Positions 1-40,452 of a stretch of 40,452 nt of DNA are shown one piece after another. How positions within the stretch are numbered: the first letter of the stretch is position 1; each line of letters begins with the position of its first letter. Where the stretch lies: positions 1 to 40,452 of the forward strand of contig CAKZLL010000452.1 in the NCBI GenBank assembly GCA_937125475.1. The letters are read 5' to 3'. Source of the stretch: an uncultured Saprospiraceae bacterium. GTDB lineage: Bacteria > Bacteroidota > Bacteroidia > Chitinophagales > Saprospiraceae. The translations under genes were made by a program, and so were the position numbers. The notes under the pieces are model-generated. The model was not told the DNA's origin and did not search any database. It saw only the letters and a list, made by a program, of their open reading frames with translations.

Positions 1-1
1 T

Positions 2-208
2 TAATTCATTGGCTAGTTGCCCCCAAATTGGGTCATTTTCATAATTTTCAGGGTTAGTGATAACGGTTTGTAATATATTAAGTGCGGTCGGTTTATTGAT
101 TTTTTTATGATGCTTCAACATCAAATTGATTGCCAAACCAATGGCTTTACTCTTTTTAGAAAAACCTAATTTTTCTAAATCTCTACTTCTTAACTTTAAA
201 TTGCCCAT
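2..208 (-). CDS. rtcB: RtcB-like RNA ligase, N-terminal 69 residues (partial, runs off the window)
   Basis: An open frame on the minus strand starts with ATG at 206-208 and stays open to the window edge. The translation begins MGNLKLRSRDLEKLGFSKKS and continues with an AIGLAINLMLKHHKK helix and a TNPENYENDPIWGQLANEL segment. This matches the N-terminal leader seen in Bacteroidota RtcB proteins (a lysine-rich start, a 'G-IGLA-N' helix, then an 'NPE-Y--DPI-G--A' turn) ahead of the metal- and GTP-binding core. RtcB joins 2',3'-cyclic phosphate and 5'-OH RNA ends in RNA repair. None of the catalytic Cys/His metal ligands or the guanylylated His lies inside the window, so the call rests on leader similarity alone. 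No gene lies upstream within 500 bp, so it probably has its own promoter in the repeat-rich gap. Confidence 0.6.
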   Translation of the reverse strand, partial: MGNLKLRSRDLEKLGFSKKSKAIGLAINLMLKHHKKINKPTALNILQTVITNPENYENDPIWGQLANEL

Positions 209-586
209 AAATGGAAATAAGTTGTTTTGTTAATTCGTATGTATTTTTTGATTAGACATAGCAATGCCACGCCTTTACAATACGAATGATTGAATAACAT
301 TGAAATTGACTTAGAACACCACGGACAGGAAATGTAAATTCATTCGGCTTGACCGAATAATGTCCGTGCTATTTTGCAATGAAGTTGACTGGGCGATATG
401 TGAAGCGAGTTCTCATTTTAGTAGGTATTAAAATGATTAAGAAAAATGGTTTCTGAGCGTATATACAACCTAAAAATAGAATTAGTTCCTTTTATTTTAA
501 AAAAAATTAAATTTATCGTTTACCCTTTTTTAATAACTACGACTAATTAGACTGTACTCAATCTTTTAAAGTAAAATGAAAACTTT
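209..586. other. Intergenic gap with two small inverted repeats
   Basis: No credible coding frame is present. Two inverted repeats are visible. The first has arms ATTCGTAT (233-240) and ATACGAAT (280-287). The second, 320-368, has an outer pair CACGGACA (320-327) / TGTCCGTG (361-368) and an inner pair ATTCGG (342-347) / CCGAAT (353-358). The second could fold as a bulged hairpin in front of rtcB. It may be a remnant of a REP-like element or a regulatory hairpin; sequence alone does not decide. Confidence 0.45.
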
Positions 587-728
587 AATGACGCTGACTT
601 TTTCAAAGCTCGCAGACAATAGTAGATTGATTTTAGGATATGCTAGGTTTTTTAAAGAAAGAAACTTGGTATTATCCTAAAACTTTGATTTTTAATTATC
701 TGCGAACTTTGGGAAGGTTAGCTTCATC
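587..728. repeat. Long imperfect inverted repeat (~140 bp) at the 3' end of the DUF445 gene
   Basis: The stretch from about 587 pairs with the stretch ending at about 728. The best paired blocks are CAAAGCTCGCAGA on the left with TCTGCGAACTTTG on the right (one mismatch), ATTTTAGGATA with TATCCTAAAAC, and the outer GCTGAC/GTTAGC. Many differences are transitions. It ends only a few bases from the DUF445 stop codon (732-734), so in minus-strand RNA it would form a long hairpin right after that gene. It could be a terminator, a processed 3' structure or an old MITE. No flanking direct repeat was recognised. Confidence 0.6.
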
Positions 729-731
729 TTT

Positions 732-2048
732 TTATAGCCAACTGTGCAAGGTAATAGCAATTAATTGTATCACGCCAGCCATGCCCCCGAGCGCAGCACC
801 GACCATGATTAATTTCATTTCATCTTCTTGAAAAACAGGGCGTAAGAAACCTACAAAATCTTCTGGAGGAAGATTGCCCATTCGATCACAAATTGTATTT
901 TCAATATCTAAAGCCTCTTCTGCATAATCAAAAATATATTTGATATTATCTGGAATGACTTCTAAAAAACGCGTAGTTGCTATATTTTTGATATTTTCAT
1001 AAGTTTTCGTGCCTGAGGTAAGTTGAATGAGCGAGCGCGAAAAACCTGCTGTTTTATCTACTGCTTCTTTCGTGTGTCGCTGCACAATTTCAGATAATTG
1101 CTCTGCACCAACTCCTTTCAAAATCGCTTGAAAAATATTCGGTGTATTTAAAATTTGTGATGCGACAATATTAGCATATTCTTTAGCGACTTCTTTTTGT
1201 CGTTTAATGAATAGACCTTGAATGTGGATTGGTCCAAATTTAATTGGATTAGTAGGTTGGAAAATCAATCGTAGTGCCAAAAAGTTAGTCAAATATCCAA
1301 TTACAATTCCACCCAAAGGCAATAAAACAATATTCCAATTCGGCAATAAAAGAGATAAAATCATTTGAATAATACCAAAGAAAAAACCGAAGTAAAACCC
1401 TGATTTTTCAATGAATTTAAATTCTTTTCGACCGACTTTTAGAAAGATATAATTTAATAATTTCTTATTAGAAGTAAGCTCCTGCACGACCATTGTCTTT
1501 ACATCAAAAAGTTCCTCAATATGATCTTTGATGTCTTCCATAATGACCTTAATAGCGTGTGGAAACTCTTCGGCAGCATCTTGATAAATCTTTTCTTTCC
1601 TACGTTTTGGAATATTATTCCAAACTAAAGGCATTTCTTGATTCAACGCATCATCTATGATTTGTCGAGATAATGCTTCCAAATGAGGAGTCATTTCTTC
1701 TGATACAATATCGGGATCAATTTGAGCAAACTGATCTTGTAAATCTATCAATTTGTCGAGCATCATATCAACGGCTTTGCTTGCCATGACACCCGCTTTT
1801 GATGGAATAATACCTTGCCAACCAATCTTGTGCATGCCTTCCCATCCGACTGTTTTGATGCCGAACCATTGATTGTTTTCTGCTTCTATTCCCACAAAAT
1901 CAACAGGATAGAAGGTCATTTTCAACGCTAAAACATTAGTTCCCCAACCGATAATAGCCGCAGTAAACGGAATAATCAGATAAATCCAAATAGACGGATT
2001 ATTAGCAAAAAAACTAGTGATTTGCGTTATAATTTCATTGAAATCCAT
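732..2048 (-). CDS. DUF445 family membrane protein
   Basis: This is a 438-residue protein of the DUF445 (YheB/YjiN-like) family, which has no established biochemical function. It has an N-terminal hydrophobic helix (about residues 20-40, followed by GWGTNVLALKMTFYPVDF), a long amphipathic helical middle, and a second membrane segment near residues 215-260 that ends in a second copy of the family motif (GIVIGYLTNFLALRLIFQP). A further hydrophobic stretch lies at the C-terminus (GAALGGMAGVIQLIAITL). The internal duplication of the 'G--TN-LAL--IF-P' motif around membrane helices is typical of the family. The gene stands alone, with the pseudogene remnant upstream and a long inverted repeat just after its stop. 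Family assignment is firm; function is unknown. Confidence 0.85.
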   Translation of the reverse strand: MDFNEIITQITSFFANNPSIWIYLIIPFTAAIIGWGTNVLALKMTFYPVDFVGIEAENNQWFGIKTVGWEGMHKIGWQGIIPSKAGVMASKAVDMMLDKLIDLQDQFAQIDPDIVSEEMTPHLEALSRQIIDDALNQEMPLVWNNIPKRRKEKIYQDAAEEFPHAIKVIMEDIKDHIEELFDVKTMVVQELTSNKKLLNYIFLKVGRKEFKFIEKSGFYFGFFFGIIQMILSLLLPNWNIVLLPLGGIVIGYLTNFLALRLIFQPTNPIKFGPIHIQGLFIKRQKEVAKEYANIVASQILNTPNIFQAILKGVGAEQLSEIVQRHTKEAVDKTAGFSRSLIQLTSGTKTYENIKNIATTRFLEVIPDNIKYIFDYAEEALDIENTICDRMGNLPPEDFVGFLRPVFQEDEMKLIMVGAALGGMAGVIQLIAITLHSWL

Positions 2049-2143
2049 TTAGTAGTATGGTGTGTGATTAGTTGAATAATAATGGACTTGTCCCATTGTA
2101 GTCAATTAACTAGCTGCCGTACAAGCCTAATAAGTTTAAATTG

Positions 2144-2205
2144 TTAGTTTCGTAAAATTGCTATTATTTTTAAGTATAGCAATAATAGCAATTTTACGAA
2201 ACTAA
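2144..2205. repeat. Perfect 25-bp inverted repeat with a 12-nt loop
   Basis: The left arm 2144-2168 begins TTAGTTTCGTAAAATTGC. The right arm 2181-2205 is its exact reverse complement, and 2169-2180 forms the loop. It sits between the amidohydrolase remnant and the DUF445 start, both on the minus strand. It could end transcripts entering from upstream or be a mobile palindrome. No T-tract follows it clearly on either strand, which argues against a classical intrinsic terminator. Confidence 0.75.
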
Positions 2206-2333
2206 ACAAAGTCATTGCATTGATTATTTCTTTAATATTTAACAAACATATCAATAATTTTTATTTATTACACAATATAGATTATTAAAACTATTTATTT
2301 ATAAATAGTTGATTGTCAAAATGCATATTACTA

Positions 2334-2487
2334 TTATTTATTTTTTTGATGATCAAAGACCAATTGACCACTAACATAAGTTTGTTCTACTTTCAAATCT
2401 CTAATTTTAACAGGATTGACTTTTCTAATATCTTTATTTAATAATCATAAAATCGGCTCTTATTTCTGTTTCTTGGCAAAAGAAATG
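2334..2487 (-). pseudogene. Degraded C-terminus of an Amidohydro_3-type amidohydrolase
   Basis: Reading the minus strand, an open segment gives NKDIRKVNPVKIRDLKVEQT, then YVSGQLVFDHQKNK and a stop at 2334-2336. Just upstream, in another frame, is QETEIRADFMII. Put together as RADFMI-(frameshift)-NKDI...VEQTYVSGQLVF, this matches the usual end of metal-dependent amidohydrolases ('ADF/LVVLDKDI---P--I-D-KV--TYV-GK-VY'). The frame breaks near 2445, and no upstream catalytic domain remains before the next gene at 2505. I read it as the last ~50 codons of a gene lost by deletion and frameshift. The reading rests on a short match. Confidence 0.6.
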
Positions 2488-2504
2488 AGTAATAGAAAAA
2501 TAAA

Positions 2505-3338
2505 TCAATTGATTATGTATTTGAAGTATTCTTTATGTCCTCCGCTGTTTATCCATTCTTTAATGGTTTTTATTTTTTCGTTAGACGCATTATAAGTGTG
2601 TTTGATTATAGATGTTTTTTCAAAAAAAGAATCGTTATATTTAAATATATCTTCCTTTATTAAATTTTCATCTTGATTATAATACCAAATAGATTGGCTT
2701 CGATCTCCTTTGTAAGTAGTGTAAATACCTTTTACAAGAATTCCATCTGAATATTCCCAAATTTGATGAGAAAAAGTGTCCCTTTCCATCATCATTAATT
2801 CATTAAGTGCCTTTTCATTAATATCATAATTTATAGTTGAAATCATTTGACCGATTTCTGGATCATTAGCCTCAAGGGTCAATTGTTTGATGTTACCATT
2901 TGCATGAAAAATATTAGAATAATACATCATTATTGTATCGACTTCAGGTCTTTCATGATTAATTTGAAGAGCTGTTTCAACTATGCCTTTACTGTTTGTT
3001 TGTGTTTCAAAAGTGGTTTGAAGACCATGTTTATCGCCGCTTCTTACTTGATAGAATAAATCGTCATCAGATTTAAAATAACTTTTTACTGTTACGTTCT
3101 GATAGGAATAAAAATAAATAGATTCTTCGTATCGTTTTTTTTGCTTCTCATCAAATTTATATTTATTAATGGAAATTGTATCAATAATATTATCCATTGA
3201 ATCTACTTCAACTTTGGTAATTATTTTTGAAATGTCCATTTTATCAATTAAAGCAATTTGTTCTTGATTATCTTGATTAGAATTTAATGAAGAACTAATG
3301 ATTAGAAATGTATATAGAACGATTGATCCAATTTTCAT
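2505..3338 (-). CDS. Secreted hypothetical protein with MORN/YwqK-like text
   Basis: This is a protein of about 277 residues. The better start is the ATG at 3336-3338 (MKIGSIVLYTFLIISSS), which places a signal peptide at the N-terminus; an in-frame ATG at 3380 adds a non-signal-like extension. After the signal peptide the protein is acidic and rich in Asn, Asp and Tyr. Repeated strand-turn phrases such as DGILVKGIYTTYKGDRSQSI, IWYYNQDENLIKEDIF and HTYNASNEKIKTIKEW resemble the repeats of MORN/YwqK- or YD-like Bacteroidota exported proteins. There is no lipobox and no T9SS tail. It is monocistronic, with a MITE-like element upstream (3437-3567). Function is unknown. Confidence 0.6.
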   Translation of the reverse strand: MKIGSIVLYTFLIISSSLNSNQDNQEQIALIDKMDISKIITKVEVDSMDNIIDTISINKYKFDEKQKKRYEESIYFYSYQNVTVKSYFKSDDDLFYQVRSGDKHGLQTTFETQTNSKGIVETALQINHERPEVDTIMMYYSNIFHANGNIKQLTLEANDPEIGQMISTINYDINEKALNELMMMERDTFSHQIWEYSDGILVKGIYTTYKGDRSQSIWYYNQDENLIKEDIFKYNDSFFEKTSIIKHTYNASNEKIKTIKEWINSGGHKEYFKYIIN

Positions 3339-3436
3339 GTTTTTTGTTTTAAGGTGAAATAATAAAAGATTGATTTTCAATTACTTATTAGGCAATTTTT
3401 AAATCAATCTTTCATTACTTTATTTTTAATAAATAA

Positions 3437-3567
3437 GGTTCTTTGATAATTTTGCCAGAACTGAATTTTATCAATTAAAACAAATGTATAATTGTTTGAA
3501 AATCAAAGGTTAGATAGGAGGCACTTTCAAAGTGCCTCCTATCTTTGGCAAAAATTGTCAATGAACC
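3437..3567. mobile_element. MITE-like element, copy 1 (131 bp), with 8-bp target duplication
   Basis: The left end GGTTCTTTGATAATTTTGCC (3437-3456) and the right end GGCAAAAATTGTCAATGAACC (3547-3567; quoted here as 21 bases only to show pairing with the left end) are imperfect terminal inverted repeats. Both flanks carry the same 8 bases, ATAAATAA, at 3429-3436 and 3568-3575, as expected of a target-site duplication. Inside is a perfect hairpin with 16-bp arms (3512-3527 and 3529-3544) and a one-base loop. The element ends 13 bases after the ABC permease stop, so the hairpin may now act as that operon's terminator. It shares ends and the left subterminal GCCAGAA with copy 2 at 10036-10164. 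Confidence 0.8.
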
Positions 3568-3580
3568 ATAAATAATACGA

Positions 3581-4417
3581 TTATAAATCTCTTTTTCGGA
3601 AAACATAATACGCCAAACCAATAAATAACGTGAGATAAAACAACGTAATAAAAGTCGCTTCAACGGGCGTAAGAAAGAAGTTATAGCCTTTATCTAATGC
3701 TTGTTGCATCATTTGATTAGCTTCTTTTGGCATCGGAAGCGGCACTAAATCTTCTATCGCATTGATCGGATAATAATTCATCGCATCATTAAAACCATTG
3801 CCATTATTAAACAAACTCGAAATTTTATGATGAACAAAATAGCGTAAAATCTGCTCGCCCATAATCGAATACGTGAAGAAAATAAACAAGGCGATTCCCG
3901 ACCTTCTAATCAATAATCCTAGCGTGAAAGCAACGATCATATAAGCAAAACACATTAAAAAGTAGCGCGGTAGAATCATAAAACCTTCCATGACGCGAGA
4001 GGTCATGACGTAATCCGTATTAACAAAACCAAAAATCAGCCCGATAACCAAATAATATAAAGCGGCAAACGCGCTAATAACGACCATAATGTAGATTTTT
4101 CCTAAGAAAAACGACTTACGGCTCATACCTGTAATGATGTTTTGGCGAAGGGTTTTATTAGCAAATTCCATCGTGACGAGCGACACACCAAGAAATCCAA
4201 AACAGAAAAAAGTCATCCAATTGCCGAGATAACCTAAATATTTCCAAACGGCAGGGAAGATGTAAAGCCCTTTCGGCCCTCCTGCGATTTCATTGAAACC
4301 CATGCTTGCGCCAGACAAAAACATCGCAGGCAAAGCAATCATATAAATTGCAATCAATATCATAAAAAGGCGATAATGCCTTAATTTTTTCCACTCTAAT
4401 TGAAGTAAATGAACCAT
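3581..4417 (-). CDS. ABC-2 type transporter permease
   Basis: This is a 278-residue integral membrane protein with about six hydrophobic helices: residues ~16-35, 60-85, 105-130, 150-170, 175-195 and a last one near 255-272, before a basic end (FRKRDL). The N-terminus MVHLLQLEWKKLRHYR, the cytosolic WKK segment and the 'FANKTLRQNIITGMSRKSFF' region are typical of ABC-2 permeases of the ABC export superfamily. It lies 48 bp after the ATPase gene on the same strand, so the pair forms an operon encoding an exporter. The substrate cannot be inferred; lantibiotic-immunity, gliding/Gld-like and uncharacterised exporters share this layout. Confidence 0.85.
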   Translation of the reverse strand: MVHLLQLEWKKLRHYRLFMILIAIYMIALPAMFLSGASMGFNEIAGGPKGLYIFPAVWKYLGYLGNWMTFFCFGFLGVSLVTMEFANKTLRQNIITGMSRKSFFLGKIYIMVVISAFAALYYLVIGLIFGFVNTDYVMTSRVMEGFMILPRYFLMCFAYMIVAFTLGLLIRRSGIALFIFFTYSIMGEQILRYFVHHKISSLFNNGNGFNDAMNYYPINAIEDLVPLPMPKEANQMMQQALDKGYNFFLTPVEATFITLFYLTLFIGLAYYVFRKRDL

Positions 4418-4465
4418 ATTTATAATTGATAGTTGAGAATGATAATTGTTAAGAAGGCTTAGAAC

Positions 4466-5359
4466 TTATTTTGTAATTTCTAAAAATTGAGCCTCTAAGC
4501 TGCGTTGACGTTTAGCGAGATGCGTTAAGACGATGCCTTTTTCGAATGCTAAACGATTGATTTCACCAGTATTAAAATTTTTATGGACAGATAATTCTAG
4601 CCAATGTTCATTCTTATTGATGTTGCGAATACTTTCGATAGAATGCAACATTGCGCCAAGATCACTTAGGTTTTCGGCAGCAATTTCGATTGTTGCGTCA
4701 TCGCTAATAATTGCGCCTACTGTGCCTTGTGCCAATAATCGACCTCGTTTGATAATCGCAACATGCGAACAAATTTTTTCTACTTCATCCAAAATATGAC
4801 TTGCCATTAAGATGCTTTTATCCATCGAAGCAATTTCATTAATGATGTTTCTAACTTCTGCGATTCCTTGAGGATCAAGCCCGTTAGTTGGTTCGTCAAA
4901 AATCAAAACATCTGGATCTCCTATCATTGCGCCAGCTATTGCCAGTCGCTGTTTCATACCCAAAGAATAGGTTTTGAAGGGGGATTTTTTCCTTTCGGAT
5001 AAATTGACAAGCTCTAATAATTCATTTATTGGAGGATTTTTAACCTTTTTGATATGCGCTACGATTTCCAAATTTTTGGTCGCATTCATATAAGGATAAA
5101 AATTAGGGGTTTCGAGTAAAGTCCCTATTCTTTTACGAGCATTTGGGGCAGAATATTTATCTTCAAACCATTTATAAGACCCTTCATTCGCTTTTATAAT
5201 GCCAGTTATTGTGCCTAAAGTAGTTGTTTTTCCACTGCCATTAGGCCCAAGAAAACCAAAAACTTGCCCTTTTTCTACAGTCAAGGAAAGGTCATTCACG
5301 GCAGTAATCGCGCCGTATCTTTTAGTTAGATGTTGAATTTCTAAAATAGGAACAGCCAT
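4466..5359 (-). CDS. ABC transporter ATP-binding protein
   Basis: This 297-residue ABC ATPase energises the permease encoded just downstream. Visible motifs are Walker A GPNGSGKTT (38-46), the ABC signature YSLGMKQRL (131-139), Walker B VLIFDEPTNGLDP (from 151), and the switch histidine in MASHILDEVEKI (around 185-197). The ~80 residues after the nucleotide-binding domain form the C-terminal extension common in ABC-2 export ATPases (CcmA/NatA-like). Its start codon is the first gene start of the operon. Upstream, 5360-5666 is AT-rich with no gene; a small hairpin (TTACCTA 5582-5588 / TAGGTAA 5593-5599) is the only structure I see there. Confidence 0.92.
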   Translation of the reverse strand: MAVPILEIQHLTKRYGAITAVNDLSLTVEKGQVFGFLGPNGSGKTTTLGTITGIIKANEGSYKWFEDKYSAPNARKRIGTLLETPNFYPYMNATKNLEIVAHIKKVKNPPINELLELVNLSERKKSPFKTYSLGMKQRLAIAGAMIGDPDVLIFDEPTNGLDPQGIAEVRNIINEIASMDKSILMASHILDEVEKICSHVAIIKRGRLLAQGTVGAIISDDATIEIAAENLSDLGAMLHSIESIRNINKNEHWLELSVHKNFNTGEINRLAFEKGIVLTHLAKRQRSLEAQFLEITK

Positions 5360-5666
5360 ATATTAGGAATTAAGATTTATGAAATAAAGGGAAAAAGGAG
5401 AAAATTAATTTTTCTTAATAAAGATTATTACTTAGTTCTAATTTTTTACCCTTATTTTTATAATGATAGATTTTAGTTCGATTTTTGTTGTAACTAAACT
5501 AAGCTCCAATAATTTCAATCAATTTTAACGATATTATCCTTTACAAGATTAAAACGAAAGATAGGCAGAAGAAATAACATTTTACCTAAAGCTAGGTAAC
5601 ATTTTTGATGAAATCAAGTGTTTATTAGATGAAAGAAAGGATAAAAACTCAAAATTGATTACTAGA

Positions 5667-5749
5667 CTTGTTCGATGACAGCTTAATGGGCTGTGAAGTA
5701 CAAAATAAAATTTCCTGCCGTCTCGCTCTATCGGCTATCATGGAACAAG
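5667..5749. repeat. Inverted-repeat-bounded element upstream of a lipoprotein gene
   Basis: CTTGTTCGATGACAGC (5667-5682) and GCTATCATGGAACAAG (5734-5749) are inverted copies matching at 14 of 16 positions. They enclose about 50 bp that is visibly more GC-rich than its surroundings. It ends 32 bp before the lipoprotein start codon, so it lies in the promoter or leader region of that gene. It could be a small palindromic repeat unit or a regulatory stem-loop. Confidence 0.5.
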
Positions 5750-5781
5750 CTTATTCTTATCATTTTTACAAAAATAAATAT

Positions 5782-6231
5782 ATGAATAAAAATATACTGT
5801 TTATTGGATTGATACTGATGCTAATCGGAGCTTGTACGGATTATAGTCAATATCCGAAGATTGATTTTATAACATTTGAAATGGATGATTGCCATCAGGA
5901 AATAGTTGAAGGACACTTTGCAATGACCAGTCAAAATCAGTATGAGGAAGTCATGGCAATATTTTTGTCAGATGATATTAGTGTGTCGCAATGTCAAAAT
6001 GCTACATTGAAAAATATTGATTTTGATGAGTATTCATTGCTTGGTTATAGAAAATGTGGTTCGGGCTGCGAAACATCTTTTGAACCTACTGTATATTTAG
6101 ATGAAGTGAACAAAAAATATATTTTTGAGGTTGATGTAATAGAAAAGGGAGGTTGTGAGCCTTGGGTTTGTAGTATGAATTGGATCTTAGTGCCTGCGCT
6201 TCCTAAAGATTATTTTGTGGAGTTTTTGTAA
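5782..6231 (+). CDS. Small lipoprotein, unknown function
   Basis: The chosen start is the ATG at 5782, giving 149 residues beginning MNKNILFIGLILMLIGAC. This is a lipoprotein signal with a lipobox (LIGAC) and lipidated Cys18. An open frame reaches back to 5668, but that part reads through the inverted-repeat element and would bury the signal peptide. The mature protein has several cysteines (CHQE, SQCQN, YRKCGSGCETSF, GGCEPWVCSMNW), suggesting disulfides in the periplasm or on the outer membrane. The order 'IDFDEYSLLGY... VNKKYIFEVDVIEKGGC... WILVPALPKDYFVEF' loosely recalls the C-terminal fold of PrcB-like proteins. That resemblance is weak. Confidence 0.6.
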   Translation: MNKNILFIGLILMLIGACTDYSQYPKIDFITFEMDDCHQEIVEGHFAMTSQNQYEEVMAIFLSDDISVSQCQNATLKNIDFDEYSLLGYRKCGSGCETSFEPTVYLDEVNKKYIFEVDVIEKGGCEPWVCSMNWILVPALPKDYFVEFL

Positions 6232-6294
6232 TTTTATGATGTCTTTTACGTTATACCAATAATCATCTGTTTTTAATTATAGTAAATCTTAATT

Positions 6295-6870
6295 ATGAAA
6301 AAATATTTCCTCAATAAAAATAATATCAAACGTATTTTATTAACGGGCTTAAAATATGGGGCAATTGTTGGTTTAGTCACAATCGCTTTCAGATATATTT
6401 TAATGCTAATGACTGATCGTATTCAAGGAAATATTTTGGTATTAATTTTAGCTGGATTGATTTTGATTGGTGGGCAATACTATGCGTTTAAGTTTTTTAA
6501 TGAAAAACATAAAAACCAACAACTCAAATTCTTACCAACGCTTGTAGTTGGATTAATTTTTAGCCTTTGTTTAGGTAGTATGGCGGGTTTGGCGCATTTT
6601 ATAGAAGCGACTTATATTGATCCCGAATGGTCGATCAAATCATTAGAATATGCTAAAGAGACCTGGCTACAAAGTAATTATAGCGAAACAGCAATTTCAA
6701 ATCAAGTAGAATGGACTTCAACTTTTCAAACACCTAGCCTTTGGGCATTCGAAATTATGAAGTTTTTGGTGGTGTTAAGTTTTGCAATGGCATTGATGGT
6801 GATTTCTTTTATGAAAGTATTGGAAGAAACGAGCCTTATTGGGCAATTAGCAGTTAAACAAAGGATTTAA
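6295..6870 (+). CDS. Putative DUF4199-type integral membrane protein
   Basis: This is a 191-residue protein with four hydrophobic helices at about residues 17-38, 45-66, 80-105 and 155-178, and an extracytoplasmic loop (residues ~105-150) rich in Trp, Glu and Ser. Length, four-helix plan and a last helix followed by a short basic tail fit the Bacteroidota family DUF4199, whose function is unknown. It is 63 bp after the lipoprotein gene on the same strand, so the two may be co-transcribed, and it is followed by a strong terminator hairpin. Family placement is by topology and general sequence feel, not a decisive motif. Confidence 0.55.
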   Translation: MKKYFLNKNNIKRILLTGLKYGAIVGLVTIAFRYILMLMTDRIQGNILVLILAGLILIGGQYYAFKFFNEKHKNQQLKFLPTLVVGLIFSLCLGSMAGLAHFIEATYIDPEWSIKSLEYAKETWLQSNYSETAISNQVEWTSTFQTPSLWAFEIMKFLVVLSFAMALMVISFMKVLEETSLIGQLAVKQRI

Positions 6871-6889
6871 TAATTATATTTTTGTAAAT

Positions 6890-6933
6890 AAAAACGGTCT
6901 CAGATAGTGAAATTTCTATCTGAGACCGTTTTT
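6890..6933. terminator. Bidirectional intrinsic terminator
   Basis: Perfect 18-bp arms (6890-6907 and 6916-6933) enclose an 8-nt loop. The arms begin with five A and end with five T, so both strands yield a GC-rich stem (CGGTCTCAGATAG) followed by U's. It lies between the convergent stops of the DUF4199-like gene (6870, +) and the M1 peptidase gene (6949, -) and can serve both. Confidence 0.92.
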
Positions 6934-6948
6934 GTTTTATATACTATT

Positions 6949-9900
6949 TTACATTCTTGCCCTTAATGCTTGCAATGGATTTGCACCTTTTAAGTTTATT
7001 GAAAATGAAAAACGTTCAATGATAGAACGATCTTCTTTATAAGCATTCATCAATTCATCAGATCCAAAGAATGGATAATAAATATTCAAAAATCCATCGA
7101 ATAAAGAATATTTAAGACCTGCCGAATAGAACGATTTAGCCGCATCTACTGTCGGTCGAGTATCTTGAAAATAAGCATAATCAATAAATGCGCTGATCGG
7201 TAAAAATTTCATTGGCGCGTCAATTGTTAAATTCATTGAGATCATCGTGGAGTTTGTTTGACCAACATTATGAGCCGTTTCTAATGGCGTTTTAAAACCA
7301 CCTTGTGTCATATTCATTTGTTGTGTCCCAAATCCTGTAAATTTTCCACGACCGAAAAACCAATCTTCATAGAAATAATCAGAACTACCTTGACCAGTTA
7401 AAGTAATTGGAAATCGACTAAAATCCTTATCAGAATTAGCTAAAAATTGACCACTAAATAGACGTAATGCAACACCTTTTTTAGGCTTTTTGTGGTAGTT
7501 TAATTTGTAATTGAACTCAGTCAAAAGCCTTGTATCTGACTGTCCTACTCCGCCTTTTTCATAACTATTTCCAACCAAACTAGTCTTGAAAGAGTACGGA
7601 TGCATTTTGCGTTCATTCTTTAATTCGTAACTTAATTCATAAACCATTCGCTCTGTATAGGCAAAATCTTCTACGCCATTAATTCCAGAAATAGCTTCCT
7701 GATTTTGAATTAAACTACCTTTTACACGAAGAAAAGAAGAAGTTGTACTCGTTGCGGAAGGCTTAAATTTTAATTCTGCCCTTGGTGTAATTCTCAAATA
7801 ACGCTCTGCATAATCCCGATCTGAATTGTCAAATTTGCTAAATGTTCTAGCAGTTAGACCTATGTTTACAGATCTAAATTTATCGGATTTTGGAAACATA
7901 AAATAATCTATGCTGCCCATTCCAACAGCTTTTTTAGAACCAAAACCATACATAGGAGTTAGGTTGTATTCTATTTTTTTCTGTGGAATACCACCATTAT
8001 AAAACGAAGCCCCCAGCATAAAACCATCGTGCAAATTAAAACCTAAAGCCGGTGCAACATAGAGTTTATTGCGTTCTCCAGTTTCCAAACCGCCGATTAA
8101 TTTAAGTTGTATTTTTTCCGCTTTTTTAAAAATACCTTTGCTTTTAATGTAATTATTTCGTCGATTAACCTCTGGCATTACGCCTAATGCGTCAATTCTA
8201 TAACCTTCATCAACAGTAGGAAAAACGACCTCTTTTGTACCAAAGAAACCTTCATACCATTGAGTTTTCGTAATTTTTCCATCTTTTAAAGCTGAAATTG
8301 AAAATGGAGCAGCTATTTTTCCTTTATTAACGACTTTTATTAAAACGCCTCCATTGCTTTCATTGGCAGATTTTACAGCATAATCTAACTCTTTTCGAGA
8401 AGCTAATAAATCATTAAAAAGCCAGCCAAAACTTTTCTTCGTTTCGCGTTCAAAAATTGCAGTAGCTTCTTTGGGACTAGGATGTTTGAATTGCCATTCA
8501 TCAAAATAGATTTGCATAATTCGATCAAATTCGTCTTGACCTAGATAAGCCTCTGCATATTTAAATAATAAAGCTGGATAAGCATAGCCCAATGTTCCGT
8601 AATTAATCGAAGTCATTTTATTGGCATCCGAAGAAGGTTCTATAAATTCGCCTCGACGTTGTTGCATCAAAAACATGAGATAGCCAAGATTTTGTTTTTT
8701 CTCATCTGAGGATAATATCTTATCAAAAGGAGCTGGTACTTCATCGCCTATCTGACCATTGGATTTATAAAATTCTTTCATATAAGCATTTTCATAAAAA
8801 GAATTAAACCCTTCGTCCATCCAAGTGTGCATGCGCTCGTTCGAACCTAAAATTCCATAAAACCAATTATGTCCAACCTCATGAGTAATCACTCGATCCA
8901 GCGATTTGGCATTTCCTGATAACCCAATCACCGTAATCATCGGATATTCCATTCCTGCGCCTGCACTCAAAGCCGATTGCACCGCCGTTGCATGCGGATA
9001 AGGATATTCTCCAATTCGGTCTGAATAATATTTAACCGAACGATTCACATATTCAACCGCATCTTTCCAAATCTGCCCTTCTTGATAAGTAAACATCACC
9101 CAAGTATCCACTTTTTTACCTGAATTGAGTTCTACTTGATCTTTTTGTACATAAAAACGTTTATCCGCAAACCAAGCAAAATCATGAACATTCTCCGCTT
9201 TGTATTGAATAGTTTTGGTAATGTCGGAAGATGCTGGATAATCTTCTTTATAATTAATTTTATTTTCTTCTATTTTCGCGTTGGTTATTTCTATTCTTTT
9301 TTCCAAAAAATCGACCTCTTTTTCAGTTTGCAAAACACCTGTTGCACCAACTACATAATTATCTGGTAAAGTAATCGTCACATCAAAAGAGCCAAATTCC
9401 GAGTAAAATTCCCCTTGATCTAAATAAGGCATCGGATGCCAACCATCACGATCATAAACGGCAGGTTTAGGATACCATTGTGTTAATTGATAAGATGTTT
9501 TTACATGACCTAAGCGAGAAAATGATTTAGGTATTTTGACTGAAAAGGGGGTTTTTATGGTAATCGTTGCACCACTTGCAAGCGGATCATTTAGTTTAAC
9601 TAAAGCGATATCTGGATCTTTTTCATCCAAATTCCATGTTAATTTTTCTCCATTTACAGCAAAATCTAATGCTTTGATATGTCCTCTATCTTCGGGATTT
9701 GAGAATAGAAAACGAGTATTTCCTTGATCATACTTTTGTTTAGCAAATGCAGTTTCGGTACTAGAAAAGGCATTTGGCCAAAGGTGAAAATAAATTTCAT
9801 TGAGTATCGTAGGGGAATTATTGGTGTATTGGATTTCAATATCTCCATTTAATTCATGCTTTTTATCATCTAAAGTTACATTGATTTTGTAATTAACATT

Positions 9901-9978
9901 TTGTTGAAAATAATCCTTCTGTGCATATAAACTACTGACAATCAGTATTGAAAGAAGGATGAGGACATTTTTTTTCAT
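6949..9978 (-). CDS. M1 family zinc metallopeptidase with a barrel-like C-terminal region
   Basis: This is a large secreted aminopeptidase-family protein (about 1009 residues from the preferred start at 9978; an ATG at 9996 adds six residues in front of the signal peptide MKKNVLILLSILIVSSLYA). Counted from the 9996 start, the substrate-binding motif GAGMEY is at about 346-351. The zinc site is HEVGH at 372-376 with the third ligand E395 in WMDE, a normal HExxH-x18-E gluzincin site. The N-terminal ~230 residues form the usual beta-sandwich. After the catalytic and helical part (to ~640) the protein continues for ~370 residues with alternating strands (YVAPALGFNLHDGFMLGASF, FRSVNIGLTARTF, FLPISAFIDYAYFQD) that look like an outer-membrane beta-barrel. 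The peptidase is therefore probably displayed at the outer membrane. The gene is monocistronic. Confidence 0.88.
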   Translation of the reverse strand: MKKNVLILLSILIVSSLYAQKDYFQQNVNYKINVTLDDKKHELNGDIEIQYTNNSPTILNEIYFHLWPNAFSSTETAFAKQKYDQGNTRFLFSNPEDRGHIKALDFAVNGEKLTWNLDEKDPDIALVKLNDPLASGATITIKTPFSVKIPKSFSRLGHVKTSYQLTQWYPKPAVYDRDGWHPMPYLDQGEFYSEFGSFDVTITLPDNYVVGATGVLQTEKEVDFLEKRIEITNAKIEENKINYKEDYPASSDITKTIQYKAENVHDFAWFADKRFYVQKDQVELNSGKKVDTWVMFTYQEGQIWKDAVEYVNRSVKYYSDRIGEYPYPHATAVQSALSAGAGMEYPMITVIGLSGNAKSLDRVITHEVGHNWFYGILGSNERMHTWMDEGFNSFYENAYMKEFYKSNGQIGDEVPAPFDKILSSDEKKQNLGYLMFLMQQRRGEFIEPSSDANKMTSINYGTLGYAYPALLFKYAEAYLGQDEFDRIMQIYFDEWQFKHPSPKEATAIFERETKKSFGWLFNDLLASRKELDYAVKSANESNGGVLIKVVNKGKIAAPFSISALKDGKITKTQWYEGFFGTKEVVFPTVDEGYRIDALGVMPEVNRRNNYIKSKGIFKKAEKIQLKLIGGLETGERNKLYVAPALGFNLHDGFMLGASFYNGGIPQKKIEYNLTPMYGFGSKKAVGMGSIDYFMFPKSDKFRSVNIGLTARTFSKFDNSDRDYAERYLRITPRAELKFKPSATSTTSSFLRVKGSLIQNQEAISGINGVEDFAYTERMVYELSYELKNERKMHPYSFKTSLVGNSYEKGGVGQSDTRLLTEFNYKLNYHKKPKKGVALRLFSGQFLANSDKDFSRFPITLTGQGSSDYFYEDWFFGRGKFTGFGTQQMNMTQGGFKTPLETAHNVGQTNSTMISMNLTIDAPMKFLPISAFIDYAYFQDTRPTVDAAKSFYSAGLKYSLFDGFLNIYYPFFGSDELMNAYKEDRSIIERFSFSINLKGANPLQALRARM

Positions 9979-10035
9979 AAAGGTATGATTAGTCATTTTT
10001 ATAAGTTTTAAAAATAATCATCTATTAAACTATAT

Positions 10036-10164
10036 GGTTCATTAACAATTTTTGCCAGAATGAATATTTTTTAATCCAGCGGTGGCTTGCCCCGTTGTTT
10101 TTTTAAGAGTTAGAGTAATGGGGCAAGCCCACATTGGACTAAAAGGAAAAATTGTCAATGAACC
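10036..10164. mobile_element. MITE-like element, copy 2 (129 bp), with perfect 8-bp target duplication
   Basis: The ends GGTTCATTAACAATTTTTGC (10036-10055) and GGAAAAATTGTCAATGAACC (10145-10164) are inverted repeats. AACTATAT occurs immediately on both sides (10028-10035 and 10165-10172), a perfect 8-bp direct repeat. The inner part holds a stem with GTGGCTTGCCCCGTT (10082-10096) pairing with AATGGGGCAAGCCCAC (10117-10132). That stem resembles the REP-like palindromes at 14585 and 16191 (shared CAATGTRGGGC on one strand). It lies between the VTC gene stop (10244) and the M1 peptidase start. A possible -7 box TATATTTG (minus strand, 10176-10183) lies beyond it, so the element may separate the M1 promoter from its gene. 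Confidence 0.85.
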
Positions 10165-10243
10165 AACTATATAAACAAATATAACCAACTTCTTAAAAGA
10201 TAAAAACTAAGGAAGGGATTGCTTTTTAGATAAATAAATCTTT

Positions 10244-10867
10244 TTATCCATAACAATAAAAAACGCCTGTTACATATTTAGAATGCTTGCTTGGTCGGAA
10301 TGAGAAATAGCGACTAATTTGTTCATGTTGTTTAAAATCTTCCGCCTTGAATTTGATTTCTACAATGATGTGTTCATCAGAGAATGCATCGCTATAATCG
10401 TGGGATAAATAGCCATTCACTCGCTTATATTTAATGGCACGATCGACAGTTAATCGAAAATTTCCTTCCCAATTCACATAATAAGAGCGTAAATATTGAT
10501 TTTGTAAAACGGGATTTAATTGTCCATAATTGGTTAGGTGATGTTCAAAAAGAAAATCATCTGACCAATTTTCAATAGGTGAAATCTCTTTTCTTCCAAG
10601 GGCGTTATTCTTGATTTTGACTTCCAGAACGGGATTTTGAACTTCATTCGCATTGCCATACCAACGAATACGGTATTTTTGACGCTCCGAAATACCAGCC
10701 AAATTATCGTTACAAGTCACAAAATCCGTTGTGTCCAAATAGATATTATTTACAATTCTATCTGGAAAAGCCGTCCGAAAACTCGCGGGATGCTCTACCA
10801 AAATCTGTTGTAATTTCGACCATTCATCTTGTCGAAGCACATATTTTACTTCATATCGCCAATCCAT
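10244..10867 (-). CDS. VTC-domain polyphosphate polymerase-like protein
   Basis: This is a 207-residue single VTC (polyP polymerase, CYTH-superfamily tunnel) domain without the SPX domain of yeast Vtc4. Basic residues expected to line the tunnel are present: EVKY (K8), the KYRIRWY strand (R66, R68), LEVKIK (K84, K86), RLTVD (R138), VEIKF (E170, the metal/substrate glutamate position) and RPSKHSKY (K194, K197). The IYLDT motif near residue 42 is also typical. By family knowledge it would make polyphosphate from ATP, or bind triphosphate; activity is inferred, not shown. It is the last gene of a three-gene operon, starting 10 bp after the CotH-like gene. The neighbouring DUF4956 membrane protein is a frequent partner of bacterial VTC proteins. 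Confidence 0.85.
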   Translation of the reverse strand: MDWRYEVKYVLRQDEWSKLQQILVEHPASFRTAFPDRIVNNIYLDTTDFVTCNDNLAGISERQKYRIRWYGNANEVQNPVLEVKIKNNALGRKEISPIENWSDDFLFEHHLTNYGQLNPVLQNQYLRSYYVNWEGNFRLTVDRAIKYKRVNGYLSHDYSDAFSDEHIIVEIKFKAEDFKQHEQISRYFSFRPSKHSKYVTGVFYCYG

Positions 10868-10877
10868 CTATTCCGAT

Positions 10878-13787
10878 TTATTTCTTATTCAAAACCGAAT
10901 TGTTTTCGATTAAAAATGGATATTTCACTTCATCCATCTGATGTCTTTTTAAATTGATCGTTGCTGCGCCATACTCTGGCTTTTTCTGATACGCTGTAAA
11001 TCCTTTTGACGAATTTTTTATCGTTACATTATCCAATGTTAAAATGGATAAATCTTTGGAAGCAAAGCCAATATTCGCATTCAGCACTTCAACTCCTGTT
11101 GCGGTGATTGTCGCATGTTCGCCCGCACTGATTGCTTTATCGCCAATGCCATCCATTTTACAATTTTTGATATTAATCACACTCGTCGAAAAGTCGAGTG
11201 CATCATTTCCAACAGCTTTAAAAGCACAATGATCGACTTTTCCTTTACAAAAATCAGCATCAAAAGCATCTCCAAAAATACCTTGAAACAAACAATCCTT
11301 TACTTCAAAGTCAGATCGAACAATATTCAAAGCATCTTCACATTGATTATCAATAAATTGACACGCCAAAACCTCAACATCACTTTCATAAAAAGTAACT
11401 GCTCCTGTCAAATTCCAGCCTTTATAAGCTAAAGTGTTTTGATTTTTAAAAATAACATGACGCAATTTAGAAAGCTTTTTCGCTTGCATAATAACGACTG
11501 CACCAGATTGATTATCAAGGCTTTCAACAATAATTGGCTCGTCTTCATCACCACGCATTTCGATAGGAGAGAAGGAGATCATAAAACCGCCTTTAGCAAA
11601 TTTGAAGTGCGTTCCAGGCTGAACAATGACTTTTTTCCCTTTCGGTAAAATCAATGGCTGATTGATCGCGTATTCCTTTTTTTCAAAGATAATCAAATCA
11701 CCTTTTTCTGTATAAAAGTCTGTATTAACAGAACTTTGAGCGAGTAATTCTTGTCGAGGTGACCAATTCTTAGGTGTATTCCAAACAGGAATAGGCGCGT
11801 AAAAAGTGGAGTCTAATCCAGCCAAACGATAATGGATTTTATTCGCCCATTTAGGTGCAGTCACTTTTGTATAAAAAGGAACTTGCCCTTGTTGATTAGG
11901 GAAAACCCACGTTGATGCAGTTTTAACTTTTCCTCCTTTGATATTTTCTTTACCAATATAAACAACTTCAAGCGGCAAAATATGCCCATTTTTTAATTCT
12001 AATGTCATGCTATCGCCTTCTGTTGATTTTTGGAAAACTTGCAAACTATTAGAAAATGGGATGATTTTTTCTTGAATTTTAATGGCACGTCTTAAAATAT
12101 TCTCTCGATTATAGGAATAATTTGAATTTTCTTGACGCAGAAAAGCTTCACGCATTGAAAGCGGTTCTTCCATTTCGGCTAAGAATTTTCTAATAAAATC
12201 GGGGTGAGAATATTCGTTTAAGTATTTTAAAAAGGCACTCATAAACGCCTTATCAAAGAAAATACGGTGAATCGGCTCGGTCACATCGCTGGATTGAGTG
12301 TAAACTTTCTCTACGTATAAAGGCGCGTAAGCCTCATCTGGAGAAGTTTCTCCATAGCCATCAAAACCGATTGGTTCTAAAAGAGCGGTTACAGGATTGT
12401 AATAAAATCGCTGATTATGCCAAGTCAAAGAATGATCGGCTTGCAATATATCAGTGATCGCCATATATTTTGCAAATAAGTCAATATCAAAAACTTCTTC
12501 TGGTTTTTTTAGCCCGTATTGATATTGTTGAACTAGATTTTGCGCAATGCTAAATGATTGTTTAAGCGTTGGGTTTTTAGATGTTTTACCTTCTTTAAAT
12601 GGTTTGATTTCGGCACTCCAAAAGGCTTTTTCTTTATTGTGATGATCCGAAAAACCACGCGAATTTTGGAGGCTTCGTCCCATGCCTTCCCAAAATCGGT
12701 CTTCTGTCATTTTAATAATTGGCCCTTCGCGGCGAAGTTGATTTTCTACTAGGTTTTTAGTAAAATGCTCCTCATAAGCGTAAATGACGGGTTTTTGTTC
12801 ATTATAATTAAAATAAATAAAATCATAACGAGGCGATAAAACGCCTGCATAACCCAGAAATTGATGATACATCCATTCTCTTAAAAAACTACGTGTACTC
12901 GGACTTTGCAAAGAAAAAGTCTGCATACCGAGCCAACTATCATCAGCGTTGAGCTGCACACGAAAAGAAGATCGACCGCGAAAAATATGATCTAGCCAAT
13001 CGCCTTTAAGTCGGGTTTTTGCTTTTTGAATACCGTTAGTTGTAGTGACTTTGGTTTTGAGCCAATTATCATCTGCTTGTTCCAAAATACCTTTACTGAA
13101 TGAGCGTTTTTTGATAGCTTCCAATTTTGCTAAACCGTTTTTATCGATTTGCATATAAAATTGTTCGGGCGTAAATGCCGTACCTGTCAAGCCACCGAGA
13201 CCATCAAGAGAAGTGATTTTGAAATTATCAATCCAAACCTCATCGCCTGCCTTTTCTTTATAAACATAGACTTTTAAGGATTTGATTTTTTTGAATTGAG
13301 GAACAGTGAAAACATATTCCATTTTTTGCCACCAATCACCATCAGTTGCTACGGTTCGATCAGAAGATTGATAAAAATCGGCTGGATTTTCAGCACTGAC
13401 CACAATAAATGCCTTAGTTGCGCCTTTCGTGAATCGCCATGCTTCTACCTTGTAGGTTTTGCCTGGGATAGGATCAATAAATTCATACCCCATACCATAT
13501 TGATGGCTCGAATCTAGCTGAGAAGAATATTTTCCTGCTCGCGCATAACGAGAAGATTGAGTAGCACCATTGATGAATTTTGTGCCATTTTCTATGAAAA
13601 AATCGCCTTCAATTTGTTCTGCACCACAGGTATATACCTCTTTTTCGGAGGAAGATCGATTAACTTTATTTTGAACAGGAGCAGCAGCAAATTTGATAAT
13701 TAATACTACTACTAACGACCCCATCAAAACAAGAGGCAACATCCAATTAGCTAAACGCTTTTTTCCTTTTAAACCTTTGAGAATCAT
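10878..13787 (-). CDS. CotH-kinase family protein with carbohydrate-binding-like and beta-helix domains
   Basis: This is a 969-residue protein anchored by one N-terminal helix (about 16-35) and facing outward. A beta-sandwich like CBM4/9 modules follows (~55-190; ends in VWIDNFKI). The CotH atypical-kinase domain spans ~260-600, with LKGDWLDHI, RSFLREWMYHQ, VIYAYEEHFTKNL, FAKYMAITDILQADHSLTWHNQ and LEPIGFDGYGE carrying the expected Lys/Glu, Asn and Asp positions. The last third (~740-950) is a right-handed beta-helix made of short repeats (CQFIDNQCEDALNIV, CLFQGIFGDAFDA, CAFKAVGNDALDFS, CKMDGIGDKAIS). The start codon overlaps the DUF4956 stop (ATGA, 13784-13787), indicating translational coupling. 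CotH homologues phosphorylate proteins in spore coats; here the target is unknown. Together with VTC it suggests surface phosphate chemistry. Confidence 0.85.
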   Translation of the reverse strand: MILKGLKGKKRLANWMLPLVLMGSLVVVLIIKFAAAPVQNKVNRSSSEKEVYTCGAEQIEGDFFIENGTKFINGATQSSRYARAGKYSSQLDSSHQYGMGYEFIDPIPGKTYKVEAWRFTKGATKAFIVVSAENPADFYQSSDRTVATDGDWWQKMEYVFTVPQFKKIKSLKVYVYKEKAGDEVWIDNFKITSLDGLGGLTGTAFTPEQFYMQIDKNGLAKLEAIKKRSFSKGILEQADDNWLKTKVTTTNGIQKAKTRLKGDWLDHIFRGRSSFRVQLNADDSWLGMQTFSLQSPSTRSFLREWMYHQFLGYAGVLSPRYDFIYFNYNEQKPVIYAYEEHFTKNLVENQLRREGPIIKMTEDRFWEGMGRSLQNSRGFSDHHNKEKAFWSAEIKPFKEGKTSKNPTLKQSFSIAQNLVQQYQYGLKKPEEVFDIDLFAKYMAITDILQADHSLTWHNQRFYYNPVTALLEPIGFDGYGETSPDEAYAPLYVEKVYTQSSDVTEPIHRIFFDKAFMSAFLKYLNEYSHPDFIRKFLAEMEEPLSMREAFLRQENSNYSYNRENILRRAIKIQEKIIPFSNSLQVFQKSTEGDSMTLELKNGHILPLEVVYIGKENIKGGKVKTASTWVFPNQQGQVPFYTKVTAPKWANKIHYRLAGLDSTFYAPIPVWNTPKNWSPRQELLAQSSVNTDFYTEKGDLIIFEKKEYAINQPLILPKGKKVIVQPGTHFKFAKGGFMISFSPIEMRGDEDEPIIVESLDNQSGAVVIMQAKKLSKLRHVIFKNQNTLAYKGWNLTGAVTFYESDVEVLACQFIDNQCEDALNIVRSDFEVKDCLFQGIFGDAFDADFCKGKVDHCAFKAVGNDALDFSTSVINIKNCKMDGIGDKAISAGEHATITATGVEVLNANIGFASKDLSILTLDNVTIKNSSKGFTAYQKKPEYGAATINLKRHQMDEVKYPFLIENNSVLNKK

Positions 13788-14458
13788 AGGACTAAATTAG
13801 GTTGTTCTACTACAGAAATTTTAGCACTCGGATCAACATTAAAGAATCTTTCTTGCAGCATTGCTAAATGTTCCATACTACTAGTTTTGGTCAAAATAGA
13901 GATGAAAAGCCCGTTTTCGTGCATATCCATTCGCTTGAGTTCTACGTAAGGTAAAACGTCTTCTAACAGTGCGGTGATCGCTCGAATATCCTTATTTTTT
14001 GTTTGAATATTAACGAACATCGCGTCTTTTTCTTTGATTTTTTTAGAGCGGAAAATATAGCTAAGGTATAATAAAACCAATGCCAAACCAATAGCAATCA
14101 CCGCTAAAACAGGCTTATTTGCACCAGTAACTAAACCGATTGCAATCGCCAAAAAGAGGTAAGTTAATTCTTCTGGTTCTTTAATAGCTGCTCGAAATCG
14201 AACAATAGACAGCGCACCAACTAAACCCAAAGAAAGGGCAATTGAGGCTTGAACGACTGTAATAACGATCATTGTCGCTAAGGCCAAAGGAATAAAAGTC
14301 GCCGCAAATTTTTCTCTATTAGCGATTGTTAAGCCAAAGCGAACATAGTAGGCTTTGAGCCCTAATGATAATAAAGCCGCAACAATCGCATTGATAATAA
14401 AGTCAAGTAAATCGACGGTATTCGTAAAATCCGTTATATATTCTTCAAATTGTAGCAT
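13784..14458 (-). CDS. DUF4956 membrane protein
   Basis: This 224-residue protein is the first gene of the DUF4956 - CotH/beta-helix - VTC operon. Hydrophobic helices lie at about residues 17-40, 52-75, 78-95 and 100-135. The family hallmark GLVGALSIVRFRAAIKEPEE follows the third helix, with a cytosolic alpha/beta domain (residues ~140-224) after it. DUF4956 proteins are commonly encoded beside VTC-domain polyphosphate polymerases, which supports a joint membrane-linked role, perhaps as a channel or receiver for the product; the actual function is unknown. Its stop overlaps the next start by 4 bp. The upstream 14459-14784 gap is shared with the divergent GH5-like gene and contains one REP-like palindrome. 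Confidence 0.88.
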   Translation of the reverse strand: MLQFEEYITDFTNTVDLLDFIINAIVAALLSLGLKAYYVRFGLTIANREKFAATFIPLALATMIVITVVQASIALSLGLVGALSIVRFRAAIKEPEELTYLFLAIAIGLVTGANKPVLAVIAIGLALVLLYLSYIFRSKKIKEKDAMFVNIQTKNKDIRAITALLEDVLPYVELKRMDMHENGLFISILTKTSSMEHLAMLQERFFNVDPSAKISVVEQPNLVL

Positions 14459-14584
14459 CGAAATGAATTATAGGTTTTCGATTTTTGTAATGGGCAAATC
14501 TACTGATTTTTAAGCGTGTTTAGGTAGGTGTTTTGTGCTTTTTTTAGGAATAGGTGCAAAAAAGACAATCAAAAGATTGGCATT

Positions 14585-14611
14585 GTGGGCAAAGGCACGC
14601 CTTTGCCCCAC
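14585..14611. repeat. REP-like palindrome, family R, copy A
   Basis: GTGGGCAAAGGC (14585-14596) and GCCTTTGCCCCAC (14599-14611) pair with one bulged base. The unit is nearly identical to 16191-16218 and related to 22341-22368, and copies A and B are preceded by GGCATT or GGCAAT. Copy A lies between divergent genes, so it is not serving as a terminator at this site. Confidence 0.75.
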
Positions 14612-14784
14612 CGTTATATTTTTTACGCGCTCCCTAAATCAAAAAACAAAAGTTAGGAAACGTTTTTTAGATAGAAAAAACGGATTAATTTTCATCTGAA
14701 CGGTCTTTAAGGATTTTTGAATAATCATTTGACCAATTCAAAAACAATTTTAATCAAAATTTCATTTTATAGAGAAATATTAAT

Positions 14785-16179
14785 ATGACTTCCCAATTGA
14801 AAAAATTACTATTCTATACCGTTTCATGGTATTTTATTATTGGCGTTATCGCTATTCCAGCGAATGCCCAAAAAATCCAATTTCAAAATCAAGATATTTT
14901 TATCAATGGTGTGAATATACCTTGGAATGAGTTTGGTTGGGATTTTGGGGAACATCATCTTTGGGGGCGCGGTTACGATAGTTTATATTTTGAAAATACA
15001 TTCACAGAACTGGAAGCAAATGGCGTGAATTGCGTCCGAATGTGGGTGCATTGCGACGGTCGAGCTAACCCAAATTTTGATGAGAATGGTTTTGTAACAG
15101 GTTTGGATAATGGGATGCTTGAAGAATTAGATGATTTCGTAACGCGTGCTAAGAATCATAACTTACTCGTTATCTTGACATTGTGGTCACACGACCTACT
15201 CGAAGATTACACAGATGATGCAGGAGAATTTGCAGGACTTCATAAAGATTTAATCACCGAACCAGAGAAAACCCAATCTTATTTGGATCATGCTTTAAAA
15301 CCCATCGTTCAACATTTGAATCATCATTGCAATTTATTAGCTTGGGAAATTATGAGTGAACCTGAATGGTGTATGAGGATTTTAGGAGGTGCTTCGACTA
15401 GTCAAACACTTGATAGCGAAACGATGCAGCGTTTTGTAGGGAAATGTATTCAAATTATTAGAGCTAATTCGAGCCAATATATTACAGTCGGGAGTGCTTA
15501 TCCTTGCGGAAATGATTATGGTCAAAACAAAAATTATTGGCATGAAACGGAATTTGAACGACTTGGTTTTGATTGCGAGAAAGTCCATGTTGATTTTTAT
15601 TCGTTTCATTATTTTGAATGGATGAATGAGGAGGAGAATGTTTTTGAGCAAACCGTTCAGTTTTGGGATGTGAATAAACCGATCCTCATTGCGGAAAGCG
15701 CAGTCAAAACAACCGATAAAAATACCTTACTTCCTGCTAAGGAACAACTCGAACACGCTTTTGATAAAAATTATGCAGGCGTTTTGTTTTGGTCGGTTGG
15801 TGCGAATGATGAATATAGTGATTGGGAAATGATGAAAACGGATATTGCAGCATTTTCTAATCAAATGCAATTTCCATCCGTTATTTGCGATACACTTAGT
15901 TTTGATACACCGAATTTATTTTGTCGTTTTTATCCAAATCCTGTGAAAGAGCAGCTTTATATGGATTATCATACTTTGAAAGAAGAAATGATAGTGATTC
16001 GGCTTTATGATGTAAATGGGAGGTTGATCAAAAATGAAACTAAAATACTTGATCCAACCGAAGGGAAAACAGATTTATTAATCGGTCATTTGATGAAAGG
16101 TGTTTACGTGTTAGAGGTTTGGCAGGCTCGAAATAATGGTTTTTTTAAGGTATTTACTGAAAAAATAATGGTGATGTAA
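14785..16179 (+). CDS. Secreted GH5-like glycoside hydrolase with type A T9SS sorting domain
   Basis: This is a 464-residue protein. A hydrophobic N-terminal signal ends near residue 28 (PANAQ). The TIM-barrel resembles family 5 / endo-beta-mannanase (COG3934) enzymes: NGVNIPWNEFGWDF, a VNCVRMWVH strand, LTLWSHDLLE, the WEIMSEPEW acid/base strand (E192 in SEP instead of the usual NEP), FYSFHYF, and the nucleophile strand ILIAESA (E304). Residues ~375-464 are a type A T9SS sorting tail: FCRFYPNPVKEQL, then IRLYDVNGRLIKNE, then LMKGVYVLEV. The enzyme is thus exported by the type IX system and probably attached to the surface or released. The polysaccharide substrate cannot be told from sequence; mannan is the best guess. 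Cytidylate kinase is convergent. Confidence 0.82.
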   Translation: MTSQLKKLLFYTVSWYFIIGVIAIPANAQKIQFQNQDIFINGVNIPWNEFGWDFGEHHLWGRGYDSLYFENTFTELEANGVNCVRMWVHCDGRANPNFDENGFVTGLDNGMLEELDDFVTRAKNHNLLVILTLWSHDLLEDYTDDAGEFAGLHKDLITEPEKTQSYLDHALKPIVQHLNHHCNLLAWEIMSEPEWCMRILGGASTSQTLDSETMQRFVGKCIQIIRANSSQYITVGSAYPCGNDYGQNKNYWHETEFERLGFDCEKVHVDFYSFHYFEWMNEEENVFEQTVQFWDVNKPILIAESAVKTTDKNTLLPAKEQLEHAFDKNYAGVLFWSVGANDEYSDWEMMKTDIAAFSNQMQFPSVICDTLSFDTPNLFCRFYPNPVKEQLYMDYHTLKEEMIVIRLYDVNGRLIKNETKILDPTEGKTDLLIGHLMKGVYVLEVWQARNNGFFKVFTEKIMVM

Positions 16180-16190
16180 TATGTGGCAAT

Positions 16191-16218
16191 GTAGGGCAAA
16201 GGCATGCCTTTGCCCTAC
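16191..16218. repeat. REP-like perfect 28-bp palindrome, family R, copy B
   Basis: The 28 bases starting GTAGGGCAAAGGCA are exactly self-complementary. The palindrome lies in the 55-bp gap between the convergent stops of the GH5-like gene and cmk, where it can act as a bidirectional terminator or mRNA 3'-end stabiliser. Near-identical units at 14585 and 22341 show that it is a dispersed repeat rather than a local terminator. Confidence 0.85.
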
Positions 16219-16234
16219 GATTACGATTATTATT

Positions 16235-16909
16235 CTATGATTTTATTTTTTGTAGTGCTAATTCTAAAACCATATTTAATTGTTCTTCTTGCGTCGTGTG
16301 TGTTGTGTCGATTAGAATTGCGTCTGTTGCTTGTCGCAAAGGGCTATCTGCTCGGCTAGAATCAATATGATCGCGTTCGAGTAAGTTCTGTTTAACTTCC
16401 TCAAAATTAACGACTTGTCCTTTGTTTTTTAATTCTGAAACTCGTCTTTGTGCGCGAATGTCAGGATCAGCAGTGATAAATAATTTTAATTCAGCATTAG
16501 GGAAAACAACCGTTCCAATATCTCGCCCATCCAAAACGACACTTTTTGCTTTTCCCATCGCTTGTTGTTGCGCGACCATTGCCCGACGAACTGCCGAAAT
16601 CGTAGCAACAGGACTAACCGATTGAGAAACACGCATTGTTCGAATTGCGTCTTCTACATTTTGATCATTAAGAAAAGTAATTCTTTTTCCATTGTGATTT
16701 TCAAAATGAATTTTAATATTACCTAATGCTTGATGAATAGCGGCATCATCATCAAAATTGATTTTATTATCTAAAAAAAACAATGTAGTTGCTCGATACA
16801 TTGCACCAGTATCTATAAAAATATAGTTTAATTTTTGGGCTAAAGCCTTGGCAATTGTACTCTTTCCACAAGAAGAATAACCGTCTATCGCTATGATGAT
16901 TTGATTCAT
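16235..16909 (-). CDS. cmk: Cytidylate kinase
   Basis: This is a 224-residue (d)CMP kinase of the bacterial short form. The P-loop GYSSCGKST is at 10-18, followed by IDTGAMYRATTLF, the CMP-binding RTMRVSQSVSPVA segment, and the highly conserved VVLDGRDIGTVVFPNAELK. LID-region arginines follow (RAQRRVSEL), then the ERDHIDSSRADSPL motif. Length and motifs are complete, so an active enzyme converting CMP/dCMP to CDP/dCDP is expected. It is encoded alone, convergent with the GH5-like gene. Confidence 0.96.
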   Translation of the reverse strand: MNQIIIAIDGYSSCGKSTIAKALAQKLNYIFIDTGAMYRATTLFFLDNKINFDDDAAIHQALGNIKIHFENHNGKRITFLNDQNVEDAIRTMRVSQSVSPVATISAVRRAMVAQQQAMGKAKSVVLDGRDIGTVVFPNAELKLFITADPDIRAQRRVSELKNKGQVVNFEEVKQNLLERDHIDSSRADSPLRQATDAILIDTTHTTQEEQLNMVLELALQKIKS

Positions 16910-17040
16910 ATTAAATTGTCGTTAAGGAAGCACTGAATATTGGGTAGCTTATTTTTTTTTGCTTCTAAAATTCGGGAGCGAAGATAGTTTTTTTAAGTTT
17001 ATATTGAAAATTTACTTGCCCTTAGACTAATAATAAACGA

Positions 17041-19758
17041 TTATCTAATTAAAGTGACATCGCCTTTTTCTAATCGTTTTTCTGGTTGCCCATCAGCGCC
17101 AATTGCTTCGTATTCTATCATCCAAACATAAACGCCTGAAGGAGCTAATTTCCCATTATGAGTGCCAGTCCAACCTATATTTACATCTTCACTTTGGAAT
17201 ACATTCTCGCCCCAACGATTAAAAATTTTAAATGTATAATTGGTAATCAAGCAGTTATGGAAGATTTTAAACTGATCATTATAACCATCATTATTAGGCG
17301 TAAAAGCATTAGGCACAAAAGGATAACAACCACAATCTTCTTGAATTACATCTATAATTTGAACTAAATCTCTACATTCATTACTAACCGTCACGCTATA
17401 AATTCCTCCTTTAGAAATGATAAAACTAGAACTATCTAAATTATTCTGACCATAAAAAGCAGAAAAGCCTTCCCATTGATAACGCAAAATATTTGCTTGA
17501 TAAGCGTCTAAAACAAGTTGCGTATTTTTACAAAAAGTCGTATCATTAGGCAAAGTCGGAGCAATCAAAAGCTCAGGCAAAAAAGTAATCGTATCGCTAT
17601 TAAAACAGCCACTATTATATTCTACAAAAGCATGATAAGTGCCTGGTTGTGCAATTGTAAAAGTGGAATTAGCGCTTCCATCTTGCCAAGAATAGGTTGT
17701 AGCATTAGGATCAAAAACATCTAAAACAATCGTTTCATTATCACAAATAAACTGGTCTTCACCCAAGAAAACGAAAGGCGTAGGAATGACATTGACTTGA
17801 ATACTATCCGAAATAATACAAGCTCCGAGCGTCATTTCAACATGATACAAATCGGCTTCTGTAACCCATAGAATTGGATTAGTCGAACTATTATTCCAAA
17901 GATAATTAGCATTCGGAGTAGTAACATCAAGCATTAAAGATTGATGTTCACAGATCGTAGTATCATTGCCAAGGGCGATAATTGGCGTATTTTCAAAGCG
18001 TAATCCAAGCGTATCAGAAATAGAACAACCAACTGAATTGGTGATCGTTACAGCATAGTTTCCTGTCGAAGTAGCATTGAAAGTTGGGAGTGTGGAATTG
18101 TCCTGCCATTGATAAATTACATTTGGTGTCGTTGCGTCAATGAGATAATTGGCGGAATCGCAGAAAGATAAATCAGCTCCCAAATCAAGTGATGGAATAG
18201 GAAGAACATGAATATTTTTAGTAATGCTATCAGTCGTTGTATTGTTACTGGCAGTGAGTTGAATAGTATAATCTCCTGCATTTTCAAAACAAATATTATT
18301 TAGATTTTGGGAGGTCGAAGTGCTAATATTTGCCCCTGAGATTGTCCATTTCCATCCATTAGCGTTAATCGAAGAATCTATTAATTGAATACATTCTCCT
18401 GCACAAATGGTATCAGCACTCATTTCAAAATCAGCAACGACTTCTTCAATAACACAAATATTATATTGAGTAGTAGCAGAATTTGCCATAGTCATAGTAA
18501 ACAAAGCCGAAGTTACATTTGTCATATTAGATGGCGTGACATTCGTTATACTAAGCGGATGATTAAGGACAGTGAAAGAAGAAGTCACATCGGTAGAATA
18601 ACAATCATCTAATGAACCATCAGCATGAGCGGTTAACATAAAGTAATCATAAGAACCATTGGAATAACTATCAGAATATCCCATCATGTAAATCATGCCA
18701 TTATTGGTTTTTCCTATTGTAACTAAGGTTTCACTATTCGTTCCGCCATACTCTTTAACCCAAATTATACCTCCAGTTGTGGCATTTATTTTTAATAAAA
18801 AAAACTGCCCTGGTGTACTATTCATTAGCGAAGCAACGACCAATAAATTACCATCATTTGCTATTTCTATATTTCCAATTAGATTTAATCCAGGGAAATC
18901 ATAGATTTTAGACCAAATGACATTATCAGTTGGATTATGCCTAAATGCCCAAATTTGATGAATATTTCCAGAAGTGACACGTCCAGCATAAACTCCATCT
19001 CCATTAGGCAAAAGTGCCATGTTAGAGATTATTTCTTCGGCAGAAGTTCCGATTATTGTTGTACTAGCCAAACCGCCACTCGATGTAATCTCACAGATCA
19101 TGGCATCCGATGCACCAGCTCCATAGGAATAGGTATTAGCAGCTAAAATATGTCCATTAATTGTTGGAGCTTCTAATATTTCAATACCGAAATCAGTAAG
19201 AGAACCACCTAAGCTTCGATACCAAATTAATGTACCATCGCCAGCAATTTTAGCTGTTGCAACATCTTGTGCACCGCCAGGATTATAACTTGCGGTATAG
19301 CCAGTTACTAAAAAACTACTATCGGTGGTCGCAGTAATAGATATAAAAACATCAAAATTAACAGGATCAATTAGCCTTGTCCAGATGATATTTCCAGTTG
19401 AATCAAATCTTGAAATTAGAGCTTGATTATAAGTGGTCTTATAACTACCGACAACAACAACGCCATTATCAGGAGTAGGCGCGGAGGCAAAAAAGCGTTC
19501 TAAAAGCGGTCCTGTCGTGTTTCTTGACCAAATTAATTGACCAAATTGATCTGTTTTTATTAAGTATCCATGAAGCGAGTTTACCGAAGAAGAACTACTA
19601 GAAGAACCACTTAGATAAAAACTCCCATCAGCCGCTTGAGTACCACCTGCCAAGATTTCTATTCCTGTATTTCCATAGGCTCTTAAAAAGGTCGTTTGTG
19701 CTTTTGTATTAAAAAAACAGCATAAAAGGAATAAAAAAAGAGTTATTGATTTTTTCAT
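17041..19758 (-). CDS. Type B T9SS cargo: beta-propeller-like and Ig/PKD-repeat surface protein
   Basis: This is a 905-residue exported protein. The signal peptide is MKKSITLFLFLLCCFFNTKA. Residues ~22-385 repeat a 'G-T..E....-..DG.-...G.......-..-Y....D..G..-W.+.-G' pattern (LGGSLTDFGIEILEAP, EYGGTNSETLVTI), typical of delta-60/beta-propeller-like repeats. A PKD-like domain (~435-520; VVADFEMSADTICAGECIQL) is followed by four Ig-like units sharing 'LG-D---C----L-LD------Y-WQD' (LDLGADLSFCDS, IALGNDTTICEH, VFLGEDQFICDN, LPNDTTFCKN). The C-terminal ~95 residues (PFVPNAFTPNNDGYND, FNRWGENVFQS, WTGTHNGKLAPSGVYVW) are a canonical type B / gliding-motility-associated sorting domain. It is probably a surface adhesin or matrix protein. 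Confidence 0.9.
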   Translation of the reverse strand: MKKSITLFLFLLCCFFNTKAQTTFLRAYGNTGIEILAGGTQAADGSFYLSGSSSSSSSVNSLHGYLIKTDQFGQLIWSRNTTGPLLERFFASAPTPDNGVVVVGSYKTTYNQALISRFDSTGNIIWTRLIDPVNFDVFISITATTDSSFLVTGYTASYNPGGAQDVATAKIAGDGTLIWYRSLGGSLTDFGIEILEAPTINGHILAANTYSYGAGASDAMICEITSSGGLASTTIIGTSAEEIISNMALLPNGDGVYAGRVTSGNIHQIWAFRHNPTDNVIWSKIYDFPGLNLIGNIEIANDGNLLVVASLMNSTPGQFFLLKINATTGGIIWVKEYGGTNSETLVTIGKTNNGMIYMMGYSDSYSNGSYDYFMLTAHADGSLDDCYSTDVTSSFTVLNHPLSITNVTPSNMTNVTSALFTMTMANSATTQYNICVIEEVVADFEMSADTICAGECIQLIDSSINANGWKWTISGANISTSTSQNLNNICFENAGDYTIQLTASNNTTTDSITKNIHVLPIPSLDLGADLSFCDSANYLIDATTPNVIYQWQDNSTLPTFNATSTGNYAVTITNSVGCSISDTLGLRFENTPIIALGNDTTICEHQSLMLDVTTPNANYLWNNSSTNPILWVTEADLYHVEMTLGACIISDSIQVNVIPTPFVFLGEDQFICDNETIVLDVFDPNATTYSWQDGSANSTFTIAQPGTYHAFVEYNSGCFNSDTITFLPELLIAPTLPNDTTFCKNTQLVLDAYQANILRYQWEGFSAFYGQNNLDSSSFIISKGGIYSVTVSNECRDLVQIIDVIQEDCGCYPFVPNAFTPNNDGYNDQFKIFHNCLITNYTFKIFNRWGENVFQSEDVNIGWTGTHNGKLAPSGVYVWMIEYEAIGADGQPEKRLEKGDVTLIR

Positions 19759-19859
19759 TTTTTTTTGTTAAAATACCATTTTTTTATTCAAATTAGGAGA
19801 ATATATTTTTCATTATTTTACCTCATTTGAAAAGAAAAGTTACAGTGAATAAGAGTATT

Positions 19860-20618
19860 TTAATGAACATAACTCGCAGCATTAATATCAATAGTTGTTC
19901 CAGTAGCATGTTCAGCGAATCCGCTTGCCAAAAAAACAATCAAAGGCGCGATGTCTTTGGGTTCAGTTAAACGAGGTAATGCAATGCCTTGTTTGGCATA
20001 TTCTTCACCGTATTCCTCTATGAATTGCTCTGCCATATCCGTTCGAGTGAACCCTGGAGCAACATCAAAAGCGGTGATTCCAAACTTGCCATACATCCGA
20101 GCAATAGAGCGAGTGAGCGAAACTAAACCGCCTTTTGAAGCTGCATAAGCCAAATAATCAGCCGTGTCTCCACGAAATGCTGCACGAGAACTGATATTAA
20201 TAATAATGCCGTTTTGTTGTTTTTTGAAATCGGCTAAGGCTTTTTTACAAAGCATCGCAGCAGTTAGAAGATTGACATTTAGCGTAGTTTGAAAAGCATC
20301 GAGCCAATCATTATCTGGTGCGTCGTCGGGAATTTCAATGGCAATACCTGCATTATTAATTAAAACATCAACTTTGCCCATTTCTTGAATGACACGATTA
20401 TAAAACGCACTTATTTGATGTGGTATTGAAAAATCCGCTTGAAAAATTTTAACAGGATTTTGGCAAGTTTTAGCAACGTCTCGAATAGCTTTTTCATCTC
20501 GATTATATTGTAAGGCTAATGTCGCACCAGATTGACTTAAAGCAATAGCAATCGCTCGACCAATGCCGCGACTTGCTCCTGTGACTAGAATAATTTTATT
20601 ACTTAAATTAATTTGCAT
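19860..20618 (-). CDS. Short-chain dehydrogenase/reductase (FabG-like)
   Basis: This is a 252-residue classical SDR from the ATG at 20616-20618 (MQINLSNKIILVTGASRGIG). A longer open frame starts inside the terminator hairpin of the upstream symporter gene and is rejected. The Rossmann motif TGASRGIG is at 13-20, the NNAG motif at 88-91, and the catalytic serine is in NISS (143-144) with Y158 and K162 in YAASK. The length and the C-terminal 'FLASGFAEHATGTTIDIN' segment are those of FabG-type 3-oxoacyl reductases. The last residues (AASYVH) differ from the usual 'GG' ending, so it may act on another alcohol or ketone. Substrate unknown. Confidence 0.88.
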   Translation of the reverse strand: MQINLSNKIILVTGASRGIGRAIAIALSQSGATLALQYNRDEKAIRDVAKTCQNPVKIFQADFSIPHQISAFYNRVIQEMGKVDVLINNAGIAIEIPDDAPDNDWLDAFQTTLNVNLLTAAMLCKKALADFKKQQNGIIINISSRAAFRGDTADYLAYAASKGGLVSLTRSIARMYGKFGITAFDVAPGFTRTDMAEQFIEEYGEEYAKQGIALPRLTEPKDIAPLIVFLASGFAEHATGTTIDINAASYVH

Positions 20619-20651
20619 GATAAAGAAATTGAATGAAAGAATAGCTGAATG

Positions 20652-20696
20652 AAAAAAGGCATCAAAAAGACCTAAGTCCATTTGATACCTTTTTTT
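20652..20696 (-). terminator. Intrinsic terminator after the sodium symporter gene
   Basis: AAAAAAGGCATCAAA (20652-20666) pairs with TTTGATACCTTTTTT (20681-20695) with a single mismatch, and GAC/GTC in the loop extends the stem. On the minus strand it lies 22-66 bases after the symporter stop (20718) and ends in a run of T. It separates that gene from the SDR. Confidence 0.85.
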
Positions 20697-20717
20697 AGAA
20701 AAATGAAAATGTGAAAT

Positions 20718-22307
20718 TTAATTAAAATAGAAATAAGTAAACGTCACAATCGCAATAATAGCCGCTCCAACAGGAACAAGATATTTGTATGGTTCAATTT
20801 TTACTTGTTCTGTGTATTCTAATTCGAATGCTGTTTCTCTTGGTCTTAACTTACCAATAATTAACATGATAATCACATTCAAAACAAACAAAATTGCCAT
20901 TACGTGTAAGAAATGTGGGTAAGTTCCACCTCCTTCAATAACGGACGGTTTTATAATAAATTGGCTAATTGAATACAATACTACACCCGAAATAATCGCG
21001 ATTTTTGCCGCAATAGCAGGAACGTATTTAGTCAAATATCCTACAACAATAATCGTCAAAATCGGAATACTGTAACAGCCATTTACTTCTTGTAAATATG
21101 AAAATAGTCCTTTTGGCGCATCAGCAATCATTGGTGCAATGACCATTGAAATGAGTGCCAAAATAATTCCAAATTGTTTTCCTTTTTGAACAACTGTCTT
21201 CTCGTCTGCCTCTTTGTTGATATATTCTTTATAAATATCCAAACCAAAAAGCGTCACCGAACTATTTAATGCACTATTGAATGAACTTAAAATAGCACCA
21301 AATAAGACTGCTGCAAAAAATCCAACTAATGCTCCAGGCAATACTTTAGCAACTAACATTGGATAAGCTTGATCTGCATTTTCTAAGTTGCCTTCAAAAA
21401 TATAATAAGCAATAATACCAGGCAAAACAACAATCAATGGTCCTAAAATCTTAAAGAATGAAGCTAATAAAAGCCCTTTTTGACCTTCTTCAAGGTTTTT
21501 GGCAGCTAATGCACGTTGAATGATCGCTTGATTTGTCCCCCAATAAAATAACTGCACAAGCATCATACCTGTGAAAATAGTCGAGAAAGGAATGGACGAA
21601 TCATTATCACCAATTACTTTAAATTTCTCTGGTGCGCTAGTCATCAAAGTTGAAATACCTACACCAATACTTCCATCTCCAATATAAAGCAAACCAAAAA
21701 CAGGAATCATCAAACCACCTATTAATAAACCAACTGCATTGATAGAATCTGAAACTGCAACGGCTTTCAGTCCGCCAAAAATAGCATAAATTGACCCAAT
21801 AATACCGATTGACCAAACACAAAGCCACAAAGCAGCCGTTTCTGAAATACCCATTGCTTCGGGTATATTAAACATGGTCAAAATCGCTAATGCACCTGAA
21901 TACAAAACGATTGGTAAAAACACAATTGCATAACCAGAAAGGAATAAACCAGAGGTGATCGCCTTAGTTGTTTTATCGTACCGCGCCTCCAAAAACTGGG
22001 GAACAGTCGTAATACCACCTTTCAAATAGCGTGGTAACAAAAAAACGGCAGTCACAACCATTGCAATCGCTGCGAGTGTTTCCCAAGCCATCACGAGAAT
22101 ACCTTCTGAATAGGCTTGTCCGTTTAAACCGACGATTTGTTCGGTTGATAAATTGGTTAGTAATAACGAACCCGCGATAACGCCAGCCGTTAAACTTCTT
22201 CCTCCTAAAAAATACCCTTCGGAGGTAGTTTCTTCGATAGAGCGAGAATAATAATAGGAAATACCAGCTACTAAGAGGGTAAATCCTAAAAAAGTAATAA
22301 TTGCCAT
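20718..22307 (-). CDS. Sodium:solute symporter (SSS/SLC5 family)
   Basis: This 529-residue polytopic protein has about 14 predicted membrane helices. It carries the family signatures of Na+-coupled sugar or related solute carriers: SEGYFLGGRSLTAG after helix 1, NLSTEQIVGLNGQAYSEG in the broken helix that forms the sodium site, the PRYLKGGITTVPQFLEARYD loop, and FFAAVLFGAILSSFNSALNSS in the eighth-helix region with the Na2-site Ser/Thr cluster. Similarity is closest in feel to vSGLT-like 'solute:sodium symporter' proteins, so a sugar or polyol is likely but unproven. It ends at a clear terminator. Confidence 0.9.
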   Translation of the reverse strand: MAIITFLGFTLLVAGISYYYSRSIEETTSEGYFLGGRSLTAGVIAGSLLLTNLSTEQIVGLNGQAYSEGILVMAWETLAAIAMVVTAVFLLPRYLKGGITTVPQFLEARYDKTTKAITSGLFLSGYAIVFLPIVLYSGALAILTMFNIPEAMGISETAALWLCVWSIGIIGSIYAIFGGLKAVAVSDSINAVGLLIGGLMIPVFGLLYIGDGSIGVGISTLMTSAPEKFKVIGDNDSSIPFSTIFTGMMLVQLFYWGTNQAIIQRALAAKNLEEGQKGLLLASFFKILGPLIVVLPGIIAYYIFEGNLENADQAYPMLVAKVLPGALVGFFAAVLFGAILSSFNSALNSSVTLFGLDIYKEYINKEADEKTVVQKGKQFGIILALISMVIAPMIADAPKGLFSYLQEVNGCYSIPILTIIVVGYLTKYVPAIAAKIAIISGVVLYSISQFIIKPSVIEGGGTYPHFLHVMAILFVLNVIIMLIIGKLRPRETAFELEYTEQVKIEPYKYLVPVGAAIIAIVTFTYFYFN

Positions 22308-22340
22308 AATCCTAATTGTCTAGTCATTGATTTTAATAAC

Positions 22341-22368
22341 GTGGGGCAAAGGCATAGCTTTGTCCGAC
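22341..22368. repeat. REP-like palindrome, family R, copy C (degenerate)
   Basis: The bases GTGGGGCAAAGGCATAGCTT followed by TGTCCGAC match copy B over most of the unit, but the right arm has diverged, so the palindrome is imperfect. It lies in the 198-bp gap between the GT2 stop (22506) and the symporter start (22307), both on the minus strand. Confidence 0.6.
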
Positions 22369-22505
22369 ATGAATGCGTAAAATAGTAAGAAGTTAATAAA
22401 TAGCGAAATATTATTTTAGATTGTTATGTTTGTTCGATTTTTTTATTGAAAAGATACTTGAATTGCCTGATTAATCTAGCGTGATTATTTTAAAATAATA
22501 TGAAA

Positions 22506-24449
22506 TTACTGTCCCAATTTTCGGATGGCTTGCTTAAAAATTCTTAAATCTTCATAGACTGAATAATCTTTTGCATAGAAAAAATTGACGCGTTCCATTG
22601 TTGATTGATTTAAATTTTTAATGGTTGTTGCATCAGTAGGAGAAAGAATGCCTTTGCGGATCTTGGGTAGTTTTTGTGTGGTAGAGTAGCCAATCCAAGA
22701 GCGGTTTCCGAGTAGGACTTTGATAATATTTTGAAAATATTGAATAGGTTTTTTTACTATGAAAATCCCTAATGGCAAGAAAATCAAACAGATAATAGCA
22801 GACAAAACATCAAAAACACGTTTGTTTCGTCTATTCATTGGCGTGTCGATTTCAAAACCAACTTCGACCGTGTAAAGTTGACCGCGTGTGTTTTTGGAAT
22901 GGCTTCCAATGATGGAATTACTACCTTTGGGAACAATTTTGTAACTAACTGATTCGCCTAATTGCTCCATCCATGCCATAATATCCGCGTTTGGAATATC
23001 CTTAGCACAAAAAATTAGTTCGTTAATTTTATATAAATTAATCAGATCAGATAATTGATTGATATTTCCTAAGAAAGTCGTTAAATCATCAGTTGATTTC
23101 GGTGCAATAAGACCGATGAAATTATTGTGAATTTGTGCTTTATAAATTAAATTTTGGACACGATCACATTCTTTTTGAGTGCCAATGATCGCATAGTTTT
23201 GCGTTTTTTCTCGCGAAATATTGAAATTCTTAAATTCTAAAAAATGAAATATTAAACGCAAACTGATCATTGAAACGGTTAGCCAAACCGCTCCCATCAA
23301 AATGAGCATTCTCGAAGTTCGATACTCAGGATTAAGGAAACCATAGACCGCCGCAATCAAAATTGTCCCAATCACAATACCGCGAAATATTCGATTGAGG
23401 CTATATTTGGAATCATAACCACCACTAAAATAAACCGTTCCCAGCCAAATACTGGCATAGAGCGGCACATTAAAAAAGAGGAAAGAAGTCGAGTAATAAT
23501 CAGGATTATCAAAATAACGGGTAGCCCAAAAATCCTTGAGCCAAAACATCCCCAATACAATTAATAAACCATCTAAAATAGGTAAATAAGCACTTCTGAA
23601 AAAGTTAGAAAAAACCGTGATGCTGGCACGAAAATAAATCGCCATTTGCATCATAAATATAAAAAAACTAGCTTGTTGACCTTTAAAGTGTTTTTTTGCA
23701 AAAATAATCATCGCATTATAAAACACTTTTACATAATTCAAACTACCGCGTTTGGTGCTTTCTCCTTTGTAATGAATGATTTGGGAATCGGCAAAATAAT
23801 AATTGTCATAACCACCCAAAGTAATTCGATAAGACAAATCAATATCTTCGCCATACATAAAAAAGGTCTCATCAAGCAAGCCAACTTCGTCCAAAGTCGA
23901 TTTGCGCATTAGCATAAAAGCGCCAGCTAAAACCTCGATTTTATGATTTTCGTCTTTCGACAAATAACCAAGATGATAATGATTAAATTTCTTTGATTTT
24001 GGGAAAAGCTTAGAAAAGCCAAAGGTTTTGTAAAAAGCAACCCACGGAGAAGGAAAACCGCGCTTAGATTCAGGTAAAAACTGACCAGAGCCATCAATCA
24101 TTTTAATTCCTAAACCGCCTGATTTAGGATGAGCATCCATAAAAGCGACACTTTTTTCAAATGTATCTTCTGCAACAACTGTATCAGGATTGAGGAGCAA
24201 AACATACTCACCTTTCGAAATTTCAATAGCTTGATTATTAGCGACAGAAAAACCAGGATTGTCTTTATTGGCAATCAAAATGACTTCGGGAAACTTTTCT
24301 CTAACCATTTCAACCGAGCCATCTTTAGAATTATTATCAACTACAAATACCTCAACCGTTAGATTTTTAACGGCTTTTCGTACGGAATAAAGCGCTTGCT
24401 CTAAAAAATATTTGACGTTATAATTAACAATAATGACCGATAGCTTCAA
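22506..24449 (-). CDS. Family 2 glycosyltransferase fused to a degenerate sugar-phosphate-transferase-like region
   Basis: This is a 647-residue membrane protein. Residues 1-245 are a GT-A domain: MKLSVIIVNYNV start, VDNNSKDGS (37-45), the NPDT DXD-like motif (87-90), GAFMLMRKSTLDEVGLLDE and MYGEDIDLSYR (acceptor/base region). After ~265, four to five hydrophobic helices are followed by a soluble nucleotide-binding-like domain (~415-530; NYAIIGTQKECDRVQNLI, ELIFCAKDI) as in polyprenyl sugar phosphotransferases (WcaJ/CoA_binding_3). A short region with KRVFDVLSAIICLIFLPLGIF follows and ends in GNRSWIGY. That last part resembles the Bac_transf domain, but the middle catalytic stretch (QERVG-type) is missing. 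It probably transfers a sugar to a lipid-linked or surface polysaccharide acceptor. It is not in an operon. Confidence 0.82.
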   Translation of the reverse strand: MKLSVIIVNYNVKYFLEQALYSVRKAVKNLTVEVFVVDNNSKDGSVEMVREKFPEVILIANKDNPGFSVANNQAIEISKGEYVLLLNPDTVVAEDTFEKSVAFMDAHPKSGGLGIKMIDGSGQFLPESKRGFPSPWVAFYKTFGFSKLFPKSKKFNHYHLGYLSKDENHKIEVLAGAFMLMRKSTLDEVGLLDETFFMYGEDIDLSYRITLGGYDNYYFADSQIIHYKGESTKRGSLNYVKVFYNAMIIFAKKHFKGQQASFFIFMMQMAIYFRASITVFSNFFRSAYLPILDGLLIVLGMFWLKDFWATRYFDNPDYYSTSFLFFNVPLYASIWLGTVYFSGGYDSKYSLNRIFRGIVIGTILIAAVYGFLNPEYRTSRMLILMGAVWLTVSMISLRLIFHFLEFKNFNISREKTQNYAIIGTQKECDRVQNLIYKAQIHNNFIGLIAPKSTDDLTTFLGNINQLSDLINLYKINELIFCAKDIPNADIMAWMEQLGESVSYKIVPKGSNSIIGSHSKNTRGQLYTVEVGFEIDTPMNRRNKRVFDVLSAIICLIFLPLGIFIVKKPIQYFQNIIKVLLGNRSWIGYSTTQKLPKIRKGILSPTDATTIKNLNQSTMERVNFFYAKDYSVYEDLRIFKQAIRKLGQ

Positions 24450-24657
24450 AAGTGTAGATTGATTTTAGAGAACGCGCAAAAAATAAAACTCATCACGCAA
24501 TCTTGGATAGGATATTTATTTCCTTATCCTTTATTAAAAAATAACTCAATTGTCTTACCAAAAATAGTCTATAAGAATAGAAGACCAAAGATATTAATAT
24601 TTAGGCTATAAAATAGCAGCATTTTTATTTTCATTCCGTATAAAAGGAGGGAATAGT

Positions 24658-24702
24658 TCATTTTAGAAAGTATATTTCTAGTACAAATCGTTTCTAAAAT
24701 GA
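24658..24702. promoter_or_regulatory. 12-bp inverted repeat in a long intergenic region
   Basis: TCATTTTAGAAA (24658-24669) and TTTCTAAAATGA (24691-24702) are perfect inverted copies separated by 21 bp. The spacer also holds TTTCTA, and another TAGAAA follows. It lies in the 414-bp gap (24450-24863) between the divergent GT2 and cupin-like genes, about 160 bp upstream of the latter. The spacing and repeated TTTCTA suggest an operator, but no T-tract or regulator gene is nearby. The rest of the gap shows nothing else. Confidence 0.45.
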
Positions 24703-24863
24703 TAGAAAGCTGTTTTTTTATAAAAATTAAGGGAATAAGGTTTGGTTAATTTTAGATTTTATACCTAGATTTATTCTTCTTTTTTATGAAAAACACCTGT
24801 TATTTTTTGAAAGTACCCTAAGAAGATATAAAGGTTATCAATTAAATTACAAATAATAGTCTT

Positions 24864-25721
24864 ATGAGAAACACAAAAAATCAGCAATTTCAACCATTAG
24901 AAAGACGATCAGGATTGACCCCTCAGCAATTTAAAAAGGAACATATACAAGCGAAACAGCCTGTTATTTTAACGGATTTTCTGGAAGGATGGAAAGCTCA
25001 AAAATTTTGGACTTTTGATTATTTCAAAGAAAAGGTTGGTCATTTAGAAGTACCTCTTTATGATCAAAATTATTCTATCCCAGGCAAAGGTTATATGCAG
25101 CCGACTATTCATAAAACATTGCGGGAATACATAGAAATGTTGGAAGCTGGGCCGACGGATTACCGAATGTTTTTGTATAATATTTTTAATGAAGCACCTG
25201 AATTATTGAATGATCTAGGAAAGCCGACGCTTACAGGTGGTTTTTTGGATAGCTTTCCATTTATGTTTTTTGGTGGAAAAGGTTCGGAAGTAACGTTGCA
25301 TTATGATATTGATCATTCGAGTGTCTTTTTAAATCAGTTTGAAGGGCGGAAACGTATCATTATTTTTTCACCAGAACAATCGAAATACCTCTATCAACAC
25401 CCTTTTACGGTCAAAAGCCACATCAATCCGATGAAACCCGATTTGGAACGCTATCCAGCTTTCGCGAATGCACGGGGGTATGAATGTATTTTAGAACCAG
25501 GCGAAACGCTTTTTATGCCGCCTTGTTTTTGGCATTTTGTATATTATGAAGAACCGAGTTTTTCGATTTCTTTGCGGTCTAATCCATCGTTATTTACGCG
25601 TGGAATCGGCATTATGCAAATAGTCAAACATTATATTGTGGATAAAGGTATGAATTTAGCATTGGGCAAGCATTGGTATAATTTGAAAGAAAGCATTGCA
25701 GATAAACGAGCAATAAATTAA
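24864..25721 (+). CDS. JmjC/cupin-like (Cupin_8) putative Fe(II)/2-oxoglutarate oxygenase
   Basis: This 285-residue protein belongs to the cupin-like JmjC group. Its N-terminus contains 'FKKEHIQAKQPVILTDFLEGWKA', the usual opening of these enzymes. The iron-binding facial triad is visible as H146-Y-D148 (in TLHYD) and H224 (in MPPCFWHFVYY). The 2-oxoglutarate carboxylate is expected to be bound by basic residues after FEGRKRIIIFSP. Such proteins hydroxylate protein or small-molecule side chains; no substrate can be named. The gene stands alone with its own terminator at 25752. Confidence 0.82.
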   Translation: MRNTKNQQFQPLERRSGLTPQQFKKEHIQAKQPVILTDFLEGWKAQKFWTFDYFKEKVGHLEVPLYDQNYSIPGKGYMQPTIHKTLREYIEMLEAGPTDYRMFLYNIFNEAPELLNDLGKPTLTGGFLDSFPFMFFGGKGSEVTLHYDIDHSSVFLNQFEGRKRIIIFSPEQSKYLYQHPFTVKSHINPMKPDLERYPAFANARGYECILEPGETLFMPPCFWHFVYYEEPSFSISLRSNPSLFTRGIGIMQIVKHYIVDKGMNLALGKHWYNLKESIADKRAIN

Positions 25722-25751
25722 CCAGTTTTCATAAGTTTTAATTACTTTTAG

Positions 25752-25798
25752 TGCTTCAAAGTCGCAGATTAATCTGACTTTGGAGCATTTTATTTTTT
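25752..25798 (+). terminator. Intrinsic terminator after the cupin-like gene
   Basis: TGCTTCAAAGTC (25752-25763) pairs with GACTTTGGAGCA (25776-25787) with one G-T pair, and AGAT/ATCT extends the stem inside. A T-rich stretch follows. It lies 31 bases after the stop codon and ends 16 bases before the PAP2 gene start. Confidence 0.8.
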
Positions 25799-25813
25799 AT
25801 TAAAACCAGCAAA

Positions 25814-26464
25814 ATGAAGCCGCTTTTCCAAAAAAATCAATCTTATTTCTTGGTCATAATACCCTACTTTCTAGTAGGAATAGTCTTGCTTTTTTTGATA
25901 AATAAAGGAGATGTTGTGATTTTTTTTAGTGAAAATCGTTCTCTTTTTCTCAATCAATTGTTTTTATTGGCTAATAGATTTGGAGAAGTATATAGTTATT
26001 TGATTGGTTTTATAATCTTGCTATTTATTAAATACAGATATGCTTTGTTTCTTCCTGCTGTTGCTGGTTTGACAGGTGTTTTTAGTGGTGTTTTAAAAGC
26101 AATATTTGCTCATCCACGCCCTAAAATGTGGGCACAAGGAGAAGGCGTTATTTTAAATTATCTGCCTGATTTGTATGTTAATGTTGGGCATACTAGTTTT
26201 CCGTCTGGGCATACTTTTTCGTCTTTTGCTATTTTTACCTATTTTGCATTGGTTAGTCGGTCACCTATTTTGAAAATTGTATTTGCTTTAATGGCAATTT
26301 TGGGCGGTTTGGCAAGGGTGTATTTAACTCAGCATTTTTTGCAAGACATTCTTTTTGGTGGAATTTTAGGAATTATATTAGCGGTTAGTATATATATATT
26401 GCAAGGGAAATTAAATAATGATACTCAAAAATGGTGGAATAAGCGCATTTCAATCCACCGTTGA
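25814..26464 (+). CDS. PAP2-superfamily membrane phosphatase
   Basis: This 216-residue protein has six hydrophobic helices and the three phosphatase motifs in order: K95-x6-R102-P103 (KAIFAHPRP), P130-S-G-H133 (FPSGHTF, with the catalytic-site His133), and R168-x5-H174-x3-D178 (ARVYLTQHFLQD; nucleophilic His174, Asp178). Such enzymes remove phosphate from lipid phosphates (phosphatidic acid, phosphatidylglycerol phosphate or undecaprenyl diphosphate) at the outer face of the inner membrane. Which of these is used cannot be read from the sequence. The stop is TGA. The next gene begins 33 bp later on the same strand and may be co-transcribed. Confidence 0.92.
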   Translation: MKPLFQKNQSYFLVIIPYFLVGIVLLFLINKGDVVIFFSENRSLFLNQLFLLANRFGEVYSYLIGFIILLFIKYRYALFLPAVAGLTGVFSGVLKAIFAHPRPKMWAQGEGVILNYLPDLYVNVGHTSFPSGHTFSSFAIFTYFALVSRSPILKIVFALMAILGGLARVYLTQHFLQDILFGGILGIILAVSIYILQGKLNNDTQKWWNKRISIHR

Positions 26465-26497
26465 GATGATTGATAATGAATTGGAAATCAAATTTTT

Positions 26498-27160
26498 ATG
26501 AAAAAAGTTATCATAGCAGGTGGGACAGGAATGGTTGGAGGAGTTGTACTTCAAGCCTGTTTGGACAGTGCAGAAGTAGAGAAAGTGACGTCGATTGTTA
26601 GGAAACCTTCGGGCGTTCAACATACGAAATTAAATGAAATCATTCATCCAGATTTCACGGATTATACCAATTTAACAGCTCATTTTAAGGATGTTGATGC
26701 TGCCTATTTTTGCATTGGTGTTTATACAGGACAAGTGCCTGATGCACAATTTAAAATGATTACAGTTGATTTTGCAGCGGCTTTTGGTGATGCTGTAAAA
26801 AACGGAAGTGATCGAGCGACTTTTTGCTTACTCAGTGGAGCAGGGGCAGATTCCGAAGAAAAAAGCAGGGTAGCTTTCGCCAAATATAAAGGCATGGCAG
26901 AAAACTATTTAATTCGCTTAGGATTTGCAGGACTTCATATCTTTCGCCCAGCTTATATTTATCCTGTTGAACCACGGAACGAGCCTAATTTGATGTATCG
27001 CATATCCCGAAAACTATATCCATTACTAAAAAATATTTATTCAGCAGGCGTGATTACCTCTGAAGAACTTGGTCAAGCGATATTTAAAGGCGGTATGTAT
27101 GGCGCACCAAAAACCATTTTAGAAAATGTAGAAATTAAACAGTTTTTGGCAGGTAAGTAA
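26498..27160 (+). CDS. NAD(P)-binding atypical SDR / nucleoside-sugar-epimerase-like protein
   Basis: This 220-residue Rossmann protein begins MKKVIIAGGTGMVGGVV, the GGTGMVG dinucleotide loop of atypical SDRs (HTATIP2/YwnB-like). Other features are 'DVDAAYFCIGVYTG', the 'FCLLSGAGADSEEKSRVAFAKYKGMAENYL' strand and helix with S and a Y-x3-K-like YKGMAE, and 'LHIFRPAYIYP'. The length fits the family. Enzymatic substrate is unknown; in this group many members act as redox sensors. It lies just downstream of the PAP2 gene and converges on the ribbon-helix-helix gene with only 5 bp between stop codons. Confidence 0.8.
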   Translation: MKKVIIAGGTGMVGGVVLQACLDSAEVEKVTSIVRKPSGVQHTKLNEIIHPDFTDYTNLTAHFKDVDAAYFCIGVYTGQVPDAQFKMITVDFAAAFGDAVKNGSDRATFCLLSGAGADSEEKSRVAFAKYKGMAENYLIRLGFAGLHIFRPAYIYPVEPRNEPNLMYRISRKLYPLLKNIYSAGVITSEELGQAIFKGGMYGAPKTILENVEIKQFLAGK

Positions 27161-27165
27161 ATTAA

Positions 27166-27369
27166 TTATTCTTCCTTGTCTTCTTCTTTTGGAGATGGAT
27201 TTTTGGCTTCTTCGGCTTCAATTTTCTTGAGTCTTCTAGCTTCTTTTAATGCTTTGGTAATGATCCATTCCAATTGCCCATTGACACTACGAAACTCATC
27301 AGCAGCCCATTTTTCAACCGCTTTCATTGTTGTTTCATTTACTCGTAATACAAACTTTTTTTTAGGCAT
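27166..27369 (-). CDS. Arc-like ribbon-helix-helix DNA-binding protein
   Basis: The preferred start is the ATG at 27367-27369 (MPKKKFVLRVNETTMKAVEK), giving 67 residues; an ATG at 27390 adds seven that look non-native. The sequence reads as one beta strand (KKFVLRV), then helix A (ETTMKAVEKWAADEF), a turn (RSVNGQ) and helix B (LEWIITKALKEARRL). This is the Arc/MetJ-type fold in which the paired N-terminal strands enter the DNA major groove. The tail is highly charged. It follows the SPFH gene on the same strand, separated by two inverted repeats that could be its operator. It is probably a local regulator; the target is unknown. Confidence 0.75.
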   Translation of the reverse strand: MPKKKFVLRVNETTMKAVEKWAADEFRSVNGQLEWIITKALKEARRLKKIEAEEAKNPSPKEEDKEE

Positions 27370-27395
27370 AATCGTTGATTTAAATGACAAAAAGC

Positions 27396-27449
27396 AATAT
27401 CAGTTAGTATTTCACTAACTGATATTACTCTAAAGTTGATCGACTTTAG
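27396..27449 (-). promoter_or_regulatory. Paired inverted repeats between the SPFH and ribbon-helix-helix genes
   Basis: AATATCAGTTAGT (27396-27408) and ACTAACTGATATT (27414-27426) are perfect 13-bp arms with a 5-nt spacer. A second near-palindrome, CTAAAGTTGATCGACTTTAG, spans 27430-27449. In the minus direction they lie after the SPFH stop (27458) and directly before the ribbon-helix-helix start. They may be a terminator (T-rich bases follow the first) or a symmetric operator for the small DNA-binding protein. Confidence 0.6.
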
Positions 27450-27457
27450 TTTTGGGT

Positions 27458-28315
27458 TTACTGATTAAGTGTTCCAGTATTTAAGACAGGTGTAGCTTCT
27501 TTATCAGAGCATAAAATGACCATTAAATTACTAACCATTGTAGCTTTTTTGTCTTCATCTAATTCGACAATGTTCTTTTTAGACAATTCTTCTAAAGCCA
27601 TTTCGACCATACTGACCGCACCTTCAACGATTTTTGCACGAGCTGCAACGATTGCTTCAGCTTGCTGACGCTTCAACATGGCACTAGCAATTTCAGAAGC
27701 ATAAGCCAAATATCCAATTCTAGCTTCTAATACTTCAATACCTGCAATTGCTAAACGCTCTGTCAATTCTTCTTCCAAAGTATGATTGACTTCTTCAACA
27801 CCTGAACGCAAAGAAACTTCTTGCTGATCGTCATCAAAATTATCATAAGGATATAAACCAGCTAATTTTCTAACCGCAGAATCACTCTGTACTCTAACGA
27901 AACTTTCATAGTTATCCACATCAAATGCCGCTCTAAACGTATCTTTTACACGCCATACCGCAATGACACTAATCATAATTGGATTACCTAATTTATCATT
28001 GACTTTCACTCGTTCACTATCGAAATTGCGAGCGCGTAAAGAGAATTTTTTCTTGCTATAAAACGGATTAGTCCAGAAAAAACCGTTCTCTTTGACTGTT
28101 CCTTTATAATCACCAAATAAAACTAATACGCGAGAACCATTTGGATTGACAAAAAAGAAACCAAATAACATAATAAGTGCACCTAAAAATAAAGGAAGTG
28201 CAATCAATGAAATGGCACTTTGTAAGGCAATCGCCCCAATACCTCCTATTATCATTCCGAAAAAGGCCAACAACATCATATAGCCAGATGTTGGTTTAAT
28301 TAATTTCTCTTGCAT
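27458..28315 (-). CDS. SPFH / band 7 domain membrane protein
   Basis: This 285-residue stomatin-like protein starts with a short cytosolic lead (MQEKLIKPTSGYMM), followed by two adjacent hydrophobic helices (~12-35 and 38-55). The band 7 domain (~60-215) includes 'FGDYKGTVKENGFFWTNPFYSKKKFSLRARNFDSERVKVNDKLGNPI' and the long coiled helix 'LTERLAIAGIEVLEARIGYLAYASEIASAMLKRQQAEAIVAARAKIVEGAV'. Such proteins oligomerise at membranes and organise microdomains or proteases. The partner here is probably encoded elsewhere. The small ribbon-helix-helix gene follows, an association I recall from other Bacteroidota but cannot verify here. Confidence 0.88.
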   Translation of the reverse strand: MQEKLIKPTSGYMMLLAFFGMIIGGIGAIALQSAISLIALPLFLGALIMLFGFFFVNPNGSRVLVLFGDYKGTVKENGFFWTNPFYSKKKFSLRARNFDSERVKVNDKLGNPIMISVIAVWRVKDTFRAAFDVDNYESFVRVQSDSAVRKLAGLYPYDNFDDDQQEVSLRSGVEEVNHTLEEELTERLAIAGIEVLEARIGYLAYASEIASAMLKRQQAEAIVAARAKIVEGAVSMVEMALEELSKKNIVELDEDKKATMVSNLMVILCSDKEATPVLNTGTLNQ

Positions 28316-28561
28316 AGTTGTAAATTTTATTGTGATATTAAAATGATATTATAAAGATACTTTTTTGCAATTGTAATGATTGGTTTTTTCTATTAAAATA
28401 TTTAAAAATCGGATGAAAGGAACGAAAGCGGATTTTTTTTGATTACAACTAAATACTACTATGCAGTAAGGATTTTTTTTTGCGAAAGCGAAATCTTACA
28501 ATCGCATAAGTATTATAATACTAATTCTAGATATGGATTAGCATAATTAAAATTTAAAGTC

Positions 28562-28894
28562 ATGTTATTATTTAGACCAGTTAATCAAGTAGAATTAGAC
28601 TTGATTATTGAAAGTGATTGGAAAGCGTTTCCGCCAAGACTGCTAGGACAGCCGATTTTTTACCCTGTTTTGAATGAGGCTTATGCCGAAAAAATCACTA
28701 AAGAATGGAATGTGCCTGCTTATGGTGTGGGGCATGTATTGAAATTTGAAGTGGCGGATGAATTTTTAAAAGACTATGAAATCCAGAAAGTTGGCTTAGA
28801 TCATTTTGTAGAATTTTGGATACCAGCCGAAGAATTATCCGAAATGAACACTAATATTATTGGTCAAATTGAATTGATTAATACTTTTAGGTGA
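28562..28894 (+). CDS. Small 'ADP-ribosylation/crystallin J1'-annotated family protein
   Basis: This 110-residue soluble protein matches a Bacteroidota family of the same size that databases usually label ADP-ribosylation/crystallin J1. Shared text includes 'FRPVNQVELDLI', 'FPPRLLGQPIFYPVLNEAYA', 'KEWNVP', 'VLKFEVADEFL' and 'VEFWIPAEELSEMNTNIIGQIELI'. No ADP-ribosylglycohydrolase catalytic residues are present, so the label is a name only and function is unknown. The TGA stop (28892-28894) lies exactly at the start of a large repeat palindrome. The region upstream (28316-28561) contains AT-rich DNA with no clear gene. Confidence 0.75.
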   Translation: MLLFRPVNQVELDLIIESDWKAFPPRLLGQPIFYPVLNEAYAEKITKEWNVPAYGVGHVLKFEVADEFLKDYEIQKVGLDHFVEFWIPAEELSEMNTNIIGQIELINTFR

Positions 28895-29053
28895 TTGAGG
28901 CGCTTCGGCTGATTGTTTGATTGAGGCGCTTCGCTGATTGTAAGATTTTTACTATAAAACTTATATTTTGTTTCAATAAATCACACAATCAGCGAAGCGA
29001 TACACAATCAAACAATCTAACAATTTAACAATCAGCCGAAGGCAATACAATCA
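28892..29053. repeat. Large repeat-built palindrome between convergent genes
   Basis: The left side contains two tandem units reading GATTGAGGCGCTTCGGCTGA and GATTGAGGCGCTTCGCTGAT (from about 28893 and 28919). The right side (28984-29053) contains their inverted counterparts, ACAATCAGCGAAGCGAT and ACAATCAGCCGAAGGC, with extra CAATC/CAAAC copies between them. The whole region can fold into a long two-part hairpin. It separates the convergent crystallin-J1-like (+) and endonuclease (-) genes and ends 4 bp from the latter's stop, so it may terminate both. The repeated CGCTTCGCTGATTG unit suggests a dispersed repeat family. Confidence 0.8.
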
Positions 29054-29057
29054 TATT

Positions 29058-29852
29058 TTACAAATGTGCTTCTTTCCAAAACTCAAGGTTCAAATCTTTT
29101 TTATCTCCTTTATTAATGGCTTTGAAAAAAGTCATTTTAGTTTCTTTTTCGACAGCTTTTACAGACCTAGCATAATCCCACATATCCCTAGCACTTACAG
29201 GTTTATTAGGCATAATAAAACCGATATAACGACGATATTTGAAAGAATAAGCTACTTTATAGAATGCTTTTGGAATAGGAATATCCTTCATTTTTTTAGG
29301 TCGTTCGCCATAAATTGGACCAGTATAAACCACCATTTTACCCAAAGTATAAGTCCATTCTCGCTCTAAACTTTCTAACTTGCTCCATGCTTGTCGATTG
29401 AGTTTTGGATCTTGTGGTGAAACGTTAGACATCGCAAATGTTTGTAAATTACTCTTGACCGTAAAATCAATAGCAGCACTTGGTGCTAAATGCCCTTTAT
29501 CAAAACCTGAATTTCTAAAATCATCTGGTTTTTTTCTAAAACGAGCTGGCACATCAGGATCTGGAAAAAATGATTCACTTCGCGCGACATCAATTCCCAC
29601 AGAGCCTTTACTTAGAATATAAGAAACCCAAACTGCGCCTTTATAATCAAAACTATAGCCTAAACTATAACCATCTTTATCTAAGACTAAATCGGATTTG
29701 CAAGGAATGCCATATTTTTTATGATTACGCATGGCATAAATCCACGCATATAATCTATGAGCATTTGGCATAATATAATGTACTACAAAACTGTGCATGA
29801 TGCCTCCTAAAAAAAAGGAAACTGCCGCAATCGCGATTTCTCTTACTGACAT
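29058..29852 (-). CDS. Membrane-anchored DNA/RNA non-specific endonuclease
   Basis: This 264-residue beta-beta-alpha-metal nuclease belongs to the NucA/EndoG family. An N-terminal helix (MSVREIAIAAVSFFLGGIMHSFVVHYIM) acts as signal anchor, so the domain is probably periplasmic. The DRGH-type motif reads FDKGHLAP, with D118, H121 as general base and the AAIDF turn after it. The metal-binding asparagine is N152 in 'PQDPKLNRQAWSKLE', and the 'AMSNVSPQ' strand precedes it. 'VVYTGPIYGE' and 'IPKAFYKVAYSF' complete the fold. It would degrade single- and double-stranded nucleic acid with Mg2+, either for nutrient use or against incoming DNA. No immunity gene is adjacent. Confidence 0.9.
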   Translation of the reverse strand: MSVREIAIAAVSFFLGGIMHSFVVHYIMPNAHRLYAWIYAMRNHKKYGIPCKSDLVLDKDGYSLGYSFDYKGAVWVSYILSKGSVGIDVARSESFFPDPDVPARFRKKPDDFRNSGFDKGHLAPSAAIDFTVKSNLQTFAMSNVSPQDPKLNRQAWSKLESLEREWTYTLGKMVVYTGPIYGERPKKMKDIPIPKAFYKVAYSFKYRRYIGFIMPNKPVSARDMWDYARSVKAVEKETKMTFFKAINKGDKKDLNLEFWKEAHL

Positions 29853-29858
29853 ATAAAA

Positions 29859-29921
29859 AGAGTTAAGCGTTTTTCAATTATCATCAAAATGAGGATAAAA
29901 ATATAAAAAACTCTTAACTCT
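29859..29921 (-). terminator. Possible terminator of the secreted lectin-fold gene
   Basis: AGAGTTAAG (29859-29867) and CTTAACTCT (29913-29921) are inverted copies; on the minus strand the second arm is followed by TTTTTAT. The 45-nt loop is long for an intrinsic terminator, so this is a weak call. It lies between the gene at 30003-30638 (-) and the endonuclease start. Confidence 0.4.
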
Positions 29922-30002
29922 CTCTATAATATTTTCTCGAAGCTCTAAATTATATTGTTCTTTATCGCTATTAATTGTTGTATTATCTTAATTATAGTAG
30001 CA

Positions 30003-30638
30003 TTATGACCTCGGTATAAAAATAGATACTTTAAAATAATCTACTTGAATAGTTGCGCCATTAGCGACATGAAAACCAAAGTTTTGACCATCAAATGATT
30101 TAGCAGGTAATGCTTTTACCTGAATATCATTGATATAAAATAAATGTAGATCTCCTTTTTTGCGGATAACAATTTTGTTAAAATCATCTGTGGCTAATAC
30201 GTCTGAATATTCCCAGTCGATAATATCTTCTGCTATCCAGTTTTTTACATCCAATGCAATAAAACGTTGTTCGCTATTAAAACCAAATGAATACCCTTCT
30301 TCAAAATAACCGCCAATAGAGGATGTTCCCCAAACCAAAGCATTGCAAAAAGTTGATGCACCTTTTATTTTGATACTAGCTTCTATTTCAAAATCATTCT
30401 CGTCATTGACGGTCTCTAAATTTTGCATTCGAATATCGGAATGGTCTCCACTAGAAGATAGTTCCATGTGACCATTTTTGATTGTACCAGAAGAATAATG
30501 AGTTGTTAATACCCAATTATTATGATTGTCATCAAAATTGTCTTCAAAGACAACAAATTGCTCATAAGAGATGGTGGTGTGTGCTGTGCCTCCTATAAAA
30601 ACTAGTAAAAGCAGGCTTAATTTAATAAATTGTGACAT
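30003..30638 (-). CDS. Secreted protein with a concanavalin-A-like (DUF1080/LamG-type) fold
   Basis: This 211-residue protein has a signal peptide (MSQFIKLSLLLLVFIGGTAHT). The rest is beta-rich and follows the order of family-16/DUF1080-like jelly rolls: 'FEDNFDDNHNNWVL' opening, 'GHMELSSSG', 'FEIEASIKIKG', 'GYSFGFNSEQRFIALDV', 'NKIVIRKKGDLHLFYINDIQVKALP', 'QNFGFHVANGATIQVDYFKVS'. No clear catalytic residues are seen, so a binding role (carbohydrate or matrix) is more likely than hydrolysis. No T9SS tail is present. The gene is monocistronic. Confidence 0.65.
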   Translation of the reverse strand: MSQFIKLSLLLLVFIGGTAHTTISYEQFVVFEDNFDDNHNNWVLTTHYSSGTIKNGHMELSSSGDHSDIRMQNLETVNDENDFEIEASIKIKGASTFCNALVWGTSSIGGYFEEGYSFGFNSEQRFIALDVKNWIAEDIIDWEYSDVLATDDFNKIVIRKKGDLHLFYINDIQVKALPAKSFDGQNFGFHVANGATIQVDYFKVSIFIPRS

Positions 30639-31155
30639 AAGTTAGTGTGATTGAAGAATGTTTATATATAAATTTATAAAATATTTTATATATAGATAAG
30701 AGAGTGTTAATTTATTTTTTTAGCAAAATGAATTATGACAAAAAAAAGACACTGTTAATCAATGTCACAAAATTGAAAAATATGGTTCAAAAATAATACC
30801 TAATTCAAAACCTTTCTTTGAAAAAAAAAAAAATGAATGAAGATACAAACAAAATCATTTTTTTTTGATAAGCTTTTTGTTTATAGGTCTCTGATTAATA
30901 GGCTCTTATGTGGTAATGTAGAGATTTGAAATAAATCAATAAATTTATTGAAGTAAATGATAATCTTAATTTTTTTTTAAAAAAATAGAAAAAGGAAGGA
31001 AAGGAATGAAGAAAAGTATAGCAATTTTTAGGCTATTTTAATAGGAAGTAAAATGTTTATAATTGTTATTAACCTAATATGTGATAATAATTAACTTTAT
31101 ATGAATGTAACAGATTTGAGTTTGATTGAGTTGTTTTGTGACATGGAATTTTAAT
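30639..31155. other. AT-rich intergenic region without a recognised gene
   Basis: This ~520-bp stretch lies between the secreted lectin-fold gene (-) and the phoH 3' hairpin. It contains homopolymer runs (A-tract near 30820-30834, T-tracts near 30860 and 30970) and no open frame with coding character. I see no repeat shared with the MITE-like elements. It probably contains the promoter of the minus-strand gene at 30638, but no clear TAnnTTTG box was found. Confidence 0.4.
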
Positions 31156-31212
31156 ATTTTCTATTTCAGAAGTAAATTCTTATTAAAATTGTTTGCTTCT
31201 GAAATAGAAAAT
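31156..31212 (-). terminator. 17-bp-arm hairpin immediately after phoH
   Basis: ATTTTCTATTTCAGAAG (31156-31172) and CTTCTGAAATAGAAAAT (31196-31212) are perfect inverted copies. It starts six bases after the phoH stop codon (31219-31221) on the minus strand. The lower stem is AU-only and the U-tract is interrupted, so it could be either a terminator or a 3'-end stabilising hairpin. Confidence 0.65.
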
Positions 31213-31218
31213 AAACGC

Positions 31219-32229
31219 TTATTTTTCCTGTATTTTTTTAGTTTTTTCTTTTTGGAATTGCTCTCGACGATTATTTTCTATTTCTTCTAAATTTTCAAAA
31301 GCATTAATAATAGCCTTTACTAATCTATGTCGAACCACATCGACACTTGATAAGCGAACAATCCCAATTCCCTTAACATGTCCAAGTGCATCTAAACTAT
31401 ACCCTAAACCAGATCGCTGATTTCGTGGCAAGTCAATTTGTGTCATATCGCCAGTGATAATTGCTTTGGCAGAAGGTCCGATTCTTGTTAAAAACATCTT
31501 CAATTGAGGAATAGTCGCATTTTGTGCTTCATCCAAAATAATAAACGCATTATCAAGCGTTCGACCACGCATAAAAGCTAAAGGCGCGATTTCAATTACT
31601 CGATTGCCTATAAACTGATTAATTTTGTCCGCGGGCAACATATCATCCAATGCATCATATAAAGGACGTAAATATGGATCAACTTTATCTTTCAAATCTC
31701 CTGGCAAGAAACCCAAACTTTCGCCAGCTTCTACTGCTGGACGTGTTAATATGATTTTTTTGACAATTCGATTTTTTCATGCCTTTACTGCTAATGCAAC
31801 TGCTGTATAGGTTTTTCCTGTTCCAGCAGGACCAATAGCAAAAACAATATCATTTGTTTCTGTAGATTCTACTAATTTTTGTTGATTCGCCGTTTTAGCG
31901 CGAATAGGTTTTCCGTCTCTGGTATATAAAATAATACTATTTCTAGTTTCTTTAATCCGATTTTCAAAAGGATTATTCCCGTTGACAATTTCCTCCACAT
32001 CTTGTTTTGATAGCTTTTTATGTTGCTTCAAGGCTTTGACCATCAGCTCCAATTTTGCTTTGACATCTTGGGTGTTTTTTTTCTTTTCACCACTGATTTT
32101 TAGATAATTACCTCTTGAAGTAATGGTGATTTCTGGATAGGCTGCTCTTAGGAGATTTAATTTTTTTTCATGTTCTCCGTACAATTCTACAGGGTCTATA
32201 TCTTCTATTGTTAAAATGATTTCGCTCAA
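31219..32229 (-). pseudogene. phoH: PhoH family ATPase gene interrupted by an in-frame TGA
   Basis: Two parts of one PhoH/YbeZ-like protein lie in the same frame. The first (32229-31780) runs through the N-terminal region and the Walker A motif [20 protein letters not shown]. It then meets TGA at 31777-31779, followed without frame change by [20 protein letters not shown] and the rest of the ATPase ([10 protein letters not shown] Walker [20 protein letters not shown]). Normal family members read [12 protein letters not shown]..., so the stop replaces a leucine codon; one base change (TTA to TGA) is enough. Full length would be about 336 residues, as usual. PhoH is an ATPase linked to RNA metabolism and often encoded beside ybeY, which is not here. 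It is either a recent nonsense mutation or an assembly error. Confidence 0.85.
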
Positions 32230-32443
32230 AATTCTTTTAATTTGTTATGAATGAAAAATCTAAAGCAAATCTAAACTATTAGTCTTTATTGACAAAAATT
32301 ATTAGAACTAAAAACATTTATCAAGAAAGACTATTCTAAAAACTTAGTTGCAGAAGATGAAGTACTATGTAAATTAAATTTTGGTCAATATAGTTTCATT
32401 CTATGGGATTAATTTTGAAATGGTTATATTTTGAATAGTTTTT

Positions 32444-32612
32444 GGTTCTTTGAAAATTATTGTGGCATCAAGTAATATTATTGCTTTTTGAAAATTTAGG
32501 TGTCAGGTGTCAGGTGTCAGGTGTCAGGTGTCAGGTGTCAGGTGTCAGTGTCTTGTCCTAAAAAATATTGATTATCAAACTTTTCTGACCCTCAATAAAT
32601 TATCAAAGAACC
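32444..32612. mobile_element. MITE-like element, copy 3 (169 bp), with a heptamer array inside
   Basis: The left end GGTTCTTTGAAAATTATTG (32444-32462) and right end CAATAAATTATCAAAGAACC (32593-32612) are inverted repeats of the same family as copies 1 and 2. The flanks TAGTTTTT (left) and TGTTTTTT (right) match at 6 of 8 positions, so a target duplication is possible but decayed. Inside is a seven-copy AGGTGTC array (32498-32546). A CTGACCC near the right end is complementary in part to that array. It lies in the divergent gap between phoH and the SAM-adenosyltransferase-like gene. Confidence 0.7.
32498..32552. repeat. Short tandem repeat: seven AGGTGTC heptamers plus a partial copy
   Basis: Seven perfect consecutive copies of AGGTGTC (32498-32546) are followed by AGTGTC (32547-32552). 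The same heptamer is arrayed at 38048-38082. There are no spacers, so it is not a CRISPR. Copy number is likely variable by slippage. Confidence 0.92.
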
Positions 32613-32801
32613 TGTTTTTTTGAGAAATTGTTAAGATATATCCGCTTATTAGGCTCATTATAATATAATTTAATACCCTTATTTTCTCAAAATTTTCACC
32701 TCCCACCTTTAGAGCATTGGCTTATTCTTTCTTTTTAATAAAAAAAATAGAAGAAAGTGCGCTAACTTTTGGTAAAGGATAACACTACATAACATTTTTT
32801 A

Positions 32802-32809
32802 TATATTTG
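32802..32809 (+). promoter_or_regulatory. Candidate -7 box (TATATTTG) for the SAM-adenosyltransferase-like gene
   Basis: TATATTTG matches the Bacteroidota -7 consensus TAnnTTTG, ~86 bp before the preferred start at 32896. No TTG lies at the expected 19-bp spacing upstream (the nearest TTTG is about 30 bp away), so the assignment is tentative. Confidence 0.4.
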
Positions 32810-32895
32810 TAGCCTTTAATTCCCCTAAATAAAGCGAAGTAAATAAATTATAGTAAATGTAAATGATCTACATTTACTTTCATTACGCTACAAAT

Positions 32896-33675
32896 ATGAA
32901 TGAGGATAGACAAATAGTTACTTTTATTACTGATTTTGGTACAAGCGACTATTATATGGGTATAATAAAGGGCGCGGTGCTAAGTCAGCATCGTAATGTT
33001 CACTTTGTGGATATTACACATAATGTTAAAAGTTTTGACATTGTACAAGCGGCATTTATACTCAAAAACGTTTATAATAATTATCCGAAAGGAACTATTC
33101 ACATTGTAAGCGTTAATAATTACTATAATAAAAATCGACGGTTTATTGCTTTTGAAAAAGAAGGGCAGTATTTTGTTGGTCCTGATAATGGTGTTTTTTC
33201 CTTGATTTTTGGAAAAAATATCTCAACAGCTTATCAATTAGAAGAAGATGCTTCTATATCTTTTTCTATCAAAAAAATCTTTGCGAATGCTGTACAACAC
33301 ATCGCTACAAATGAGGCTTTTGAGACGATAGGCGAAGCAATTGATAATGTAGCTCAACGAATCACGTTACAGCCTGTTATCAATCGGTATCAAATTATAG
33401 GTTCAATTATTCATATTGATAATTACGAAAATTGTGTCGTAAATATTGATAAAGCACTTTTTGATCGAGTGAAAGATGGTCGGAAATTCGCTTTATTTTT
33501 CAAAAGAAATAATCCTATAATTAAGTTAAGTAATCATTATTATGATGCACCACTCGGAGAACCTTTGTGTTTGTTCAATGCATCGGGTTATTTAGAAATA
33601 GCTGTAAATATGGGTAAAGCGAGTACCTTACTAAGTTTAAATGTAGAGGATACGGTACAAATTGATTTTATATAA
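32896..33675 (+). CDS. SAM hydroxide adenosyltransferase (DUF62) family protein, divergent active site
   Basis: The chosen start is ATG 32896 (MNEDRQIVTFITDFGTSDYY), 259 residues; the frame begins 33 bp earlier with an unlikely MIYIYFHYAT extension. The DUF62/chlorinase-fluorinase-like fold is recognised by ITDFGTSDYYMGIIKGA, VHFVDITHNVKSFDIVQAAF, GTIHIVSV, YFVGPDNGVFSLIF, and the C-terminal substrate-binding half (YENCVVNIDKALFD, SGYLEIAVNMGKAS). The canonical enzymes hydrolyse SAM to adenosine and methionine with an Asp-Arg-His triad. Here the Asp position (VDPGVG-type motif) reads VNNYYNKNRR, i.e. N74 with R81 retained, and the FHGRD His appears as FSIKK. The enzyme may therefore be altered or inactive. 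The binding pocket text is retained. Confidence 0.82.
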   Translation: MNEDRQIVTFITDFGTSDYYMGIIKGAVLSQHRNVHFVDITHNVKSFDIVQAAFILKNVYNNYPKGTIHIVSVNNYYNKNRRFIAFEKEGQYFVGPDNGVFSLIFGKNISTAYQLEEDASISFSIKKIFANAVQHIATNEAFETIGEAIDNVAQRITLQPVINRYQIIGSIIHIDNYENCVVNIDKALFDRVKDGRKFALFFKRNNPIIKLSNHYYDAPLGEPLCLFNASGYLEIAVNMGKASTLLSLNVEDTVQIDFI

Positions 33676-33814
33676 TCAATAAATTATTAGGTTTAATTGG
33701 TTTCAGAAATTGAATAGTGCTAATTTTTTCGCTGAATTTCTGCTATACATAGACGTATTTAGGTTTTTATACTGTTTTAGGAGTATTTACTGAAAATTAA
33801 CCTTCCTAGTTTTA

Positions 33815-33844
33815 TTGATTTTTGCAATAAAATCCGTACTTTTG
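33815..33844 (+). promoter_or_regulatory. Bacteroidota-type promoter for the first cold-shock gene
   Basis: TTG (33815-33817), 19 bp, then TACTTTTG (33837-33844) fits the TTG-N19-TAnnTTTG pattern of the main Bacteroidota sigma factor. It lies ~425 bp before the cold-shock start codon, so the transcript would have a ~415-nt leader. Long structured leaders are known as thermosensors for cspA-type mRNAs in other bacteria; here it is an inference. The rest of 33676-34266 shows one weak hairpin (CAGAAATT 33704-33711 / AATTTCTG 33735-33742) and AT-rich DNA. Confidence 0.55.
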
Positions 33845-34266
33845 TTCGACGAAATCAAGGGGATTTAAGTTTCTACAAACTGAACGATTACCCTCTTTAA
33901 AACGTTATGAGTAATAACAGGAAGCCCTTTGAATTCTTAATATCTTGTTTTTCTTTTCAAAATAAGACCAATTCTATACCATATTATATATATTATAAGA
34001 TAATATTAATTGTCTTAATATAGTATTTTATGCCTGTTATTAATCTTTTTACAAAGAGAAATATTAAACTCAAAATAATTATATTTCTATAACTAATTTT
34101 AAAAATTAATAGAGAAAGGGAATGGAATTTTTTTTTATTCTCAAATATTTGCCTATATAAACAAATCATTAAAATAGTTTTTTATAAAATCATAAATTAG
34201 GTGATTGAAAATAGGTAATTATTAATCAAAAGTGGTTGATAATCAATTAATAAAATAGTAAAAAGT

Positions 34267-34506
34267 ATGAATGAAGGAATGAATGAAGGAAAAGTCAAGT
34301 GGTTTGACGAGGAGAGAGGATATGGATTTATTCGCCCTTTTAAAAGAGGAGATGATGTATTTGTCCATATCGAAGATGTGAAAGGTGCTGGTTATAAAAC
34401 ACTTGGCGCGGGCGACTTGGTAGAGTATAATATTCATAGTGGAAACGACGGAAAAGATAGAGCTATTGATATAGTGAAATTTGAATACGTATATGAAGAA
34501 GAGTAA
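34267..34506 (+). CDS. Cold-shock domain protein 1 (CspA-like)
   Basis: This is a single cold-shock OB-fold domain of 79 residues (75 from the second ATG). RNP1 is present as ERGYGFIRPF (usual K-G-F/Y-G-F-I) and RNP2 as DDVFVHI, with the GKVKWFDEE opening and the KDRAIDIVKFEYVYEE end. The protein would bind single-stranded nucleic acid as an RNA chaperone. The start region is a 12-bp tandem duplication (ATGAATGAAGGA at 34267-34278 and 34279-34290), giving two in-frame starts. The second aligns with the start of the paralogue at 35411 and is probably original. A promoter with a long leader lies upstream. Confidence 0.93.
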   Translation: MNEGMNEGKVKWFDEERGYGFIRPFKRGDDVFVHIEDVKGAGYKTLGAGDLVEYNIHSGNDGKDRAIDIVKFEYVYEEE

Positions 34507-34705
34507 TTATTTACTAATAGTCAGTTGGGTAAGATCATGATGAAGCCCTTTAGTGAAATTTAATAAATTAAGGATAACATAATTATATATATTTTTTAAC
34601 CAATAACTTAATTTCTTTTATAAAGTTTAATTAGAATTAAGTTGTTTTGGAGTGGCGCAGTAACTAGATTTTTGGTTTTCCATTCCCTAAACGCGATATT
34701 AATCA

Positions 34706-35110
34706 ATGAGCAAAGTTAAGAAAAAGACTACGATGAGTAAGGAAGCGTTAAGAGCCGGTTATGTCCAAAAAGCTATGGATTGGATTGTTAAAAAAGGTTA
34801 TTTAGATATTAAAGCGGATCTTGAAGGCATGGAATTGCCAAAAGCCTTTGTTCAAAAATCCAATAATACCAGTATTACACCAGACCTTACGGCAAGATCA
34901 TTAGGGCGTAAATTTTATTTTGAAGTAGCTATGAAGTCACCTAATTCAAGAGATATTGTGACTAAATGGAAGTTTTTGAGCCAATTGGCTGCCATGAAAG
35001 ATGGTAAATTGATTATTTTCGCACCACATGGTCATCGTTCTTTCGCTGAGAAATTAGTGGAAACGCACAAAATATCAGCAAGGGTAGTTTCCTTAAGATC
35101 AGGGAAATAA
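34706..35110 (+). CDS. Unknown protein, possible PD-(D/E)XK-like fold, between two cold-shock genes
   Basis: This 134-residue basic protein is rich in lysine at the N-terminus (MSKVKKKTTMSKEAL). A helix (GYVQKAMDWIVKKGYLDIKAD) is followed by SITPDLTARSLGRKFYFEVAMKSPNSRDIVTKWKFLSQLAAMKDGKLIIFAPHGHRSFAEKLV. The order 'PD - strand - E-V-A-x-K - helix - hydrophobic strand (KLIIFAP)' is that of the PD-(D/E)XK nuclease core, with D at TPD and E/K in FEVAMK spaced differently from the classic E-x-K. Related proteins of this size occur in Bacteroidota as unnamed hypotheticals, to my knowledge. The spacing to both neighbours is 200-300 bp, so it is not tightly co-operonic. Function unknown. Confidence 0.6.
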   Translation: MSKVKKKTTMSKEALRAGYVQKAMDWIVKKGYLDIKADLEGMELPKAFVQKSNNTSITPDLTARSLGRKFYFEVAMKSPNSRDIVTKWKFLSQLAAMKDGKLIIFAPHGHRSFAEKLVETHKISARVVSLRSGK

Positions 35111-35410
35111 TCTTGTATCAAAATAGATTATAGGCATTATATTAATGTTTATAATCTATTTTATCTTGTTTTAGTTCATGACTAAAACAACTTTTACCCT
35201 AAATAACAGTTATTATTAGAAGTAATAGTCTGCATTTGTTTTAAATAGAATTGTTCATCTTCATTCTAGTTACTTTTATTACTTATCAAATTAGAATTAC
35301 TGAATGTGTTTGAAAATACAAAGTTTCTTGTCAAAAGAGATTTTTATTGATTCACATATATTATATCAAATAGAAGCACTTTTTTAATCATTAATAAAAA
35401 ACTTAGCAAT

Positions 35411-35635
35411 ATGTTAGAAGGAAAAGTCAGATGGTTTAATCACGATAAAGGTTTTGGTTTTATTCGACCTTTTAAAAAGAACAAAGACGACGTATTTGTT
35501 CATATTACAGATGTACGTGAAAGCGGATACAAAAGCCTTGAAGAAGGGGATCTTGTAGAATTTACTCTAGAAGAAGACGCTAAAGGAAAGGAAAGAGCAA
35601 TAGGAATTGTGAAATTTGAATACGTTTACGAATAA
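35411..35635 (+). CDS. Cold-shock domain protein 2 (CspA-like)
   Basis: This 74-residue protein is a paralogue of the gene at 34267. It has MLEGKVRWFNHDKGFGFIRPF (RNP1 KGFGFI), the RNP2 DDVFVHITD, and an almost identical end (KGKERAIGIVKFEYVYE). The start codon is the natural one at 35411. Conservation is strongest in the C-terminal 15 residues, which differ from textbook CspA ends and suggest recent duplication or a lineage-specific tail. The region before it (35111-35410) is a 300-bp AT-rich gap without a clear -7 box. Confidence 0.93.
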   Translation: MLEGKVRWFNHDKGFGFIRPFKKNKDDVFVHITDVRESGYKSLEEGDLVEFTLEEDAKGKERAIGIVKFEYVYE

Positions 35636-35973
35636 TTATTTCGTATAAATCTAATTCATTTATTCATTCATTTTTAAAAAATTATTAATTCTTTATATCA
35701 TTTAAATCCAGCAACATTTGGCTGCTAACTATTTGTCTACATAATATAAGCAGATATTAAAAATAATATTTGTTATGTCTATGCTATGAAAATCGTCGGT
35801 TGTATTCCTCTACTAGATTAAAAAAAGGAAGCAAAGCTATTTGATATAAAATTTAAAAATCAAGTGAAATAGTTATTCTATGTCAAAATAAATATAGAAG
35901 CTAACTTGGTTACATTTGTTTAAAAGACCTCAAAATTAAATAAAACAAAATTTTTTTAGATTTGATAAGTCGT

Positions 35974-36010
35974 AAAAGAGTTTCTTTCGGGAAACTCTTT
36001 TGTGTTTTAT
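35974..36010 (+). terminator. Intrinsic terminator with no gene directly upstream
   Basis: AAAAGAGTTTC (35974-35984) and GAAACTCTTTT (35991-36001) are perfect 11-bp arms with a TTTCGG loop, followed by GTGTTTTAT. The nearest upstream gene end is cold-shock gene 2, 339 bp away. A TACATTTG box at 35911-35918 could start a ~85-nt transcript ending here. It may end a long 3' UTR or a small RNA; the rest of 35636-36201 holds nothing else I recognise. Confidence 0.75.
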
Positions 36011-36201
36011 AGTGTTAGAAAAGTCTATTTATGACAGAATATTTTTAAATCTTATAGAAGCAATGTAAATTTGTATCAAATTCATTGTTTTATTATTTCA
36101 ATGCTGATTTGTTTCGTTATTTTTCGTGCTAATCAAATAAATGAAATAATTTAGAATTGAGATAATAATTAACTACAAGGAAGAAAAATAAGCGATAAAA
36201 A

Positions 36202-37974
36202 ATGAGCAATACTAATGATCGAAGAGAATCTCTTAACTTTATAGAAGAGATCATTGCAGAAGACATTAAAAATGGAAAACACGAATCAGCTAGGATTAAT
36301 ACCCGTTTCCCACCTGAACCAAACGGTTATTTGCATCTTGGACATGCCATGTCTATTTGCCTCAATTTTGGGATCGCTCAAAAATATGGCGGAAAAACAA
36401 ATTTACGTTTCGATGATACTAATCCAGATACAGAAGAAACGGAATATGTAGAATCTATCAAAGAAGATGTAAAATGGCTCGGCTTTGACTGGGAAGATAG
36501 AGAATTTTACGCATCTAATTATTTTGAAAAATTACACGAATTTGCTATTCAATTAATTAAGAAAGGAAAAGCTTATGTAGATGATTCCACCGCAGAAGAG
36601 ATTTCTAAAATGAAAGGTGCTCCTACTTCTCCTGGAATTGAAAGTCCTTATAGAAATCGTTCTGTAGAAGAGAATTTAGCGCTTTTTGATACAATGACCA
36701 AAGGGGATTGTGAGGAAGGAAGCCATGTGCTTCGTGCAAAAATCGACATGACTTCTCCTAACATGCATTTGAGAGATCCATTGATGTATCGAGTTAAAAA
36801 AGAAGCGCATCACCGTACAGGAGATAAGTGGAAAATTTATCCGATGTATGATTTTGCACATGGATTGTCGGATGCAATTGAAGGAATTACTCACTCACTT
36901 TGTACATTAGAGTTTGAGGTGCATCGCCCTTTATATGATTGGTTTTTGGAAGAATTAGATACTTTTCGCTCTCGTCAAATCGAATTCTCTCGATTGAATG
37001 TGAATTATACCATAACGAGTAAACGAAAACTGCGTCAATTGGTCGAGGAAAATCATGTGACTGGCTGGGATGATCCGCGCATGCCGACTATTTCGGGTAT
37101 GAGAAGAAGAGGATTTACACCAGTTTCTTTACAGAGTTTTGTCGAAAAGGCAGGTGTTTCTAAGCGTGAAAAACTAATTGATGTAGGATTGTTGGAGTCT
37201 TGTGTAAGAGATGATTTGAATAAAATTACGACTAGAGCAATGGTTGTTACAAACCCGCTTAAAGTCATTATTACGAATTATCCAGAAGGACAAATAGAAA
37301 TGTTAACTGCTGTTAATAATCCTGAAAACTTAGAAGAAGGCACACACGAAATGCCGTTTTCAAGAGAGATATATGTAGAACGAGGAGATTTTATGGCTGA
37401 TCCTCCGCCACCCAAAAAATTCTTTAGACTTGGACCTGATAGAACGGTTCGTTTAAAAAATGCTTATATCATTACTTGTGAAGGTTTCAAAACTGATGAA
37501 AACGGAGAAGTAACTGAGGTATATTGTAAATATTATCCGAATTCTAAATCTGGCGAAGATACTTCTGGTATTAGAGCTAGAGGAACGTTGCATTTTGTTT
37601 CTGTAGAGCAAGCGGTTGATGTGGAAGTTAGGCAGTATGATCGTTTATTTATGGATGCAAATCCAGGAGGAAATAAGGAAAAGCATTTTTTAGAATTTAT
37701 TAATCCAAAGTCTTTAGAGGTTATTAATGCGAAAGCTGAGCCTTTTTTAGCAGAAGCGAAAGTATCTGATAAATTTCAATTTCTAAGGAAAGGTTATTTT
37801 ATTACAGACTTAGATAGCACGCCTGAACATTTAGTTTTTAATAGAACTGTCACTTTAAGAGATGGTTGGGCAAAAGTGCAAAAGAAGTCGAATAAGGGAA
37901 AACAAGGACAGAAGAAAGGTCAAAAGAAAAGACAGCACAAAGGTCAAAATCAGTCGAATAAGCAGAATAAATAA
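36202..37974 (+). CDS. glnS: Glutamine--tRNA ligase
   Basis: This is a 590-residue class I synthetase. The catalytic HIGH motif reads HLGH (45-48) in FPPEPNGYLHLGHAMS. LRFDDTNPDTEE, LMYRVKKEAHHRTGDKWKIYPMYDFAHGLSDAIEGITHSLCTLEFEVHR (acceptor-stem and active-site region) and the KMSKS-equivalent (ITSKRKL, around 270-276) follow. The anticodon-binding beta-barrels occupy ~350-560 (EIYVERGDF, FFRLGPDRTVRL). Length and 'VTGWDDPRMPTI' are as in bacterial GlnRS rather than GluRS. The last ~26 residues are an unusual Lys/Gln-rich basic tail (KKSNKGKQGQKKGQKKRQHK...), likely a nucleic-acid-binding extension. It ends at a strong terminator. Confidence 0.96.
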   Translation: MSNTNDRRESLNFIEEIIAEDIKNGKHESARINTRFPPEPNGYLHLGHAMSICLNFGIAQKYGGKTNLRFDDTNPDTEETEYVESIKEDVKWLGFDWEDREFYASNYFEKLHEFAIQLIKKGKAYVDDSTAEEISKMKGAPTSPGIESPYRNRSVEENLALFDTMTKGDCEEGSHVLRAKIDMTSPNMHLRDPLMYRVKKEAHHRTGDKWKIYPMYDFAHGLSDAIEGITHSLCTLEFEVHRPLYDWFLEELDTFRSRQIEFSRLNVNYTITSKRKLRQLVEENHVTGWDDPRMPTISGMRRRGFTPVSLQSFVEKAGVSKREKLIDVGLLESCVRDDLNKITTRAMVVTNPLKVIITNYPEGQIEMLTAVNNPENLEEGTHEMPFSREIYVERGDFMADPPPPKKFFRLGPDRTVRLKNAYIITCEGFKTDENGEVTEVYCKYYPNSKSGEDTSGIRARGTLHFVSVEQAVDVEVRQYDRLFMDANPGGNKEKHFLEFINPKSLEVINAKAEPFLAEAKVSDKFQFLRKGYFITDLDSTPEHLVFNRTVTLRDGWAKVQKKSNKGKQGQKKGQKKRQHKGQNQSNKQNK

Positions 37975-38001
37975 GCTTTTTTGATTGAAGAAAAACAGAA
38001 T

Positions 38002-38040
38002 AAAGATCGAATAACTTAGAGTTGTTCGATCTTTGTTTTT
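38002..38040 (+). terminator. Intrinsic terminator after glnS
   Basis: AAAGATCGAA (38002-38011) pairs with TTCGATCTTT (38025-38034), the inner AACT/AGTT extends the stem, and TTTTT follows. It lies 27 bases after the glnS stop. Confidence 0.92.
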
Positions 38041-38047
38041 TTATTAG

Positions 38048-38156
38048 AGGTGTCAGGTGTCAGGTGTCAGGTGTCAGGTGTCAGGTATCAAATATGATAA
38101 GTACTTTATAATCAATATCTTACTGACCCCTGACCCCTGACCCCTTTTCAAAGAAC
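38048..38156. mobile_element. MITE-related repeat, copy 4 (left end missing)
   Basis: Five perfect AGGTGTC heptamers (38048-38082) and a variant AGGTATC are followed after ~35 bp by three TGACCCC units (within 38123-38144). These are partly complementary to the heptamers and can pair as a stem with a mismatch per unit. TTTTCAAAGAAC (38145-38156) is the right terminal repeat of the family. No GGTTC end is found on the left, where the glnS terminator abuts. The element lies 30 bp before the next gene start. Confidence 0.65.
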
Positions 38157-38186
38157 TATTCTTTACTAATGAAAAATCTAAATTTG

Positions 38187-38996
38187 ATGAAAAATCAAAA
38201 AATATCTATACTCGGAACAGGTTGGCTTGGTCTGCCTTTAGCTCAATATTTACAAGAAAAAGGCTATCAAGTGAAAGGTTCTACAACTTCTTCACACAAA
38301 ATTCAGCAGCTTAGAGACCTTGATATTCAGCCTTATCTTATTCGAATTGATGAAAATGGGATAGGTGAGAACAATGAAAGCTTTTTCGATGCAGATGTTT
38401 TAATCATAACTGTTCCGCCTGCTAGAAACATCAATCGTTTTTTGATGATTATTCAAACGGCGGTTTCTTTTATTAAAAAATATCAAATTCGAAATATAAT
38501 TTATACTAGCTCAACAGGTGTTTATGGGAATGTTTCAGGACTTGTTGATGAGACATTTCCATTACAACCGCTGCGAGTTTCTTCGGAGGCAATCGTAAAA
38601 GCAGAGCAAGTTTTGCAGGATTTAACGGCTAATTTAACGATTTTACGACTAGGAGGTTTGGCTGGTGGTGATCGAAAAGCAGGACGTTTTTTAGCAGGTA
38701 GACAAGATGTGAAACAAGGAAATGCGCCTATCAATATGCTGCATCAAGTGGATGGTGTGCGTGTAATTGGAGCAATTATAATGGGCGATCATTGGAATAA
38801 AATTTATAATGTTTGTGCAGGTCTTCATCCATCAAGGCATGATTTTTATACAGCACAAGCTAAAAAACAAAGCTTGCAACCTCCTAGCTTTGCTCCAGAT
38901 CAGAAAGGAATATCGAATTATAAAACAATTGATAACTCAAAATTAAAACAAGATTTGAATTATACCTTTTTATTTAATGATCCGATGATGTTTTAA
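38187..38996 (+). CDS. NAD(P)-binding YeeZ-like sugar-epimerase-fold protein
   Basis: This protein has 269 residues from ATG 38187 (MKNQKISILGTGWLGLP); an ATG at 38169 adds six. The Rossmann loop is GTGWLGLPLA. 'GYQVKGSTTSSHKI' is the adenosine-ribose strand, 'DVLIITVPPARN' follows, then 'IRNIIYTSSTGVYGNVSGLVDE' with S and the region where Y-x3-K is expected. Here 'VSSEAIVKAEQVL' replaces it, as in YeeZ proteins that lack a clear catalytic Tyr-Lys. 'LTILRLGGLAGGDRKAGRFLAGR' completes the family text. YeeZ-like proteins have no established reaction. The gene follows the MITE-related element. Confidence 0.82.
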   Translation: MKNQKISILGTGWLGLPLAQYLQEKGYQVKGSTTSSHKIQQLRDLDIQPYLIRIDENGIGENNESFFDADVLIITVPPARNINRFLMIIQTAVSFIKKYQIRNIIYTSSTGVYGNVSGLVDETFPLQPLRVSSEAIVKAEQVLQDLTANLTILRLGGLAGGDRKAGRFLAGRQDVKQGNAPINMLHQVDGVRVIGAIIMGDHWNKIYNVCAGLHPSRHDFYTAQAKKQSLQPPSFAPDQKGISNYKTIDNSKLKQDLNYTFLFNDPMMF

Positions 38997-39160
38997 TTTG
39001 TTGTAAAATAATGTAAATATAAGTTATTGATAATCAGATTAATTATGCTTGTCGGGTATCCGTCTTTTTTATATTGTATTTAGTAGTTAATATGAAATTG
39101 TTTTGTTGTTTTCTGTTTTTTATTCTATTTTTGGTTTTGTTGTTTTAAGTCAAAATTCTA

Positions 39161-39206
39161 TTCATTTAATATATTTTATTCATTTAATATATTTTATTCA
39201 TTTATT
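39161..39206. repeat. 18-bp tandem repeat, 2.5 copies
   Basis: TTCATTTAATATATTTTA occurs at 39161-39178 and 39179-39196 with a partial third copy (TTCATTTATT). It lies in the gap 38997-39303, which otherwise contains no gene; the small open frame across it is made by the repeat and a hydrophobic-biased AT-rich tail. Confidence 0.88.
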
Positions 39207-39303
39207 AGCGCAATCAAAATTATATAGCCAGTTTATTATTATTATTTGGATAGGCTGGTTATCTTTTTTCTATTGTATTTTTTAATCTACTAAATATATT
39301 TTT

Positions 39304-40452
39304 ATGAAAAACTTATTAAAACGTAGTCAATTAAATATGGCTTTTTGCCTATATTTAGGAATGATATTTAGTTATTCTTTGACTGCTCAAAATGCTTTTA
39401 TGCCAGAAGACTACTATCCAAATGAAAAACCAAGTCAGGAAAGACAATTTTATCCCAATCAAGGACAATTATTAAATACTGCTGGAGACATAGAGGAAAA
39501 CGTCTTATATTATAATGTAAGTGGGACGGCTAGGCTTTTTCTTATGGAAGAGGCAGTTGCTTTCACTTCTATTCTTCCTGCCAAGCAAGGAGATCCAGAT
39601 ACTTTGCTTCGTGTGGATATGAAACCCTATAAGTTGGAATCCAATGCACATTTAGAGGCTTACTATCCTTCTTCGGATCACCTTAATTTTTATTTTCCTC
39701 ATTGTTCATTAGGCATTACTAATATACATGGCTATGATAGGATGGTCTATGAAAACTATTTTGAAGGGATTGATTTACACATTACGAGTAATAAATTGGG
39801 AGGAAAAATGTTTTTTGTTGTTCATCCAGAAGCGGATGTTAGTTAATTAGAATTAGAATTTGAAGGACAAAACCAATTAACAATAACCAATAATAATCTT
39901 AGAATGTATATTGGTCAAGATTATTTGGAGATTCCTCAAGCTATTGCTTATCAATGTGATCCATCTGGGGGAATCATTGGAAATAGTCGGTTGCCTGGGT
40001 TTTTAACCTTTTCAAATAGTATAGTACAATTTAATATAGGTAGTTATAATCCCTCAGAGTATTTGATATTAGAATTGGCTTACCCTAGTACGCCTACTGG
40101 ACCTAATTTTAGCAATAATTTAGGATGGGCTACTTATTATGGTGGGAATAGTGCGGATATACCTTCTGATGTAGAAACAGATACAGAAAATAATATCTAT
40201 GTAGTTGGAGAAACATCTAGTCCAAATTTTCCACATACTGTTTCTCTTGTCACTTCGCCTTTTGGTGTTTATAGCGGGTTTTTAATCAAGTTTGATAATA
40301 GTACTTATCGGAAATGGGCAACATTTTTTGGTGGAAATAGAAGTGATTTTGGTTATAAATTAGCTGTTACAGATAGTCACGTCATTACAGCAGGAACTAG
40401 CCGATCTACTAATGCACCTATATTAAATTCAGGAACTGGATATTATGCTACG
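39304..40452 (+). pseudogene. SBBP-repeat (beta-propeller) secreted protein, interrupted by an in-frame TAA and partial
   Basis: The signal peptide is MKNLLKRSQLNMAFCLYLGM...SLTAQ. The next ~150 residues (FYPNQGQLLN, NVLYYNVSGTARLFLMEE, HGYDRMVYENYFEGIDLHIT) are the N-terminal domain of SBBP-repeat proteins. At 39844-39846 a TAA interrupts VHPEADVS|LELEFEGQNQ, and the frame continues without shift: YIGQDYLEIPQAIAYQ, then propeller repeats (WATYYGGNSADIPSDVETDTENNIYVVGETSS and FFGGNRSDFGYKL) to the window edge. In intact homologues the LELEFEGQ strand follows PSDI/L without a break. A single substitution explains the stop. A T9SS tail is expected beyond the edge but cannot be seen. Confidence 0.8.

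Follow-up and report, generated by a model that had tools for sequence, protein, structure and literature searches.

A Saprospiraceae MITE family sharing its ends with ISL3-family insertion sequences and carrying diverse, often hairpin-forming cores

Related elements and the copies in the window

MITEs typically have stem-loops and lie at AT-rich intergenic sites (PMC10969869). In Microcystis aeruginosa, a 187-nt MITE flanked by 8-nt direct repeats has been attributed to ISL3; it encodes no transposase, contains a stem-loop, is mostly intergenic, occurs in tens of copies, and has inverted ends that match ISL3 elements of ~1.2 kb (PMC11448079). This was the only ISL3-MITE precedent found in the literature searched, which was limited in scope. 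BrickBuilt of Porphyromonas gingivalis is a Bacteroidota MITE with a tandem minisatellite core (PMC4596501), and TIMEs (Tn3-derived inverted-repeat miniature elements) combine conserved ends with differing interiors and are moved in trans (PMC4133298).

Here we describe a family of elements first noticed in a 40,452-nt stretch of DNA (the window) from an uncultured Saprospiraceae bacterium. They resemble the Microcystis MITE in lacking a transposase, in their stem-loops and 8-nt repeats, and in being mostly intergenic; unlike that cyanobacterial element, which has 9-nt ends (GGCTCTTCG) and one described core type (PMC11448079), they share ends of 20 bp, between which no fewer than 29 unrelated cores are found. 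These ends are identical to the 20-bp ends of three insertion sequences (ISs; L082, L196, and L313) of the ISL3 family (PF01610/NCBIfam NF033550), although the MITEs have no transposase and, in the examples examined, no IS sequence past the ends. BrickBuilt, comparable to the third window copy with its AGGTGTC x8 core, differs in having IS5-family-matching ends, direct repeats of variable length, and a 23-nt unit (PMC4596501), and TIMEs differ in their Tn3-type ends and 5-6 bp duplications (PMC4133298). ISL3-driven MITEs with 8-bp duplications are already known; the less expected and unexplained part is the pattern of exchangeable hairpin cores between constant ends, of which no description was found in the literature searched (limited in scope).

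The two window repeats (Table 1) are confirmed as non-autonomous MITEs, that is, "parasite of a parasite" elements. Their coordinates, lengths (131 and 129 bp), inverted ends, and GCCAGAA motif match the description given in a sequence-only reading of this DNA, and the perfect 8-bp direct repeats, ATAAATAA and AACTATAT, lie where it placed them. That reading took the repeats as evidence of transposition; in a shuffled-flank control, agreement at 8/8 positions is expected in ~0.5%, so that its presence at both copies is not attributable to chance. Its designation of the copies as MITEs with no transposase inside is borne out by the copy number, inverted ends, 8-bp duplications, and lack of coding capacity.

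Table 1. Features of the element copies in the window.
Feature	Position	Strand	Sequence or remark
8-bp target duplication, left flank of copy 1	3429-3436		ATAAATAA
MITE copy 1	3437-3567		131 bp, core type B
Copy 1 left terminal inverted repeat	3437-3456	+	GGTTCTTTGATAATTTTGCC
Copy 1 core hairpin	3512-3544		AGATAGGAGGCACTT (3512-3526), loop TCA, AAGTGCCTCCTATCT (3530-3544)
Copy 1 right terminal inverted repeat	3548-3567	-	GCAAAAATTGTCAATGAACC
8-bp target duplication, right flank of copy 1	3568-3575		ATAAATAA
8-bp target duplication, left flank of copy 2	10028-10035		AACTATAT
MITE copy 2	10036-10164		129 bp, core type A, 96% identity to type A consensus
Copy 2 core hairpin	10075-10139		TCCAGCGGTGGCTTGCCCCGTTG (10075-10097) vs TAATGGGGCAAGCCCACATTGGAC (10116-10139)
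8-bp target duplication, right flank of copy 2	10165-10172		AACTATAT
Third related copy, diverged	32444-32612		169 bp, ends GGTTCTTTGAAAATTATTG / GGTTCTTTGATAATTTATTG, core with AGGTGTC x8

Copies 1 and 2 are both intergenic and have 20-bp inverted ends with the consensus GGTTC[A/T]TTGACAATTTTTGC. They can be aligned at these ends and scarcely inside: the stem of copy 1 is a perfect 15-bp match (AGATAGGAGGCACTT), that of copy 2 an imperfect one of 23 bp with a different sequence. Folded as single-stranded DNA, they score z = -8.3 (copy 1) and -6.0 (copy 2) relative to shuffles, and the longest perfect stem in the type B representative is 15 bp, compared with a shuffle mean of 6. The third copy has 3 + 3 end mismatches, flanks (TAGTTTTT / TGTTTTTT) that agree at 6/8 positions, and a core array at 32498-32552 that can also be read as a GTGTCAG tandem array. 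Near-matches to the 17-bp end number four at copies 1 and 2 and two at the third copy, with 0.54 expected in the window.

Copy number and target-site duplications

The source assembly comprises 5.76 Mb in 559 contigs and is 92% complete. Across it, the 17-bp end (up to two mismatches) has 311 matches (153 + 158), which amounts to at least ~155 copies per genome, and the reversed-pattern control has 1 (1 + 0); a 21-bp version of the end gives 231 matches, and its control 0. In 936 kb of source-genome DNA taken around end matches, and hence a biased sample, 82 paired elements were identified, mostly of 129-133 bp or 91-102 bp, and the flanks agree at 7 or more of 8 positions in 55 of these. The genome-wide search and the tabulation of flanking 8-mers thus yielded many copies with 8-bp duplications, beyond the chance similarity that the sequence-only reading had allowed for.

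Two core types dominate: type A (65 clustered copies, including copy 2) and type B (14, including copy 1). The 37 full-length type A copies have a mean identity of 91% and no two are identical, which indicates a past burst that was not very recent. We rejected the notion that the cores are independent repeats that also occur outside the ends; type A and B cores are almost confined to the position between the ends, with one exception (L143:11015). A search for empty insertion sites in a same-genus genome gave none that were usable, with only 68-72% identity where the sequences could be aligned.

When elements of the source and related genomes are pooled, an exact 8-bp flanking repeat is present at 80 of 156 elements; exact repeats of 4, 5, 6, 7, 9, and 10 bp are present at 5, 6, 4, 2, 3, and 0 of the 156, respectively. 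Mismatched flank pairs, used as a control, agree at 8/8 positions in 0.5%. The A+T content of the duplications is 92%. The pairing step partly credited a flank match where overlapping pairs competed, but this cannot explain the specificity for a length of 8 bp. The elements thus show target duplications of fixed length, inverted ends, and dispersed copies, and with 76-297 bp across all families and no coding capacity they fall in the size range of prokaryotic MITEs (50-500 bp).

Distribution and diversity of the cores

In a contig scan, numerous MAGs of Saprospiraceae and Aureispira proved to carry this end. The 20-bp end (up to one mismatch) was found in 37 of 398 genomes of the family, from single matches to >60 each; the reversed pattern had zero matches in all the entries listed. 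The distribution is patchy, both between and within genera.

Clustering of 193 elements by internal sequence produced 29 families without detectable similarity to one another. Strong hairpins (z <= -3, with z calculated from dinucleotide shuffles) are formed by 18 of the 29 family representatives and by 7 of 232 length-matched flanking stretches that served as controls (Mann-Whitney p = 4e-14). Among the seven families found after the hairpin idea had been formed, five look palindromic by eye, and by score four reach z <= -3 (L330, L293, L325, and L307), with L315 at -2.6. There is no strong hairpin in L036, L254, L314, or the third window copy. Some of the cores presumably resemble intergenic repeats from elsewhere in Bacteroidota.

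A shared central core motif was also considered. The sequence TTGANNNTCAA lies near the core midpoint in 8-9 of the 22 discovery families, and inspection by eye of the seven later families showed no more than one imperfect match. Source-genome hairpins around the motif are not special. We regard it as suggestive only and rejected it as a common feature. A motif like TTGAWWWTCAA was noted at or near the midpoint in types A and B and in L186, L195, L204, L216, L251, and L254, and was not reproduced in most later families. The smallest member of the family, L315:62-137 (genome G516), is 76 bp long, with perfect ends, a perfect 8-bp duplication, and a GGCGGCTGCGCCGCC core. Two elements (L110:9368-9560 and L143:12292-12462) contain inserts that resemble each other (AATACGCATTTCAATTAAAG) and have the look of another repeat nested within the MITE.

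ISL3-family partners and rival explanations

The sequence-only reading had named an ISL3-type transposase as the first candidate driver, and this holds for relatives of the source organism. In genome G107, an ISL3 transposase is bounded by GGTTCTTTGACAATTTTTGC at both ends (L082, 1267 bp), and complete ISL3 elements with GGTTCTTTGACAATTTTTGC at both ends are present in MAG OFTM40 (L196, 1279 bp) and G516 (L313, 1276 bp). The placement in ISL3 is by profiles (PF01610, Zn_ribbon_ISL3; NCBIfam NF033550), with E = 3e-61 for L313 (PF01610) and 259 bits for L196 (NF033550), and the L196 and G107 transposases have 79% identity. Two of these genomes contain both MITEs and an ISL3 element with identical ends: OFTM40 (L196 with MITEs on L183 and L206) and G516 (L313 with MITEs on L314 and L315). 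Fragments of this IS that terminate in the same repeat were found at the edges of contigs in G092 and in Aureispira, as expected of a multicopy IS in short-read assemblies. None of the three complete IS copies shows a clean 8-bp duplication: L082 has no direct repeat, L196 has a 7/8 match in poly-T, and L313 begins at a contig end.

In the source genome itself, no intact driver was found. The sole ISL3 gene found there with PF01610 is a remnant (C101) with a stop and a frame break; it was rejected as the driver, being broken, unrelated (27-29% identity), and without these ends. A search of the source genome (92% complete) for a matching transposase returned nothing but C101, and the same search caught IS fragments of 31 aa in genome G019. 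An autonomous element represented by a long end pair in the fetched source DNA (up to 3 kb, duplication >= 7/8) was likewise dismissed, with no pair beyond 228 bp. Given an assembly of this completeness without such an IS, we infer that the driver was lost from the source genome or is unassembled there.

Judging from these shared ends and duplications, the elements are very probably non-autonomous MITEs whose mobilisation in trans is due to a DDE transposase of the ISL3 family. Such a transposase would recognise the ~20-bp ends and transfer the 76-270 bp MITE to an AT-rich site, where insertion would create an 8-bp duplication; this transposase would also have moved the source-genome copies, its own source there having since been lost or remaining unassembled. 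In the representatives compared by eye with L082, L196, and L313, agreement is limited to the ~20-23 bp ends, and because similarity to the ISs stops there, simple internal deletion of these ISs appears an unlikely origin for most of the MITEs.

It appears very improbable that the ISL3 match is coincidental and that the driver belongs to a different family with GG(T/C)TC-type ends and 8-bp duplications (e.g., IS6 or IS1595). The ends of IS6-family elements (e.g., GGTTCTGTTGCAAAG) are similar in appearance and are likewise associated with 8-bp duplications, and the source genome has no intact ISL3 IS bearing these ends; yet for the 20-bp ends to be identical to those of ISL3 elements from three relatives, with MITEs alongside in two, is far beyond chance, and the sampled DNA contains no long end pair with a duplication and another transposase. 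The likelihood that these are static functional intergenic repeats, or chance palindromes, that never transposed is negligible: their intergenic location and strong self-complementarity would be accounted for, but not the length-specific 8-bp duplications, the >150 copies per genome, or the ends held in common with an IS.

The more serious rival, which we nevertheless consider unlikely, grants the spread via ISL3 ends and places function in the hairpin cores, as intergenic RNA or DNA hairpins under selection (terminators or mRNA ends); the family would then be kept for that function and not purely as parasites. The excess of strong hairpins among unrelated cores is consistent with this, as is the genomic context: by rough ORF calls, copies lie a median of 72 bp from gene 3' ends vs 206 bp from starts, and 22 of 74 copies occupy convergent-gene gaps, compared with 83 of 471 (18%) of all gaps. 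Only 4 of 82 source-genome copies are inside ORFs, so coding sequence is avoided, as far as rough ORF calls in a biased DNA sample indicate. Paired core columns of type A are also less divergent than unpaired ones (5.0% vs 8.0%). However, the bias toward 3' ends follows equally from selection against promoter insertions, some of the cores form no strong hairpin, and a search of Rfam gave no match. Among the 37 type A copies, no two-sided compensatory change was found in the core pairs, and 66 cells are broken; for this reason a cellular function of the hairpins is only possible, and unproven.

Taking mobilisation by an ISL3-family transposase as the preferred reading, the ISL3 end pair may, somewhat tentatively, be viewed as an exchangeable chassis. 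Across Saprospiraceae, this pair would have captured, or given rise to, unrelated cores on repeated occasions, either palindromic or built from tandem repeats, yielding at least 29 families, most of them with strong hairpins. This would imply either that some mechanism builds hairpins inside the end pair, or that cores able to fold back are favoured by selection, whether for transposition or for tolerance by the host. Two copies had allowed only a guess; an ISL3/MITE system is now documented and its autonomous partners are named, and unrelated hairpin cores between constant ends form a natural comparison set for the question of why MITEs so often carry hairpins, for which birth mechanism, transposition efficiency, and effects on neighbouring transcripts are candidate reasons.

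Several other features of the window were noted. A second AGGTGTC array (38048-38090) has six copies followed by CTGACCCCTGACCCCTGACCCC, making an imperfect hairpin, and the region ends near TTTTCAAAGAAC, which resembles an ISL3-type end. Similar heptamer arrays recur in the source genome (L139, L118, L116, and L127), where the ends are not always present. Adjoining copy 1, an inverted repeat at 3365-3416 (AAAGATTGATTT / AAATCAATCTTT) probably belongs to the neighbouring gene, as its terminator or leader. A strong intrinsic terminator (AAAGATCGAA...TTCGATCTTTG and a T-run) is located at 38001-38040, just past the gene at 36202-37974, which is glutaminyl-tRNA synthetase-like by sequence.
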